Of a DNA stretch of 64,000 nt, positions 1-64,000 are shown piece by piece. The stretch comes from an uncultured delta proteobacterium (GTDB lineage Bacteria; Desulfobacterota; Desulfovibrionia; Desulfovibrionales; Desulfovibrionaceae): positions 62,001 through 126,000 of the forward strand of contig LT599018.1 in NCBI GenBank assembly GCA_900079685.1, written 5' to 3'. A model generated the notes under the pieces. The model saw only the letters and a program-made list of their open reading frames with translations, made no database searches and had not been told where the DNA came from. A program made the translations under genes and the position numbers. The stretch's first letter is position 1. Each line of letters starts with the position of its first letter.

Positions 1-2
1 CC

Positions 3-1898
3 CCTCCGGCTCCGCAGTCCAAAATGGACTACAGTGCGTTTCTGCAAAACGTGGAAGAGGGGAAGATCAGTGAAGTGACCCTGCAGGGCAAAAAAATCCT
101 CGGCAGGACCATGGACGGCGTTTCATTCCAGACCTATGCCCCGGAAGACCCCCAACTGGTGCCCAACCTCGTCGCCAAAAACGTGGTGGTGAAGGCCGAG
201 CCGCCGGAGGAAGCCTCCTGGTTGACGACGCTGCTCGTCTCCTGGCTGCCCATGCTCATCATCATCGGCGTGTGGGTATTCTTCATGCGGCAGATGCAGG
301 GCGGCGGCGGCAAAGCCATGAGCTTCGGCCGGTCGCGGGCCAGAATGATTTCGCAGGAGTCGGCCAAGGTCACCTTCGCCGACGTGGCCGGCATTGACGA
401 AGCCAAGGAAGAGTTGACCGAAGTCGTCGATTTTCTCTCCAACCCCAAAAAATTTACCCGCCTCGGCGGCCGTATCCCCAAAGGCGTGCTGCTGGTCGGC
501 CCTCCGGGAACCGGCAAGACGCTTCTTGCCCGCGCGGTCGCAGGCGAAGCCGGGGTGCCGTTTTTTTCCATTTCCGGCTCGGACTTCGTTGAAATGTTCG
601 TCGGCGTGGGCGCGTCCCGCGTCCGCGACCTTTTCGCCCAGGGCAAGAAGAACGCCCCCTGCCTGATTTTCATCGACGAAATCGACGCGGTGGGCCGCCA
701 GCGCGGCGCCGGGCTCGGCGGCGGGCACGACGAACGCGAACAGACGCTGAACCAGATGCTTGTTGAAATGGACGGGTTCGAAGCCAACGAAGGCGTCATT
801 CTCATCGCGGCCACCAACAGGCCGGACGTGCTTGATCCCGCGCTTCTCCGGCCGGGCCGTTTCGACCGGCAGGTCGTGGTGCCTTCCCCGGACGTGAAAG
901 GCAGAAAGCAGATTCTGGCGGTGCATTCGCGCAGAACGCCGCTGGCCCCGAACGTGGACCTCGACGTGCTGGCTCGCGGCACGCCCGGCTTTTCCGGCGC
1001 GGATCTGGAGAACCTGGTCAACGAGGCCGCGCTCATGGCCGCGAGGATGAACAAGGACCTGGTTTCCATGGCCGAATTTGAAGAGGCCAAAGACAAGCTT
1101 CTCATGGGCAAGGAACGGCGGACCATGGTCCAGACCGAGGAAGAGCGCAAGAAAACGGCGTACCACGAAGCGGGGCATGCGCTTGTCTCCGTGCTGCTGC
1201 CCGGAACCGACCCGGTGCACAAAGTGACCATCGTGCCGCGCGGCAGGGCGCTGGGGCTTATGATGCCCCTGCCGGAACGCGACCGCTACGGCATGGAAAA
1301 GAGCGAGCTGGAAAGCCGCATCGCCATAGCCCTCGCGGGCCGCGCCGCCGAAATGATTATCTACAACAACCTGACGACCGGCGCGTCCGACGATATCAAC
1401 AAAGCCACCCAGACGGCGCGGGCCATGGTGTGCCGCTACGGCATGAGCGACACCATCGGGCCGGTCGCCATCGGCGAGCAGAACCAGGAAGTGTTCATCG
1501 GACGGGAATGGGTTTCCCACCGCGAGCACAGTGAAGAGACGGCGCGCCTTGTGGATGCGGAAGTGAGGCGCATCATTGAATCGGCCATGAACACGGCGGA
1601 TACGCTCCTCCGTGACAATATCGACATCCTGCACAAGCTGGCCGCGGCCCTTCTCGAGCGTGAAACCCTCACCGGCGCGGATATCGACAAGGTCCGCAAG
1701 GGTGAGGAACTGCCGCCGCTCGAAAACAAGGCCGAGAAGGACCTCGATTTTTCGAGCGAGAAGCGGCCCGTGGATCCGCAGAACATCGCGCCGGAGACGG
1801 ATGACGATGACGGGGATTTCGAGCTTTCCGAGGACGACGCGCCGGAAAAGAACCAGTGGGAAAACGGCAGAACTCCTCCCGAGGACGAGGAAAAATGA
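3..1898 (+). CDS. ftsH: ATP-dependent zinc metalloprotease FtsH (5' end outside window)
   Basis: Membrane-anchored AAA+ protease that degrades misfolded membrane proteins and selected soluble regulators. Counting from the first ATG at 24, a transmembrane segment lies at about residues 69-90. The Walker A motif GPPGTGKT is at 159-166, followed by Walker B LIFIDEID and the second-region-of-homology arginines in [10 protein letters not shown]. The zinc site HEAGH is at 381-385. The frame stays open to base 3 with no stop, and the first membrane helix expected of FtsH is missing, so the true start lies left of the window. The last ~40 residues are strongly acidic and resemble a degenerate tail. 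The stop overlaps the folP start (ATGA). Confidence 0.97.
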
Positions 1899-2764
1899 TC
1901 GCGCCGCGCGCGTGGAAAAGCAGAGGGGGCAAGGGCTTCGGCTCCGCCCCCTTTTTAGTTGCCGGGATCGTCAACATCACGCCGGATTCCTTTTCCGACG
2001 GCGGTCGCCATTACGCGCCGGAAGAGGCGATGGTCTGGTGCCGGAGCATTATCAAGGAAGGCGCGGCCATCCTTGACCTGGGCGGCGAATCCACCCGTCC
2101 GGGGTCCACTCCCGTCAATGCGGCAACGGAACTGGCCAGGCTTGAACCGACGATCGTCGCGTGCGTCGCCCTGCGGGACGCCGCCACAAAACACAATTTT
2201 CACGTCGCGGTGGATACCTGGCGCGCCGCGACCGCCATTGCCGCCCTGGAAGCCGGGGTGGACATCATCAACGATATTTCGGGCTCAAGCTTTGATCCAG
2301 CCATGCCCGAGGTTTTGGGGAATTACAAACCGGGATACGTGCTCATGCATTGCCCGGCCCCCCCGAAAACGATGCAAAAGAAAACGGATTACAGCCGGCA
2401 CGGTTCGGTGGTCGACGGGGTGCTGCATTTTTTTGAAAAGACCATGGCGAAACTTGTGGCCGCGGGCCTGCCGGAAGAGAACATCATACTCGATCCGGGG
2501 ATCGGTTTTGGAAAAACAGCGGAACAGAACGTGGAATTGCTGCGGAATATCCCGCGCCTGCACTCTCTTGGGCGCCCGTTGTATGTGGGCATTTCGCGCA
2601 AGAGCATGTTCGGCGACCTGTTGCAGTTGCCCGTGGACAACAGGGATGCCGCCACCCAGGTCGTCACGGCGCTGCTTGCCGATAAAGGCGTTTACGTTCA
2701 CCGGGTGCACGACGTGACGGGAGCGATGCGGGCTTTGGAGCTTGCGCGGCTTCTGCGGCAATAA
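1895..2764 (+). CDS. folP: Dihydropteroate synthase
   Basis: Cytoplasmic folate-pathway enzyme joining 6-hydroxymethyl-dihydropterin pyrophosphate to p-aminobenzoate; the target of sulfonamides. The TIM-barrel signatures are present in order: [12 protein letters not shown] near the N-terminus, [23 protein letters not shown] and a C-terminal HRVHDV. An in-frame ATG at 1856 exists, but the ATG at 1895 is preferred. It follows a GAGGACGAGG purine tract, overlaps the ftsH stop by four bases and gives 289 residues, normal for FolP. Coupling of ftsH to folP is common in bacteria, and cdaA follows 13 bases later. Confidence 0.96.
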
Positions 2765-2777
2765 AGGGTAGGTTCTT

Positions 2778-3545
2778 GTGACAATACCGTGGATCGACAT
2801 AACCGTCGGCTGGCGCGACGTTCTCGATATCCTGCTGGTGACCGCGCTCTTGTACCGCGTGGTCCTCATGGCCCAGGGAACGCGGGCCGGCGCCGCCATG
2901 CACGGCCTTCTCCTGGTCATCGTCGTGTACCTTGTGACGCGCCCCCTGGGAATCAATACCCTTAACTGGATATTGGAAAACTTCCTCGGGTCTCTCGTTT
3001 TGGTTATCGTCATCATTTTTCAGCGGGATATCCGGACGGCGCTTATTTACATGGGGTCGCGGCGCGGGCTTTTTTCCTCGGCCAGGCAAAAGACCAATGC
3101 GGAGCTGCGCGAGAAAGTGGCGGATGCCGCTCTGTATATGGCGCAGCGCAAAATCGGGGCGCTCATCGTCATTGAAGGGGCGGTCCCGCTCAACGAAATC
3201 ATCCAGGGGGGCGTGCTGCTCAACGCGGACATATCCCGGGAGCTTTTGATTTCCATTTTCTGGCCCGGCGGCCCGCTGCACGACGGGGCCGTCGTCATCC
3301 AGGGCAATAAGATCGCCGCCGCCGGGTGCATCTTGCCGCTGTCCACGCTGGTTCAGGGCAAGCAGGATTACGGCACGCGGCACCGGGCGGCCCTGGGCAT
3401 TACGGAGGATACGGACGCCATTGCCGTTGTGGTTTCCGAGGAGCGCGGCGTGGCTTCGGTCGCCGTGCAAGGGAAGCTTACCGGCGGGTTTGACGCCGCC
3501 AAGCTGGACCGCGTGCTCGGATCGGTTCTGGAGAAACACACATGA
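2778..3545 (+). CDS. cdaA: Diadenylate cyclase CdaA (DisA_N domain)
   Basis: Membrane-bound enzyme that makes the second messenger c-di-AMP from two ATP. The protein has 255 residues with a GTG start. About three hydrophobic helices fill the first 80 residues, followed by the DAC domain with its DGA motif at D169 (in LHDGAVVI) and the RHR motif at R201-R203. These are the catalytic and ATP-contact signatures of the family. It overlaps the downstream YbbR-domain gene by four bases, the usual cdaA-cdaR arrangement. c-di-AMP typically governs potassium and osmolyte homeostasis and wall turgor; which targets it has here cannot be read from the window. Confidence 0.95.
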   Translation: MTIPWIDITVGWRDVLDILLVTALLYRVVLMAQGTRAGAAMHGLLLVIVVYLVTRPLGINTLNWILENFLGSLVLVIVIIFQRDIRTALIYMGSRRGLFSSARQKTNAELREKVADAALYMAQRKIGALIVIEGAVPLNEIIQGGVLLNADISRELLISIFWPGGPLHDGAVVIQGNKIAAAGCILPLSTLVQGKQDYGTRHRAALGITEDTDAIAVVVSEERGVASVAVQGKLTGGFDAAKLDRVLGSVLEKHT

Positions 3546-4528
3546 GCAACGCTTCTTCCAATACCGAAAAACCGTTGGCAAAGGCCGGCAAATATTTGCG
3601 GCTGGCCGCCCAGACCGTGAAAGGCATCCGCTGGACCACGGCATCCATCGCTTTTTGTCTGGCGGTGACGCTCTGGTATGCCGTGACCGTGCGCGACAAG
3701 GTGGAAACCTGGGTCGACGTCGGCGTGCAGTTTAAAGGCGCCCCGGCCAACCTCGTCATCAGCGAAGGGCTCATCAACAAGCTGTCCGTCCGGGTCCGCG
3801 CCGCGCGGGGGCTGAGCCGCAGCCTGACGGGACGGGAAGCGTCCATGGTGGTGGATCTTTCCACCATCACCAAAGGCAGCAACGCCATCGTCATCACGCG
3901 CGACATGCTGCCGTTTACGGCCGCTTACGAGGTTGTGGAAATTTCTCCCCCGCGCATCCAGGTTGTCGCCGACACCATGGCTTCGCGGGAAATAGAGCTG
4001 GAATCCCGCTTTGACGGCAGGCTCGCGACCGACCTCTTCGTGAAAACCTTGCGCCTCGAGCCGCAAAAGGTAACGGTGAGCGGCGCGGAATCGCTGGTCG
4101 CCGGCATATCCCGCATCAGAATTCCGGTGCCTCTGACGGCTGATATGGCCAAGGGGAAAAACACCCTGTCCGTCGCCGTGCCCATGAACGCCAACATAAG
4201 CGTTGCGCCGCCCCAGGTGGGGATAGAGCTTGAGGTCGACGTGCGGACAAAGCAGCTTAAACTGGTACGCGACGTCACCGTGACGGGAAATACCAACGGG
4301 CACGCGGTAGCCATTCACCCCGGAAAGGTGACGATCGTCGCGGAGATTCCCGAGTCTCTCGCCAAGGATCAGGCGGCGCTCGCCGCCATAACGGCCACGG
4401 TTCTTCTGTCCCAGGATCCGGCGGATAACAACCGTCCGCTTTCCGTGGCCGTGAGCCTGCCGGAAAATGCCGAGCTTGTTTCAGTCACGCCCCCGGAAGT
4501 GGCCGTGGCTGCCCCGACGGGAAAGTAG
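3542..4528 (+). CDS. cdaR: YbbR-domain protein, CdaR-type regulator of diadenylate cyclase
   Basis: 328-residue protein with one N-terminal membrane anchor (about residues 32-52) and an extracytoplasmic beta-rich region with repeated YbbR-like segments. In firmicutes CdaR binds CdaA and modulates c-di-AMP synthesis. The role here is inferred from the family and from the four-base overlap with cdaA, which implies translational coupling. Sequence conservation in YbbR domains is weak, so the assignment rests on context as well as on composition. Confidence 0.85.
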   Translation: MSNASSNTEKPLAKAGKYLRLAAQTVKGIRWTTASIAFCLAVTLWYAVTVRDKVETWVDVGVQFKGAPANLVISEGLINKLSVRVRAARGLSRSLTGREASMVVDLSTITKGSNAIVITRDMLPFTAAYEVVEISPPRIQVVADTMASREIELESRFDGRLATDLFVKTLRLEPQKVTVSGAESLVAGISRIRIPVPLTADMAKGKNTLSVAVPMNANISVAPPQVGIELEVDVRTKQLKLVRDVTVTGNTNGHAVAIHPGKVTIVAEIPESLAKDQAALAAITATVLLSQDPADNNRPLSVAVSLPENAELVSVTPPEVAVAAPTGK

Positions 4529-4587
4529 CGGGCCCGACAGGAAAGTTGGCGGCTTCGGCGGTCTGTTGGAGCCTCAAGGAGCGAGTT

Positions 4588-5451
4588 ATGCGGACAGTGT
4601 ACGATATCATCGCGGAGTTGCAGCGGACGAGTGACCTGAACAGGCTTACCCGGCTGGATAACGGCGTTGTTTTCGAGGAGCCGCTCGTCGGCGTGGCGAG
4701 CGGGCACGACCCGCTGTTCGCCGAGTACAAGTCCATTATCGGGGAGTTTCACCTGACGCCCGAGGAAGTTATCCGGGGCCGGGCCGGGGAAGGCCCCCTC
4801 GCGTATCTTCCCGGCGAACTCAGCGTCATCTGCTGGGCGCTTCCCTTTGCCCCGCATATCAAGCAGTCCAATGCCAGGAAGGAAGTGTGGTCATCCGTCA
4901 AATGGGGCCATGCATACGATACCGGAGAGGCGTTCAACAATCTCGTGCGGCGGACGCTGGAAGAACATTTCGCATCGCAGGGGATCCTCGCGGTCGCCCC
5001 GGTTGCGTCGGCCATGTGGCGGCGGATAGAAGACCTGCCCGGCGGCCACACCTCCAACTGGTCGGAGCGCCACGCGTTGTATGCGGCGGGGCTCGGCACC
5101 TTCAGCATCAATGACGGTTTCATTACCGACAAGGGCATGGCCATGCGGTGCGGGAGCATTGTCGTGAACAAGGCGCTTCCCGTTTCGGAAAGGCGCCACA
5201 CCGACCACAGGGCCAACTGCCTTTTTGCGGCCAAAGGGATTTGCGGCAAATGCATGGAGCGCTGTCCGGCCTTTGCCATAACGGCTGCCGGGCATGACAA
5301 GGTACAGTGCAGGCGCTACAGGGAAAAGCTGTTCGGCGACTTTTTGCACGATACGTGCGGCCTGGATGTCCGGATGGATTTTTGCGGGCTCTGCCAGACG
5401 GGCATCCCGTGCGAGTCCGTCAACCCCATGAAGAAATTTCAGGAACTCTGA
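4588..5451 (+). CDS. QueG-like 4Fe-4S protein
   Basis: 287-residue iron-sulfur protein resembling the ferredoxin half of epoxyqueuosine reductase. The C-terminal third carries CGKCMERCP plus later cysteines in CRRY, DTCGLD, FCGLCQ and IPCES, enough for two [4Fe-4S] clusters. The family pattern of an N-terminal cobalamin-type domain is only loosely recognisable, so substrate and reaction are unassigned. The start at 4588 is chosen over an upstream ATG at 4546 because AAGGAG sits at the right distance before it. It is the last gene of the ftsH-folP-cdaA-cdaR run, 59 bases after cdaR. Confidence 0.7.
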   Translation: MRTVYDIIAELQRTSDLNRLTRLDNGVVFEEPLVGVASGHDPLFAEYKSIIGEFHLTPEEVIRGRAGEGPLAYLPGELSVICWALPFAPHIKQSNARKEVWSSVKWGHAYDTGEAFNNLVRRTLEEHFASQGILAVAPVASAMWRRIEDLPGGHTSNWSERHALYAAGLGTFSINDGFITDKGMAMRCGSIVVNKALPVSERRHTDHRANCLFAAKGICGKCMERCPAFAITAAGHDKVQCRRYREKLFGDFLHDTCGLDVRMDFCGLCQTGIPCESVNPMKKFQEL

Positions 5452-5475
5452 GTAGTGCCGGAAAAATGAAACAGC

Positions 5476-5666
5476 AAGACGCCCGCCGATACCGGTGGGC
5501 GTCTTCAGGCTGATGACAAACCCCGCAAAGCCGGGGTTTGTAAAGGCACGCTCGCTCCGGCGTTTAACGGCGGGAATGAATCCCGCCTACGCCTACGCGG
5601 CGGGCCGTTGCCAAAGAAGACTTTGTCAACGGCCTCAAGACGCCCGCCGATACCGGTGGGCGTCTT
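5476..5666. repeat. Five consecutive hairpins flanked by an identical 30-bp repeat
   Basis: Five stem-loops follow one another: 5476-5505, 5516-5541, 5569-5587, 5603-5634 and 5637-5666. The first and last are identical 30-bp copies (9-bp arms aagacgccc/gggcgtctt) 161 bp apart. The second has 10-bp arms. The fourth has 8-bp outer arms with a 5-bp inner stem. The element lies between two convergent genes, so part of it probably ends transcription from both sides. The number of hairpins and the exact duplication exceed what a simple terminator needs. Confidence 0.85.
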
Positions 5667-5685
5667 GTGATTATAGTCGTTTTTT

Positions 5686-7167
5686 TCAGTCTTCCCAGAA
5701 AATGCGCAGTACCTCCGCCGGGGCGGGCCGCCCCAGGCGGATGCCGATCCAGAACGCCCCGAACGAGAGCAGAAGGGTCGGCACGATGGGGTGCAGGCCG
5801 AACACGGGGATTTTGGTGACGGACAGGAACATGAAGATGCCGAGCCCCGCCATGATGGAAAAAAGCGTCCCGGCCGCGTTGGCTCTTTTCCAATAAAGGC
5901 CGAGCACGATGGGCCAGAGAAAGACCGCTTCCAGGCCGCCGAAGGCGAACAGGTTGATCCAGACCAGAAGATCCGGCGGCCGGAACGCGGCCAGAAAGAC
6001 CAGGACGCCGACGACCAGGGTGCACCCGAAACTCATGCGGGTGATGCTGCGCGGCTGGATGCGGGTCGTGTCGCCCTTGAGCGTATAGCGGATGTACAAG
6101 TCTTTCACGATGGCGGCGGAAACCAGGAGCAGCATGCTGCTCACCGTGGACATGATGGCCGCCAGCGGGCCGGCCACGAACACGCCGGCCCAGAACGGGG
6201 GCAAGAGCTGCACGGTCAGGGTGGGCATCACGAGGTCTGGGATTTTGAGATCCGGCAGAACGGCCCTGCCCAGGGTACCGGTCAGGTGCGCGCAGAGCAG
6301 CAGGAAGCCGATGATGAAGGTGCCCATAATCATGGCGTTATGCATGGCGCGGGAATCCTTGTAGCCGAAGCAGCGCTGCACCGTCTGCGGCAGACCGAGG
6401 ATGCCGAGACCCACCAGAATCCAGAAAGAGAAGAGGAACGGGTTGGGAATCTTGCCGCCCGCGCCGTTGGGCGTGAGCAGGCCCGGATCAATGGATTTCA
6501 GCGTCTGTACGCACTGCGTCATGCCGCCACCCGCCTTCAGAACGGCCAGGAGCACCACCACGGCGGCGATGAGCATGACGACGCCCTGCATGGCGTCGGT
6601 TACGGCCACGGCCCGGAACCCGCCGAACGTGGTGTATACGATGACGCTTATGCCGAAGATGAACAGGCCTATCTCGTAGGAATAGCCCGTAACCGCCTGG
6701 AAGACGCGTCCCCCGCCGATGAATTGGGCCAGCATGGACGCCATGAAAAAGACGATCATGGCGACGGAGCAGATAATGACGACCGCGTCGCTTTTATACC
6801 GTGCGTGGAGGAAATCGACGATGGTCACGCCGTTGATTTTACGGCCGATGATGGCGAAGCGCTTGCCGAGGACGCCGAGCGTCAGGAAGGTCGTGGGCAC
6901 CTGGATCATGGCCAGCAGCACCCAGCCGAAACCGAGGGCGTAGGCGATGCCCGGCCCGCCCACGAAGCTGCTGGCGCTGGTATACGTCGCGATGATGGTC
7001 ATGGCCAGCACGAACGCGCCCATGGAGCGGCCGCCGATGAAATATTCCTCCAAAAATCCTTTGGTGTCGGTTTTTTTCGCCACATAGCGGCGGCACCACA
7101 CCGCAAGAAACATGGTGAGCGCGATGTACCCGACGACCGGGATAAGAATGATGACGCGGTCCATCAT
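5686..7167 (-). CDS. panF: Sodium/pantothenate symporter
   Basis: Inner-membrane Na+:solute symporter of 493 residues with about 13 hydrophobic helices. It closely follows the known E. coli PanF pattern, including EYFIGGRSMG, ATYTSASSFVGGPG and GWVLLAMIQ near the N-terminus. It imports pantothenate, the precursor of coenzyme A. The frame remains open for 58 codons further upstream, but the start at 7167 (ATGATG) is preferred. That start is interleaved with the yhdT stop codon, and the extra 58 residues are arginine-rich antisense-like sequence. Confidence 0.93.
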   Translation of the reverse strand: MMDRVIILIPVVGYIALTMFLAVWCRRYVAKKTDTKGFLEEYFIGGRSMGAFVLAMTIIATYTSASSFVGGPGIAYALGFGWVLLAMIQVPTTFLTLGVLGKRFAIIGRKINGVTIVDFLHARYKSDAVVIICSVAMIVFFMASMLAQFIGGGRVFQAVTGYSYEIGLFIFGISVIVYTTFGGFRAVAVTDAMQGVVMLIAAVVVLLAVLKAGGGMTQCVQTLKSIDPGLLTPNGAGGKIPNPFLFSFWILVGLGILGLPQTVQRCFGYKDSRAMHNAMIMGTFIIGFLLLCAHLTGTLGRAVLPDLKIPDLVMPTLTVQLLPPFWAGVFVAGPLAAIMSTVSSMLLLVSAAIVKDLYIRYTLKGDTTRIQPRSITRMSFGCTLVVGVLVFLAAFRPPDLLVWINLFAFGGLEAVFLWPIVLGLYWKRANAAGTLFSIMAGLGIFMFLSVTKIPVFGLHPIVPTLLLSFGAFWIGIRLGRPAPAEVLRIFWED

Positions 7168-7490
7168 GCACCTTCCCTGTCCCCGGACGCGGAGGACGAC
7201 GGCGCGGCATTGCGCGGCGCATCGCTCTCCCTGCCGTTTTCCCGCGCATCCAGCGGCATGTCGGTAAACGAGATCCGGATCACAACCCAGAGCAGAAACG
7301 TGACCACGGGGTAGCCGACCACGCAGCTGTAAAAAAACCACGCCGGCATGCCGAAGACATAGGAGTAATGTTCCGGGTCACCGCTGCCCAGGCCGAAGGC
7401 AAAGAGCGTCCACCAGAGGAAAAAGAAGCCGTACATGCCGAGGGCGATGAGCGCCTCACGGTTGGCCTGCCTGAATCGGTTGTTCATCAT
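7164..7490 (-). CDS. yhdT: YhdT family small membrane protein (DUF997)
   Basis: 108-residue protein with two hydrophobic helices (around residues 13-33 and 48-72) and a polar, low-complexity C-terminal tail. In many proteobacteria a YhdT protein is encoded immediately before panF. Here the stop codon overlaps the panF ATG, which indicates translational coupling and probably a two-component transporter or an assembly factor. No biochemical role is established for the family. Confidence 0.85.
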   Translation of the reverse strand: MMNNRFRQANREALIALGMYGFFFLWWTLFAFGLGSGDPEHYSYVFGMPAWFFYSCVVGYPVVTFLLWVVIRISFTDMPLDARENGRESDAPRNAAPSSSASGDREGA

Positions 7491-7625
7491 CGGGTATCCA
7501 TTTGCGTTAAGATGCTGGAGTGTTCACTCCGATGTTCGCAAGGATGTGGTAAAATCCTTGTCGCCGAATGGAAGAAGGAGCGGGATGCACCTGGCGTTAC
7601 GCGATTTTTGACGCGGCAAGCCGCC

Positions 7626-9563
7626 TCAATAGATCCTCTCGAACCGCTTGGCACAGGTCTGACAGGGAAGGTCGGGATCGCCCGCGGCAAGTCGCTGCCT
7701 GAAAACCGCGTAATCTGAATCGGCCCAGATGTCCAACGGTTTCTTCTCACGGACGGAACCGAAAACGCGGCGGCAGGGATCGTTTTCTGCCGTTGGCAGG
7801 TTGACATAAATGCAGGGGGAAACAGCGCCGTCGGCATCGATATACATGCAGGTCTGGATGTGTTCGTTGCAGTCGTTGCGTCCGGTTTCCCCCGGCAGGG
7901 AATAATGGAGCGCACGGCCCATGGACGCGGCTTTTTGGGCGGCATCGTGCAGCAGGCGCCGCGCTGCTTCTATTTTTTCCGTTTCGCCGGGGGCGTAAGC
8001 GTCTTTTTCCATGCCCGGAGCGGCAATATAGTCGAGCGTGCTGACGACGGCCACGGGAATATCGAGCGCCTCCATAAGTTCCGGCAGTCTCCCGGCATCT
8101 TCGTATTGCGAGGCCAGCATGAGGTAGGCGAGATGGACGCGCGGCAACGCGCTTTTGGCCCGCTGTTTCGCCGCGTTCAGATTCAGGATGCCTTCCCGGA
8201 CCTTTGCGAACGGCACGCCGTCCCGCGCCCGGTTGCTCGCCTCGTCAACGCCCGTTAGGGAAAACGCCACGATGTCCATGCCGCTGGCAACCAGCCGCGC
8301 CGCGACGTCATCGGTAACGGCCAGGCCGTAAGTGGTTGTGGAAACCGCGCTGCCGACGCGTATCGCGGCGGCGGCATAATCGAAAAAGCGCGGGTGCAGA
8401 AGCGGCTCTCCCCAGCCTTGCAGGTGCACACGGTCCGCGGCGCGGATCAGGGGCGCCAGGGCGGCATAGGTTTCGTCCTCCATGCGGCGCGAGCGCCAGA
8501 CAGCCTGCTTGGTCGTATGCGGGCAGTATGCGCACCTGCCGGGGCATTGGGAGGTGACTTCCACCTGCAGGCAGGCAAACGGCCTTTTTTCTCCCGTCAG
8601 AAAACGGCGGAAGGTCTCCTTGAGGCCCGGGGGGGTAAACACGGCCAAGGGGTCTTTTGCGGCGGACGATGCGCCCGTCTCGTCCGTCGCGGCGTTCGGG
8701 GCGGCGGTTTGCCGGGTATTCCCGCCCGCCGCCCGCATCTCCCGGTTCCAGGAAGTCTGTATGCAGGGCAGATACAGGGCGTTGCCCCATTTGCGTTTGA
8801 ACGCCGCGATTCCCTCGTTGATGCCGAGGCCCAGGTTGATGTACTGGTGCCCGTTTTCCTCCGCCCGGCGGACAATGGCCCGTAAAAGGACGTCCGCGAC
8901 GCCGGGCGGGCAATCGCTGCTCCTGAACGCGAACATGTAAAAGGCCGTGGTCAGGCTGGAAAAGTCACCGACGGCGAAACCAAGCAGGCGCGCGGCGCGC
9001 GTATCCCGCGCCGCGAAAAGCGTTGCGCCGGGCGTGGCGTCGAGATACCGGGGAATGTGGGCGTAAATCTGCCGCGTCCCGGCTTCCAGCGGGCGGGAGG
9101 CCAGGTAGGATTGCACGAGCGCGCCGTGCTCGTCCGTCCATGATTCTTCGGTAACGGCGCATTCGCGTTCCCCCCGGCGGAGCATGTTGCGCAGGTTCTG
9201 GCCGGGAGGGGCCGGGGGCAGGGGAAGGAAGGCGTACGCGTCCGCGCGGGAGGCGGCGTCCGCCGGGGCTTTTTGCGGGCGGGCCGGGCCGAGTACCGTC
9301 AGGGAGATGCAGGAAGGGTCCGCAAGCGATGCGGCAACGGCTTCGTCCATGGCTTTGGCGGCCTGGTCCGTTGCGCCGCCCAGGCAGCATTCTGGCGTTG
9401 CTCCGGGCTCGTAAGCAATAAGCGTCCTTTGTCCCTCGTAATCGTATGCCACGCAGCCGCCGCAGAGAACGGGCCGCGAGCCGCCGACAGCCGTCACGTA
9501 GCTGATGATCTGCTCCGGCACCAGGGCCTGGGCGGTGATATGGGAAAATCCCCGGCTGAACAT
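7626..9563 (-). CDS. GNAT/FemAB-like domain fused to radical SAM/SPASM-like enzyme
   Basis: 645-residue two-part protein. Residues ~1-300 look like a GNAT or aminoacyl-transfer fold, ending in the motif GLGINEGIAAFKRKWG seen in that superfamily. Residues ~325-560 form a radical SAM domain whose cluster motif CPGRCAYC begins at C340 (CxxxCxxC), with the LQGWGEPLLHP glycine-rich SAM motif. The C-terminus has further cysteines (CNEH, QTCMY, SPCIY, CQTCAKRF) compatible with a SPASM-type auxiliary cluster domain. A proline/alanine-rich linker joins the halves. It is monocistronic between panF and a divergent Sua5-like gene. Substrate unknown; a combined carbon-radical and acyl- or aminoacyl-transfer chemistry is speculation. 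Confidence 0.75.
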   Translation of the reverse strand: MFSRGFSHITAQALVPEQIISYVTAVGGSRPVLCGGCVAYDYEGQRTLIAYEPGATPECCLGGATDQAAKAMDEAVAASLADPSCISLTVLGPARPQKAPADAASRADAYAFLPLPPAPPGQNLRNMLRRGERECAVTEESWTDEHGALVQSYLASRPLEAGTRQIYAHIPRYLDATPGATLFAARDTRAARLLGFAVGDFSSLTTAFYMFAFRSSDCPPGVADVLLRAIVRRAEENGHQYINLGLGINEGIAAFKRKWGNALYLPCIQTSWNREMRAAGGNTRQTAAPNAATDETGASSAAKDPLAVFTPPGLKETFRRFLTGEKRPFACLQVEVTSQCPGRCAYCPHTTKQAVWRSRRMEDETYAALAPLIRAADRVHLQGWGEPLLHPRFFDYAAAAIRVGSAVSTTTYGLAVTDDVAARLVASGMDIVAFSLTGVDEASNRARDGVPFAKVREGILNLNAAKQRAKSALPRVHLAYLMLASQYEDAGRLPELMEALDIPVAVVSTLDYIAAPGMEKDAYAPGETEKIEAARRLLHDAAQKAASMGRALHYSLPGETGRNDCNEHIQTCMYIDADGAVSPCIYVNLPTAENDPCRRVFGSVREKKPLDIWADSDYAVFRQRLAAGDPDLPCQTCAKRFERIY

Positions 9564-9785
9564 GGGAGAAAAATACGCGGGAGGCGGGGAAAAGACAAGA
9601 GGATGGGCAGGGGGATGGTTGGCCCGGGTAATCCCGTGCGGGGGCGCCCTTCCTTGCCCGTTGCGAAAATGCGGTATTACCGCTTTTTATCACACTTTGC
9701 GCTCGACTCCCGGGGAGCATTTTGGCATTCTATCAGGTACGGAATGCGGCGGCGTTGCCTGAGTGATTCCGCCAAGGAGCGGCGC

Positions 9786-10430
9786 ATGGCTTACAAAACC
9801 CTTGATCTGGAATCCGCCTGTGAAGCTTTGAAGACAGGCGGCATCATCGCGTTTCCCACGGAGACCTTTTACGGCCTCGGGTGCGACGCCCTGAACCCCG
9901 ATGCCGTGGGAGCGGTTTACGCGATGAAGCAGCGGCCTTACGGCCTGCCTCTGCCCGTGATTATCGGCGATATCGCGGATCTCGGCCGCGTGGCCGTCGA
10001 CATCCACCCGCTGGCGCGGCAACTCATGAGTGCGTATTGGCCGGGTCCTCTTTCCATCATATTCACGGCATCGCCGGAAGTGCCGGATCTTTTGACCGCG
10101 GGAACGGGCCGGATCGCGGTGCGGTTTTCACCGCACCCGGGCTGCATTGCCCTGTGCCGCGCTTCCCGGTGCGTGGTTACCGCCTCCAGCGCCAATATCA
10201 GCGGGACTCCCCCGGCCTCCACGCCGGCGGACTTGGACCCCGCCTTGGGCAGCCGCCTCGCCGGGGTTTATGTCTCGCCGCCCCCGCCGCACGGGGGCAA
10301 GCCCTCAACCATCGTGGACATTCTCGCCAGCGGCTCGGAAAGCGCCGTGCGCATCCTGCGCGACGGGGCCATAAGCTCGGAGTACATCCGTTCCGCCGGA
10401 TTTGACGTCGTTGGCGCTGACGGCCAATGA
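9786..10430 (+). CDS. Sua5/YciO/YrdC/YwlC family L-threonylcarbamoyladenylate synthase
   Basis: 214-residue protein of the TsaC/Sua5 fold, which makes threonylcarbamoyl-AMP for the t6A37 modification of ANN-decoding tRNAs. The diagnostic IIAFPTETFYGLGCDA near residue 20, the lysine-containing KQRP segment and the SSANISG motif are present. The length fits the short TsaC-like form without the Sua5 C-terminal domain. The start at 9786 follows AAGGAGCGGCGC. The same frame extends left into antisense sequence of the radical SAM gene and is not believed. Confidence 0.92.
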   Translation: MAYKTLDLESACEALKTGGIIAFPTETFYGLGCDALNPDAVGAVYAMKQRPYGLPLPVIIGDIADLGRVAVDIHPLARQLMSAYWPGPLSIIFTASPEVPDLLTAGTGRIAVRFSPHPGCIALCRASRCVVTASSANISGTPPASTPADLDPALGSRLAGVYVSPPPPHGGKPSTIVDILASGSESAVRILRDGAISSEYIRSAGFDVVGADGQ

Positions 10431-10486
10431 CCATGGGCCCCTTGCCCTGATGTGGGCAGGGCGGGACATTGCACGAACGAACCGTT

Positions 10487-11641
10487 TTACCGTTGCCGGA
10501 TGACGAACGACTTTCTTTTTCCCGTGTTTTTGCCGGGAGTCCGTAATTGCAGGCCGGCGTACAGACGCGCCAGCAATGGGCTGGCGTAGAGGCGCACGCG
10601 GTTCAGCAGCCAGGAAGCGTTCTTGTCTTTTGCCTTGAAACGGCACACGGCCAGCGGCGAAAGCGGCGGGTTGGGCCCGGCCTTTGTGGTGAAAAAAACT
10701 GTGAATCCCGCCTGCCGTCCGATTTCCAGGGCCAGGGGGCTGTAGGCCCCCCACGGCCAGCACAGGCTTGTGACGGGATGTCCCAGCTCTTTTTCCAGCA
10801 CCTCCTTGCCGTTCCGGATCTCCCGGTCCATGCGCGCGGCCATTTCCTCGTCGGTTTCCATGCGGCCAAGAGCGGCGTTGCTTGCGACGAGCTCTTTGAG
10901 TTCCCGCATGTTCGCGCTGTCTTCGGCAAAGGCGAAGGCTCCCTGCTCATCTTGGGGGACGAGGTTCCGTATTTTCGCCGCAAGTTCCGGGTCCGGGAGA
11001 AAGGCCCGTTCCAGAAGCCCCGGCCCCATGACGAACTTGGGCGCGCCCCAGAAAAAGGGTTCCGGGTCGTGGAAGGTGCGGCCTCGCCGTTCCGGCAGAA
11101 AAAAGCCGTCGTAGTCGTTGTTGATAAAAACGCCCTGGTGCCCGAAGGTATGGGAGGCGACGGCGATCACGCCGCTTTTTTCCATTTCCCGCGCTTCCGC
11201 CCAATTGAAGAAGAGGTCGGCACGCATGTCGTACCCGTTGGGATGCGGCACGAACGGCTCGTCCACGCGCGGCAGGGCGTTTGCCGCCACGGTCCCGCGC
11301 CGGACGTCGCCGAGGGTCGTCCGCAGCGGTCCCGAGGGTTCTATTTTCGAGGATACCGCGAAAATAACCCCCTTATGGCCGCATTGCTGTAAAATGGGCC
11401 AGGCGTACACGTAGTTGTCGAGGTACCCGTCGTCAAAGGTGATAAGGCAGGATTTGGGCGGCAGGTCTTCGCCGTGCAGAAAATACGCCTCGGCCTCGGC
11501 CAGGCTGACGCCGCGCCAGCCATGGTTTACAAGGCTTTCGCAGTGCGCGGCGAACAGGTCCGGCGAGACCGCTATGGAATTCGGGTACCGGCTGATGTAA
11601 TGGTACATGAGCACCGGCAGGCTGGTGGTTTTTTTCGGCAT
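10487..11641 (-). CDS. Polysaccharide deacetylase (NodB homology, CE4)
   Basis: 384-residue protein with a NodB-type metal-dependent deacetylase domain. TFDDGYLDN supplies the catalytic and metal-binding aspartates, and SHTFGHQG carries the metal histidines. The N-terminal MYHYIS motif is typical of this subgroup. No signal peptide is visible, so it may act on a cytoplasmic or lipid-linked glycan, or be exported another way. A charged insertion of ~100 residues separates the DD and HxxxH motifs. The C-terminus ends in a basic stretch. It is transcribed alone, divergent from the cbpA-clpB pair; the actual substrate is not evident. Confidence 0.9.
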   Translation of the reverse strand: MPKKTTSLPVLMYHYISRYPNSIAVSPDLFAAHCESLVNHGWRGVSLAEAEAYFLHGEDLPPKSCLITFDDGYLDNYVYAWPILQQCGHKGVIFAVSSKIEPSGPLRTTLGDVRRGTVAANALPRVDEPFVPHPNGYDMRADLFFNWAEAREMEKSGVIAVASHTFGHQGVFINNDYDGFFLPERRGRTFHDPEPFFWGAPKFVMGPGLLERAFLPDPELAAKIRNLVPQDEQGAFAFAEDSANMRELKELVASNAALGRMETDEEMAARMDREIRNGKEVLEKELGHPVTSLCWPWGAYSPLALEIGRQAGFTVFFTTKAGPNPPLSPLAVCRFKAKDKNASWLLNRVRLYASPLLARLYAGLQLRTPGKNTGKRKSFVIRQR

Positions 11642-11798
11642 ATATATTTCCGTTTTCTTCCGGTATGTCCTTGACTGTCGGCGGCTGAAAATTATTTATA
11701 ATGCGGTATTGGAAAAGGAGTTTTTCCATACACCGCGCGGGGGTATTCTATAAAAACTCACCCCGCAGCGCAATCGGCCAATGGAGGGAGTGTGGCGA

Positions 11799-12779
11799 AT
11801 GGCAGTTGAATACAAAGATTATTACAAACTTCTGGGTGTATCCAAAACAGCCACCAAGGATGAAATTTCCAAAGCATTCAAAAAGCTTGCCCGCAAATAC
11901 CACCCGGACTTCAACCAGGGTGACAAGGAAGCGGAAGGCACGTTCAAGGATATAAACGAAGCGTACGAAGTCCTCAAGGATGCGGAAAAACGCAAACTGT
12001 ACGACACCCTCGGCCCGGACTGGCAAAATGCCCAGCATTTCCAGAACCAGGGCGGCGGGTTTAGCGGCACCCCCTTCGGGGGCGGCGGTTTTTCCGGCAG
12101 TTTCAACGGGCAGAATTTCAACGCCAGCGGGTTTTCTGACTTTTTCGAGACCCTGTTCGGCGGCGGGCGCGCAGCCGGGAATTTCGGCGGCGGGTTCGGC
12201 GGCGGGTTCGGCGCGGATCCTTTTGCGTCCTACGGCGCTCGCTCGCGCAAAGGGCGCGATATCGACGTCACCATCCAGCTCACCCTGGAAGATGCCTATC
12301 ACGGGGGCGCGAAGAGCATATCCCTGCAAGGCGGCAGCGGCCAGGTCCGCAACCTGGAAGTGAAAATTCCGGCGGGTGTCAAGAACGGCGCGCGCATCCG
12401 GCTGGCGGGGCAGGGCGAGCCGGGCAGCGGCAAGGACGCCAAACCGGGGGACTTGTTCCTGCATGTCGCCTTATTGCCGCACCCCATGTTTTCCCTGGAC
12501 GACAACGACGTGGTGTATGAACTCGCCGTCGCGCCGTGGGAGGCCGCGCTCGGCGCCAAGGTCCGGGTGCCTACCCTGGATGGAAACATCGAACTTACCA
12601 TCCCGGCGGGCAGCGGCAGTTCCAAGAAGTTCCGTTTGCGCGGCAAGGGCCTCGGCGCGGGCACGGGCAAGGGCGACCAGTTCGTGCGCCTCGCCATAGC
12701 CATGCCGCCGAGTCTGACGGATGAAGAAAAACTCCTCTGGGAACAGTTACGCGATATATCATCGTTTACTCCCCGGTAA
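11799..12779 (+). CDS. cbpA: DnaJ-like co-chaperone, CbpA type
   Basis: 326-residue Hsp40 with an N-terminal J-domain (residues ~4-70, HPD in KYHPDFN), a Gly/Phe-rich linker (~90-155) and C-terminal substrate-binding beta domains. The CxxCxGxG zinc repeats of DnaJ are absent, which places it with CbpA. It would stimulate DnaK and hand clients to the disaggregase encoded next. The start at 11799 is chosen because GGAGGGA lies 8 bases upstream; an ATG at 11781 would itself span that Shine-Dalgarno sequence. clpB follows after 47 bases, presumably in one heat-shock operon. Confidence 0.93.
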   Translation: MAVEYKDYYKLLGVSKTATKDEISKAFKKLARKYHPDFNQGDKEAEGTFKDINEAYEVLKDAEKRKLYDTLGPDWQNAQHFQNQGGGFSGTPFGGGGFSGSFNGQNFNASGFSDFFETLFGGGRAAGNFGGGFGGGFGADPFASYGARSRKGRDIDVTIQLTLEDAYHGGAKSISLQGGSGQVRNLEVKIPAGVKNGARIRLAGQGEPGSGKDAKPGDLFLHVALLPHPMFSLDDNDVVYELAVAPWEAALGAKVRVPTLDGNIELTIPAGSGSSKKFRLRGKGLGAGTGKGDQFVRLAIAMPPSLTDEEKLLWEQLRDISSFTPR

Positions 12780-12826
12780 TGGGGTAGAACGATCGAGGCA
12801 GAATACTCGGCAAAGGAGAATCCGGC

Positions 12827-15433
12827 ATGGATCTGAAGAAATTTACCGAAAAATCCCAACAGGCTGTTGCCGACGCGCAGACCATCGCGCTCCGCATGGG
12901 CCACCAGCAAGTTGATGTCGAACATATGGCCCTTGCTCTGGCCGAGCAGGAGGGGGGACTTGTGCCGCGCCTGCTGGAGCGGGCGGGCGTGAATGTTTCC
13001 CGCTACGCGGCGGACATCACGGACGCGTTGTCGAAAAAACCGTCGGTGAGCGGGCCGGGCGCGGACGCCTCTTCGCTCGCGGCCACCAACCGCCTGCACC
13101 AGGTGCTTATCCGCGCGCACGACGCCGCCCAGCGGCTGAAGGACGAATACGTCAGCGTGGAACACGTGCTGTGCGAAATTGCGTCGGAACCGGCGTCCAC
13201 CCCCATTGGCGGGGTTAACCGCAAGAACGGCCTTACTCGCGACAAGGTGCTCGCCGCCATGTCCGAGGTGCGGGGGAATCAGCGCGTGACCAGCCAGAAT
13301 CCGGAAGATACCTACGAAGCGCTTGAAAAATTCGGCCGTGACCTGGTCGAGGAGGCCCGCAAGGGCAAACTCGACCCCGTGATCGGGCGCGATGCGGAAA
13401 TCCGCCGCTGTATCCGCATCCTGTCCCGCCGGACCAAGAACAACCCGGTCCTGGTCGGGGAGGCGGGGGTGGGCAAAACCGCCATCGTGGAAGGCCTTGC
13501 CCACCGCATTTTGCAGGGCGACGTGCCGGAAGGCCTGCGGGACAAGAAACTGTTCGCCCTTGATATGGGCGCGCTCATCGCCGGGGCCAAATACCGGGGC
13601 GAATTTGAAGAGCGGCTGAAAGCCGTGCTCAAGGAAGTGGAAGACGCCGAAGGCGAAATTCTGCTGTTCATCGACGAATTGCACACAATTGTGGGCGCGG
13701 GCCGTACCGAAGGCGCCATGGACGCGGGCAACATCCTCAAACCCATGCTCGCACGCGGCGTGCTGCACTGCATCGGCGCGACCACCCTGGACGAGTACAG
13801 AAAATACATCGAAAAGGACCCGGCCCTGGAACGGCGCTTCCAGCCGCTGCTGGTGGAGGAACCGTCTTTCGAGGACGCCGTCTCCATCCTGCGCGGGCTG
13901 AAAGAGCGGTTTGAGGTGCACCACGGGGTACGCATCGCGGACGCGGCCATCATCGAGGCCGTGACCTTGTCCTCCCGGTACATTACGGACCGGCACCTCC
14001 CGGACAAGGCCATCGACCTGATCGACGAAGCCGCGGCCATGATCCGCACGGAAATAGATTCGCTCCCCACGGAGCTGGACGAAGTCAATCGCAAGATCAT
14101 GCAGCTTGAAATCGAGCGCGAGGCGCTGCGGGCGGAGACGGATACCCCCTCCCGCGAGCGGCTGGAACGGCTGGAAAACGAACTGGCGGAAATCCGCTCG
14201 CGTCAGGCCACGCTGCTCGCCCAGTGGGAGAAGGAGAAGGGCGGCATAAACTCCATCCGCGACCTGAAGGAGGAAATCGAAAAGACGCGGCGCCTCATTG
14301 ACGAGGCCCAGCGGCAATACGACCTCAACAAGGTGGCGGAACTGCAATACTCCACGCTGCCGGGCCTGGAAAAACAGCTCGCGGCGGCGGAAAGCGCGGC
14401 CGAGCGCGAGGGCGGCGGCCCGCGCCTCTTGAAAGAGAACGTCGGCCCGGATGACGTGGCCGAGATCGTGGCCCGCTGGACGGGTATTCCGGTCACGCGC
14501 CTTTTGGAATCGGAGCGGGAAAAACTCCTCCGCCTGCCGGATGAACTGCACCGCCGCGTGGTCGGCCAGGAAGAAGCCGTGACCGCCGTGGCCGAGGCCG
14601 TGCTCCGCTCGCGGGCCGGTCTTTCCGACCCGTCCCGTCCGCAGGGGTCCTTCATTTTCCTCGGCCCGACCGGGGTCGGCAAGACGGAGCTCTGCAAGGC
14701 GCTCGCCGAAACGCTGTTCGACAGTGAGGAAAATATGGTCCGCCTGGACATGAGCGAGTATATGGAAAAGCACGCGGTCTCGCGCCTGATCGGGGCGCCT
14801 CCGGGATACGTGGGCTACGACGAGGGCGGCCAGCTGACGGAAGCCGTGCGGCGCAAGCCCTACAGCGTCGTGTTGCTGGACGAAATTGAAAAGGCGCACG
14901 CGGACGTGTTCAACGCCTTTTTGCAGATACTCGACGACGGGCGGCTGACGGACAGCCAGGGGCGGACCGTGGACTTCCGCAACACCATTATCATCATGAC
15001 GTCCAATATCGGGTCCGGCTTGCTGCTGGAAGGCATAGACAGCAACGGCGAGTTCGCGCCGGGAGTGCGCGAGAGCGTCATGAACGAGCTGCGCCGCCAT
15101 TTCCGGCCCGAGTTTTTAAACCGCGTGGACGAGACAGTACTCTTCCGCCCGCTGCAGCGCGCGCAGATCAAGTCCATCGTCTACCTGCTGCTGGGGAGCC
15201 TGCAAAAGCGGCTCGCCGAGCGCAAGATAACGCTGGAGCTCACGGACGAGGCCGCGTCCTTTATCGCGGACCAGGCCTACGACCCGGTGTACGGCGCGCG
15301 TCCCTTGCGGCGGTATTTGCAGCGCAGGCTGGAAACGCCGCTGGCCCGCAAACTTATCAGCGGCGAGGTCAGCGACGGCAAGCATGTCGCCGTCGGTCTT
15401 GCGGGGGACGAACTGGTCTTTTCCCAGCGGTAA
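12827..15433 (+). CDS. clpB: ATP-dependent disaggregase ClpB
   Basis: 868-residue Hsp100 that threads proteins out of aggregates together with DnaK/DnaJ. Domains in order: Clp_N repeats (~1-145), AAA1 with GEAGVGKT at 211-218, a coiled-coil middle domain (~405-525, rich in E/R/L), AAA2 with GPTGVGKT at 613-620, and the ClpB D2-small domain. Length is normal for ClpB, and the long middle domain separates it from ClpA and ClpC. Preceded by GGAG at a normal distance and followed by a strong terminator. Confidence 0.97.
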
Positions 15434-15498
15434 CCGGGCAACAACATGATGCCAGTCCCCGGCCGGAATTTTTCAGTCCGGGGATTCTTTTCGCATAC

Positions 15499-15537
15499 AA
15501 AAAATCCCGGAAGGAACACCTTTCCGGGATTTTTTTG
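15499..15537 (+). terminator. Intrinsic terminator after clpB
   Basis: A 12-bp stem (aatcccggaagg with its complement around a four-base loop), followed by seven T. It lies 70 bases after the clpB stop. Confidence 0.9.
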
Positions 15538-15557
15538 CGTGATTGCCACAACCAAGA

Positions 15558-15701
15558 GCTTGTCCGTCAATACGTGGAGCGTGAGCCGAGGACGAGGAAA
15601 AGCCCTTTTTTGTGGAGGGGGTGGACTCTTCAGTCCATGACCGGAGCAAAAAAGGGCTTTGACGAAGTAGTCGGCCACAAAACACGTATTGACGGACAAG
15701 C
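15558..15701. repeat. 144-bp imperfect palindromic element
   Basis: The outer arms 15558-15576 and 15683-15701 are perfect 19-bp inverted repeats. Inner arms 15599-15612 and 15647-15660 are perfect 14-bp inverted repeats. The centre (15622-15637) is a further 6-bp stem with a CTTC loop. The sequence between outer and inner arms is only partly complementary. The element sits after the clpB terminator and abuts the stop codon of the small membrane-protein gene at 15704. It has the shape of a MITE or other intergenic mobile repeat, or of a long structured RNA; no transposase or clear target-site duplication is seen. Confidence 0.75.
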
Positions 15702-15703
15702 GG

Positions 15704-16099
15704 CTAAATGTCGTCTTCCTCCCAGAACAGCCGGACCCAGATGATAAGGAACAGGACGAGCAGCACCAGATCCACGATGCCCGGCACCAGCCATTGGATG
15801 GGCAATTGGCCTTTGTGGCAGTACCACCCGGCAAGGCCGCAGTATGCGAGATTGCGCAGGATGGCATACGGGATCAGCTTCTTGTAGCGCACGGGATTCG
15901 CGGCGATATTGCAGAACAGAACGCCGAAAACAAAGAGCAGGGCGACCGCCAGGTGGACAAGGGAGAACGCGTCGCCCAGCGGGTTCGTCATCAGAAAAAA
16001 TCCGGCAATGCCGAAGTTGTACAGGCCCGCCACAAGAAACAGCATGCGGGTTTTGCAGAATTTGGGTTTGGCAAGAAGATCTTGGTAATCGGCGTCCAT
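15704..16099 (-). CDS. Small four-helix membrane protein of unknown function
   Basis: 131-residue protein with about four hydrophobic helices (around 18-38, 45-67, 79-95, 103-124) and charged termini, ending in an acidic EEDD. No catalytic motif or recognised family signature. It is the last gene of the leftward group purH-hflX-HAD, 73 bases after the HAD phosphatase. Its stop is immediately followed by the palindromic element, which may serve as its transcription end. Confidence 0.7.
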   Translation of the reverse strand: MDADYQDLLAKPKFCKTRMLFLVAGLYNFGIAGFFLMTNPLGDAFSLVHLAVALLFVFGVLFCNIAANPVRYKKLIPYAILRNLAYCGLAGWYCHKGQLPIQWLVPGIVDLVLLVLFLIIWVRLFWEEDDI

Positions 16100-16172
16100 G
16101 TCATTCCCCTTTTGCTGGTGAGCTATTCGTTCCGCATAGACCGGAAATGCAATTCCCGGACAATGTACAACG

Positions 16173-16877
16173 TTATTGGTCCGGGGGCAAGAAAAGCGCG
16201 GTTTGGCGGCGGAAGAAAGAATAATAAGACGACGGCGTCTGCCCTCCGGTGTCCCGGATTTCCCGCCCTATGTCCCGGATCTCTCGTAGGAAGCGGCAGA
16301 GCGCGGCTCCATCCCGTTCCGCGCGGTCGGCCACGGCAAGCAGGCCGGGAGCCGGTTCCCGCGCGCCGCCGAAGGCGATGCCGAAATCCGCCGCCAGCAG
16401 CATAGGGATGTCGTTGGCCGCATCCCCGATGGCGACGACGCGGCGCCCCCCGGCTTGCATGGCGGCAACAACCGCGCCCTTGTCCAGCACGGAGGCGAGG
16501 GTCAGTTCGCCCCCCGCCCGCGAGGACCGCGAGCAGTGGATGGAACAGCCGAGAGTGGCCGCCAGGGGCGCTATCCAGCAATCGAGGTTGCCGGTCACGA
16601 TGGCGCAGGCATCCTTGTTTTCAGCGATAAAGGCCGTAATGTGCGGGTCGAGCGGTATGGAGGCCGTGACGCGCTGTACCACGGGAAGCGGCACATGCCG
16701 CAAGAGGTCGAACCGTTTGCGGAATGAGGTGTCAAAGCCGAGGGCGCCGTCAAGGGTCAGCCTGGTCAGGCGGTCCATTTCCGCGAACAGACCGGCTTCC
16801 CGGGCGATGGCCGGCAAGATTTCCTCACGGGTGACCGTGCCGTCGAGATCAAAGGCGAAACGGACGCTCTCCGGCAT
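16173..16877 (-). CDS. HAD-superfamily phosphatase, SerB-like (HAD-IB)
   Basis: 234-residue phosphohydrolase with the four HAD motifs: DLDGT near residue 10 (nucleophile Asp), the threonine of IVTGN, the lysine of DKGAVV and the acidic GDAANDIPML. Overall layout is that of phosphoserine phosphatases and related HAD-IB enzymes. The substrate is not certain, because the cap region is short and poorly diagnostic. It begins three bases after the hflX stop, implying co-translation. The C-terminal 25 residues are unusually rich in aromatic residues and arginine. Confidence 0.8.
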   Translation of the reverse strand: MPESVRFAFDLDGTVTREEILPAIAREAGLFAEMDRLTRLTLDGALGFDTSFRKRFDLLRHVPLPVVQRVTASIPLDPHITAFIAENKDACAIVTGNLDCWIAPLAATLGCSIHCSRSSRAGGELTLASVLDKGAVVAAMQAGGRRVVAIGDAANDIPMLLAADFGIAFGGAREPAPGLLAVADRAERDGAALCRFLREIRDIGREIRDTGGQTPSSYYSFFRRQTALFLPPDQ

Positions 16878-16880
16878 TGT

Positions 16881-18584
16881 TTAATCCAACCCGGCTTCCA
16901 GCCCGCCGTTGTACCGGGCTTCCCGGCCGTCTTCGTCCGGCTCCGCGTATTCCCGGGTCCAGTCGATGCGGGAAACCACGGCGCCGCTTAAGGCGTCGAG
17001 CCCTTGCCCCGTGATCGCGGAAACAAAGACGGCGTCCGGGTATACCTGCTCCAAAACCGCGCGCGCTTCCGGGTCCAGCCGGTCGGTTTTGTTCAGGACC
17101 AGCAGGCGGGGCGTGTCTTGCAATTCCAGGCTTTCCAGGATGGCGTCCACGGCCGTCAGCTGCATGTCCAGCTCCGGGTGCGAGGCATCAGCCACGTGCA
17201 AGAGGAGATCGGCTTCCTCCAACTCTTCCAGCGTGGCGCGGAACGCTTCCACCAGCTCCTTGGGAAGGGCGCGGATAAACCCGACGGTATCGGTGATGAT
17301 CAGCTCGCGCTCTTCCGGGATGCGGAGCCGTCTGGTCGTGGGGTCCAAGGTTGCGAACAGCTTGTTTTCCGCCAGCACTTCGGAGCCGGTGAGCGCGTTC
17401 AGCAACGTTGATTTGCCCGCGTTGGTGTACCCCACAAGGGACGCCACGGGAACCCGGCTTTTCTCCCGGCGGGAGCGGACTTGCGAACGCTGGCGGCGCA
17501 GGGTTTTCAGCTCGTTTTTCAGCCGCGTGACGCGGTCGCCGATGCGGCGGCGTTCCATCTCCAGTTTGGTTTCCCCGGGGCCGCGCCCGCCGATGCCGCC
17601 CGCCAGACGCGAAAGGGCCTTGTTCCTGCCCACGAGGCGCGGCAGCATGTATTGCAGCTGGGCCAGTTCCACCTGGAGGCGGCCCGCCCGGCTGGTGGCG
17701 CGCTGGGCGAAGATGTCGAGGATAAGCTGGGTCCGGTCCAGGACCTTGCGTTCGGTGGCGTCCACCAGGTTGCGCAGCTGGGCGGGGGAGAGTTCGCCGT
17801 CAAAGATAATCAGCCCGGCGTTCCCTTGCAGGGCGAGCACTTCCAGGTCCGCCAGTTTCCCTTTGCCCATGATGAGTTTGGGGTTGAGCGCGTGTACGCG
17901 CTGGCTCATGGAGCCGACCACGGAAACCCCGGCGGTTCGCGCCAGTTCCTCCAGTTCCGTCAGGCCCGATTCCTGCGCGGTTTTGGCCTGGGTGCTCACG
18001 CTGACCAGAACCGCCCGGCTTTCCGCGCCTTCCGCCTCCTTGGCGTCAGGCAGGGAGCGGGCAAGCTCTTCCTCCAGCGCTTCGGTCTGGGAGGCAAAAT
18101 CCATCATCGCCCTGTCCCAGGCGGTCGCCGGGTGGACCGTGTAGGGTTTGTTTTCCGGGTTCGGCGGCAGCAGATGTGCGTGCTGCACCTGGACAGGCGC
18201 GCCGTGCAAATCCACGGTCAGAACGGTCACGCTGTCCAGCCGCAGGAAGAGCATGTCCATCAGGTCTTCCTGGGAGAGCAGATCCGGCGTGAGGTGGGTG
18301 TGGAACAGCCTGAGCCCCCGGAGCCTGCCCGCGCCCGTGCGCGAGCGGGGCAGTTCCGGGATGAAGATGGCGTTGGTTTCGCCCACGAGCACAAGGTCCG
18401 GCCTGCCCTGGCGGTCGATGAGCAGGCCGATCTGACGGCCCAGAAGGCGTGAAAGCGCGGCCAGCTCCCATGCCTGGTCCGTGGAGTAGCCGCCCTCGGT
18501 AGGGTAGCGCCTGTTCGCCAGGCGCGAAACGGCTTTTAATTCGCTGGGTTTGAGTCCCTGCGTGTTTCCGACAACTTTAGCTAT
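16881..18584 (-). CDS. hflX: Ribosome-associated GTPase HflX (ATA at expected start)
   Basis: GTPase that splits or rescues stalled 50S/70S ribosomes. The HflX nucleotide domain is complete: [14 protein letters not shown] (G1), DTVGFI (G3) and NKTD (G4), preceded by the glycine-rich [14 protein letters not shown] and a coiled-coil. The first conventional start codon (GTG, 18392) lies inside conserved N-terminal sequence. The frame continues upstream for 64 family-like codons to an ATA at 18584-18582, seven bases after a perfect AAAGGAG (18598-18592) and just after the preceding stop. A single ATG-to-ATA change would explain this. From there the product is 567 residues. Real rare start, start loss or sequence error are all possible. 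Confidence 0.88.
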
Positions 18585-18591
18585 GATTATG

Positions 18592-18598
18592 CTCCTTT
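18592..18598 (-). promoter_or_regulatory. Shine-Dalgarno AAAGGAG of hflX
   Basis: AAAGGAG on the minus strand, starting two bases after the stop codon of the IMP cyclohydrolase gene and spaced seven bases from the ATA codon proposed as the hflX start. No ATG, GTG or TTG lies in any suitable position in the hflX frame after it. Confidence 0.7.
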
Positions 18599-18599
18599 A

Positions 18600-19193
18600 T
18601 CACTTGCAGCCGAGATAATCCGCGATCATGCGGTCATACGCGGACGTGGCGGCAAAGGTGGCGGCGGCCATTTTCCGGCGGAGCGCCAGGGGGGCCTTGC
18701 CGTTGTTCTCTTTGAGGGCGGCTATGATTTCCGGGTAGAACTGGGGATGCGGGACCACCAGCATGGAATGGAAGTTTTTGGCCGCGGCCCGGAGCATGCA
18801 GGGGCCGCCGATGTCGATTTCCTCAATGGAGGCGCGCACGTCGAGGTTTTTCCGCACGGCATCGGCGAAGTTGTAGAGGTTCACGCAAATCAGGTCAAAG
18901 GTTTCGATGCCGTGTTCCGCGAGTTGGGCCAGGTGCGCGGGGTTGTCCTTGTCCGCGAGAATCCCGCCGTGGATCTTGGGGTGCAGGGTTTTGACCCTGC
19001 CGTTCATGATCTCGGGAAAGCCCGTGACGTCGCTGACCTGGGTTACGGGCAAGCCGGCGTCTTGCAGGGTTTTATGCGTGCCGCCTGTGGAAACGAGCGT
19101 GGCGCCCCCGTCCACGAGAAATTTGGCGAACGGCGCAAGGTCGGTTTTGTCCGTCACGCTGCAAAGCGCGCGTTTGATCGGCAGAAAATCCAT
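18600..19193 (-). CDS. purH: IMP cyclohydrolase (free-standing PurH N-terminal domain)
   Basis: 197-residue MGS-like domain that closes FAICAR to IMP, the last step of purine synthesis. Recognised from ALCSVTDKTDLAPFA, LVSTGGTHKTL, GGRVKTLHPKIHGGIL-like sequence (here NGRVKTLHPKIHGGIL) and EEIDIGGPCMLRAAAKN. The AICAR formyltransferase half of the usual bifunctional PurH is absent; a separate enzyme elsewhere must do that step, as is known for some Desulfovibrio relatives. The start at 19193 follows CGGAGGATAC. The open frame extends 68 codons upstream without family resemblance. First gene of the leftward group with hflX. Confidence 0.9.
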   Translation of the reverse strand: MDFLPIKRALCSVTDKTDLAPFAKFLVDGGATLVSTGGTHKTLQDAGLPVTQVSDVTGFPEIMNGRVKTLHPKIHGGILADKDNPAHLAQLAEHGIETFDLICVNLYNFADAVRKNLDVRASIEEIDIGGPCMLRAAAKNFHSMLVVPHPQFYPEIIAALKENNGKAPLALRRKMAAATFAATSAYDRMIADYLGCK

Positions 19194-19501
19194 GTATCCT
19201 CCGGGATGCGCGTCCGTGGCGGGCGCGTCGAACTGTTTCGCGGGGCCGGGTTTGCCGTCAGACAAGAGTGGGAAGTTCCGGACGGAGTGCGTATCGGGTG
19301 CACGAACGCCGCACGGGATGGCCTGACGCAGCATCGCGGCAAACCGGGCCACTGCAGATGTTTTTATCCATTTGCCAGAAGGCGCAGCCCCTGGCAAGCG
19401 GCGCTTTTTTGACGAGCCGGAGGAGAGGAAACGGCTTCATTCACAATGCGTTGTATTTAAAAGTCATTTTTTTAGGAACATATTTTGCTTACCAACCCGG
19501 C
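19194..19501. other. Divergent intergenic region purH/fliR
   Basis: 308 bases between divergent starts. It should contain promoters for both the purH-hflX group and the flagellar block. The right end (about 19445-19490) is AT-rich. I see no convincing sigma-54 -24/-12 or sigma-28 element, no riboswitch-like fold and no gene. Confidence 0.5.
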
Positions 19502-20290
19502 ATGGAAGCCATTTTCACCCTCAACATGCCGGCCATCGCCAGCTTTCTGCTGACCCTCATCAGGATCAGCCTGCTGGTGTTCATGCTGCCGTTTTACGGC
19601 GGGGAAAATATCCCCTCTGCCGTAAAAGGGGCGCTCTGCATCATGCTGGCCATGGCGGTCTGGCCGCACCTGGCGTTTTCCGGGAGCTCTCTGCCCGCGC
19701 ATCCGCTCGGCCTTATCCTGCTGGTTTTCGGCGAACTGCTGGTGGGGCTCATGCTCGGCCTGTTCGTGCATTTCATCTTCGCGGGAATCCAGACGGGGGG
19801 CCAGCTCATGGGGTTCCAGATGGGCTTTTCCATGATGCAGGTCGCGGACCCCATGTCCGGCCAGCAGATCAGCGGCATATCCCACCTTCTCTACATGGTG
19901 GCGGTGGTGGTTTTTCTGACCCTGGACGGGCATCTGTTCCTCTTGCAGGCGCTCACAAGCTCCTTCGCCATCATGCCTCCCGGCGGGTTTTTCATGCGGC
20001 CCGCGCTGCTTTCCGAGGTGATAACCCTGTCCGGGCAGATGTTCATCCTGGCCGTCAAGGTGGCCGGCCCCATCCTGGCCGCGCTGTTCCTGATCGAGCT
20101 GGCCCTTGCTCTTATGGCCCGCGCCGCGCCGCAGATGAACCTTTTGATAATCGGCATGCCGATCAAGATCGCGGTCGGGTTTTTCTTCATGTTCATCGTG
20201 TTCGCGTTGCTCGCCCGGACCATTGAGGATTCCATTTACGACCTCGGCCCCGTGTTCCGTCACCTTTTGCAATTGAGCGCCCCGGAGTAG
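19502..20290 (+). CDS. fliR: Flagellar export apparatus protein FliR
   Basis: 262-residue polytopic protein of the flagellar type III export gate (FliPQR channel). About six hydrophobic helices and the family segments GLFVHFIFAGIQTGGQLMG, MGFSMMQVADP and LLIIGMPIKI. The start at 19502 gives the normal FliR length. No strong Shine-Dalgarno is visible, and the frame is open for 78 codons further upstream without family resemblance. fliP and fliQ, often upstream of fliR, are not next to it; the neighbour is divergent purH. flhB follows after 21 bases. Confidence 0.93.
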   Translation: MEAIFTLNMPAIASFLLTLIRISLLVFMLPFYGGENIPSAVKGALCIMLAMAVWPHLAFSGSSLPAHPLGLILLVFGELLVGLMLGLFVHFIFAGIQTGGQLMGFQMGFSMMQVADPMSGQQISGISHLLYMVAVVVFLTLDGHLFLLQALTSSFAIMPPGGFFMRPALLSEVITLSGQMFILAVKVAGPILAALFLIELALALMARAAPQMNLLIIGMPIKIAVGFFFMFIVFALLARTIEDSIYDLGPVFRHLLQLSAPE

Positions 20291-20311
20291 GGCGGTTCAA
20301 GAGATTGTCCC

Positions 20312-21406
20312 ATGGCCAGAGATCCGAGCAGAACAGAAGACGCCACACCACGCCGAATAAATAAGACGCGTAGTGAAGGCAACGTCTGGAAATCACAGGA
20401 AATCACCAAGACGCTGACGGTTGTCGGCGGCGTGGTGGGCCTGTGCATCTGGATCAGCTATATCGGCAACGAGATCGGGCATCTGATCGTGCACTTCATG
20501 AGCACGGCGATCCTGACCTTCAAGGCGGAGCCGGGCGAAGTCATAAACCTCTGCATGTTCGTGGCCGCGGCGCTGGCAAAGATGATCCTGCCCATCCTGC
20601 TTTTCATCGGCCTGATCGTGTATGTCGTGCTGCGCGTCCAGGTCGGCAAATTGTGGACCACCAAGGTCTTCACGCCCAAACTGAGCAAGTTCAACCCGAT
20701 CAACGGCCTCAAGCGGATGCTGTTCAGCCTGGATACGTTCATCCGCATGGGCAAAAGCGTTCTGCAGGCCATCTGCATCGGCATCGCGCCCTGGATGGTG
20801 GTAAAGGCGGAAATGACCACCTTTCCCACGCTGTACGATACGGACGCCGCCGGGCTTATCGCCTACATCCTGACGCTCGGCCTCAAAATGACCCTGTGGG
20901 CCCTGATTCCCATGGGAGCCCTGGCCATTTTCGACTTCGCCTATTCGCGCTGGCAGTACAAGGAAAACTTGAAGATGACCAAGGACGAGGTCAAGGACGA
21001 GCGCAAGCAGATGGAAGGCGACCCCTTCATCAAGGGCAAGCAGCGCCAGAAAATGATGCAGATGTCGGCCCGCCGGATGATGCAGCAGGTGCCGAAAGCC
21101 GACGTTATCATTACCAACCCCACGCACATTGCCATCGCCATCCGCTATAACTCCATGGAGGCTCCGGCTCCGGTCGTCATAGCCAAGGGCGCTGACAAAA
21201 TTGCTGAAAAAATCAAGGAGATAGCACGCGAGCACAAGATTCCCATCCGTGAAAACAAGCCGTTGGCACGGGCTTTGTATAAACAGGTGGAAATAGGCGA
21301 TATGATTCCCGAGGACTTTTTCCAGGCCGTGGCGGCAATCCTCGCTCAGATCTGGAAAACGCGGCCGAGGCCGCAGGGACAGAAGATCGCCGTGCCAAAA
21401 AAATGA
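20312..21406 (+). CDS. flhB: Flagellar export switch protein FlhB
   Basis: 364-residue protein with four membrane helices in its first ~215 residues, a charged linker (ENLKMTKDEVKDERKQMEGD) and a cytoplasmic domain. The autocleavage site NPTH begins at N269, between N269 and P270. Cleavage switches the apparatus from rod/hook to filament substrates. A lysine/proline-rich tail ends the protein. Part of the fliR-flhB-flhA run. Confidence 0.96.
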   Translation: MARDPSRTEDATPRRINKTRSEGNVWKSQEITKTLTVVGGVVGLCIWISYIGNEIGHLIVHFMSTAILTFKAEPGEVINLCMFVAAALAKMILPILLFIGLIVYVVLRVQVGKLWTTKVFTPKLSKFNPINGLKRMLFSLDTFIRMGKSVLQAICIGIAPWMVVKAEMTTFPTLYDTDAAGLIAYILTLGLKMTLWALIPMGALAIFDFAYSRWQYKENLKMTKDEVKDERKQMEGDPFIKGKQRQKMMQMSARRMMQQVPKADVIITNPTHIAIAIRYNSMEAPAPVVIAKGADKIAEKIKEIAREHKIPIRENKPLARALYKQVEIGDMIPEDFFQAVAAILAQIWKTRPRPQGQKIAVPKK

Positions 21407-21477
21407 CCCGGGGAAGGTCATAACGGCTGTGCACAGCTTCAAAAAATTGACTGCAATGTGATGAAGGGGATGGAAAC

Positions 21478-23622
21478 ATGAGCGCGAAAACAGCAACGAT
21501 GCCCAAGTTGAACTACGCACGGTTCGCCAAACAGGGGGACTTCCTCCTGGCCGGCGGCGTGGTCGTCATCCTGTTCGTGATGATGGTGCCCATGCCGCCC
21601 ATATTCCTTGACCTCATGCTGAGTTTTTCCATCTCCCTTTCGCTCCTCATTCTCGTCACGTCCATGTTCATGATGAGCCCTCTGGAATTTTCGATCTTCC
21701 CCTCCCTTTTGCTCGTGTGCACCCTGATGCGCCTGGCGCTGAACGTTGCCTCCACCCGCCTCATCCTGATGAACGGGGACAAGGGCACGGCCGTCGCGGG
21801 CAAGGTTATCCAGAGCTTCGGCGAATTCGTCGTCGGCGGCAGCTACATTATCGGCGCCGTCATCTTTTTGATTCTTTTCATTCTGAACAAGATGGTCATC
21901 ACGACCGGCACCACGCGTATCGCCGAAGTCGCGGCCCGGTTCACCCTGGACGCCATGCCCGGCAAACAGATGGCCATTGAAGCGGACCTGAACGCGGGGC
22001 TTATCAACGAAGAACAGGCCACGGAACGGAGAAACGTCATCCGCAAGGAAGCGGACTTCTACGGCGCCATGGACGGCGCGGGCAAGTTCGTCCAGGGCGA
22101 CGTGAACGCGGGCATGTTCATCACCCTTATCAACATCATCGGCGGTGTGCTCTTAGGCGTTCTGCAAAAGGGCATGCCCTGGGAACAGGCCCTGCAGACC
22201 TATTCACTGCTGACCATCGGCGACGGCCTTGTCTCGACCATCCCGTCGATCATCACGTCCACGGCCACGGGCATCATCGTGTCCCGCGCGGCATCCGAAG
22301 CCAAGATGGGCGAAGAATATCTCGCGCAGTTGACCAACAACAGCCGGGCGCTGTTCATGGTCTCGGGCGTGCTGGCCGTGTTCGCCCTTGTGCCGGGCAT
22401 GCCGACGCTCCCCTTCCTGACGTTTGCGGGCATTCTGTTCACGATCGGCCGCGCCACGCGCAACCCCGCGGATGAAAAAGGCGCTTCCGGCGCCGTCACC
22501 CGCGGCGGCTCCTCTTCGGCGCATTCCGGCGGCAGCGGTTCCCCGGCGGCGAGCAAGGGCGAGGGCGCCTTTGACACGCCGGAAGAAGTCGCGGCGCTTC
22601 TGCCCCTGGATACCCTTGAGCTGGAAGTCGGGTACGGGCTTATCCCCCTGGTCGACGAAGACCAGAACGGGAACCTCCTTTCCCGCATCCGCTCCATCCG
22701 CCGGCAGTTCGCGCTGGATACCGGCGTCATCATCCCGGCGCTGCATTTGCGCGACAACCTGCAACTCAAACCCGGCCAGTATGCGCTGCTCATCAAGGGC
22801 AACGAAGTGGCCAGCGCGGAAATTCTCGTGGACCACAACCTGGCCATGGACCCCGGCAACGTGAAGCACCGCATCCGCGGCATAGACACGCGCGAACCGG
22901 CGTTCAACCTGCCCGCGTTGTGGATTCCCGAAGCGCAGAAGGAAGAGGCGCTGCTCGCCGGTTACACCGTGGTCGACCCGGCAACGGTTATCGCGACGCA
23001 CCTTACGGAAGTGTTCCGCCGGCACCTGGGCGATTTCCTGGGGCGCCAGGAAGTGCAGGCCCTTCTGGACAACCTTGCCAAAACCGCGCCCAAGGCGGTG
23101 GAGGAACTGGTTCCCGGCATCCTGCCGCTCGGCGTGGTGCAGCGGGTTCTGCAGAATCTGCTCAAGGAAAATGTTTCTATCCGCGACTTGCTCACAATCG
23201 TGGAAACCTTGGCGGACAACGGCATGGTTGTGAAAAACCCCGAAATGCTGACGGAATATTGCCGCGAAAGGCTTGCGCGATCCATCGTAAAGCCCTACAT
23301 GGATTCACAGGGCGCGTTGCCGGTCATAACCCTGGACGCCAAAGCCGAGCAGACATTGCAGGAAGCCGTGCGCCATACGGACGGCGGCACGTACCTTGCC
23401 ATGAATCCGGGCATGGCCCAGCGGCTTATGCAGCACATTAACAAAACAGTGGAAGACGCTGTCGGAACGGACGGGCAGCCCATCGTTCTGACGTCTCCGA
23501 CGGCGCGGCCGCATCTGGCGCAGCTGGTCATGCGGTTCCTGCCCAACGTGCCGGTCATTTCCCAGGCGGAAATTCCCGCGGAAGTCAGGCTTACGTCCGT
23601 CGGCGTCGTGGGTATAGACTAG
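21478..23622 (+). CDS. flhA: Flagellar export gate protein FlhA
   Basis: 714-residue core of the export gate. The N-terminal half holds about eight membrane helices and the FHIPEP-family region (LVCTLMRLALNVASTRLIL; DAMPGKQMAIEADLNAG). The C-terminal half is the cytoplasmic nonameric ring that docks chaperone-substrate complexes. The linker between them (~residues 333-368) is Ser/Gly/Ala-rich. Preceded by GAAGGGGATGGAAAC. It sits 71 bases after flhB and 37 before flhF. Confidence 0.97.
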   Translation: MSAKTATMPKLNYARFAKQGDFLLAGGVVVILFVMMVPMPPIFLDLMLSFSISLSLLILVTSMFMMSPLEFSIFPSLLLVCTLMRLALNVASTRLILMNGDKGTAVAGKVIQSFGEFVVGGSYIIGAVIFLILFILNKMVITTGTTRIAEVAARFTLDAMPGKQMAIEADLNAGLINEEQATERRNVIRKEADFYGAMDGAGKFVQGDVNAGMFITLINIIGGVLLGVLQKGMPWEQALQTYSLLTIGDGLVSTIPSIITSTATGIIVSRAASEAKMGEEYLAQLTNNSRALFMVSGVLAVFALVPGMPTLPFLTFAGILFTIGRATRNPADEKGASGAVTRGGSSSAHSGGSGSPAASKGEGAFDTPEEVAALLPLDTLELEVGYGLIPLVDEDQNGNLLSRIRSIRRQFALDTGVIIPALHLRDNLQLKPGQYALLIKGNEVASAEILVDHNLAMDPGNVKHRIRGIDTREPAFNLPALWIPEAQKEEALLAGYTVVDPATVIATHLTEVFRRHLGDFLGRQEVQALLDNLAKTAPKAVEELVPGILPLGVVQRVLQNLLKENVSIRDLLTIVETLADNGMVVKNPEMLTEYCRERLARSIVKPYMDSQGALPVITLDAKAEQTLQEAVRHTDGGTYLAMNPGMAQRLMQHINKTVEDAVGTDGQPIVLTSPTARPHLAQLVMRFLPNVPVISQAEIPAEVRLTSVGVVGID

Positions 23623-23659
23623 ATTCGCAAAATCCCCGTAACGGGGCAGGACAGAGCTC

Positions 23660-24778
23660 ATGCATGTAAAGACGTACACCGGTGCAAGCACCTCCGCCGT
23701 TCTCGCGAACATCAAGGCGGATCTCGGCCCCGACGCCGTGATCCTTGAGACGCGCGAGGCGGTGAAGAACGGCAAGGCCGAGATCGTCATTACCGCGGCC
23801 GTGGACCGGGAAGGCCCGGTTCCGGGCAACGGGCGCGCTTTCAGCGGCCCCGCTTTCCCCCCGGGGAACGGGAGCGGGCACACGGGCATGGGCTGGAAAA
23901 GCTGGCAGGAAGAATGGAGCTCCATTAAAACGCACCTCTTGTCCATGATGAAGCCGGAGTTGCAATTTTCGCGTCTTTCGCCCCGGCAGCGCGTCGCCAT
24001 GGAATTTCTGGAACAGGAAGGCGTGGACGCGACATCGCTCCTCGCCGTGTTCGAGGCGTTACTGCCGGACCCGCAGGCCTCCATCCTCGCGCCCCTGGAA
24101 GCGCTCGTGCCGGTGAAAGGCTGGTCGGCCAAAAACTGGCCCCAGCGCGTGCATCTTGTGGCCGGTCCGTACGGCTCCGGCAAAACCACGGCTCTTGTGC
24201 GGCTGGCGCTGCTTCTGCGCAAAGAGATGCCGGGGCGCAAAATATGGGTCGTCAACGCGGATTCCCTCAGGGGCGGCGGCCGGCTTTTGCTAAAAAATTA
24301 CTCGCAGCTCTGCGGGCTGGAATACCGCGAGGTCTCCAACGCCGTGGAATTCGCGGCGGTTCTGGCCTCGGCCCGGCATAACGGCGTAAATACGATCCTT
24401 GTTGATTTGCCGGGGCTTCCCCGGAGAAAGTCCATGCCCGAAATGCTGGACCACTTCGGCATGACGGACCCGGACAACGCCCTGCATCTCGTCGTGACGC
24501 CCCATTACGGCGAAACGGCGATGCGTTCCCTGGCAGCCCGGTATGTGCCCGACGCGGTGCGGCAGAACGCGGGTCTTATTTGGACTAAGCTTGACGAAGC
24601 GGATAAATTCGGCACACTCGTCAATGTCGGTGCGGCTTCCAGATTGCCCGTATCCGCGTTGTCCTGCGGGCCGGAATTGAACGATACACTTGTCCCGGCG
24701 GAAAACGCCGCCCTATGGCGGCTGTTGTTCAAGCAGGAGATGCCGTGCAAGGCGCATCCTGACGACGCGGGGTTTTAG
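23660..24778 (+). CDS. flhF: Flagellar SRP-type GTPase FlhF
   Basis: 372-residue SRP/FtsY-family GTPase that sets the position and number of polar flagella. An N-terminal basic region (MHVKTYTGAS, typical of FlhF) is followed by a variable domain and an NG domain with GPYGSGKTT at 169-177 and DLPGLPRR in the G3 position. The TKLDEADKFG element matches the G4/closing-loop region of the family. Followed 14 bases later by flhG, its regulatory partner. Confidence 0.94.
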   Translation: MHVKTYTGASTSAVLANIKADLGPDAVILETREAVKNGKAEIVITAAVDREGPVPGNGRAFSGPAFPPGNGSGHTGMGWKSWQEEWSSIKTHLLSMMKPELQFSRLSPRQRVAMEFLEQEGVDATSLLAVFEALLPDPQASILAPLEALVPVKGWSAKNWPQRVHLVAGPYGSGKTTALVRLALLLRKEMPGRKIWVVNADSLRGGGRLLLKNYSQLCGLEYREVSNAVEFAAVLASARHNGVNTILVDLPGLPRRKSMPEMLDHFGMTDPDNALHLVVTPHYGETAMRSLAARYVPDAVRQNAGLIWTKLDEADKFGTLVNVGAASRLPVSALSCGPELNDTLVPAENAALWRLLFKQEMPCKAHPDDAGF

Positions 24779-24792
24779 CACGGGAGAGAGTT

Positions 24793-25608
24793 ATGAACAC
24801 CACAATGCCCCTTGTTATATCCGTTACCTCCGGTAAGGGGGGCGTCGGCAAAACGAACCTGGCGGTCAACCTGGCATGTTGTCTCGCCAAGGCGAGAAAA
24901 CGCGTTCTTCTGCTTGACGCCGACCTGGGCCTTGCCAACGTGGACGTGATCATGGGCATCACGCCGCCCCATAACCTGTTCCATCTTTTCCACGAAGGCA
25001 TGTCCCTGGAAGATATATTGTATCCCACGGACTACGGATTCAAGATTTTGCCCGCTGCTTCGGGCATCAGCGAAATGGTGGCCCTCGGCCCCGGGCAGAA
25101 GTCGAGCCTTCTCGAAGCGATGGACGGCCTCGAGGAAGACCTGGATTATCTTATTGTGGACACCGGCGCCGGCATCAGCGAGAATGTCTTGTACTTCAAC
25201 CTCGCGGCCCAGCAGCGCATCGTCGTCCTGACCCCGGAACCGACGTCGCTTACGGACGCCTACGCATTGATTAAGGTCATGCGCCAAAGCCATCAGGTGG
25301 GGCACTTCAAGATTCTTATTAATATGGCGCAGGATGAAAAAACGGCAAAAGAGGTCTATACAAGACTATATAAAGCATGCGATCATTTCCTGACGGGTGT
25401 GTCGCTGGATTACCTGGGACACATCCCCCGCGACCCGGCTGTCCGGGAGAGCGTGCTGCAGCAGAGACCGTTCACGGTGCTGACGCCGTCGTCGCCCGCG
25501 AGCCTGGCGTTGCAAAACGTGGCAAGTGCCATACAAACCTGGGACGTCCCGTCAAGCCTCGATGGAAACATCAAGTTCTTCTGGAAACGCCTCCTTTTCC
25601 GGCAGTAG
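24793..25608 (+). CDS. flhG: MinD/ParA-like ATPase FlhG (FleN/YlxH)
   Basis: 271-residue deviant-Walker ATPase. SGKGGVGKTN begins at residue 10 with the signature lysine, followed by LLLDADLGLANVDVIMG and the Walker B-like LIVDTGAGIS. FlhG limits flagellar number by stimulating FlhF and, in several species, restraining the master activator. The C-terminal end is basic and amphipathic, suiting membrane contact. Its last 47 bases overlap the proposed fliA start in another frame. Confidence 0.94.
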   Translation: MNTTMPLVISVTSGKGGVGKTNLAVNLACCLAKARKRVLLLDADLGLANVDVIMGITPPHNLFHLFHEGMSLEDILYPTDYGFKILPAASGISEMVALGPGQKSSLLEAMDGLEEDLDYLIVDTGAGISENVLYFNLAAQQRIVVLTPEPTSLTDAYALIKVMRQSHQVGHFKILINMAQDEKTAKEVYTRLYKACDHFLTGVSLDYLGHIPRDPAVRESVLQQRPFTVLTPSSPASLALQNVASAIQTWDVPSSLDGNIKFFWKRLLFRQ

Positions 25609-26377
25609 CGCGGTAAACGCCGTATCGGCCGGTCCCTGGGAGGACTTCAATTCCGGCAAGGTTGCCTGGGATGCCTTCACGCACGCCCAGCAGGAAGCCA
25701 TTGCCCGGCATTTCGCGCCCAAGGTGAAGTATCTTGCCTTGCGTCTGAAGGCGCGGCTGCCGCAGAACGTCGAACTTTCCGAATTGATAAGCGCGGGAAC
25801 GCTGGGGCTGATGGAAGCATTCGGCAAATTCAAGCCGGATTTGAACGTCAAATTTGATACCTACGCGGAAAGCCGCATACGCGGGGCCATGCTCGACGAA
25901 CTCAGAAGCATGGACTGGCTCCCGCGGAGTTTGCGCCAGCGCGTGCGCCTCCTGGACGAGACGATCCAGCGGATGGAAGGCGCGTCAGGCAAGGTGCCGA
26001 CGGAAGAGGAACTCGCGGTCGAGACCGGCCTTGACACCAAGGAAGTCCGCCAAGGGCTCGAAGCGCTGCAAAGCAAACTCTGTCTTTCGCTTGACGCCAT
26101 CCAGGACACCTTTTCCGGCGACACCGTATTTGCCGACGGAGAACCCTACGCAAAGACCGCCGAACAGGAAATCCTTGAGCGGGTAACCTCCCTTATTGAT
26201 CAATTGACACCAAGAGAAAAATTGGTACTATCCCTTTATTACAACGACGAATTGAATATGAGAGAAACCGCTGAGGTTATGGGGATTACCGAGGGCCGTG
26301 TTTCTCAACTGCATTCGCAGGCCCTGACCCGGTTGCGTCGTGAATTCTTGAGCGCCTATGGGGCCCATGCGATGTAG
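25562..26377 (+). CDS. fliA: RNA polymerase sigma factor for flagellar operons (sigma-28)
   Basis: 271-residue sigma-70 family member of the FliA/WhiG type. Region 2 is seen in LKARLPQNVELSELISAGTLGLMEAFGKF and DTYAESRIRGAMLDELRSMDW. Region 3 follows. Region 4 is LTPREKLVLSLYYNDELNMRETAEVMGITEGRVSQLHSQAL with its helix-turn-helix. It would transcribe late flagellar and chemotaxis genes. The start is uncertain: ATG 25562 is taken because the serine-rich first 25 residues are not conserved and no strong ribosome site is visible. Either this ATG or one slightly downstream would do. Overlap with flhG suggests coupling. Confidence 0.93.
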   Translation: METSSSSGNASFSGSSAVNAVSAGPWEDFNSGKVAWDAFTHAQQEAIARHFAPKVKYLALRLKARLPQNVELSELISAGTLGLMEAFGKFKPDLNVKFDTYAESRIRGAMLDELRSMDWLPRSLRQRVRLLDETIQRMEGASGKVPTEEELAVETGLDTKEVRQGLEALQSKLCLSLDAIQDTFSGDTVFADGEPYAKTAEQEILERVTSLIDQLTPREKLVLSLYYNDELNMRETAEVMGITEGRVSQLHSQALTRLRREFLSAYGAHAM

Positions 26378-26428
26378 ACTGTCTCTGTCGGACATTGTTG
26401 ATTGCTACCACGGAAGGAGCGGTTTGTT

Positions 26429-26809
26429 ATGAGTTACAACACTGATATGCGCGTGCTGGTCGTCGATGATTTCTCCACCATGCGCCGTATTATAAAAAAC
26501 ATTCTCCGCCAGCTCGGGTTCAACAACGTTGTTGAAGCCGACGACGGCACAACAGCCTGGGATGTGCTGAATAAAGACAAAATAGAGTTCATTATTTCAG
26601 ACTGGAACATGCCCCAGATGACCGGCATCGAATTGTTGCGCAAGGTCCGCGCCAGTGAGGAATTCGGCGACCTGCCCTTTCTGATGGTCACGGCGGAAGC
26701 GCAGCAGGAGAACATTATTGAAGCGGTGCAGGCGAAAGTTTCCAATTACATCGTCAAACCGTTCACCGCTGATGTTATGAAGCAGAAAATTGACAAGATT
26801 TTTGCCTGA
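26429..26809 (+). CDS. cheY: Chemotaxis response regulator CheY
   Basis: 126-residue single receiver domain. The acidic pair D13-D14, phosphoacceptor D58 (ISDWNMPQMTG), the conserved threonine in LMVTAEA and the lysine in VKPF are all present. This is a phosphorylatable CheY that would bind the FliM/FliN switch. ATG 26429 is preferred over an ATG at 26402 because GGAAGGAG lies just before it and the family starts there. Located 51 bases after fliA and followed by a strong terminator. Confidence 0.95.
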   Translation: MSYNTDMRVLVVDDFSTMRRIIKNILRQLGFNNVVEADDGTTAWDVLNKDKIEFIISDWNMPQMTGIELLRKVRASEEFGDLPFLMVTAEAQQENIIEAVQAKVSNYIVKPFTADVMKQKIDKIFA

Positions 26810-26886
26810 TCCGGTCGCGGCCATGGCCGGGCGGGATGGTTTCAGCCGTTGCCGCCGCACGCCATGACGGGTACTTGTTTTCTTGA

Positions 26887-26916
26887 CGCGACGCCGGGCC
26901 CGGCGTCGCGTTTTTT
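26887..26916 (+). terminator. Strong terminator between cheY and fliL
   Basis: Perfect 24-bp palindrome (cgcgacgccggg and its complement, no spare loop bases) followed by six T. It ends 21 bases before the fliL start codon, leaving no room for a conventional promoter after it. Confidence 0.92.
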
Positions 26917-26937
26917 ACGCTACTTGCAGGGAGCAGT

Positions 26938-27654
26938 ATGGCCGAAGAATTAGATTCCAACGGCGCGCCCGAAGCCGCCGGAAAGCCTTCCGGGGAAAAA
27001 CCGGCCGCGTCCAAAGCAAAAGTGGACGCCAAGGTGGAACTTGACCTTGACGATGCGCCGTTCCTTGATGAAGACGAGCCGGAACCCGAGCCGGAGCCGG
27101 AAAAGAAACCGGCCGCCGCGCCGGAAAAGGCGAAGCCCGCCGACGCCGGGCCTCCTACGCTGAAAGAGCGCCTGCTCGCGAACAAGAAAAAATTGATAAT
27201 GGCGGGCGGCGGCGGTGTTTTGCTCCTCGTTCTCGCTGTTTGCGTCAATGTTTTCCTCTTCTCCGGCGAGAAAACGCCCCCGCCTTCGCCCGCTCCGGAG
27301 CCGGAAAAGGTTCTTGCGGCGCCCAAACCCCTGCCGGAAGCGCCGGTTCCCCGGCATATCCTGCAACTGGAGCCGTTCTGGGTCGAGATTAAAGATACCG
27401 AGGGCGCCATCCGTTTTCTGACCCTGAAATTCAGCGTACCGACGGAGAATCCCGTTCTTTTTGCGGAAATGAACGGGAAAAAACTCATTCTTCGTGATGC
27501 GCTCTTTTACTATTTGCGAAATCAGCCGATAATATCGTTGACGGACGAAGCCAAAGCGCAGGCTTTCAAACGAGACATTTTAACGGTCATGAATGAACAC
27601 CTCGGCAGCGGCAAAATTTCGGAAATCCTGATCCAGGATTATCTCGTGCAGTAG
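26938..27654 (+). CDS. fliL: Flagellar basal-body protein FliL
   Basis: 238-residue membrane protein associated with the stator ring. It has an acidic, Ala/Pro/Glu-rich cytoplasmic N-terminus of about 80 residues, longer than in the enteric protein. One membrane helix follows at ~83-105, then a periplasmic stomatin-like domain with the IEIKDTEG-type strand and the C-terminal ISEILIQDYLVQ motif typical of FliL. The start at 26938 follows GCAGGGAGC. It lies directly behind a strong terminator, so its expression needs read-through or an overlapping promoter. Confidence 0.88.
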   Translation: MAEELDSNGAPEAAGKPSGEKPAASKAKVDAKVELDLDDAPFLDEDEPEPEPEPEKKPAAAPEKAKPADAGPPTLKERLLANKKKLIMAGGGGVLLLVLAVCVNVFLFSGEKTPPPSPAPEPEKVLAAPKPLPEAPVPRHILQLEPFWVEIKDTEGAIRFLTLKFSVPTENPVLFAEMNGKKLILRDALFYYLRNQPIISLTDEAKAQAFKRDILTVMNEHLGSGKISEILIQDYLVQ

Positions 27655-27717
27655 GAGCGTTTCCGCCAGACCGACGTTTTCCGATGCGAGGCCCGGTACC
27701 GCGGCAAGGGAGGTACT

Positions 27718-28044
27718 ATGAGCCAGATAAACATACCCGTGACGCAGTTGGCGCAGCTCGGTTTTGCCGACCGCATCGCGCATGAGGCGCAAGGGCATCC
27801 TGAAGTTGCCCGCCAGGCCGCCCAGCAGGCCGCGCCGGAAGTGCTCAAGCAGCAAAAAGACAGCGTTGTGGAAACCCAGAACTCCGAGGCCACCCGCAAG
27901 CTCAAGGCCGAAAAAGACGGCAAGGGCGGCGGGCAGGGCGATGCGGGCACAAACGAGCGCCGCCAGGGCGAACCGCCCCCGGAAGAGGCGGAAAGCGCGC
28001 CTGAATCCCCCTGGGCGGGGAATATTTTGAACCTCAAGGTGTAA
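27718..28044 (+). CDS. Uncharacterised small protein in flagellar block
   Basis: 108 residues, hydrophilic. The N-terminus (SQINIPVTQLAQLGFADRI) looks ordered. The remainder is Gln/Glu/Lys-rich and probably disordered, ending in the hydrophobic ILNLKV. No family recognised. It begins 63 bases after fliL, in the same direction, with GGGAGG before the ATG. By position a flagellar or chemotaxis accessory role is plausible, but nothing in the sequence defines it. Confidence 0.65.
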   Translation: MSQINIPVTQLAQLGFADRIAHEAQGHPEVARQAAQQAAPEVLKQQKDSVVETQNSEATRKLKAEKDGKGGGQGDAGTNERRQGEPPPEEAESAPESPWAGNILNLKV

Positions 28045-28158
28045 TTCCAAAAATTTAGAATTCCTCTGATGTTGTCTTCACTGCCGCAATCACGTATGTT
28101 TTTGCGAGCAGCGGGGACGGTTTCGCCCCGCGCGTGAAATCGCACCCCCGAGGCGTCC

Positions 28159-28578
28159 ATGCAGTTGACCTTCTGGCTTCTAGCCCTTGTCACCATTTTC
28201 GAGCTCGTCCTTTTCTTTCTCCTGCTCTCCTTTTTCCGCCGTCTTCGCCGGTCGGAGGAGTTGTTGCTCAAGCTGCAGGCGGGGCAGTCATCCCTTCTGG
28301 CAAACCTCGAACAGAACGCGCAGCTGGAAAAAGACCTTATCTCCAGTTTTGTGGACCGCCAGCAGGAACTGAAACATCTCGACATCCAGCTTGAGGAGCG
28401 AGCGGCCACCCTGACCCGGCTGTTGAACCAGGCGGAAGCCGTGAGCCGGTCCCCCCAGTTTTTGCGCGAGCTGATTCTTTCCGGCGTGCGCCAGGGCAAA
28501 TCGCCCCTGGAGCTTGCCAGGGCCACGGGACTTTCCCTCGATGAGGTCAAGCTCATTATCGCCCAGGCAAAGCAATAG
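28159..28578 (+). CDS. Membrane-anchored coiled-coil protein of unknown function
   Basis: 139-residue protein with one N-terminal hydrophobic helix (about residues 3-26), a charged coiled-coil (~30-95) and a C-terminal helix-turn-helix-like segment (SPLELARATGLSLDEVKLIIAQ reads as such). A similar anchored coiled-coil architecture occurs in unnamed genes at the end of flagellar operons in other bacteria. Here it closes the rightward flagellar block, 114 bases after the preceding small gene, and precedes a bidirectional terminator. Confidence 0.7.
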   Translation: MQLTFWLLALVTIFELVLFFLLLSFFRRLRRSEELLLKLQAGQSSLLANLEQNAQLEKDLISSFVDRQQELKHLDIQLEERAATLTRLLNQAEAVSRSPQFLRELILSGVRQGKSPLELARATGLSLDEVKLIIAQAKQ

Positions 28579-28646
28579 CCGGGGCGGCATCCGTGCCCGT
28601 ATAAGTCCGGGCGGCGTATGGCGGGAAACCGCCGGTACGGCAATGA

Positions 28647-28699
28647 TCCGGCACAAAAAAACGGCCTTGCGAATCGCAAGGCCGTTTTTTTGTGCCGGA
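28647..28699. terminator. Bidirectional terminator
   Basis: 53-bp near-perfect inverted repeat: GC stem acggccttgc with its complement, flanked by A7 and T7 tracts and an outer tccggcac/gtgccgga stem. It lies between the convergent flagellar block and dctM and can serve both. Confidence 0.95.
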
Positions 28700-28725
28700 T
28701 GCGGCGCGTCTTTCGTAAGTCGGGC

Positions 28726-30006
28726 CTAAATCAGCCAGCCCAGGGGGACGAGCGAGAGTTTCGGGAAGAACACGAGCAGGAACAGAATGACTATTTCCAC
28801 GAGAATAAACGGCAGCATCTTGGAGACCAGTGCCGGAAGCTTGATGTTGCCTATGCCGCAGATAACGTACAGCACTGTTCCGACCGGAGGCGTGATGACG
28901 CCTATGCCCAGGTTCAGGATGAAACACAGACCGAAGTGGTACGGGTCAATCCCGGCCTGCTGGATAAGCGGGTAAAACACCGGCGCGAAAATGAGGACGT
29001 TGGGCGTGAGGTCCATGACCATGCCGGCGACCAGCAGGAATATCATGATGATGAACAGCAGCAGGTTGGGGTTGCCGATGAACGGTTCGAAAATGCTCAC
29101 GATGTGCATGGGAATCCGGGCCATGGTGATAAAGTAGCCGACAGCCGTGGCCGTCGCCACGATGAGCATGACCACCGCGGTCGTTCTGGCCGCGGCCGCG
29201 CTGACGCGCAACAACTGCCGGAAGGTGAGTTCCCGGTACCAGAACATGCAGACGCCGATGGCGTACATGGCGCAGAAGGCGCCGCCTTCGGTCGGCGTGA
29301 ACACGCCGAAGCGGATGCCGCCGAGGAGCAGCACGGGCAGCAGGAAGGCCGGGCTCGCATCGATAAGGATGGTCCTGGCCTGCTCGCGCGTAAACGTGAT
29401 GGTTTCGGTGTAGCCGTCTTTGCGGACGATGAACCACCAGACGATCATCAGGCCCAAACCCAGGAAGAGGCCGGGGAACAGGCCGATCATGAACAGCTTG
29501 GTCACGGACAGGCTGACCGTGGAACCGAGAATGATGAAGTTCGTGCTCGGCGGGATGATCGGCCCGAGGATGGCGCCGGAGGCGATAATGCCGCCCGCGC
29601 GGCCTGGGTTGTAGCCGACCCGTTTCATCATGGGGAGCAGAAGACCGCCGAGCGCCGCCGCTTCACCCACGGAGCTGCCCATAAGACCGGCGAAGATGAT
29701 GCTGGCGATAATCGCCGCATACCCGAGGCCCCCCTTGACCCTGCCGATCAGAAGCTGGGCCAGGTCCACCACCCGTTTGGAGAGGCCGCCCGCGGCCATG
29801 ATTTCCCCGGCGAACACGAAGAAGGGAATGGCCATCAGGGGATAGTTGTTGGCCCCGTCCACCATGATGTTGGGGATGGTCATCACGTCCCACATGCCGC
29901 CGGCAAACATCAGCACGATGGAACACAGGACGAGCACAAGGGAGATGGGGATGCCGAGAGCCAGAAAGACAGCCAGACTGCCGAAGAAGTAAATGAGTTG
30001 ATCCAT
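28726..30006 (-). CDS. dctM: TRAP transporter large permease DctM
   Basis: 426-residue polytopic permease (about 12 helices) of the DctM family, which carries the substrate in symport with Na+. Family segments include LGIPISLVLVL near the N-terminus, GGIIASGAILGPIIPPS and NLGIGVITPPVGTVLY. It is the last gene of the leftward dctP-dctQ-dctM set, 6 bases after dctQ. The substrate is unknown; TRAP systems move C4-dicarboxylates, sulfonates, sugar acids and related anions. Confidence 0.95.
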   Translation of the reverse strand: MDQLIYFFGSLAVFLALGIPISLVLVLCSIVLMFAGGMWDVMTIPNIMVDGANNYPLMAIPFFVFAGEIMAAGGLSKRVVDLAQLLIGRVKGGLGYAAIIASIIFAGLMGSSVGEAAALGGLLLPMMKRVGYNPGRAGGIIASGAILGPIIPPSTNFIILGSTVSLSVTKLFMIGLFPGLFLGLGLMIVWWFIVRKDGYTETITFTREQARTILIDASPAFLLPVLLLGGIRFGVFTPTEGGAFCAMYAIGVCMFWYRELTFRQLLRVSAAAARTTAVVMLIVATATAVGYFITMARIPMHIVSIFEPFIGNPNLLLFIIMIFLLVAGMVMDLTPNVLIFAPVFYPLIQQAGIDPYHFGLCFILNLGIGVITPPVGTVLYVICGIGNIKLPALVSKMLPFILVEIVILFLLVFFPKLSLVPLGWLI

Positions 30007-30012
30007 GTGCGT

Positions 30013-30570
30013 TTACTCCTCGAACGTCATCTGTTGCGGGTCGTAGCTGGCTTTGTGGTATTCGGAAGCCGGCTTTCGCAGCATTGCAACAAGTTCCTTG
30101 CCCCGGATGATGATGGCGACGAACGCCATGATCGGCAGCGCGGCGGAAATAACGCCCATGTTGATGCCGGTTGCGACGGACACCGTGTCCAGCATCTGCG
30201 CGACGAGGGCGATGCCGCCCCAGAGCAGAAGCACAATAGCCGCAAGGCCCAGAAGCTGGGCGATAATATCGAGGGCCTTTCGCGTCATCCCGCCGAACAA
30301 GCCCACGAACATGTCAACCGCGATGTGCTTTTTACGGTAAAACGCCTCGATGGCGCTGTAGAACGTGATGAACATGAACAGGAACCGGGCCCATTCCTCG
30401 CTGGGCGCAAAAGCGGACCGGAACACGTACCGCAAAAAGGCGTTGTAAAAAACCAGGCCGATCATGCCCAGAAAAATGACGGCACAAAAGATCTGGAAGG
30501 CGAATTCGCCTTTGGAGTCTTGCGGCACCGGGGGCTGTACCCAGGTGCCGGGTGAACTGTCGTTCGTCAT
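30013..30570 (-). CDS. dctQ: TRAP transporter small permease DctQ
   Basis: 185-residue protein with four hydrophobic helices, the usual DctQ layout, including the amphipathic FYRKKHIAVDMF segment between helices 2 and 3. It pairs with DctM. The start at 30570 (MTNDSS...) gives a short polar lead before the first helix. Separated from dctP by 139 bases containing a terminator-like hairpin. Confidence 0.92.
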   Translation of the reverse strand: MTNDSSPGTWVQPPVPQDSKGEFAFQIFCAVIFLGMIGLVFYNAFLRYVFRSAFAPSEEWARFLFMFITFYSAIEAFYRKKHIAVDMFVGLFGGMTRKALDIIAQLLGLAAIVLLLWGGIALVAQMLDTVSVATGINMGVISAALPIMAFVAIIIRGKELVAMLRKPASEYHKASYDPQQMTFEE

Positions 30571-30656
30571 AGATACCCCATGTTGTTACGGCGGCGCATA
30601 CCGCCGCAAACAGATGCTCATTAAGAATTGCCGCCGGCGTTTTCACCGGCGGAAAA

Positions 30657-30694
30657 CAAAAAAAAGAAAAGGAGAGGGGGTCTACCCCCTCTCC
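30657..30694 (-). terminator. Terminator-like hairpin between dctP and dctQM
   Basis: On the minus strand a 10-bp GC stem (ggagaggggg paired to ccccctctcc, 4-base loop) is followed by TTTTC and eight T. It lies 15 bases after the dctP stop, inside what would otherwise be one operon. A second GC-rich inverted repeat (ccgccggc type) follows at about 30631-30653. Confidence 0.88.
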
Positions 30695-30709
30695 AGGATT
30701 TGTCGGGAC

Positions 30710-31702
30710 TTACTTATACGAGTCGGCGCTTTCCAGAATTTCCTTGGCGTTGGGGACCGTGTCGTAGAACAGCTTCCAGCTGCGCTTGCCGGCTTCCACC
30801 ATGGCGTCGTGGAATTCCTTGGAGGGTCTGTTGATCTTGCCGCCTTCCTTTTCGATGTTGGCAATGGCCTTGCCTTCAAGTTCGCCCATCAGGTTCCACA
30901 CCCAGTCGGCGGATTCTTTGGCGGCCTGGTCGAACCATTTCCTGTCCTGTTCGGGCAGGCCCTGGTAGAACTTTTCATTGATGTACAGGGAGTGGATAAC
31001 CAGGATGTGGCCGGAAAGCGTGATGTTGGGGGTGATTTCATACATCTTCAGGGCCGCGATATCCACGATGGGGCTGTCGCCGCCGTCGATAACGCCCTGG
31101 TCAAGAGCGGCGGGCACTTCGGCAAACGGCATGGGCTGGCCGCTGATGCCGCATTCTTTCGCGAAGTTGATGTACAAGGGAATGTTGGGCACGCGCATGC
31201 GCAGGCCGTCCAGATCTTTCATGCTGGTAAGGGCTTTCTTGGAATAGAAGTGACGGAAGCCCAGGGGGAAGGCGTTCATGGTGCGCAGGCCGGATTTTTC
31301 CGGGAAGCCCGCGTTGATGAGGTCAAAGGTTTTGCCTTCCATGGCCCGTCTGGCGTGGGCCAGATCGTTGAACAGCATGGGGGTTTCCAGCATGGCCATG
31401 GCCGGATGCAGCGCGGAGGTCTGGGTGCCGGTGGCGCACATCTGGATGGTGCCGCGGCGGGTGCTGGCGATATAGGCGTCTTCCTTCCCGAGCTGGCTGT
31501 TGGGGAACACCTGCGTTTCATACTTGCCGTTGGACAGTTTGGCCAGAATTTCGCCGAACTTGTGCATGCCGAGGGTTTCCGGCTCGCCTTCGGGCTTCAT
31601 GCCGGCTATTTTAATAATGACCTTGTCGGCTGCCGTCGCGGTAGCGGTAAGTCCGAGACCCAGAACCAGAAGAGCGAGGAGAAGGATGCCAAAACGTTTC
31701 AT
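30710..31702 (-). CDS. dctP: TRAP transporter substrate-binding protein DctP
   Basis: 330-residue periplasmic solute-binding protein. The signal peptide is MKRFGILLLALLVLGL followed by an ATATAADK cleavage region. The conserved binding-site arginine region is LRMRVPNIPLY, and FPLGFRHFYSKK is typical of the family. Captures the substrate and delivers it to DctQM. The start at 31702 follows AAGGAGCTCGCTCT; an upstream frame extension of 18 codons lacks this context. Preceded by an AT-rich leader. Confidence 0.94.
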   Translation of the reverse strand: MKRFGILLLALLVLGLGLTATATAADKVIIKIAGMKPEGEPETLGMHKFGEILAKLSNGKYETQVFPNSQLGKEDAYIASTRRGTIQMCATGTQTSALHPAMAMLETPMLFNDLAHARRAMEGKTFDLINAGFPEKSGLRTMNAFPLGFRHFYSKKALTSMKDLDGLRMRVPNIPLYINFAKECGISGQPMPFAEVPAALDQGVIDGGDSPIVDIAALKMYEITPNITLSGHILVIHSLYINEKFYQGLPEQDRKWFDQAAKESADWVWNLMGELEGKAIANIEKEGGKINRPSKEFHDAMVEAGKRSWKLFYDTVPNAKEILESADSYK

Positions 31703-32101
31703 AGAGCGAGCTCCTTGAAAAAGGTTGGTTTTGATGGTGAGGAAAAACAAAACCACAACAAATAGTTACCTAGCGCGGTACGGCCACCGCGATCGAATAA
31801 GCGGTATATTACTCATGAGGCTGTTTCATGTCGAGGCAGAAAAGTCATTTTATGTGTAGAAAAATAATGTGACGGGAAAATCTATTTGTCCGGCATAGAA
31901 AAACGAATAAAACAGCCAATAACGCCTCCTAATACAGGAGGATATCCAACGGCTGCCGCCGCGCGGTGCTTGTTCATCCTCCGCTTAGGGAGAGCCGCCG
32001 GAGGCAGCCCGGCGGAGGGCTGTTTCCGCCGGGTGCAGCAAGCCTGCCCGGCGGAAACAGCGGGCAACACTGCCCTTTGAAAAAATACGCTGAGGGCGTC
32101 T
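31703..32101. other. Intergenic region upstream of dctP
   Basis: 399 bases between dctP and the next leftward gene. The part nearest dctP (31730-31920) is AT-rich and presumably holds the dctP promoter; no individual box is convincing. A perfect 14-bp inverted repeat (32020-32033 with 32047-32060, ctgtttccgccggg) forms a GC-rich hairpin 42 bases after the HAD stop and may terminate or stabilise that transcript. No gene is seen. Confidence 0.6.
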
Positions 32102-32872
32102 CTATTGCAACTGCCCCAGGTCGTCGAGCACGAGAGTCGGTTGGCGGTCCAGCCCGGGAAGATCCTCGCGGGTGCTTTCCCCGGACAAGACGAGGATAAA
32201 GTCCATGCCCGCGTTTTCCGCCATGACCTTGTCCGTGTACAGCCGGTCCCCGACCATGACCATTTCCTCCGGCCTGTAGCGGGCGAGAAGCGGTTCGACA
32301 ATCAGGGTCGAGGGTTTGCCGAAGATCAACTCCGGCCTGCGTTTGACCGCTTTCTCATACAGCGCGAGGAAGCTGCCGGTATCCGGCAGAGGGCCTCTGG
32401 GGGAAGGGCAGACGTCGTCGGGGTGCGTCGCCCAGAAGCGCACGTCCGGGCGCTGCAACAGGAGGCAGGATTCCGCGAGTTTCTGGTAGGTCAGTTCCGT
32501 GTCGTAGCCCACCACGACCAGGGAGCAGGCTTCGGAGGTCCCGAACCGCAGATTTGGCAGCCGCTCGCGCAGGTACGCCAGAAAGTTGGCGTTGCCCACG
32601 GGATATATTTCCGCAATCCCCTCGCTTTCAAGCCTGTCCGCCAGAGGAATGAGCGGGGAGAGCATCCGGGGAAGATCCATGTCTATTCCCATGCCCCGCA
32701 GTTTCGTCACATAATCGTTGAGGTTTTTGGAGGTGTTGTTGGTCAGAAAATGGATGTCAAACCGTTGCAGGTTGCGGCGGATAAAGTCCACCGTTCCCGC
32801 AATGGGCTTGTCTCCCATGTATACCGTGCCGTCGAGGTCGAAAACGAAGCAGCGCTTTTTCGCAATATCCAT
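32102..32872 (-). CDS. HAD-IIA phosphatase, NagD/PGP-like
   Basis: 256-residue HAD hydrolase with DLDGTVYMGDKPI (nucleophile and a HAD-IIA signature), LTNNTSKN (motif II), a C2 cap with VVVGYDTELTYQKL, K in FGKPS (motif III) and MVGDRLYTDKVMA (motif IV). Family members dephosphorylate nucleotides, pyridoxal phosphate or glycolytic side products; the substrate here is not assignable. The start at 32872 has GCGGAGATTCT before it. The same frame runs another 98 codons upstream into unrelated sequence. Apparently monocistronic. Confidence 0.9.
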   Translation of the reverse strand: MDIAKKRCFVFDLDGTVYMGDKPIAGTVDFIRRNLQRFDIHFLTNNTSKNLNDYVTKLRGMGIDMDLPRMLSPLIPLADRLESEGIAEIYPVGNANFLAYLRERLPNLRFGTSEACSLVVVGYDTELTYQKLAESCLLLQRPDVRFWATHPDDVCPSPRGPLPDTGSFLALYEKAVKRRPELIFGKPSTLIVEPLLARYRPEEMVMVGDRLYTDKVMAENAGMDFILVLSGESTREDLPGLDRQPTLVLDDLGQLQ

Positions 32873-33035
32873 AGAATCTCCGCAAATGTGAGGTGAACTG
32901 GTTCGGGCACTATGCACTACTTTCGCGCGAGAATAAATAGAGTTGTAAAAACCGGAGCGTAGCGATATATAAACGGTATGGGATCGTGTGAAAGGCTTGC
33001 CTCGCCAAGCCGGCCGCGCGGTCCGGGGAGGCGGT

Positions 33036-33266
33036 ATGGTCGGTATGAAATTTACGGACCCGCACAAGATTGTGACGGAATACCTCACGGAATACGCGTG
33101 CAAGCATCTGAGCGGTTCCAGGGGGAACATAACGGCTGAGGGGCTTGCCCATGTGTTGGCCGGCATGCGTATTTCCCGCTACTACCGGATGGATATCCCG
33201 GAAAGCGACAGAAATTTTATGGCCCGCGAATTTTTGCGCGGCATTTTGACGGATAGCGCGGTCTGA
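33036..33266 (+). CDS. Small hypothetical protein
   Basis: 76 residues, with a basic-aromatic centre (RISRYYRMDIP) and no membrane segment. The start at 33036 is backed by GGGGAGG four bases upstream; a nearby in-frame ATG at 33045 is an alternative. No family recognised. It is divergent from the HAD gene and ends 10 bases before a long bidirectional terminator, which supports its being a real transcription unit. Confidence 0.6.
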   Translation: MVGMKFTDPHKIVTEYLTEYACKHLSGSRGNITAEGLAHVLAGMRISRYYRMDIPESDRNFMAREFLRGILTDSAV

Positions 33267-33275
33267 CCCGTTCCG

Positions 33276-33325
33276 TCCCTGGAAACAAAAACTCCCGCTC
33301 AGGCGGGAGTTTTTGTTTCCAGGGA
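33276..33325. terminator. Bidirectional terminator with 23-bp arms
   Basis: Perfect inverted repeat, 33276-33298 with 33303-33325, four-base loop, containing ctcccgc/gcgggag flanked by A5 and T5. It lies between the convergent 76-residue gene and the envelope operon and abuts the stop of the latter. Confidence 0.95.
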
Positions 33326-34183
33326 TTATTTTTGAGATTTGAGCCGCTTCCCGGGCGAATCCTGGTAATAGTTCCGGTCGGACAGGACGCCGTCGCCGGG
33401 GGTGTCACGTCCGGACAGTTGGGCGGCTATCGTATCCGCCGCCGTGGCCATGGCGCGGGCGCTCAGCCGGTTCAAAACGGCGTCGTAGTCGCTGGTTTCA
33501 CCGGTGATGCGGGCGGCGGAGCCGGAAGCGACGTCGGCAATGAGCACTTTTCCGGTTACGGCGTCTTTTATCGTATACGCGCAGTGCAGTTGCGATTCGG
33601 CCCGGATGCGGATGCTCCCGGCGATACGGTTCGGCGCGCCCACGGCTTCCCGGAAAAGCGTGACGTTCCCTTCCAGGATATGCGTTGCCGCGCGGTTATG
33701 GACAGAAGGCGCGGGAGAGGCGGGCGGCGTTTCCCGCGGCGCTTTTTCATTTTCCGCCGTGCCGTTGGAATTGGGGGAACCGGCGGGTTCAGCGGCCTCC
33801 GACAACGGGATGGGGGCGTTCGCAGCAGCTTCCTCTTTTTCTTCTTCCAGCGGCGTCACGATGAGGGGGGCGTCGCTCCCTTCCTGGGGCGCTACGCCTT
33901 CCTTTACCGGAGGCTCGGCGCCGTTTTCCTCCGGTTTGCTCGCGGCGGCGGTTTTACCGTGGTGCACGGAGAGCCCGGCTTTTTGCAGGGCAAAGGCCAG
34001 CTGGGAATGGAAAGACGCGGGCAAGTGGCGGTCAGGGGAAATATCGGGCGTTGCCGGGAACGCAAAATCCCTGATCTCAATGACCGCGTCGTCGGGCAGT
34101 AAAAACGGGGCCGCAAGGGCGGGGTGCGCCGGTAAAAGCAACAAGGCGGCAAAAATGATAATCCGGTACAGTCTGTAAAACAT
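33326..34183 (-). CDS. Exported protein of unknown function, end of lipoprotein operon
   Basis: 285-residue protein with a clear signal peptide (FYRLYRIIIFAALLLLPAHP, cleavage near ALAAP). There is an N-terminal region with FAFPATPDISPD, a long Glu/Pro/Ala/Ser linker (~80-160), then a compact domain containing THILEGNVTLFRE and a basic C-terminus. The second domain recalls CsgG/LpoB-type alpha/beta folds, where strands read as 'I..G.VT', but similarity is too slight for a firm call. It is the last of four leftward genes (COG3014, YcfL, LpoB, this), 40 bases after lpoB. Confidence 0.7.
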   Translation of the reverse strand: MFYRLYRIIIFAALLLLPAHPALAAPFLLPDDAVIEIRDFAFPATPDISPDRHLPASFHSQLAFALQKAGLSVHHGKTAAASKPEENGAEPPVKEGVAPQEGSDAPLIVTPLEEEKEEAAANAPIPLSEAAEPAGSPNSNGTAENEKAPRETPPASPAPSVHNRAATHILEGNVTLFREAVGAPNRIAGSIRIRAESQLHCAYTIKDAVTGKVLIADVASGSAARITGETSDYDAVLNRLSARAMATAADTIAAQLSGRDTPGDGVLSDRNYYQDSPGKRLKSQK

Positions 34184-34223
34184 ATCTTCTCCCTCCCCCG
34201 GTATGGCACCGTGGGAGACGCTC

Positions 34224-34838
34224 TTACCAGCCGATTTTCGGCTTGGTTGTCCGTTTGCGGATTTCCTGCTCGTCCGCCCAGACGATTTCGCCGCTTTGGG
34301 GGTCGGTCATTTCCAGGGTAATCTGATAGAAAACATCGCCCACGGTTTTGGTGCGTTTTCTGATGGAACGCACCGCGCCGGTAATGATGTAGTCCGTGTC
34401 CGCCATGAGTTTGTTTTCGCTCCGCGTGGTGGCGGTTTCCGTCAGGTCGCGCTCGGCGAAAACGTCGTCAAGGTTGGATTCGTCCGCCAGGAACCGGACA
34501 GCGCCGGAGCGGAGGAGCCGGATGCGAATTTTATCGGTGATACCCTTGGTGTCGATGTGCTCGTCCGTGTAGTTTTTGACCTCGCGCAGCCGGATTTTGG
34601 GATGGGCGGCGGCCTGGGCTATCCAGCGGGAGGACAGGAGCGACTGGGTCATGCTTTCGGCGGTGGTTTGCAGGTCCGTGGAGCCCCAGCCCGTGGTCAC
34701 GGTTTCCTCGGCCTGGGAGTCGTCGTAGGTCACCTCCCCGTCGCCGGAGACGCGGCCGGTCTGCGGGCCGCCGCAGGCCGCCAGCAGGAGGACGAGGGAC
34801 AAGAAGGCGATGCGGTGCAATGGAGTGCGGCAGGTCAT
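34224..34838 (-). CDS. lpoB: Penicillin-binding protein activator LpoB
   Basis: 204-residue outer-membrane lipoprotein with signal peptide and lipobox LLAACGG. Then comes a short linker and the LpoB/CsgG-like domain with ESMTQSLLSSRWI, LREVKNYTDEHIDTKGITDKIR, MADTDYIITGAVRSI and WADEQEIRK near the end. In E. coli LpoB reaches through peptidoglycan to stimulate PBP1B. The linker here is short (about 30 residues). It lies next to a ycfL-like gene just as in enterics, strengthening the call. Confidence 0.88.
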   Translation of the reverse strand: MTCRTPLHRIAFLSLVLLLAACGGPQTGRVSGDGEVTYDDSQAEETVTTGWGSTDLQTTAESMTQSLLSSRWIAQAAAHPKIRLREVKNYTDEHIDTKGITDKIRIRLLRSGAVRFLADESNLDDVFAERDLTETATTRSENKLMADTDYIITGAVRSIRKRTKTVGDVFYQITLEMTDPQSGEIVWADEQEIRKRTTKPKIGW

Positions 34839-34840
34839 GG

Positions 34841-35200
34841 TTATTTACTCGCGTCGTTGGAAATGAGAACGGTATATTCCGTCGCGCCCGGAACGGTGGA
34901 GCGTTCCTTGATATACACCGGGGCGCCGCCTTTGACGATTACCGGGCGCCACGATGTCTGCTCGATCATCGCACCGTCCTTGTCGAACCAGAGAACGCGG
35001 TACACGCTGTGCTGGACGGAGCCGGAGTCCTTGTTCACCAGCATGGCGGAAAGTACCAGAAAGTCGCCGTCAACCACATGGCTGATGGTATCGACCTTGA
35101 CGTCCTTGGTGTCGGTATACACATGGGTCGACCTGCCGCAGCCTACGGCAAGGACGAGGCCGCACAAGGCGACCGCCAGGAAAAATCTAATACGTGACAT
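34841..35200 (-). CDS. ycfL: YcfL-family lipoprotein (DUF1425)
   Basis: 119-residue protein with signal peptide and a lipid-attachment cysteine in LAVGCGR, followed by one beta-sandwich domain (VLSAMLVNKDSGSVQHSVYRVLWFD). In enterics ycfL is the neighbour of lpoB; the same pairing is seen here with a two-base gap. The start lies 14 bases inside the end of the upstream COG3014 gene. The molecular role is unknown, and it is presumed to belong with LpoB function. Confidence 0.82.
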   Translation of the reverse strand: MSRIRFFLAVALCGLVLAVGCGRSTHVYTDTKDVKVDTISHVVDGDFLVLSAMLVNKDSGSVQHSVYRVLWFDKDGAMIEQTSWRPVIVKGGAPVYIKERSTVPGATEYTVLISNDASK

Positions 35201-36731
35201 AGTGCACCTTCACGTTGGAGTTGGAGAGTTCCGTAGCCATAACAATAACGCCTCGCACCTCCGGGGGCAAGTCCATGGAAACCTTGTCCCCGCCGACGCT
35301 CACCGTGACGGTGCTGCCGCGCGGAACGTCCGTTACCGCAAGGTAGCCGGTATTGGGAAGCGTTTCCCAGTTCCTGATGGATTCGGACATGGCGTCGGCA
35401 AGCATGTTTATGAGGGCCGAGGCCAGTGTGGCAACGAGAGGGGCGTAATCCCTCGTGTCTTCGTTGGACCGCGCCACGGCGTAGGTCGTCGCGGCAATGC
35501 CGGCCCGCGCCAAGGCGCGGCTGACGGCAAAGGTAACCTCCATGCGGACTTCGTCCCACAAGGTGCGGTAGGCCAGGACATCGGTCCGGAGCAGCGGGAG
35601 GAGTTCGATCTCGCGGTTTTCGGCTCCGTTTCGCGCGGTAACGGCCGGTTTGGAGCCGAAGACCGGCCCGGCGTAGGAAGGGAGGTCGACAAGGATTTGC
35701 CCTATGGCCGGGAAAAAGACGCGCACGCCTTCCACCCGCAGGGCCGGGCAAAGGCCGGAAAAAGCGATGACGGTCACTTCCTGGGTATCAACGGTTTTTT
35801 CTTTCTTCCCGGATGCCGGAGCGGCATTTTCGGCAATGGGGAGCGCGCTGAGCGGCAGGCGCGGCACGGCGGGCGGCGTTGCCGCGTCCGTCTTGTCCTT
35901 GCCGGAGCCTTTGCCGGTGGTCTTGCCGGGCGGTTTTCCCGGCCAGCAGTGTGTGAACAGAAGATTCGCATTGTCACTCAAGGCGATGGCGCGGCGCATG
36001 CTGACGTCCGCGGCCTGGGAGTCGTCGGCAAGGCGGTACAGAACGGCGGCCAGGGCAAAGGAAAACGGGTCCTGGTAGTTGTTGATGAGACCGCGCACAT
36101 CGTGATCGAGGAGCAGATCCCGCATGGAATAGCCCGGCGGCAGGTCCTCTGGCGATTCCAGGTATTTTTTCGATTCCAGGTATTTTTCGATGCGGGCCTG
36201 GGATTCCTCCAGCCAGATTTCCTGGCGTTTGTCCATGCGGCGCATCTCGACGGCCGCGCCGGTGAAGTCCTTCAGCATCAGGTAATTGAGGGCGTTGAAG
36301 GTGTGCAGGAGCGAGCGCTCGTACCCCACGCCGTAATACTCGTCTGCGCCGCGGGAAAACAGAACGGTTCCGGCTCCGGAGAGCAGCGTCCGCACGTTGA
36401 TGACGGCGCGGCTTTCGTAGTCTTCGAGCAGGACCAGCGCGTCATTATACGCTTTGATCGAGTCCGCCCAGCGGCCGTCAACCTGGTACACGCGGGCCAG
36501 GTTCAGGGCCGTCACGAACTCGCCGTATGATTTGTGCGTTTCCTCCAGGGATTGCTCCAGAGGTTCCAGGCTGCCCGCCGCGAGATTGGACCGGATGGAC
36601 TCCGTGGGGACCCGGCCGGCGCAGCCGGAAGACAACGCCAGGAGCAGGGCGCAAAGGCAGAGCAGCGGAAGGGTGCCGCAGCGGAAGAATTCCGGGCAAC
36701 GCGGGTGACGGCGCATGGTTTTTCTGTACAT
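35187..36731 (-). CDS. COG3014-family lipoprotein
   Basis: 514-residue protein with an N-terminal basic region, hydrophobic core and lipobox LSSGCAG. Residues ~60-240 are tetratricopeptide-like helices (LNLARVYQVDGRWADSIKAY; SLLHTFNALNYLMLKD). A Lys/Gly linker (~265-285) and a beta-rich C-terminal domain follow. This architecture matches the uncharacterised COG3014 family that travels with YcfL and LpoB in several proteobacteria. First gene of the envelope operon. A short in-frame duplication encodes KYLES twice (36158-36194). The start may be ATG 36731 or 36716. Confidence 0.8.
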   Translation of the reverse strand: MYRKTMRRHPRCPEFFRCGTLPLLCLCALLLALSSGCAGRVPTESIRSNLAAGSLEPLEQSLEETHKSYGEFVTALNLARVYQVDGRWADSIKAYNDALVLLEDYESRAVINVRTLLSGAGTVLFSRGADEYYGVGYERSLLHTFNALNYLMLKDFTGAAVEMRRMDKRQEIWLEESQARIEKYLESKKYLESPEDLPPGYSMRDLLLDHDVRGLINNYQDPFSFALAAVLYRLADDSQAADVSMRRAIALSDNANLLFTHCWPGKPPGKTTGKGSGKDKTDAATPPAVPRLPLSALPIAENAAPASGKKEKTVDTQEVTVIAFSGLCPALRVEGVRVFFPAIGQILVDLPSYAGPVFGSKPAVTARNGAENREIELLPLLRTDVLAYRTLWDEVRMEVTFAVSRALARAGIAATTYAVARSNEDTRDYAPLVATLASALINMLADAMSESIRNWETLPNTGYLAVTDVPRGSTVTVSVGGDKVSMDLPPEVRGVIVMATELSNSNVKVHYVTY

Positions 36732-36766
36732 CCCCTGGGTTAGAAGGATGCACTATACCCGAAGAT

Positions 36767-38152
36767 CTAACGGCTTGACAACGTCAGTAGGGCGGCAACC
36801 TCGACGTGGGGCGTGTGCGGGAAAAGGTCCACGGCGCGCGCGCTTTTGACGCTGTATGCCGAGCCGAGGACGGCGAGGTCCCGCGCGAGCGAAGCGGCAT
36901 CGCAACTGACGGCGATGACGGCGGCCGGGCGATGGTGCAGAATGGCGTCCCGCACTGCGGCGGCCATGCCCGCGCGCGGCGGGTCCGTGATGATAAGGTC
37001 GGGAGCCGGGGACAGGGCGGCCGTTTTCGCCCCGGCGTCTCCCCGGAAAAACGCGCAGTCGCCGGGAAGAGCGGCGGCGTTCTTTTTCGCGTACCGCACC
37101 GCCTCCGCCACGGTTTCCATGCCGCGCACGGTGAGGCCCTCCCTGGCCAGGAACAGGGCAATGCCGCCGACGCCGCAGTAGATGTCCCAGAGGGTTTTGG
37201 TCTGCGTCCTCTCCGCGTACGCGCGTACGTGCTCATACAGCAACGTGGCCGCGCCCGTGTTGGCCTGGAGAAAGGCCTGGGCCGGGGCTTCCAGGAGCAG
37301 GTGCCCGAATTTTTCGGTGACCGTGGTTTCCCCGAGGGCCAGAACGACGCGCTCGCCATAGGCCACATTGGCTCTGTCGGCGCGGATGGAGTGGCAAAAC
37401 CCGGTTACGCCCGCCGTTGCCATAAGGAGGCGGCCGAGATCCGCCACCGCCTGCGCCTGTTTTGCGTTGCCGGGCGCGGTGATGCATTCCACCAGGCAGC
37501 GGGGCGTGCCGTCCAGGCTGTAATCCGGGCAGCGCACCACGAGAAAACGGCAAAAGCCGGTTTTCCCGTCAAAGGGCATAAGGGTGTTATCGCACATCCA
37601 TTGCCGGGTCAGGGCCAGGATGTTTTTCACCGGCAGGGCGCATAAGGCGCACTCCTCAATGGAGACCACGGCGTGGGAGTCGCGCTGCCTGAGGCCGAGG
37701 GCGGGCTGGCCGTCCTCAAGGCCGAAGGCGAATTCCATTTTGTTGCGGTAGCCCGTCTGCCGGGGCGACGGCGTGATGGGCAGGTATTCCGTTGCGGAAA
37801 AATCAACTTTCCCGATGCGGCGCAGCGTTTCCTTCACGTGCCTCTCTTTCCAGGCGAGCTCTGCCGGGTAGCTGAGCGTCGTCCAGGCGCAGCCGCCGCA
37901 GCGGTCGCCAAAGGGACAGAAAGACGGCACCTCGTCCGGAGACGGCGTGACCGTTTCCAGCACTTCGGCCTTGGCGAAACGGGGCTTGCTTTCGGTGATG
38001 CGGCAGCGGAGCGTTTCGCCGGGCAGGCCCTTGTCCAGGAAAACGGCGAGGCCCGAGAGCCTGGCGACGCTTCCCCCGGTGACCGCGAGGTCGTGGAGCG
38101 TGAGGGTGTGAATCGTTCCGGCTGCGGGAACGGGTTGCGCATCCGTGGTCAT
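36767..38152 (-). CDS. rlmD: 23S rRNA (uracil-5)-methyltransferase, TrmA/RlmD family
   Basis: 461-residue SAM-dependent RNA methyltransferase. An N-terminal TRAM-type OB domain is followed by the iron-sulfur cysteines CPFGDRCGGCAW and a later CALCALP. The Rossmann domain has DIYCGVGGIALFLA and the TDPPRAGM motif. The catalytic nucleophile is C417 in VSCDAASLARDL. The four-cysteine cluster and length fit RlmD/RlmCD-type enzymes acting on 23S rRNA rather than TrmA. It overlaps the NfeD gene start by four bases, so it is translated after it. Confidence 0.85.
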   Translation of the reverse strand: MTTDAQPVPAAGTIHTLTLHDLAVTGGSVARLSGLAVFLDKGLPGETLRCRITESKPRFAKAEVLETVTPSPDEVPSFCPFGDRCGGCAWTTLSYPAELAWKERHVKETLRRIGKVDFSATEYLPITPSPRQTGYRNKMEFAFGLEDGQPALGLRQRDSHAVVSIEECALCALPVKNILALTRQWMCDNTLMPFDGKTGFCRFLVVRCPDYSLDGTPRCLVECITAPGNAKQAQAVADLGRLLMATAGVTGFCHSIRADRANVAYGERVVLALGETTVTEKFGHLLLEAPAQAFLQANTGAATLLYEHVRAYAERTQTKTLWDIYCGVGGIALFLAREGLTVRGMETVAEAVRYAKKNAAALPGDCAFFRGDAGAKTAALSPAPDLIITDPPRAGMAAAVRDAILHHRPAAVIAVSCDAASLARDLAVLGSAYSVKSARAVDLFPHTPHVEVAALLTLSSR

Positions 38153-38616
38153 GACGCTTCCGGTTTGGTTTCAGGTTCGACGACCAGTTCCGACCCGGCG
38201 ACGCCGGTAACCGTGACCATGGTCCCGGCGGGGCAGTCCTTGCCCTGCACGATCCAGAGGGTATCGCCCAGGCGGATGCGGCCCTTGCCGTTGACGATTG
38301 CCTGCGTCACTTCCGCCCGGCGGCCGACATAGGTCGCCAGCCGCCGGTTGAGGGTGGTATCCTCCGCCGGGGCGGCCTTGACGATGTATTTTCTGCCGAG
38401 GAACAGGGAGACGAAGGCCAGGGGCACGAAGATCAGGCACTGGATTTCCCAGCTCGCGATGCCGAACGCCGCGACGATCGCCCCGGCGGCGATGGCTCCC
38501 AGGCCGATCCAGAGCAGAAAGACGCCGGGCACCACGATTTCCAGGGCGATCAGGATCAGGCCGCCGACAATCCAGTGCCACCAGAGAAGCGATTGAAACA
38601 GGGACGCGATATCCAT
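38149..38616 (-). CDS. NfeD family membrane protein
   Basis: 155-residue short NfeD with about three hydrophobic helices (residues ~10-85) and a C-terminal OB-fold (RRAEVTQAIVNGKGRIRLGDTLW). Short NfeD proteins partner with stomatin/SPFH proteins in membrane microdomains. The SPFH gene lies 5 bases upstream. Overlap with the methyltransferase start suggests a three-gene transcript. Confidence 0.92.
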   Translation of the reverse strand: MDIASLFQSLLWWHWIVGGLILIALEIVVPGVFLLWIGLGAIAAGAIVAAFGIASWEIQCLIFVPLAFVSLFLGRKYIVKAAPAEDTTLNRRLATYVGRRAEVTQAIVNGKGRIRLGDTLWIVQGKDCPAGTMVTVTGVAGSELVVEPETKPEAS

Positions 38617-38621
38617 GCGGA

Positions 38622-39548
38622 TCAGCTCCGGGAGGGTTTGGCGCCGTCTTTGGCGGCTTCCTTGAATATTTCCGTGATGCCCGCGATGGAGCCGAGCACG
38701 CCGGTGGTTTCCACGGGCAACATGAACAATTTTTGATTGGGAGAATTGGCGAACTGCGCCAAGGCGTCCACGTATTTCTGGGCCACGAAGTACTGGATGG
38801 CGGCCATGTCGCCCTTGGCTATGGCCTCGGAGACCATGTTGGTGGCCTCGGCCTCCGCCCTGGCCGCGCGTTCGCGGGCTTCCGCCGCGCGGAAGGCGGC
38901 TTCGCGCTCCCCTTCGGCTTTCAGGATGGCGCTCTGTTTTTCCCCTTCGGCCCGCAGAATGGCGCTCTGCTTGACGCCTTCCGCTTCAAGGATGGCGGCG
39001 CGTTTTTCACGCTCGGCCTTCATCTGGCGGGCCATGGCGTCCACCAGATCCATGGGCGGGCGGATATCCTTGATTTCCACGCGGGTCAGCTTGACGCCCC
39101 AGGGGTGGGTGGCTTCATCCACCACGGAGAGCAGGCGGGCGTTGATATCGTCGCGCTTGGACAAAAGCTCGTCCAGATCCATGGAGCCCATGACCGTCCG
39201 GATGTTGGTCATGGTCAGGTTTAAAATGGCGTACTGCAGGTTGGTGACTTCATAGGCGGCTTTCTGCGATTCCAGAACCTGGAAGAAGATGACGCCGTCA
39301 ACCTTGACCATGGCGTTGTCGCGCGTGATGACTTCCTGGGAGGGAACGTCCAGCACGTTTTCCATCATGTTCACCTTGCGGCCGATGCGGTCCATGAAGG
39401 GCACGATGATGTTCAGGCCGGGGCGCAGGGTGAGGGTATAGCGGCCGAACCGCTCCACGGTGTATTCATAGCCCTGGGGAACGGATTTGACGCCCATGGC
39501 GATGATGATAAGCGATACGATGACGATTGCGGGAATGACGAATTCCAT
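38622..39548 (-). CDS. qmcA: Stomatin/prohibitin-like SPFH protein (QmcA/slipin type)
   Basis: 308-residue protein with an N-terminal membrane helix (~3-20), then the SPFH domain ([33 protein letters not shown]) and a coiled-coil containing three near-repeats of EG-K/E-KQSAIL. The C-terminal hydrophobic part has [14 protein letters not shown]. It scaffolds membrane microdomains and often acts with NfeD, encoded next. The first gene of its leftward unit, divergent from the GT9 gene. Confidence 0.92.
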
Positions 39549-39727
39549 AACAGCTCCTTATACGAAAAAATATGCGCGAGCTCCCCCAATGAACAGCCGC
39601 GAGAATGGCAGTGTTGTTCAGAATGCCATACTACATGGTTTTCCGGTGCAAGCAAAGCCCGCTCCTGTGAGAAAAAGGGGTGCAAAAGTGTTTCTTTGCC
39701 GCGCAAAGTCTGGTAGCAGAAAGGCCT

Positions 39728-40864
39728 ATGGAACGCGGCAATCAGATGCAGCGGCGGCTGGATTCCTGGGTCGGAATCCCGCTTGTCGCCCTGGCCGGGG
39801 GCGCAAAACGCTTCCGGAACCTCGTCGCGCCGCCGCGTTTCGCGGCGGAAAGCGCCGGGCGGGTGGGCGTTATCTGCCTGGGCGCCATCGGGGACCTGCT
39901 CCTCGCAACCGGCCTGCTTGCCGGTCTACGCCGGGCCTTGCCGCACGCTTCAATAGAGATACTAACCTCCAAAGCCAACGCGGCCACCCGCGGTCTTCTG
40001 CCGCCGGAATGCCGGACGGTCTCCTTCGGCGTGAAAGATATCCCCGGCATTGTGCAGCACCTTCGGGCCGCCCGGTATGACATTCTGATCGACACCGGCC
40101 AGTGGCCGCGCATCAGCGCCCTGGTCGCGGCGGCATCCGGCGCGCGGTGCACGGTCGGTTTCGCCACGCCCGGCCAGTACCGCCATTACGCCTACGACGT
40201 CGCGGTTCCCCACCGGAGCGACAGGCACGAGGTCGCCAATTTCCTCGCGCTCGGTCAGGCTTTGTTTCCGGACCTTGCCGGAAGCCCGGTTGTCGCGATT
40301 CCCGAAAGCCCTTCTCCGGCCTGCCCGGCCTTGCCGGAAGCGGGGGTGGTGTTTTGCCACATGTGGCCCTCGGGCTTGCGGTCGCATTTGAAGGAATGGC
40401 CGCGCGAGTATTGGGCCGAGCTGGGCACGGCGCTGCGTGCCGGGGGCTATACGCCGGTGTTTACTGGCGGTCCGGGAGATGCCGCCGCGACAACGGCGTT
40501 TCTTGAGGCATCCGGGCTCGGGAGCGTGGATGGGCGCGGCGGGGCTCTTTCCGTCGCGGGCGCGATATCGCTGCCGGATCTCGCGTATCATATGCGAAGG
40601 GCGGCGGCGGTCGTTTCCGTGAATACCGGCACCATGCACCTTGCCGCCATCGCGGGCGCGCCGACCGTCGGGCTCCACGGACCGACCAATCCCTTACGCT
40701 GGGGGCCGGTGGGACCGAAAACGGTTTCGCTCCTTCCGCGCTCCGGGCACAGCGCGTACCTGAACCTGGGGTTCGAATACCCGCCGGACGCGGAAGGGGT
40801 TTTGCGCCACCTGCCCGTGGCGGATGTGGTTGCGGCCTTGCGCGGGTTCGGGCTGTCCGTCTGA
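39728..40864 (+). CDS. Glycosyltransferase family 9 (heptosyltransferase-like)
   Basis: 378-residue GT-B enzyme with GVICLGAIGDLLLATGL near residue 46 and the nucleotide-sugar binding region NTGTMHLAAIAGAPTVGLHGPTNP in the C-terminal half. This resembles ADP-heptose:LPS heptosyltransferases such as WaaC/WaaF, so LPS core assembly is likely; donor and acceptor are not certain. ATG 39728 has AAAGG ahead of it; ATG 39746 is an alternative. Transcribed alone. Confidence 0.85.
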   Translation: MERGNQMQRRLDSWVGIPLVALAGGAKRFRNLVAPPRFAAESAGRVGVICLGAIGDLLLATGLLAGLRRALPHASIEILTSKANAATRGLLPPECRTVSFGVKDIPGIVQHLRAARYDILIDTGQWPRISALVAAASGARCTVGFATPGQYRHYAYDVAVPHRSDRHEVANFLALGQALFPDLAGSPVVAIPESPSPACPALPEAGVVFCHMWPSGLRSHLKEWPREYWAELGTALRAGGYTPVFTGGPGDAAATTAFLEASGLGSVDGRGGALSVAGAISLPDLAYHMRRAAAVVSVNTGTMHLAAIAGAPTVGLHGPTNPLRWGPVGPKTVSLLPRSGHSAYLNLGFEYPPDAEGVLRHLPVADVVAALRGFGLSV

Positions 40865-40897
40865 CACACTATGGTCTTTTTGTCCTCCGCCCGCGTC

Positions 40898-40959
40898 AGA
40901 AAGCTTTTTTACTCAGTCACGTATGTTTTATATACGCTCCTTTCATAAAAAAGCTTTCT
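40898..40959. terminator. AT-rich stem-loop between convergent genes
   Basis: Perfect 14-bp arms agaaagctttttta (40898-40911) and their complement (40946-40959), with a 34-base loop holding a smaller gtat/atac stem. Located between the convergent GT9 and glpC ends, so a shared termination structure is likely. Confidence 0.65.
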
Positions 40960-41052
40960 TCCTTCCTTTAGCCGTTAGGCGAGTCTTCGAGTCTTACGGA
41001 TAAAGAGAGCAGAGATGGCGGAGGACAAAAATCCTCGTAGTGTGAACAGGCC

Positions 41053-42258
41053 CTACTTCCCCAACGCCCGCAGCAAAATACTGATGGGATGCGCGGCCGC
41101 CAGGCCGCTGCCGTGCCGCATCTGCACCCGGCACGTTCCGCACTCGGAAGCGGAAAGCGTGGCCTTGCTGTCTTTCATGGCGTTAAAAAGATCCGTCCCG
41201 ACCGCCATGCCGATTTCGTACTTTCCCGTTTTAAAGCCGTAGCTTCCGGAAATGCCGCAGCAGCCCGCGTCCATATCCGCCACGTCAAGGCCGGGGATCA
41301 TGCGCAAAAGATCCAGGCCGACGCGGCCCGTGCCCTGGGCGCGCAAATGGCAGGGCGCGTGGTAGGCCAGGCGTTTGTCCGGCACGTTTGCCCCGTCCGG
41401 ACGCAATGTTCCGTCACGGACAAGATCCATGATGAACTCGCACCCGTCGACGACGTTCGGCGCATGATCCTCAAGGTCTTCGTCGGGGAAAAGATCCCGA
41501 TACTCGTGCTTGAGCATGAGGGCGCAACTCGGGCAAGCCGTCAGGACGGGAATGCCCCGGCGCGCCCAGCGGCCGAGTTCCATGGTGTTGATCCGGGCTT
41601 TGTCCCGCGCGTCGTCGGCGTATCCCCCGGCGACCATGGGCAGGCCGCAGCATTCGAATTCTTGAGGGACAACGACGGTGTATCCGGCCATTTCCAGCAC
41701 CCGGATAAGGTCGAGGCCCATTTGCGGGTCGTAATAGCGGATGAAGCAGCCGGGGAAGAACGCCACGGTTTTTTCCGTGACCGGCGTTTTCCGTTTCGCG
41801 TCCAATTCCCGCCGCTTCCCCAATGGGCCGAACGCGGGCAGCGGCGCGCGCTTTTCTATGCCCATGGCGTGCATGGCAAAGCGGGAGATGGGGTTGTTCA
41901 TGCCGAAATTCAGCGCCCAGGCGGGAGCGATAGCGCTCAGTTTGCCCAGATCGCCGGAATGGGCGAGCAGCCAGTCGCGCAGGGACTGGGGGTTGTTTTT
42001 GCAATACGCGGCTCTCGCCAGCATGTTGAAGGTGGCCACCGGCACGCCCGACGGGCAGGAGATATCGCAGTTTTTGCAGTTGGAGCAGTATTCGAGGGAG
42101 GCTTCATCGCCGAACCCCAGAAGGCGGAACCGCTCGTACGCGGGCCCGGTCAGTTTGGGGCCGCGGAAGTTCATGGTGGCTTTGGCGACGGGACAGTGGG
42201 CCACGCAGATGGTGCAGGCCGTACAGGCGTCCGGGGTATGGAAAGAGTTGGGTTTCAT
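41053..42258 (-). CDS. glpC: Anaerobic glycerol-3-phosphate dehydrogenase subunit C
   Basis: 401-residue membrane-associated iron-sulfur subunit. Two ferredoxin-type cluster motifs lie near the N-terminus (CTACTICVAHCP and CSNCKNCDISCP). Two CCG domains follow, with CCGLPM and CCGISGSYG. It passes electrons from the GlpA/B flavoprotein to the quinone pool. The start at 42258 follows GAGG; the frame is open ~80 codons upstream into the antisense of the previous gene and is not used. It begins 17 bases after the fused glpAB gene. Confidence 0.94.
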   Translation of the reverse strand: MKPNSFHTPDACTACTICVAHCPVAKATMNFRGPKLTGPAYERFRLLGFGDEASLEYCSNCKNCDISCPSGVPVATFNMLARAAYCKNNPQSLRDWLLAHSGDLGKLSAIAPAWALNFGMNNPISRFAMHAMGIEKRAPLPAFGPLGKRRELDAKRKTPVTEKTVAFFPGCFIRYYDPQMGLDLIRVLEMAGYTVVVPQEFECCGLPMVAGGYADDARDKARINTMELGRWARRGIPVLTACPSCALMLKHEYRDLFPDEDLEDHAPNVVDGCEFIMDLVRDGTLRPDGANVPDKRLAYHAPCHLRAQGTGRVGLDLLRMIPGLDVADMDAGCCGISGSYGFKTGKYEIGMAVGTDLFNAMKDSKATLSASECGTCRVQMRHGSGLAAAHPISILLRALGK

Positions 42259-42275
42259 CGTAGCGACCTCAATGC

Positions 42276-45221
42276 TTACACCAGGGTTCCGGCAAAGTGG
42301 CCGGTGGCAAGGGCGACGCCGCTGCCGGATTTTTCCGAGGCAAAGTCGTACCCGCCAAGGCTGCGGCCCACGAAATGCACGTTGTCCCACAGCCCGGCCG
42401 CGCCGGGGCCGAGGGGATTCAGACGGCCGTTGACCGCGACGCCCAGGACGGCAAAGGGATGGTTGCCGTGCCCGAAAAATTCCGGGCTGGACCAATCGTC
42501 CTGCACCGGCGGAACGGGGATGGGCAGCTTGAAGATGGCTTCCGTCGCTTCCCCGGGCCTGGTTTTGACGCCCTCGCTGAACAGCCCGCCGGTTGCGATG
42601 ATGAACGAATCCGCCCGGTATTCGCGCTCTTTGTCGGGCATGGCCGTGACCAGCGCGCGGCAGCGGCCGTTTTCGATGACGGCTTTGGTCACTGTCGCGT
42701 TTTCCACAAAATGCACGCCGCGCAAGCGCAGCTCTTGCATGAGCGCCCGGTGCATGCGCAGCCCTGTGACGGAGGGCGGCGGGCAGAACAACTCCACGAT
42801 TTTCCGCTTCGTCGCCTGTTCAAGCCGGGCGTGGACGGCGCTGCCGGGTTTGGTGCCGAGGATGGTGGGCAGCAGGATGCACGCGGCGTCGCTCCGGATC
42901 CCGGCAAGGGAGCGCTCCAGCCAGTCAAAGCCTTCGGGGGAATCCAGGAAGGAGGCAAGGTCCAGGGCCGTGGTATCCCGGACGGTCACGCCCTTTTCGC
43001 CGAACGGGGAGGGAATGTGCTTGTGTTCCAGCCGTTTCCCGGCGAACTGCGGCCACAGTTGCAGGCCGGATGCCGCCAGCTGCGGGGAAAAGTCCTTCAT
43101 GCCGGTTATGCCGACGACCACAAAGGATTCCGCCTCGCGGACGGTCGCCGGGTTCATGCTCTGCCCGGTAATCCAGGTGGGCTTCATGGTCCCGGCCGCC
43201 GTGGGCAGCCAGGCGTTGCCAGTCGTTTCCGACCCCGCCCGGAGCATGGCGCCGCCCTGGCGTTCCATGACGTCGGCCAGGAAGTCCAGGGCGTCGCGCA
43301 CCGCCTCCGGGCCGACTATCCGGTACGGATGGCCGGGCGCAAGGCGCTCCATGGCGGCAAAGGGGTTGCCGGTCACTACCTCCTGACCCGCGAAACCCAG
43401 AATATCCACCGTGCCGCCGCCGATGGTCAGCGCGCCGCCACCCCGGTTGATGACGAGCACGCGTTTGCCGCGCCCGGCCGCCGTCGCCGCCGCGATAAGG
43501 CCGGAGAACCCGGCGCCCACAACGACCGCGTCATAGCCGTCCCCGGTATTCGGGGCGGCGGGGGCCGGGGTGCGGGCCTTCACGGGGTGGAAGGGTTGCG
43601 GTTCCTCGCAGGGCGGGAACGTCCCCTCGCTGTGGCCATCGATGTTGAGGGTCGCGTCGTAGATGCCGCGTTCCAGTTCTATTTCTTTCAGTTGCGTTCC
43701 CCAGAGCAGGGGGCGGATGCCGCCCCAGCGCTCCTGGAGAAATTGGCGGAACAAGGCGCGGGGGGAAGCGTCCGGGATAAGGGCGTTTTCCACCAGGGCG
43801 CCGGTGGCGCGCAGCGCGCAAAAGCTCCCCTGGCAGGTCCCCATGCCGAGGCGGGTGCGGCGGCGGATATCGCCGAGCGAATGACTGGTCGGTTCCGAGG
43901 CCACGGTTTCAAATTCCGCCAGGGTTACCATCTCGCATTCGCAGAGCAGCAGCTTTTTCCAGGGGTTTTCTTCGGAGGCCCTGACGGCGAGCTCCAAATC
44001 GTCGCCAAGGCGGGAGACGGCCAGGCGCGTGCCTTCGGAAGGGAAGAGTTTCGTGGCGCGTTTCATGAGGTGTTCGTCCGGCGCGGGAACGATGCTTTCC
44101 TCGGCCGTGCGGCAGGGCGCGGTTACGCCGAGTTTGGCCGCCGCCTTATCGACGGTTTTTTCGGCCATCAGCCGGAATGAGGTGAACTTGCCGCCGGTGA
44201 CGGTGAGAAGGCCCGAGAGGCCTTCCTCCTCATGGTCGATGATGACGAAGTTGCGCGTCGCGGCGCGGCCCGTGGCGGCAGAAGGGGAGTACAGCGGGCG
44301 CGTTCCGGCAAAGGCGCGCAGCATGCGGTAGTCCCGGATTTTCGGGAACAGGGGCTCGCCTTCCTTCAGAAGGTAGAGCACGTCCTCGCTGCGCGGGCGG
44401 GTGTCGTCGGGCCTGTCCGTGGGGATGGACGTGGTGCCGAAAATGACGATGGAGCCGTGCGGCACGAAAATATCGCCGTCCGACGATTTGCGCAGACGGT
44501 TGACAACCCGGTTGGTAAAGCGGTGGTTGAAGGCAAGCAGCGTTCCCCTGTCCGGGGAGACGGAAACCGCGATCCCCGCGAGGGACGCGACCTCCCCGGC
44601 CCAGGAACCGGTGGCGTTGATGACCATTTCACAGGGGACGGTTTCCTTTTCGCCGGTTTTGCCGTTTTGCAGCGTCACGCCGGTGACCGCGCCGTTCACG
44701 GAGTTGATGGCGACAACCTGGCAGTAGGTGCGGATAGCGCCGCCGTAGCGCCGGGCGGACATGACGTTGTGCCAGACGAGGCGGAAGCCGTCCACGGCGG
44801 AATCCGGCACGCGGTACACGGCTTCGGCGTCCGGGCTGAGGTTGGGTTCGCGGCGCAGGGCCTCGGCAAGGGGCACTTCTTCCACTTCGATGCCGCAGGC
44901 GCGGCAGGCGGCGATCCAGCGCGGCTCGAACGCGGGATCATCGCCGGGGGTCCGGACGAAATACCCTTCGGTTTCTTCCACGCAGGATTTTCCGATCCGG
45001 CGCAGGATCGTGTTTTCCCGGATACACTCTTTGGCGGCTTCCGGGTCGTTCACGGCATAGCGCGCGCCGCTGTGCAACAACCCGTGAAAGCGCGAGCTCG
45101 TGCCGGAGGCAAGATCCGCTTTTTCCACAAGGAGGGCGGGAATCCCGCGCATGGAGAGATCCCGCAAAATTCCCGTGCCGGTTGCGCCGCCGCCGATGAC
45201 CACGACCCGAACATGTTGCAT
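42276..45221 (-). CDS. glpAB: Fused anaerobic glycerol-3-phosphate dehydrogenase GlpA-GlpB
   Basis: 981-residue protein joining two subunits that are normally separate. Residues 1-~540 are GlpA: FAD motif VVVIGGGATGTG at the N-terminus, the DAO-family substrate region, and a BFD-like [2Fe-2S] domain with CECEMV and GTCQGSFC. A proline/alanine linker (~545-560) leads to GlpB: a second FAD motif VVVGAGFSGLIAAATAAGRG near residue 563 and a complete GlpB body ending in SGSGVALATGHFAGTL. No stop or frameshift interrupts the junction. The enzyme oxidises glycerol 3-phosphate to dihydroxyacetone phosphate. The start at 45221 has GGAG upstream; ATG 45236 is possible. Confidence 0.93.
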   Translation of the reverse strand: MQHVRVVVIGGGATGTGILRDLSMRGIPALLVEKADLASGTSSRFHGLLHSGARYAVNDPEAAKECIRENTILRRIGKSCVEETEGYFVRTPGDDPAFEPRWIAACRACGIEVEEVPLAEALRREPNLSPDAEAVYRVPDSAVDGFRLVWHNVMSARRYGGAIRTYCQVVAINSVNGAVTGVTLQNGKTGEKETVPCEMVINATGSWAGEVASLAGIAVSVSPDRGTLLAFNHRFTNRVVNRLRKSSDGDIFVPHGSIVIFGTTSIPTDRPDDTRPRSEDVLYLLKEGEPLFPKIRDYRMLRAFAGTRPLYSPSAATGRAATRNFVIIDHEEEGLSGLLTVTGGKFTSFRLMAEKTVDKAAAKLGVTAPCRTAEESIVPAPDEHLMKRATKLFPSEGTRLAVSRLGDDLELAVRASEENPWKKLLLCECEMVTLAEFETVASEPTSHSLGDIRRRTRLGMGTCQGSFCALRATGALVENALIPDASPRALFRQFLQERWGGIRPLLWGTQLKEIELERGIYDATLNIDGHSEGTFPPCEEPQPFHPVKARTPAPAAPNTGDGYDAVVVGAGFSGLIAAATAAGRGKRVLVINRGGGALTIGGGTVDILGFAGQEVVTGNPFAAMERLAPGHPYRIVGPEAVRDALDFLADVMERQGGAMLRAGSETTGNAWLPTAAGTMKPTWITGQSMNPATVREAESFVVVGITGMKDFSPQLAASGLQLWPQFAGKRLEHKHIPSPFGEKGVTVRDTTALDLASFLDSPEGFDWLERSLAGIRSDAACILLPTILGTKPGSAVHARLEQATKRKIVELFCPPPSVTGLRMHRALMQELRLRGVHFVENATVTKAVIENGRCRALVTAMPDKEREYRADSFIIATGGLFSEGVKTRPGEATEAIFKLPIPVPPVQDDWSSPEFFGHGNHPFAVLGVAVNGRLNPLGPGAAGLWDNVHFVGRSLGGYDFASEKSGSGVALATGHFAGTLV

Positions 45222-45646
45222 CACACACTCCTGCATTGCGCGGTTGGTTCAGAATAAGAAGCCGAGACGTATACCAAAAAACTGGCCCAAGGTCAGCCCC
45301 TTTGCAATGAGTATCATAGTTGTAATGTGGTGTACTCCGCCGGGTGGGAGGGAAGCGGGGTGAAAAAATAAAGAGGAAAAAATTTTTTAAACAACAAATG
45401 TATGATATTTATATAAAAAAATTATTATTTTTCCGTGAAAAAATAAAACAGTAAAAGATTATTGCCGAAAAGCGCATGAAGGCGTACACAGCTGGCATCC
45501 CTTGCCGCCGGGAAATCCTTGTTGTTCAAGTGAGCAAAAAGAGGTACTTTAGAGAGTAACGTTCAGGCACATTCGTATTTTGCAACAAAAGTATATGGAT
45601 ACGCGCGGATAGGCGCGGAAGAGAAACCACTTTAGCGAGGTGTACG
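45222..45646. other. Divergent regulatory region glpAB/pckG
   Basis: 425 bases between divergent genes. Positions about 45360-45480 are strikingly AT-rich against a GC-rich background. A near-palindrome TTGTTCAAGTGAGCAA is at 45522-45537 (one mismatch in 7-bp half-sites) and is a candidate operator. Its spacing does not match the TTGTGA-N6-TCACAA sites of CRP/HcpR-type regulators. No gene or riboswitch seen. Confidence 0.55.
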
Positions 45647-47500
45647 GTGAAAACGAACTGGACTGCCAAAAAGACCAACAACAAGAAACTGATCGCCTGG
45701 GTCGAAGAGATCGCCGCCCTGTGCCAGCCCGACGAAATTTATTGGTGCGACGGGTCCGAGCGTGAAAAAGACAAAATGAACCAGATGCTGGTGGATGCCG
45801 GCACCTTTATCCCGCTGAATCCTAAAAAACGCCCCGGTTCCTTCCTGGCCCGGTCCAATCCGGCCGACGTCGCCCGCATGGAACACCGGACCTTCATCTG
45901 CTCCGAAAAAGAAATTGACGCCGGTCCCACCAACAACTGGGTCAACCCCAAGGAAATGCGCAAAAAGCTGAACGGGCTGTTCAAAGGCTGCATGAAGGGC
46001 CGTACCATGTACGTGATTCCTTTCAGCATGGGCCCGGTCGGTTCGCACATCGCCCAGATCGGCATTGAAATCACCGACTCCCCCTACGTTGTCGTCAACA
46101 TGCGCATCATGACCCGCATGGGCCAGAAAGTGCTGAACGTTCTGGGCGATACGGGCTTTTTCGTTCCCTGCGTGCATTCCGTCGGCCAGCCCCTGAAAAA
46201 GGGCGAAAAAGACGTGGCCTGGCCCTGCAACACGGAAAACGTGCACGTCGTGCACTATCCGGAAACCCGTGAAATCTGGTCCTTCGGCAGCGGTTACGGC
46301 GGCAACGCCCTGCTCGGCAAGAAGTGCCTGTCCTTACGTATCGCGTCCGCCATGGCGCGCGACGAAGGCTGGCTCGCCGAGCACATGCTTATCGTGGGCA
46401 TCGAAAATCCGGAAGGCGAAAAGACCTACGTGGCCGCCGCCTTCCCCAGCGCCTGCGGCAAGACCAACCTCGCCATGCTCATCCCGCCCAAGGGCTTCAA
46501 GGGCTGGAAGATCTACACCGTGGGCGACGACATCGCCTGGATCAAACCCGGCAAGGACGGCCGCCTCTATGCCATCAACTCGGAAGCCGGTTTCTTCGGC
46601 GTGGCCCCCGGCACCTCCGAAAAGACCAACCGGAACGCCCTGGCCTCCTGCTCCAAGAACACCATCTTCACCAACGTGGCCCTGACCGACGACGGCGACA
46701 TCTGGTGGGAAGGCATGACGAAAGAAGCGCCCGCGCACCTTATCGACTGGAAAGGCCAGGACTGGAAGCCGGGCTGCGGCCGCGACGCGGCGCACCCCAA
46801 CTCCCGCTTCACCGCGCCGGCTTCCCAGTGCCCCAGCATTGACCCGAACTGGGAAAACCCGGCGGGCGTGCCCATCAGCGCCTTTATCTTCGGCGGGCGG
46901 CTCAGCAAAAACGCGCCGCTGGTATATGAATCCTTCAACTGGTCGCACGGCGTGTACATGGCCGCCACCACCGGGTCGGAAAAGACCGCCGCCGCCGACG
47001 GCCAGGCGGACATCCGGTACGATCCCATGGCCATGCTGCCGTTCTGCGGCTACAACATGGGCGACTACTTCGCGCATTGGCTCGCCATGGGCCGCACCGT
47101 GCCCAAGCCCCCGGCCATCTTCAAGGTCAACTGGTTCCGCAAGGACGAAAAGGGCCACTTCATTTGGCCGGGCTTCGGCGACAACCTTCGCGTGCTCAAG
47201 TGGATCGTGGACCGCGTGCGCGGCCGCGCGGCCGCCGTTGAAAGCCCGCTGGGCAGGATGCCGTATTACGAAGACCTGACCTGGTCCGGCCTGAAGTTCA
47301 CCAAGGAAGAATTCGCAAAGCTGTCCACCATCGAAAAGACGGCCGGTCTGAAAGAAGCCGAAGGGCAGAAGGAATTCATGGGCCAGTTCGCTAAGATCAA
47401 GAAGCTGCCGGAAGAGTTCGAACACGAGCAGCGCCTCCTGGCCCTGCGCCTTGAACGTTCCGCCGATTCCTGGGCGGTTCCCGAGAAGACCAAAAAGTAA
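45647..47500 (+). CDS. pckG: Phosphoenolpyruvate carboxykinase (GTP)
   Basis: 617-residue GTP-dependent PEPCK interconverting oxaloacetate and PEP. The GTP-binding kinase-1 loop carries the hyper-reactive cysteine in SACGKTN (C270-N274). Metal/substrate residues are in [11 protein letters not shown] and the following [17 protein letters not shown] and WRS-type residues complete the active site. Length matches the GTP class, not the ATP class. GTG start with GCGAGG upstream. Direction of flux (gluconeogenesis or anaplerosis) depends on physiology. Ends with a strong terminator. Confidence 0.96.
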
Positions 47501-47514
47501 TTCCGTTTACAGGT

Positions 47515-47552
47515 AACAAAAAAGCTCCCGTTGCGGCGGGAGCTTTTTTGTT
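47515..47552 (+). terminator. Terminator after pckG
   Basis: Perfect 16-bp arms (aacaaaaaagctcccg and its complement), six-base loop, T6 tract; starts 15 bases after the pckG stop. Confidence 0.95.
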
Positions 47553-47630
47553 CTCATGCCTCCGGGTTGACGGATTGCCAATGAGCTTTCTCTCGTATAC
47601 GGTTATAATCTAAACAAGAGAGGTGCATAC

Positions 47631-48875
47631 ATGGCCGCAGGCATCCAGGACAGCATCAAGACGCTGATGGCATCCAAGAAAATAAAAGCCGCTCTGGATT
47701 TTCTCCGTTCCGACCACGAGCAGCGCGTCGCGCAAATGAAGGAGATCGCGCTGACGTTTGGGGAAACCGGCAAAGAACCTTTGGCGCGCAGCCCCATGTA
47801 CCACAAAATGCTTGTGCGCGAAGGCGCTAAAGAGTGCAGGACGGATTCCCTCGGCAACGTGTCCGGCTATGTTTACGGCTCCGGCGGCAAGGATGTGACC
47901 GTCCTTTTTGAAGCCCACCTTGATACGGTTTTTCCGGAAGGAACGCCGCTGGCCATCCGCGAGGAAGGCAGCCGCCTTTTCTGCCCCGGCATCGGCGATG
48001 ACGCGGGCGGGCTGACCCTCAACCTTTCGCTGCTCCGCGCCATCCGCCATGCGGAGCTTGTCCCGGTGACGGCGCTCATGGTTGCCGGGACGGCCTGCGA
48101 AGAGGCGACCGGCAACTTTAACGGCATGCGCAAGCTTTTTGATGACAACCCGGCAATCGCGGCGTCGGTCTCCATTGACGGCGGCGGCAACGAGCGTGTT
48201 TGCCACCGGGGGGTCGGCACCAAACGGACGGAATTTATTTTCCGCGGCCCCGGCGGCCACAGCTGGAGCAACTACGGCATTCCCATGTGCATGCACGCCA
48301 TGTGCCGGGCCATGAGCGCGGTCGCCGCCATTGACCTGCCCTCCGACCCGAAAACGACGGTCAACATAGGCGTCGTCAGCGGGGGGGATTCCGCCGGCGC
48401 CATTGCGGCGGAAGCCCGCGTGCACGTGGACATGCGGTCGCTGGAGCAGGCGGCCATGGACGCGCTGGAAAAAGAGGTTTTCTCCCGCGTGCAGACCGCC
48501 GTGGCAATGGAGAACAGGCTGCGGAACCAGCCGGGGGTGGCAAACGTCAGCGTGGAAGCCAACTCCTACGCCGATATCCCGGCTGCATTCACGCCGGAAA
48601 ACAGCGTTATCGTGCGGACGGTCTTTGCCGCCAGCAAAGCGCTGAAATTGGAGGCGGATACCTCCCAGACGGCCAGCACCAACGCGAATATCCCCATGAG
48701 CCGGGGCATTCCGGCGGTGACCCTCGGGTACGGGGGAGTCAGCACGGGAGTTCACTCCCTCGGCGAGTGCTGGGACAGCGCCGATGCGTACCGCGCGGCC
48801 CAGAAAGCCCTGCTGGTTATTTTCGCCCTGGCGGGCCTGGATGGGGTGACGGAGCCACTCGTCGGGAAGCCCTGA
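47631..48875 (+). CDS. M20-family metallopeptidase
   Basis: 414-residue di-zinc hydrolase of the M20/PepT-like group. Metal ligands are evident in FEAHLDTV (His, with catalytic Asp after it), GIGDDAGG (bridging Asp) and GTACEEATG (catalytic Glu and ligand Glu). A dimerisation domain (~205-310) starts at FRGPGGHSW. A C-terminal histidine follows in STGVHSLGE. It probably cleaves small peptides or acyl-amino acids; the exact substrate is not inferable. ATG preceded by GAGAGG. Transcribed alone, convergent with the GT2 gene. Confidence 0.88.
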   Translation: MAAGIQDSIKTLMASKKIKAALDFLRSDHEQRVAQMKEIALTFGETGKEPLARSPMYHKMLVREGAKECRTDSLGNVSGYVYGSGGKDVTVLFEAHLDTVFPEGTPLAIREEGSRLFCPGIGDDAGGLTLNLSLLRAIRHAELVPVTALMVAGTACEEATGNFNGMRKLFDDNPAIAASVSIDGGGNERVCHRGVGTKRTEFIFRGPGGHSWSNYGIPMCMHAMCRAMSAVAAIDLPSDPKTTVNIGVVSGGDSAGAIAAEARVHVDMRSLEQAAMDALEKEVFSRVQTAVAMENRLRNQPGVANVSVEANSYADIPAAFTPENSVIVRTVFAASKALKLEADTSQTASTNANIPMSRGIPAVTLGYGGVSTGVHSLGECWDSADAYRAAQKALLVIFALAGLDGVTEPLVGKP

Positions 48876-48923
48876 CGGGCTGCCGGGCCATCACATGGCC
48901 TGCATACCGGGCGGCAATGGGGC

Positions 48924-50174
48924 TTAACCGGAGCGCGACAGCAGTTGCCTGCCGTACTGTTTGCGCCACGCCTTGGCAAGGCGCTCAAGTTCCTTGTCTT
49001 CCAGCGCCGTCGCGATCTCCAGGGTGGCGTCCAGCCGCGACTGGAAAAAACGGCTGTCTTTGAGCTTTTCCCGCGCGTCGGCAAGCGTTGCGCCGCATTC
49101 ACGGGCGGCTTCGGTGTGCCCTGCCTTTTCCGCCATGTCCCGCAATGTTTCCATAACGGCCATGGTCGGATGGAAGCGAACGCACCGCGTCATGGTGGCA
49201 AACGCGTTTTCCGCGTCCCCAGCCGCTTGCTGCAGCCGCGCCAGGGCAACGTACCCGTCCTGCAAGTAAATTTCCTTATCCAGAATTTCGCTGATCCTCC
49301 CTGCCTCCGGCGCGGCGAGCAGCGGCGCGTACGTTTGCAGCCGTTCCGGCGCGGGTTGCAGCAGCGTTTCAAAGAAAGGGCCGAGAAAGGGCGTATACCC
49401 GTCGGCCAGCACGGTATGGTGGTATTCAGGCCGTCGCAGGTCCGGGCAGCGCCGGCTCAAGATGGGCGCGTTTTTCGGCGCGCCGGTGATCTCCCTGCGA
49501 GTCTGGCCGTCAAAGTGATACACAACGGATTCCGGGATGACGCTTACCGCATATCCGGCTTGGCGTAGCCGGTAGCAGAGCTCCACGTCCTCCAGCCCGT
49601 TAACGTAGCCCTCATAAAAGGCCCCGGCGTCAAAAAATGTGTTTTTGCGGATGAGCAGGGCCGCCGCCGTGATGAAACTGAGCGGCCTGCGTTTGCGCGC
49701 CAGGGGGTGGGCTCCGGGAATCCCGGCGTACAGGTGGCGGAGCGAGCGGTCCGGCTGGACGGTAATGCCCAGGTGCTGGACCGTGTCGTTTTCAAACAGC
49801 AGCAGCGGGCCGACGGCGCCCAGCGTTGCGTCGTTTTCCATGGCCGCGAAAAGGGGGGCGTCCCACGCGGGGGTGAGCAAGGTATCGTTATTCAGAAAAA
49901 AGAGAACGCCGTGCCGCGCCGCGCGCGCCCCCTGGTTGCAGGCTCCGGAGAAGTTTTTGTTCGTCTCGTTGCGGATGCGGGTAAAATTGCCGCTGAAAAG
50001 CTCTTGCCCAAGGGCGGACAGCTCTTTCCCCGTGGCGTCCGTTGAGGCGTTATCCACAACAATGACCTCGCAAGGCCGTTCCGGCGCGTGCTCATGGAGG
50101 CTGCGCAGGCAGGCGGCGGTGAGCGGCCACTTGTTATGGACGGGGATGATGATGCTGACCGGTCGCTGGGGCAT
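48924..50174 (-). CDS. Glycosyltransferase family 2 with C-terminal helical extension
   Basis: 416-residue GT-A enzyme: VSIIIPVHNKW at the N-terminus, VIVVDNASTDAT (nucleotide binding), the metal-binding FFLNNDTLL and acceptor-side GLEDVELCYRLRQAGY. These are typical of rhamnosyl/polysaccharide GT2 enzymes. Beyond residue ~290 a helical, TPR-like extension follows (QDGYVALARLQQAAGDAENAF), rarely seen in minimal GT2 proteins. It lies 110 bases after the receiver-TPR gene, with a terminator between, so probably has its own promoter. Confidence 0.85.
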   Translation of the reverse strand: MPQRPVSIIIPVHNKWPLTAACLRSLHEHAPERPCEVIVVDNASTDATGKELSALGQELFSGNFTRIRNETNKNFSGACNQGARAARHGVLFFLNNDTLLTPAWDAPLFAAMENDATLGAVGPLLLFENDTVQHLGITVQPDRSLRHLYAGIPGAHPLARKRRPLSFITAAALLIRKNTFFDAGAFYEGYVNGLEDVELCYRLRQAGYAVSVIPESVVYHFDGQTRREITGAPKNAPILSRRCPDLRRPEYHHTVLADGYTPFLGPFFETLLQPAPERLQTYAPLLAAPEAGRISEILDKEIYLQDGYVALARLQQAAGDAENAFATMTRCVRFHPTMAVMETLRDMAEKAGHTEAARECGATLADAREKLKDSRFFQSRLDATLEIATALEDKELERLAKAWRKQYGRQLLSRSG

Positions 50175-50248
50175 GGCGGAACCTGCGTAAAAGGATGGTG
50201 CAGGCTACCGTACCCCGGCCGGTTTGGCAATCGCCGGAGGATGAAAGC

Positions 50249-50278
50249 GAAAAAGGGGGAGCTTTTGCTCCCCCTTTT
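50249..50278 (-). terminator. Terminator after receiver-TPR gene
   Basis: 12-bp perfect stem aaaagggggagc with complement, tetraloop, followed on the minus strand by T5. Seven bases after the stop at 50285. Confidence 0.9.
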
Positions 50279-50284
50279 GGTGAC

Positions 50285-51484
50285 TCAGGCGGCGTGGCGC
50301 CATGCCCTGAATGTATGCGTCGCGACGGAAACGATGTCCTGCAAGAGCGGGAAGTTGTCGAGAAAACCGTAGCGGCTTTCCTCCCCTTCCTTGGGCGGTT
50401 GCAGCAGCCGCTGGTGCAGCTTGCCGGCTGTTGCGTCGTGCCCCGCCCTGGACAGGGCCTGGATCAGGCCGCGCATGTGTTCTTCTGGCGCGGGCGTGAA
50501 CATGCAGGTTCTGCCGATAAGGGCATGCAGCGGCTTTGAGGGGTCGAGCCTGTGCGCTTCCAGAAAACTTAAGGCCGCGGCCTTGGCTTCCCCGTCCTGG
50601 AGAGCGAGCCCGGCTTCGGCGAGCAGCGGGTCCTGCCCGGCCTTGCCGCGCGGCAGCCGGCTGAGGAGGTTGCCGGCGCGGACCTTGTCGCCGCGCTTGA
50701 AACAGAGCACACCGGCCTTGCACAGCCACATGAACTCTTCCTTTTCCTTGTGCAGGAAGGCGTAGAGCTTGCTTAACGCAAGGCAGGTCTCAATATTGCC
50801 GGGATCGGCCTGGTAACTGCCGTGCAAAAGCCTGTCCGCGGCAACCGCGTCGCCGCGTTGCAGGGCGGCAATCCCTTCGCGCAGAGCGGCTTCTCCGGGA
50901 ACGTGCGGCGTGTTCGGGGCGGAACGCCGCAACAGGGGCTTGGTTGCGTCCTGTGCCGTTCCGCTCTGGTCCGCCCTGGGGCCGAACCGGTCGATGAACG
51001 AGGACGGCAGCACCAGCGGGGCGTGCCTGCATTCGGGCCGTGGGGCGAGCATCAGGGCCGTCTCCGCCTGGTCCATGGTGTAGGGCCGGGCCAGCACGGC
51101 GCAGGAATTGGTGGCGCGGGCGGCAAGGGCGATGGGGCTTTCTCCGTTGCTGACGAGGAAAAGGACCGGGATATTGGCCATGCCGGGCATGGACCGGACA
51201 TGGGAAAGAAAACGCATGCCGGTCATATCGCCGAGGCGCTCGTTGCAGATAAGCATGTTCACGGAGGTGGCGAAACCGACGGAACCGGATGTCATGTCCG
51301 GGCCGTTGGCGGCCTGCGCCGGGGCGGCGCTCGCGAGGTTCCGCAGGTGATCCAGAGCCATGCGGCCGGAGGCGAAAAACTGCGTCTGCGTAACGCCGAG
51401 GCGGCGCAGGACCTTGCGGTCCAGGGCAAGGCAGGATTCGTCTTCGGCGAGCAGGAGGGCGTTTATGGGTGAGGATTGCAGCAT
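50285..51484 (-). CDS. Degenerate receiver domain with TPR-like C-terminal region
   Basis: 399-residue protein. The N-terminal ~150 residues follow a receiver fold (LLLAEDESCLALDRKVLRRLG; LICNERLGDMTGMRFLSHVR; VLFLVSNGES). The phosphoacceptor position is N81 instead of Asp, the conserved threonine is serine (LVSNG) and the conserved lysine is arginine (LARPYTM). It is therefore unlikely to be phosphorylated normally. Residues ~200-340 form tetratricopeptide-like helices (GIAALQRGDAVAADRLLHGSYQADPG). The start at 51484 has GTAAGGAGGGC. It follows the zinc-ribbon gene by 10 bases and is presumably co-transcribed. Function unknown; a protein-interaction scaffold is likely. Confidence 0.78.
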   Translation of the reverse strand: MLQSSPINALLLAEDESCLALDRKVLRRLGVTQTQFFASGRMALDHLRNLASAAPAQAANGPDMTSGSVGFATSVNMLICNERLGDMTGMRFLSHVRSMPGMANIPVLFLVSNGESPIALAARATNSCAVLARPYTMDQAETALMLAPRPECRHAPLVLPSSFIDRFGPRADQSGTAQDATKPLLRRSAPNTPHVPGEAALREGIAALQRGDAVAADRLLHGSYQADPGNIETCLALSKLYAFLHKEKEEFMWLCKAGVLCFKRGDKVRAGNLLSRLPRGKAGQDPLLAEAGLALQDGEAKAAALSFLEAHRLDPSKPLHALIGRTCMFTPAPEEHMRGLIQALSRAGHDATAGKLHQRLLQPPKEGEESRYGFLDNFPLLQDIVSVATHTFRAWRHAA

Positions 51485-51494
51485 ACTGCCCTCC

Positions 51495-51992
51495 TTACCT
51501 GCCGACCGGGGCGGCAAAGGGGATCACCGTCGCCCTGCGCTTGTGTTCATGCAGACCTCCCCCTTCCACGATGGAGGGGATCGGCTGCACGAGGGCTTCG
51601 CCTTGCGCCATGCCGGAGACGGCCTGGCGAGGCAGAGGCTTTTCCGCCGGGGTCTGCGTGCGCTTGAAGCGCGACCCGCACGTGAGGCAGTGACGGCTTG
51701 CACCGTCATCCGTCAGACGCAGGAGAAGCCCGTCGCGGTTGTAGCAAACAGGGCAGAACGGCCCTTGTTTGATACTGCCGGTTACCAGCCAAAAAAAGAT
51801 CCCGTCAAAGATGAGACTGCGCGACAAGTATAAAATGTCTTCATACCCCTGAATCTGCTTGCGCAACACGGCGTTTTCGTCGCACAGATTCACATAGCGG
51901 GCTTGCAGTTCGCTCAACTGATGCCGGGCGTCCTCGGTTTGGCCACTGGTATACAGATCGTGGATTTCTTTAAAGCGAAAATATTCGAGCAT
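51495..51992 (-). CDS. Coiled-coil zinc-ribbon protein of unknown function
   Basis: 165-residue cytoplasmic protein. An N-terminal coiled-coil (residues ~10-52) is followed by a short hydrophobic patch (SLIFDGIFFWLVTG). A treble-clef/zinc-ribbon has CPVC and CLTC spaced 23 residues apart. The tail is basic/proline-containing. This looks like a nucleic-acid or protein-binding adaptor. Its stop is 10 bases before the receiver-TPR gene start, so the two are probably one operon. No family name recognised. Confidence 0.72.
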   Translation of the reverse strand: MLEYFRFKEIHDLYTSGQTEDARHQLSELQARYVNLCDENAVLRKQIQGYEDILYLSRSLIFDGIFFWLVTGSIKQGPFCPVCYNRDGLLLRLTDDGASRHCLTCGSRFKRTQTPAEKPLPRQAVSGMAQGEALVQPIPSIVEGGGLHEHKRRATVIPFAAPVGR

Positions 51993-52373
51993 GGCACTCT
52001 CTCCATGAGTTCCTTACAGCCATCCTTGGCAGTTATCTCCTTTTCGGTAAGGGGAGGGAAAACTTTAGCCTCCCGCCGGGTCCCGTCCGAGGCGAACATC
52101 GCAATCCCGGCAGCCGATGCTTTGGGAAATAGCAAGTTATTAAAGATTGTTATGGAAACAGCTGTAAATATGGCCACGGCATTATATTCATGGGAACCGC
52201 TGCAACGCGAACGAATCTAGAGAAAATTTAGAAAAATCATGAGCTAAGACGGTTTTGCATTGCAATAATCAGATATTATACTGAAAAAACAAGAAAATAT
52301 TTTTGTAAAAAGAAAATCGCCCTGTTTTCCGGCATTCCGGAAAACAGGGCGATTGTTTCTGGGGCAACCAGGC
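51993..52373. other. Intergenic region upstream of zinc-ribbon gene
   Basis: 381 bases. The right two-thirds (52200-52315) is AT-rich. It should hold the promoter of the zinc-ribbon/receiver operon; the A2M terminator occupies its right end. Short open frames on both strands across 51914-52220 are not supported by ribosome sites or family similarity. Confidence 0.5.
52304..52354 (-). terminator. Terminator after alpha-2-macroglobulin gene
   Basis: Perfect 18-bp stem (52315-52332 with 52337-52354, tetraloop catt), followed on the minus strand by a T-rich run; 20 bases after the stop. Confidence 0.93.
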
Positions 52374-55300
52374 CTATTCGACCGTTACCCTGGCGGTATG
52401 GGAAAGGGCATGGATGGACGGGTCGTACATGTCCTCCACGGACAGCGGCGGCAGGACGAACTCGCCCTTGTTCACGGCCCGCAGAGTATACGTGAAGGCG
52501 GAAGCGCGGTTCGGCATGTAGTCCACGAAGAGCAGGAGCCTGTCGTCGCGCATTTCCGTGCGGCCTTCAACCCAGGTGTTCAAGGAATACGCGTTGGCGT
52601 ATCCCGCGGGCGAGGCGAACGGCTTGCCGGTTTTGGGGTCGATGAAGGTCCCGGACCGGGCCGCGTATTCGCTGTCCGGCACGAGGTTGGGGTTGTCGAT
52701 CTCAAACCCGCCGGGCACGATATCCGCCAGGACCATGCTGTTCATCGCGGCCTTGGGGTTGACGTACAGGGTTACGGTCACCCTGGTTCCGTGCGGGATT
52801 TTCAGGTTCCGGAGCGCTTCGGGGAGCTTCCCGCTCGCATCCGGAACAAAATCGTACACGGTGCCGTCGGGCAGAACCCAGCGCCGTATTGTCTCGATAC
52901 CTTCGGCAAAGGGCGCGGGGGCTTCAACGGGCACGCCGGAGGTGGTCCAGGAATAGTAGGCCGTGCCTTCGCCCGCGATGCTTGCGGTCAGCGGAGCGGG
53001 GGCAGCCGGTTCCGCGGGCAGCAGGTTCTTGCGGGAGAACGTCGGCTTGTCCTTGTTGGTAAACGCCGCGATTTCCTGCATGGCGCTGCCCTGGCCGGTG
53101 GCCGCCGCAAGGCTGGCCTTGAACTCGCGGCTGGGTCCGGCGGTTTTTTCGATATACCGGCCGATGGCCATGACGGCCATGCCGTTTTCCTGCGTGCTGC
53201 GCCACTGTCCGGCGTTGCCGTTATCCATCACGCGCTTGGCGAGAAGCGCTGCCTCGGGCGCGAAGGGGTCCACGTGCGTCCACATGAGCAGACGCAGGGC
53301 CTCGTTGCGCGGCGAGGATTCAAGGCTCCAGCCGTAGCGGTTCGGCCTGGAAAAGGGCAGGGTGCCGAGTTCGCGTAACGCGTCCGCCTTGCCGGTGGCA
53401 AGGGCTTGCGCGCCCGCCAGGAAAATCCGGGCGGACTGGTTCAGGAACTTGCCCTGATCTTTCAGGAACTGCATCCAGCCGAGCGGCGCATCGCCGTTGA
53501 GGGCCAGCACGTAGCAGACGTACGCCTTGACGCTGAGGGAATCCATGATCGCCCAATTCTGCTCCGGCAGGGAGGAGGCGAGGTAGGAACGCATCCAGTC
53601 AAGGGCGGATTTCAGCGCGTCCTGGGGCACAAGGCCGGTGCCTTTCGCTTCGGTCAGGAAGTGCACGGCGTAGGTCGTGGTCCAGGCGTAGGCGGAGCTG
53701 ATGCTCATGCCCGGCCAGCCGTTGAACCCGCCGTCGGCCCGCTGCATGGAAAGGATGCGCCGGATGGCGTAATCCAGGGCCTGCTTGAATTCCGAATCCT
53801 TGGCCTTTTCCGGGTCGATGCTTTTCAGCATCGCCGGGACGGCCAGGAACGGCCAGGCGCTGGACGTGGTCTGTTCCAGGCAGCCGTAGGGGTAGGAGCC
53901 GAGATAATCCAGGGCTTTCATCAAACTGATGCCCGGCGTGTCGGAGAAGGACAGGTTCACGCGCTGGGTGCCGGGGAAGAAGCCGGAACCGATGTCGATA
54001 ACGGCTTTCTCGCCGCCCTTGATGATGCCGCCGCCGCTCCGGGTAAGGCGCGGGAAGGGCGGGCGCACCGGGATTTCCAGCCGCTGCTCGAAGGGTTTGT
54101 TGTCCGGCCCCTCGATGGCGGTGATGACGCGCACGCTGGCCATGCCGCTGGCGTCAAGGGCCTTGACCGTCAGGTTCAGCGGCGCCTTGGCCGTTTTTTC
54201 GTCCAGGGCCACGGTAAAGGTCTTTTCGCCCTGTACGGCCAGAGGACCTTCCGTTTCGACGGTGATCTTCGCCTTGATGGCCTTTTTCCCGTCGCCGAAA
54301 GCGATGACGGGCATGGCGAACACGTCGCCGGGAGCGACCATACGCGGCACCGTGGCTTCCACGGTCACGTCGCGGGCGATGCGCACGTTGGCGTCATTGT
54401 TGCCCACGGCTGTTTTGGACGCGGCAATGGCCATGAGGCGCCCCCGGCCGCTGTATTCGGGCAGGGTCAGGGTGGTCGCGGCCGTGCCGTTGCTGTCCGT
54501 GGTCACGGAGCCGAGGAAGATGGACAACAGTTCCAGCTTGCGCGACATGGGCGAGAGCTGGGAGCCGTCTTCGCCGGGGCCGCCGCCGCCGGGCTGCAAC
54601 GTGATGGGCTTTCTCGACGAAAGGGGCATCAAATCGTTGTACACGTCATAAGCCCTGCCCTGCATGGCGCGTTTGGCCGTGAAAAAGGCGAAGGGGTCGG
54701 GCGTCTTGAAGTTGGTCAGGGAGAGCAGCCCTTCGTCCACAAGGGCGATCGTTACCTCGCCCCGCACGGGCTGGCCGTTGGCGTCCGTCAGCGTGACGGA
54801 AACCGGCACCGTGGACTTGGGCATGACCTTGTCCGGGGCGTTCAGGGCGACGTTCAGTTTGGTTTTGGAACGGTCGATGAGCATGGGGATGATCCCGTAC
54901 GCGCGGTGCGCGCCCCACCGTTCGCCTTCCTGCACGGGCCGGATGACCCAGGCCGAGCAGTAGGCGTTGGGCAGCATGCTTTCCATGACCGGCACGGGCA
55001 CGGAGGTTTCCGTCTCCTTCAGCGGCAGGACCATGCGGTATATTTCCGTTTCGCCTTCAAGCACGACAAGGAGCTTGCCGGGGAAGGGGGAGCGGACTTT
55101 GAGCATGGCGGTTTCGCCCACCTGGTAGCGCTGCCGTTCCCAGGACAGCATGACGCGGTCGACGAGCGGGGATGCGCCGTCTTCCGTCCCGGCGAGGCCG
55201 GACCAGACCTGGATCTGGAATTCCAGCGCTTCAACGCCGTTCGCCGCCGCCTTGATCCGGTAGGTGGCCTGCCGGGGCGGGGTAAAGGTCAGGGTGCCCA

Positions 55301-58046
55301 GGCCCTTGTCGAGGGTTACGCCCGCCTTTGCCACGGGAACGTAGCGGGTGGACTGGGTGTAGCCCCGGTCGGAACGCACGTAATAGGTTTCCCTGCGTTC
55401 CACCGTGACCGCGAGTTCCTCCACGTCGGCGGGTTTGCCGTCCGGGGTTACGGCGGCGAGCCGCATCGAGAAAGGCGCCCCGGCTTGGGGGTCTTCCTTG
55501 GAATATTCGTACCCCAGAAGGAAGGGGTTCTTGTACCAGGGGACGATCACGTTGCGGGCGACCCAGCGGCCGCCGTCCTCGCGCACGCGCACGGTTGCGA
55601 CCACGTCGAGAACGGAGCCTGTCCAGCTTTCCTCGGGGGAGATGGTCAGGGTCGTCTTGCCGTCAGCGTCCAGCGTGCCGCTGGATTCCGTCCTGACCTG
55701 CGTCATGGATTTGCTGAAAAAGCTGGGAAAATAGAAGGAGCGCCAGTCCGGGTGGTGGAAATAGCGCGGGGCCACGGTAATTTCGCCTTCCCACGGGGCT
55801 TCGGCAACCGGGGAACCGAAAAGATACTTGGCGTCCACGTTGATTTCCACATCGCCGTCAACGCTGTACGGTTTTTCGGGGGAAAGCGCCACTTCGATGC
55901 GCGGCGGCTGGAAGTCTTCCACCGCGAAGGTGCAGCTGCCGATGGTCTTGCCCTGTCCGGGGATGGATACGGACATGGAATACCGGCCCGTGGGCGCGGA
56001 AGGCACGAGCGGCAGGGAGAAATTGGCCCCGCCCTCGCTGTTCAGTTTGGCCGTGCCGCTGCCCACCGTGCGGCCGGTGGAGGAGCGCACCTTCCAGGCC
56101 ACGGGGAATTCTTCCGGGGCCTGCATGCGGGAGTTGCGGACCATAACTTTGAAGTCAACGGTTTCGCCGGGCCGGAATATGCCGCGCGGGGTGAAGCAGA
56201 AAGCCTCGTACCCCTGGCGCACGTATTCGCGGCCGCCCGTGTCAAAGGAGGAGTCGGCGCTGAGATCCACGTCGAGCTTCAAAAAGGCGATGTCCGCGAC
56301 CGAGGCTTCGGCCATGCCCGGTTCCGCCTTGGGCTGTTTTTCGGTCGTGGCGGTGGAAACGACGATGATGGCCGGGCGTTCGTGAGCCGTCCAGTCCTCG
56401 GCGCGCTGGTGCCGCCAGATGCCGTCCTTGTCCGTCCTGCCTTCGGCGACCAGGACGTTATTGTAGGAATACACGCGCACCCTGGCGTTTTGCAGGGCCC
56501 CGGCCGTGGCGATGGAGTTGGCCCACACGGTGAGCCCGTCCGGCATGGCTCTCGCGGTGATGCCGATATCGGATATCACCACCAGTTTTTCCATGGGGGA
56601 GGCGATATCGTCGTCATAGTCCTCGTAATAATAGTCGTCAGGGTCGCGCGGGTCGTCGGAGCGGACCTTTTTGGGGTCGCTGGCGTCCGCCACGGTCAGC
56701 AGGAAAACGCCTTTGGCCTTGCCCGCGATCTGGGTCAGGTCGAGGCTGAAATCGGCGGAGCGGTTGCGGACCGCGTTCACCGCGCCGGTGCGGACCGCTA
56801 CCTTGCGCGACAGGTGTTTTTTGTAGGAATCAAAAAAGCCCATGGCCATGAGGGGAATGTTGCTTTCCGGCAGCTGCCAGAGCGTGGTCTGGACCTTTTC
56901 CACGTTGATGGAGGAGATGGGCAACCGCATGGAGCGGTTGGGGGAAAGGATGGTTCCCTCGCCGTCAAAGGCCATGCGGGGCGAGAAGTCGTTGAACACG
57001 ACGGTCGTGGTGTGGTCTTCCAGCAAGGTTCCCACAAGGCCCGGCATGCCTTTTTTAAAGGTCACGTTGACTCTGGGACGGGTGATGAAGTCCCCGGTAA
57101 TCAGGAAGCCGTCGGATTGCGCGACGATGCTTACGTCCGTGGCCGGCGTGATGTCGAGATACTGTTTGACCTTGTCCATGTCCGCGGAGTTGGTGGTGCG
57201 GATCTCGATAAAGCGTTCCCACGGCGGGGAAGAACTCTGGCGCGCGCGGACCGTGTTGACGGCGAACATGGAGGTCGTCTCGACCTTCACGGAGCTGCGC
57301 TGCTTGGATAACCCGACAGGGCCTTCTTCGGACAGGAAGTTTTCGGGAAGACTGACCGTGACCTGGCCGAGCTTTTCCGGCTTCACGTAGGCCTTGACCC
57401 TGGTCACAAGCGGGTCGTCCTTATCGGGTTCGATTTCCACGGCGAGTTTTTCGCCTTTCGCGTCTACGATAGTCAGGGCCGCTTTGAGCTTGGCGAGATC
57501 GACCTTGCAGGAAAAATCGAGTTGCAGCGTAACCGTGCCGTCGGCCGTGTACCTGATATGGTTGGCCTGGTAATAGAAAGGATACGGCATGGTTGTGAAC
57601 GGCTTGCCCGTGTATTTCCCGCCGCTTAAGGAAACAAGGCTCGCCTTGGGCGTGAGGGTGAAGACCGTTGCCCGGGGCAGGCGCTCGTAACTGACAAAAG
57701 CGATGTTCGACTGGTCCAGCCACCTGGCCTCGCCGTTCAGAGGTGGGGTTATCGTGAACGGGAACTCTTCGACCGGAAGGGTTTTTCCGGAGAGAACCGT
57801 CTCGTTATCCACCATGGGCTGGCTGAAGGCGAACCGGTAAACGGCCCTGCCGCCGGAGGTCTCGAACCCGGTGCGTATTTCCAGGTTTTTTTTCGGCTCG
57901 GTGGTAGGCTCTTCCTTTTTGGCTTCTTGCTTTGGCGCCTCTTGCGGCGCGGCGCCTTTTGCCGTTGCGCTTGCCGGAAGGAAGAGCAGGGCGGCAAACA
58001 GGAAAAGCGGTAGCATGAAGGATGCTGCACGGGTTATCTTGCGCAT
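52374..58046 (-). CDS. Alpha-2-macroglobulin family protein with thioester motif
   Basis: 1890-residue secreted or periplasmic protease trap. The signal peptide (ITRAASFMLPLFLFAALLFL, cleavage near SATAKG) has no lipobox cysteine, unlike E. coli YfhM. After a Lys/Glu/Pro linker come macroglobulin-type beta domains (MG1-MG7, ~50-1100), then the A2M domain and an alpha/alpha-toroid thioester domain with C1389-L-E-Q1392 in YPYGCLEQTTS. A receptor-binding-like C-terminal domain follows. An acidic loop near residue 475 (DPDDYYYEDYDDD) is unusual and could bind metal or be a protease bait. No pbpC neighbour is present. Monocistronic with its own terminator. Confidence 0.9.
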   Translation of the reverse strand: MRKITRAASFMLPLFLFAALLFLPASATAKGAAPQEAPKQEAKKEEPTTEPKKNLEIRTGFETSGGRAVYRFAFSQPMVDNETVLSGKTLPVEEFPFTITPPLNGEARWLDQSNIAFVSYERLPRATVFTLTPKASLVSLSGGKYTGKPFTTMPYPFYYQANHIRYTADGTVTLQLDFSCKVDLAKLKAALTIVDAKGEKLAVEIEPDKDDPLVTRVKAYVKPEKLGQVTVSLPENFLSEEGPVGLSKQRSSVKVETTSMFAVNTVRARQSSSPPWERFIEIRTTNSADMDKVKQYLDITPATDVSIVAQSDGFLITGDFITRPRVNVTFKKGMPGLVGTLLEDHTTTVVFNDFSPRMAFDGEGTILSPNRSMRLPISSINVEKVQTTLWQLPESNIPLMAMGFFDSYKKHLSRKVAVRTGAVNAVRNRSADFSLDLTQIAGKAKGVFLLTVADASDPKKVRSDDPRDPDDYYYEDYDDDIASPMEKLVVISDIGITARAMPDGLTVWANSIATAGALQNARVRVYSYNNVLVAEGRTDKDGIWRHQRAEDWTAHERPAIIVVSTATTEKQPKAEPGMAEASVADIAFLKLDVDLSADSSFDTGGREYVRQGYEAFCFTPRGIFRPGETVDFKVMVRNSRMQAPEEFPVAWKVRSSTGRTVGSGTAKLNSEGGANFSLPLVPSAPTGRYSMSVSIPGQGKTIGSCTFAVEDFQPPRIEVALSPEKPYSVDGDVEINVDAKYLFGSPVAEAPWEGEITVAPRYFHHPDWRSFYFPSFFSKSMTQVRTESSGTLDADGKTTLTISPEESWTGSVLDVVATVRVREDGGRWVARNVIVPWYKNPFLLGYEYSKEDPQAGAPFSMRLAAVTPDGKPADVEELAVTVERRETYYVRSDRGYTQSTRYVPVAKAGVTLDKGLGTLTFTPPRQATYRIKAAANGVEALEFQIQVWSGLAGTEDGASPLVDRVMLSWERQRYQVGETAMLKVRSPFPGKLLVVLEGETEIYRMVLPLKETETSVPVPVMESMLPNAYCSAWVIRPVQEGERWGAHRAYGIIPMLIDRSKTKLNVALNAPDKVMPKSTVPVSVTLTDANGQPVRGEVTIALVDEGLLSLTNFKTPDPFAFFTAKRAMQGRAYDVYNDLMPLSSRKPITLQPGGGGPGEDGSQLSPMSRKLELLSIFLGSVTTDSNGTAATTLTLPEYSGRGRLMAIAASKTAVGNNDANVRIARDVTVEATVPRMVAPGDVFAMPVIAFGDGKKAIKAKITVETEGPLAVQGEKTFTVALDEKTAKAPLNLTVKALDASGMASVRVITAIEGPDNKPFEQRLEIPVRPPFPRLTRSGGGIIKGGEKAVIDIGSGFFPGTQRVNLSFSDTPGISLMKALDYLGSYPYGCLEQTTSSAWPFLAVPAMLKSIDPEKAKDSEFKQALDYAIRRILSMQRADGGFNGWPGMSISSAYAWTTTYAVHFLTEAKGTGLVPQDALKSALDWMRSYLASSLPEQNWAIMDSLSVKAYVCYVLALNGDAPLGWMQFLKDQGKFLNQSARIFLAGAQALATGKADALRELGTLPFSRPNRYGWSLESSPRNEALRLLMWTHVDPFAPEAALLAKRVMDNGNAGQWRSTQENGMAVMAIGRYIEKTAGPSREFKASLAAATGQGSAMQEIAAFTNKDKPTFSRKNLLPAEPAAPAPLTASIAGEGTAYYSWTTSGVPVEAPAPFAEGIETIRRWVLPDGTVYDFVPDASGKLPEALRNLKIPHGTRVTVTLYVNPKAAMNSMVLADIVPGGFEIDNPNLVPDSEYAARSGTFIDPKTGKPFASPAGYANAYSLNTWVEGRTEMRDDRLLLFVDYMPNRASAFTYTLRAVNKGEFVLPPLSVEDMYDPSIHALSHTARVTVE

Positions 58047-58075
58047 GTGTTTCCTCTGCGGGCTGTAGTGAACGA

Positions 58076-58564
58076 TTATTTTACCCGGTTAAAATACCTG
58101 AGATATGCCTCGTAACAACGGGCGACGGGAGATGCCGGATCAAAGGCGCCCCGGAGCGAACCGAGATTTTCCGGCCGGGGAATGCGGTAATCGGACGGAC
58201 GAGGCCGTATTTCCGGCCGCGCGCGGGAAAGATCGTGCCGGCCCATGACCAGTTCCACCTGAATGCGTGAAAAATACGGCTCGTTCATAAACGCGTTGAC
58301 CCGTTCAAGCACTTCGCCGGATTGCATGGCGATATCCTGAGCCGCCATGGAATCCTCGGCCGCCAGGAGCAACACGTCTTTTTTGTGCCCCAGCGGCATG
58401 GCGAGTGAGGCGAGTTCCTCCCCCATTACCATCCCCCAATGCTCCCACAAAAGAACCAGCCGCGCGTGTTCTTTCCCGCCGCGTTTGTCCAAAAAGGCGG
58501 CAAGCGCGTCGGTTATGCTCATAAGAGCGTTTATGCGGCGTGAACGGGGAGCGATTTTGCCCAT
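58076..58564 (-). CDS. DciA-like protein (DUF721)
   Basis: 162-residue protein of the DUF721/DciA group. Family segments are LVLLWEHWGMVMGEELASLAMPLGHKKDVLLLAAEDSMAAQDI and LERVNAFM, which correspond to the KH-like core. DciA loads the replicative helicase in bacteria lacking DnaC; that role is plausible but not shown here. The C-terminal 60 residues are arginine/proline-rich, as in other members. It lies 29 bases before the A2M gene and may share its transcript. Confidence 0.8.
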   Translation of the reverse strand: MGKIAPRSRRINALMSITDALAAFLDKRGGKEHARLVLLWEHWGMVMGEELASLAMPLGHKKDVLLLAAEDSMAAQDIAMQSGEVLERVNAFMNEPYFSRIQVELVMGRHDLSRARPEIRPRPSDYRIPRPENLGSLRGAFDPASPVARCYEAYLRYFNRVK

Positions 58565-58698
58565 CTCGAGAATAAAGCACAGGCGGTCCTAAATAGCAAT
58601 GAAGGAAACAAAAAAGCAGGGTGGTATCCGGGAAAAGCTAACGGTGCGTAGATCGTGGGGAGAGCTAAAAGTCTCATCCGGACGGCATGGAGCGCATG

Positions 58699-58731
58699 AA
58701 AAAAAGGACCGCGCGTGCGCGCGGCCCTTTT
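58699..58731 (-). terminator. Terminator after fusA
   Basis: GC-rich stem (aaaggaccgcgc with one wobble pair) and a T6 tract on the minus strand, 25 bases after the fusA stop. Confidence 0.88.
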
Positions 58732-58755
58732 CGACGTACAGAGAACACCTTGGGA

Positions 58756-60831
58756 CTAAGACTTTTTCTTTACGATTTCCTCAGCGATCTGCTGGGGCAC
58801 GCGTTCGTAGTGGTGGAATTGCATGGTGAAGTTGGCCCGGCCCTGGGTCTTGGACCGCAGGTCCGTGGCGTAGCCGAACATTTCGGAGAGCGGCACCTGG
58901 GCGCGCACGGCCTGGGAGCCGACGCGGGCTTCCATGCTCTGCACGCGGCCGCGGCGGCTGTTGAGGTCGCCCATGACTTCGCCCACGTAGTCGTCCGGGG
59001 TGACCACTTCCACGTCCATGATCGGTTCGAGCAGGATGGCCCCGGCCTGGCGCATGGCTTCCTTGATGGCCATGGAGCCGGCCACGAAGAAGGCCTGTTC
59101 CGAGGAGTCCACGTCGTGGTAGGAACCGAAGACCAGGGTGACCTTCACGTCCACCACCGGGAACCCGGCGACGATGCCGCTTTTCAGGGCGGCCTGGATG
59201 CCCTTGTCGATGCCCGGGATGAATTCCTTCGGGATCACGCCGCCAACAATGGCGTTGACGAATTCGTATCCTTTTTCCGGATTCGGTTCGACGTCGATGA
59301 CAACGTGGCCGTACTGGCCGCGGCCGCCGGACTGCTTGGCGTGCTTGACGTCCGCTTTCGCGGGCTTGGTGATGGTTTCGCGGTAGGCCACCTGGGGTTT
59401 GCCCACGTTGGCGTTGACCGAGAATTCACGCGTCAGGCGGTCCACGATGATTTCCAGGTGGAGTTCGCCCATGCCCGCGATCAGGGTCTGGTTGGTTTCG
59501 TCGTCGCCCTTGACCCGGAAGGAGGGGTCTTCTTTGGCGAGTTTGGCGAGAGCCGCGGAAAGCGCGTCGCGGTCGGCCTTGGTCTTGGGCTCAATGGCCA
59601 CTTCAATGACCGGCTCGGGAATGTCGAGGGATTCGAGCACAACCGGGCGGGAGGGATCGCAGATGGTGTCGCCGGTGGAAACCTGCTTCAGACCGACCAG
59701 CGCCACGATGTCGCCGGAACCGGCCCATTTGACTTCCTCGCGTTTGTTGGCGTGCATGCGCAGGATGCGGCCCACGCGTTCCTTCTTGCCGGTGTTGGTG
59801 TTTATCACGGTCGCGCCGGATTCGATCACGCCGGAGTAAATGCGGAAAAAGGAGAGGTGGCCGATGTAGGGGTCGGAGAACAGTTTGAAGACCAGGCCCG
59901 CGAGGGGTTCCTTGTCGTCGGCCTTGCAGAGGATGATTTTTTCCTTGTCGTCCGGGTCCGTGCCTTCCATCTGTTCGATGTCGAGCGGGGAGGGCAGGTA
60001 CTGCACAACGGCGTCGAGCAGGGGCTGCACGCCCATGTTGCGGAAGGCGGAACCGCAAACCACGGGAACGATGTTCCGGGCGATGGTGGCCTTGCGCACG
60101 CAGGTGATGATTTCTTCTTTCGTCAGCTCTTCGCCGCCGAGGTATTTTTCGAGCAGTTCCTCGTCTTCCTCGGCAACGGCGTCAAGCATCGCGGCCCGGT
60201 GGGACTCGAAAGAGTCTTTCAGGTTGGCGGGCACGTCAATGACGGAAAATTCCGCGCCTTTGCTTTCTTTATCGAAAATGGTGGCCTTGCCTTCGATAAG
60301 GTCGACGATGCCTTCGAACTTGTCTTCGGAGCCGATAGGTATCTGCAGAGGAATGGGCTTGGCTTTCAGGCGGTCGTGGATCATGGCGACGCAACGGTCG
60401 AAGTTGGCGCCCATGCGGTCCATCTTGTTCACGAAGCAGATGCGGGGCACGCCGTAACGGTCGGCCTGGCGCCACACGGTTTCGGACTGCGGCTCAACGC
60501 CCGCGACCGCGTCGAACACGGCGACGGCGCCGTCGAGCACGCGCAGGGAGCGTTCCACTTCCATGGTGAAGTCAACGTGGCCGGGCGTATCGATGATGTT
60601 GAGCATGTGCTCTTTCCAGAAGCAGGTGGTGGCGGCGGAGGTGATGGTGATGCCGCGTTCCTGTTCCTGTTCCATCCAGTCCATGGTGGCTTCGCCGTCA
60701 TGGGTTTCGCCGATTTTGTGCGAAACGCCTGTGTAGAAAAGGATACGTTCGGTCGTTGTCGTTTTTCCGGCGTCAATGTGGGCCATGATGCCGAAGTTAC
60801 GTTGCATATTAAGGGGAGTTTGCCTGGCCAC
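58756..60831 (-). CDS. fusA: Translation elongation factor G
   Basis: 691-residue translocase GTPase. G1 is [13 protein letters not shown], the switch region IDTPGHVDF and G4 NKMDR. Domains III-V include GMGELHLEI and [14 protein letters not shown]. Fusidic-acid target. Third gene of the leftward rpsL-rpsG-fusA unit, 143 bases after rpsG. A terminator follows and no tuf gene is present downstream. Confidence 0.98.
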
Positions 60832-60974
60832 TGTCTTCTCCAGAATACCGGGTTTTGTTTATCCGGTTCTTTTTGGCTCGCGGCCGGGAGTTATCCCGGC
60901 CGGAACACAGAATAATAAGCCTTCGCGCGGTTTAAACGCAACGAAGGCACAAAGGAAGGGGCTTAGAATAGAAC

Positions 60975-61445
60975 CTACCAGCGATAGTGCGCGAAAGCCT
61001 TGTTGGCTTCGGCCATACGGTGGGTGTCTTCGCGTTTTTTCACGGCGCCGCCGCGGTTGTTGAACGCATCGAGAAGTTCGTTGGCGAGTTTGTTAATCAT
61101 GCCCTTCTCGCCGCGCGCGCGGGCGTAGCTGATAACCCAGCGGACGGACAGGGAGACCTGACGGTCGGGACGCACGTCCATGGGCACCTGGTAGGTGGCG
61201 CCGCCCACGCGGCGGGCCTTGACTTCCAGGTGGGGTTTGACGTTGTCCAGCGCCTTTTCAAAAGCGCGCAGGGGTTCTTCGCTGGTTTTTTCGGCCAACT
61301 GCTCAAGGGCGGAGTAGAAAATTTTCTCGGCAACGCCTTTTTTGCCCTGATACATCAGACGGTTGATAAACCGGGCAGCCAGACGGCTGTTGTAAACCGG
61401 ATCGGGCAGAATTTCACGCTTTGGAACTGATCCTTTACGAGGCAT
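60975..61445 (-). CDS. rpsG: 30S ribosomal protein S7
   Basis: 156-residue primary 16S rRNA-binding protein of the 30S head. Recognised from [16 protein letters not shown], the conserved INKLMYQGKK-type helix ([16 protein letters not shown]), [19 protein letters not shown] and [14 protein letters not shown]. Length normal. 13 bases after rpsL. Confidence 0.98.
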
Positions 61446-61458
61446 GCGATACTCCTAC

Positions 61459-61830
61459 TTACTTGGGCTTCTTGGCGCCGTACTTGGAACGGGCCTGACG
61501 GCGGTCGGCGACACCGGCTGTGTCGAGGGTGCCGCGAATGATGTGGTAACGAACGCCGGGCAAGTCTTTTACGCGGCCGCCGCGGATCATGACCACGGAG
61601 TGTTCCTGCAGGTTGTGGCCTTCACCGGGGATGTAGGCGGTCACTTCCATGCCGTTGGTCAGCCGCACGCGGGCGACTTTACGCAGAGCCGAGTTCGGCT
61701 TCTTCGGCGTGGTGGTGTACACGCGGGTACACACGCCACGGCGCTGCGGGCAGGCTTGCAGCGCAGGAGTTTTCTTGCGCTTGAGCACCTTCTGGCGCTC
61801 TTTCCTGATAAGCTGGTTAATGGTAGGCAT
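61459..61830 (-). CDS. rpsL: 30S ribosomal protein S12
   Basis: 123-residue decoding-centre protein. [15 protein letters not shown] contains the lysine (K43) whose changes give streptomycin resistance, and [12 protein letters not shown] contains the second such lysine. Both are wild type here. First gene of the str group. Its upstream neighbour is unrelated DNA-repair genes rather than rpoC. Confidence 0.98.
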
Positions 61831-61994
61831 AGCCCCTCCAAAAATTGTTCATGGTGTACGTCGAAGCAGCGTTTCATATGCCACTGGGCCGGACATGTCA
61901 AGGAAAGCGGCAAAAAAAATGACCAAACAGCGATTTTCAGAGGCCGCGATGCAGGAAGGCCTTTCTACCCTCATGAGTCCGGAAAGGCAAGCCG

Positions 61995-62774
61995 TTATCC
62001 ATGTGAGCGCATTTCCGTCATATAAGGCCAGAATCGCCGGGGAAGGCACCGGGCCTGGAGCGTGACGTTCATTCTTTCCTTGATGGTGGCCGCGCGGAGG
62101 TACTCTTGCCAGATCTCCTGGAACGCCTTTTCGTCTTCCGCGAGCAGCCGGTCGGGGAGCATGCCGCTCGTCAGCAACTCGCCGTTCAGGCTCATGTCGC
62201 TGATCGTGCCGTTCTCATGGTAGAACCCGAACCCGCGCCCGGCGTCGTAGATGACCCAGGGGTGGGAAGCGAACCGGTCCATGAAGTGCGGGAGAAGCAG
62301 CGCGAGAACGTTGTAGCGCGGCGATATGGCGGAAAAGAAAATGTTGTCGGCGGTTTTCTGGAACCGGGCGAAACCGAGAAGACGGTGGTGTTCCGCAAAA
62401 ACTTTTCTGGCGGCCTGGTCCACGGCGAGGATGTCCCCGTCCGTGAAATCCGCTTCCACGGTGACTCCCGGCGGCGCGTCGAACGCCTTGCATATATAGC
62501 GGAAAAGGTGCGTGGCGGTTCCCTCGGTTTCAGCGAGAAAGGCCAGCAGAACGGTGTTTTTTCCTTCACGGGAAAGCCGTTTGCCAAGGCCCGCGAACAC
62601 GCGGTCCGCCTTGGGGCGGCTGGTGGCTACCTCACGGATGGCGGAGACGGTCAGCGGGGGGATTACCCCCGGTTCAAGGATGATTTCGGGAAATTCCTTG
62701 CGCGTGTAAGCATCAAACACGGCGCTGAGGAGTCCCTCAAAGGTGTTGTCATAGCGGAACGCCAGCATCGCCAT
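61995..62774 (-). CDS. TIGR03915-family putative DNA repair protein
   Basis: 259-residue protein of the family always paired with the radical SAM protein encoded upstream (FRYDNTFEGLLSAVFDAY at the N-terminus; TADNIFFSAISPRYNVLALLLPHF in the middle; RFWPYMTEM at the C-terminus). Some members are fused to a uracil-DNA-glycosylase-like domain, which is not present here. It is co-transcribed, two bases after the partner's stop. The biochemical role is not established. Confidence 0.88.
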   Translation of the reverse strand: MAMLAFRYDNTFEGLLSAVFDAYTRKEFPEIILEPGVIPPLTVSAIREVATSRPKADRVFAGLGKRLSREGKNTVLLAFLAETEGTATHLFRYICKAFDAPPGVTVEADFTDGDILAVDQAARKVFAEHHRLLGFARFQKTADNIFFSAISPRYNVLALLLPHFMDRFASHPWVIYDAGRGFGFYHENGTISDMSLNGELLTSGMLPDRLLAEDEKAFQEIWQEYLRAATIKERMNVTLQARCLPRRFWPYMTEMRSHG

Positions 62775-62776
62775 TC

Positions 62777-64000
62777 TCAGGCCGGCAGCGGCAGTTGGTA
62801 GGCCGAGGGGGCCGTTTGCGCCGGGGCGAGGATCCGCCGCACGTAGCGGGGACCGGCTTCCTGGATGGTAAAGGGCGTTTCTCCCGGCAGGGTGATAAAA
62901 AATTTGGCGCGTTTTAGGGCCACGCCCATTTTTTTCAGGTGTTCGGCCGTCACCTTGCGGAATTTGCGCGCCGCGATGATCCGGTGCGCGGATTTGACGC
63001 CGATGCCGGGCACGCGCAGGATATGCTCGAAATCCGCCGTATTGGGGTCCAGCGGGAAAAACTCCGGGTGCCGCAAGGCCCAGGCGAACTTGGGGTCGAT
63101 GTCGAGATCCAGGTCCGGGGTCGCGTCGTCCAGGATCTCCTCGGCGGCGAAGTGGTAAAACCGCATCAGCCAGTCAGCCTGGTACAGGCGGTTTTCCCGC
63201 GTCAGCGGGGTGTGTTGCAGGGCGGGCAGACGGGAATCGTATCCGTTGACCGGGATAAAGCCGGAGTAAAAGACGCGTTTCAGTTTTGGCCCTTGGTACA
63301 GCAGGGAAGAGAGCCGGAGAATGTCCCGGTCGCGCTCGTTGCTGGCCCCGATGATGAGCTGGGTGCTCTGCCCGGCGGGGACGAAGCGGGGCGCGTGGCG
63401 GAACCGCTGCCGCTCCTCCTCGTTTTCCGCGACGCCCTGTTGGATGAGCTTCATGGGCGCGTAGACGGACGCGTGGTTTTTTTCCGGCGCCAGGTACCGC
63501 AAGTTGGCGTCCGAGGGGATTTCGATATTCACGCTGAGCCTGTCCGCGTATAGCCCGGCGGCGTGGACAAGTTCCCGGCTGGCGCCGGGAATGCCTTTCA
63601 TGTGGATATAGCCGTTAAAGCGGTGCCTGACGCGCAGGTCGTGCAGCACGCGCACCATGCGCTCCATGGTGTGGTCCGGGGAGACGAGCACGCCGGAACT
63701 CAGGAAAAGCCCTTCAATATAGTTGCGGCGGTAGAACTCCAGGGTCAGGTCCGTGAGCTCCTTGACCGTGAAGGCGGCGCGGGGGACATCGTTGGTGCGC
63801 CGGTTGACGCAGTAGGCGCAGTCGTACACGCAATGGTTCGTCAGAAGGACCTTGAGAAGGGCGACGCACCGGCCGTCCGCCGTGAAGGAATGGCACAGCC
63901 CCCAGCCCACGGCGTTGCCGATGCCGCCGGGAACCCCGCGCCGCGAGCCGCCGCTGGAGACACAGGAAACGTCGTATTTTGCCGAATCCGCCAAAATGGC
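62777..64000 (-). CDS. Putative DNA modification/repair radical SAM protein (TIGR03916; 5' end outside window)
   Basis: At least 407 residues. The radical SAM cluster motif CVYDCAYC lies near residue 57 of the visible part, and a C-terminal helix-hairpin-helix reads HILRVPGIGVKSAHRIIAAR. This combination defines the TIGR03916 family, proposed to act on DNA. The frame is open to the right edge. The only start codon in view, TTG at 63994, lies within the family's conserved LADSAKYDVSC region, so the true start is a few codons beyond the window. Translationally linked to the TIGR03915 gene. Confidence 0.88.
   Translation of the reverse strand, partial: AILADSAKYDVSCVSSGGSRRGVPGGIGNAVGWGLCHSFTADGRCVALLKVLLTNHCVYDCAYCVNRRTNDVPRAAFTVKELTDLTLEFYRRNYIEGLFLSSGVLVSPDHTMERMVRVLHDLRVRHRFNGYIHMKGIPGASRELVHAAGLYADRLSVNIEIPSDANLRYLAPEKNHASVYAPMKLIQQGVAENEEERQRFRHAPRFVPAGQSTQLIIGASNERDRDILRLSSLLYQGPKLKRVFYSGFIPVNGYDSRLPALQHTPLTRENRLYQADWLMRFYHFAAEEILDDATPDLDLDIDPKFAWALRHPEFFPLDPNTADFEHILRVPGIGVKSAHRIIAARKFRKVTAEHLKKMGVALKRAKFFITLPGETPFTIQEAGPRYVRRILAPAQTAPSAYQLPLPA

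Follow-up and report, generated by a model that had tools for sequence, protein, structure and literature searches.

The fused glpAB locus and its neighboring genes

The window (the whole stretch of DNA that was analyzed, 64,000 nucleotides, from a bacterium related to sulfate reducers of the gut) encodes on its minus strand a fused glpAB gene (42276..45221; 981 aa), a single open frame that begins with the ATG at 45221 and joins GlpA to GlpB, followed on the same strand by glpC (41053..42258; 401 aa). The uninterrupted GlpA–GlpB frame claimed in the original prediction is borne out, as the minus strand is open from 45236 to 42276. The upstream end of this frame is the first ATG, at 45236 (986 aa), and the stop codon occupies 42276–42278; the 981-aa start at 45221 is preferred over that at 45236 because an AGGAG motif stands six bases 5' of this second ATG. 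Residue numbers for the fused protein refer to the 986-aa frame unless stated otherwise. The plus strand opposite glpC and glpAB has antisense open frames at 41089–43386 (765 aa) and 42297–44180 (627 aa); long antisense open frames are common in G+C-rich coding DNA.

glpC begins 17 bases downstream of glpAB, with GAGG upstream of its ATG, and encodes two CxxCxxCxxxC and two CCG motifs. The GlpC profile scores, taken on an extended frame of 455 aa, are 418.1 against a cut-off of 278 for NF008369, and 285.5 against 279.9 bits for TIGR03379. The divergent neighbor of glpAB encodes a GTP-dependent phosphoenolpyruvate (PEP) carboxykinase (45647..47500, plus strand; NF003253, 986.5 bits), which is not a part of the enzyme. 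PEP carboxykinase (GTP) is also encoded near glpAB–glpC in a g11 genome, in differing arrangements (locus L034, from 2417; locus L057, 7750–8994).

The enzyme had been proposed to be a two-gene glpAB–glpC system, which holds for this locus, where the fused chain is followed by glpC, but not for the genome as a whole, which also encodes a second, split glpA–glpB pair (L051, G000:C1:864000-880000, at 4931–9202). The Fe–S gene that follows this second pair is closest to HmcF/TmcB/DsrK, with scores below the cut-offs of those models; its presence in place of glpC suggests a different electron route for the second pair. A glycerol kinase gene is located elsewhere in the genome.

Domain architecture and predicted structure

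The fused protein comprises two complete flavoprotein subunits with a BFD part between them, as had been proposed, with both subunit models (TIGR03377 and TIGR03378) matched above cut-off. The GlpA half (43635..45221, minus strand; residues 6–534) contains a DAO-type FAD domain and a C-terminal helical/BFD part, and scores 686.4 bits against the TIGR03377 cut-off of 552.8 (residues 11–534). The GlpB half (42279..43538, minus strand) has a flavin-binding fold of the fumarate-reductase/ketosteroid-dehydrogenase type, assigned by TIGR03378 (237.7 bits vs. a cut-off of 174.15; residues 568–982), Pfam FAD_binding_2, and fold matches; every PRK05329 sub-model among the GlpB matches listed falls below its own cut-off. 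GxGxxG motifs are present in both halves, at residues 15 and 574. There is no Pyr_redox_2-type NADH oxidase domain at the C-terminus; the best Pyr_redox_2 stretch spans residues 10–216.

GlpA carries a predicted BFD-like [2Fe–2S] cluster site (43815..43946, minus strand), with a C-x-C ... C-x4-C arrangement formed by Cys 432, 434, 468, and 473, all four of which are invariant across nine aligned fused proteins. The Pfam BFD model alone scores 20.2, below its gathering score of 26; TIGR03377 covers the same region. In five proteins of genus g19 (L037–L041), a long insert separates the CxC pair of the BFD motif from the CxxxxC pair, and the insert carriers among the nine aligned fused proteins are G077, G130, G106, G055, and G094.

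The two halves are joined by a Pro/Ala-rich linker of ~33 residues (43539..43634, minus strand), delimited by alignment, junctions, and predicted local confidence (pLDDT), and variable in relatives; its position lies close to the junction originally placed at 43530–43590. The nine fused proteins align end to end, and most of their length differences fall within the linker and a single BFD loop. In this alignment the junction ranges from ~33 residues (the window) to ~80, and is often Pro/Ala-rich.

An AF2 model of the whole chain, based on 79 aligned rows, has a mean pLDDT of 93.2 and a pTM of 0.91, with the linker in blocks of pLDDT 70–80. The GlpA half of the model superimposes on GlpD (2qcu) with a Z of 37.9 (3.5 Å over 472 residues). 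In a fold search with the whole model, the matches listed were all to the GlpA half, and GlpB was therefore modeled alone (pLDDT 91.6); its fold matches are ketosteroid dehydrogenase, urocanate reductase, and flavocytochrome c3, with Z of about 20–21. Two GlpB stretches (residues ~597–606 and ~917–926) are confident in the fused model and not in that of GlpB alone; these stretches could face GlpA, a reading weakened by the different alignment depths of the two models. A sequence search of the PDB (E up to 1e-5) found no solved GlpA or GlpB, and its matches were eight distinct sequences, all to the GlpA half: GlpD, GlpO, glycine/sarcosine-oxidase types, and one unnamed exported protein.

If the fused chain were cut in the linker, or GlpB were also made alone by internal initiation, the enzyme would still consist of two separate chains. 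The variable sequence of the linker, which is among the less confident inner stretches of the model, is compatible with this, as is an in-frame GTG in the linker with GAGGAA 18 bases upstream (by eye); but 18 bases is too distant for a usual ribosome site, and the linker has no in-frame ATG, and we regard two-chain assembly as unlikely. As a single chain, GlpAB would have the linker tether GlpB where the separate subunit would sit. The 1:1 GlpA:GlpB stoichiometry claimed at the outset follows directly from the single frame, and the fusion likewise fixes co-localization; a kinetic benefit might also result.

Distribution of the fusion

Among 149 sampled genomes of Desulfovibrionaceae, 115 match the fused protein at E 0.001, many weakly, and nine encode both halves in a single stop-free frame (the window's genome, two of g11, and six of g19). 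Two other candidates in the family (G031, G037) proved to be split when read stop to stop. In genus g19, both halves are in one frame in 8 of 15 genomes, another (G155) has the pieces on two contigs, and the remaining six have weak matches only, five of these six being <90% complete.

With alignment A1 as query, a scan of the collection yielded 148 confirmed relatives, and the 80 best were retained for reading; with the single window protein as query, it found no relative. Stop-to-stop reading of these best 80 of 148 identified 20 fused frames (L056–L073, L108, L109), each in a record titled Desulfovibrio or Desulfovibrionaceae. A further three, labeled Desulfovibrionaceae in the tree, are split (L075, L076, L131), and the other 57 include no fusion. 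No glpC is seen downstream of the fused glpAB in the DNA examined at L058 and L059, the latter of which adjoins a glycerol kinase gene.

With overlaps counted once, the 20 loci, G130, and the window's genome make 22 distinct genomes with a fusion, the closest two proteins of which (L067 and L068) are 93.6% identical. The titles of these genomes include an iMGMC bin, the isolates OttesenSCG-928-I05 and An276, and many bins, such as Kf353, Pc512, Roe453, and Nm470. We take iMGMC to be a mouse-gut catalog, and An276 and OttesenSCG-928 to come from chicken and cockroach, respectively; other bins with codes of the same style as the four named are presumably termite samples. The four named codes are those of lower-termite samples, according to the accessible text of PMC11707648.

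That an assembly or sequencing error merged two genes has a practically negligible probability: open fused frames occur in 22 distinct genomes from several differently titled projects, and the junction varies among them in sequence and length. The GlpA–GlpB fusion in the window is genuine and inherited, not an artifact.

Beyond the family, genomes with matches at E 1e-60 numbered 73, 43, 20, and 32 in four phylum samples (395 genomes of the window's phylum; 398, 398, and 396 of the others), from searches that scored at most two candidates per genome, such that a second, weaker copy could be missed. Among the matches listed, the only fusion is that of the window's genome, where for rows without stop-to-stop reading the split status is that of the reported frames. 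Thirteen regions from other families and Firmicutes with reported frames of 930–1056 aa were considered as fusions and found to be split; stop-to-stop reading of these and three more (16 regions) revealed no open frame that spans both halves. In the Pseudomonadota and Actinobacteriota samples, no GlpA and GlpB match shares a reported frame among the matches listed, and reading the sequence of ten regions whose frames were long or unequal revealed no fusion. At five loci of other families (L213, L215, L216, L217, L218), glpA and glpB share a reading frame, and a single stop codon separates their open stretches. In a plasmid collection, 606 records have matches, none at >60% identity, and the 20 matches listed are all in two pieces.

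The fusion is thus neither unique nor widespread: the fused frames identified by sequence are confined to Desulfovibrionaceae among the genomes sampled, a family that had been guessed correctly at the outset.

Two probable origins of the fusion

In a tree of both halves (56 rows; sparse columns removed, and the linker not covered by either domain alignment), the fused proteins form two groups: F1 (15 rows, including the window) and F2 (6 rows, including An276). Two changes between fused and split are forced by well-supported branches of this tree. Forcing all fused rows into one clade costs 49.6 log-likelihood units (p-AU 0.00026; 47 rows, nine dropped), a p-value that, like those given below for transfer, is weakened because the groups were chosen after seeing the trees, with the tests run on quick trees. 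A GlpA-only tree agrees, and a GlpB-only tree recovers the same two groups. Because the fused proteins fall into two groups and a single clade is rejected, we infer that the fusion probably arose twice within Desulfovibrionaceae. Each fusion would have formed from adjoining glpA and glpB genes; in split relatives, these two genes overlap or are almost contiguous. In the six split Desulfovibrionaceae junctions for which DNA was read (L044–L047, L049, L075), the start of glpB lies within glpA or at its extreme end.

One ancient fusion in Desulfovibrionaceae, re-split in several lineages with no second origin, is an improbable alternative. It would be in keeping with the GlpB-only tree, in which the starred branches do not force two changes (the least number of forced changes for split is one), and tree-based change counts do not distinguish gains from losses. 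However, one clade is rejected when both halves are used, the F1 and F2 linkers appear unrelated by eye, and each re-splitting would have to create both a stop and a start anew, in the overlapping layout that other split relatives share with the outgroup Sporomusa (L078).

A likely transfer of a fused cassette

Host lineages were assigned by one gene, rpoB, which was found in 27 of the 30 genomes in which it was sought (none in G158, G162, or G172); the tree has 25 rows, with the short fragments of G170 and G174 left out. All four F2 hosts with an rpoB sequence belong to a single lineage. The F1 hosts fall into two: the first comprises the window's genome, g11, and g19, and the second comprises Desulfovibrio bins (G161, G163, G164, G169) in a clade with split relatives (G040, G145); a single F1 host clade is rejected (p 4.8e-66). 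In the gene tree, the five putative recipients of a fused gene are nested inside genus g19. Placing F1 minus the recipients in one clade is rejected (p 8.9e-5), as is joining the recipients to five split sequences of the Desulfovibrio lineage (p 3.4e-51; both with 40 rows). No other match to the fused protein was found in the five recipient genomes.

The gene order DctQ–DctM–HAD–glpAB–glpC, in one direction, is present in four of the five recipients and four of the eight g19 genomes. The cassette is incomplete in the remaining recipient and four g19 genomes, in some cases owing to a contig end: in g19, G077 and G130 have the HAD gene and no TRAP genes in the DNA examined there, G118 has glpK inside the gene row with no glpC seen, and G152 starts at a contig edge. 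In split relatives (L044–L047, L053), the HAD gene is directed away from glpA. TRAP (DctQ, DctM) and HAD-IIA phosphatase genes were observed upstream of glpAB and codirectional with it at L060, L061, L063–L066, L072, and L109; by their location beside glpAB, they may serve the uptake of a phosphorylated or carboxylated substrate.

The recipient rpoB lineage is separate, yet the fused gene is nested in g19 with mostly the same gene order, a pattern suggesting that a cassette already fused was transferred, apparently between gut bacteria, into the Desulfovibrio lineage from termite-type samples. The recipient genomes are metagenome bins from such samples; an exonuclease III gene follows the cassette in four of the five and in none of the g19 loci examined, and these different flanks argue against mis-binning.

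Proposed function

The GlpA–GlpB fusion, together with GlpC, very probably constitutes an anaerobic, membrane-associated sn-glycerol-3-phosphate dehydrogenase that was fused from adjacent genes in Desulfovibrionaceae, probably twice, with one fused version having moved horizontally. Its activity is best read, from the relationship to the E. coli enzyme, as that of an ordinary anaerobic glycerol-3-phosphate dehydrogenase in which GlpA and GlpB are tethered. By analogy with E. coli GlpABC, the electron scheme of which is summarized in the accessible text of PMC11962113, glycerol 3-phosphate would be oxidized to dihydroxyacetone phosphate at the GlpA FAD, with electrons passing from this FAD via the BFD [2Fe–2S] cluster to the GlpB flavin, and from there via the GlpC clusters to the quinone pool.

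A changed role for the fused enzyme, such as another substrate or electron acceptor rather than plain glycerol 3-phosphate oxidation, would fit with the second, split GlpAB in the genome and with the TRAP transporter and HAD-IIA phosphatase genes at many relatives' loci. Nevertheless, the GlpA, GlpB, and GlpC matches are all at equivalog level, and a glycerol kinase gene lies beside the fused locus L059; we consider a changed role very unlikely. For the ordinary dehydrogenase, a tentative and somewhat doubtful extension is that the fusion is a convergent adaptation of gut Desulfovibrionaceae, with two origins and not in the other lineages sampled, that spread between genera in termite guts as a TRAP–phosphatase–glpAB–glpC cassette for glycerol phosphates from host or diet.

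Comparison with known systems

The GlpA half shares its fold with the aerobic glycerol-3-phosphate dehydrogenase GlpD (2qcu), which is not known to have a GlpB or GlpC partner. The split glpABC systems of Bilophila (L075), other Desulfovibrionaceae, and Sporomusa (L078) are among the closest sequence relatives (GlpA of split relatives is mostly ~59–64% identical to that of the window; 52% in G047), but have separate, often overlapping genes where those of the window are fused. E. coli GlpABC has all three subunits in the same order and with the same kinds of motif; GlpA and GlpB are separate chains in E. coli and a single chain in the window, a difference of architecture that is outside the family models.

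The closest printed case found, in the accessible text of PMC4450592, is a GlpA-like domain joined to an NADH-oxidase-like flavoprotein in Eggerthella and Giardia. Like the GlpA of the window, the GlpA-like domain of these fusions (Eggerthella, Giardia/Entamoeba) is fused C-terminally to a flavoprotein; as set out in the same text, the partner is a pyridine nucleotide-disulfide oxidoreductase (with DUF1667 in Giardia), whereas that of the window is GlpB. A search of the open-licence literature, exact phrases included, found no description of a GlpA–GlpB fusion in its accessible text, nor is one described in the accessible portions of PMC2702500, PMC11962113, PMC4450592, PMC5114695, or PMC11707648. 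As far as this literature shows, the GlpAB fusion is a previously undescribed form of a known enzyme. Being a single chain by nature, GlpAB lends itself readily to resolving the electron path from FAD via the BFD cluster to GlpB, and its two likely origins and one likely transfer offer a modest natural experiment that bears on the reasons for subunit fusion in respiratory enzymes.
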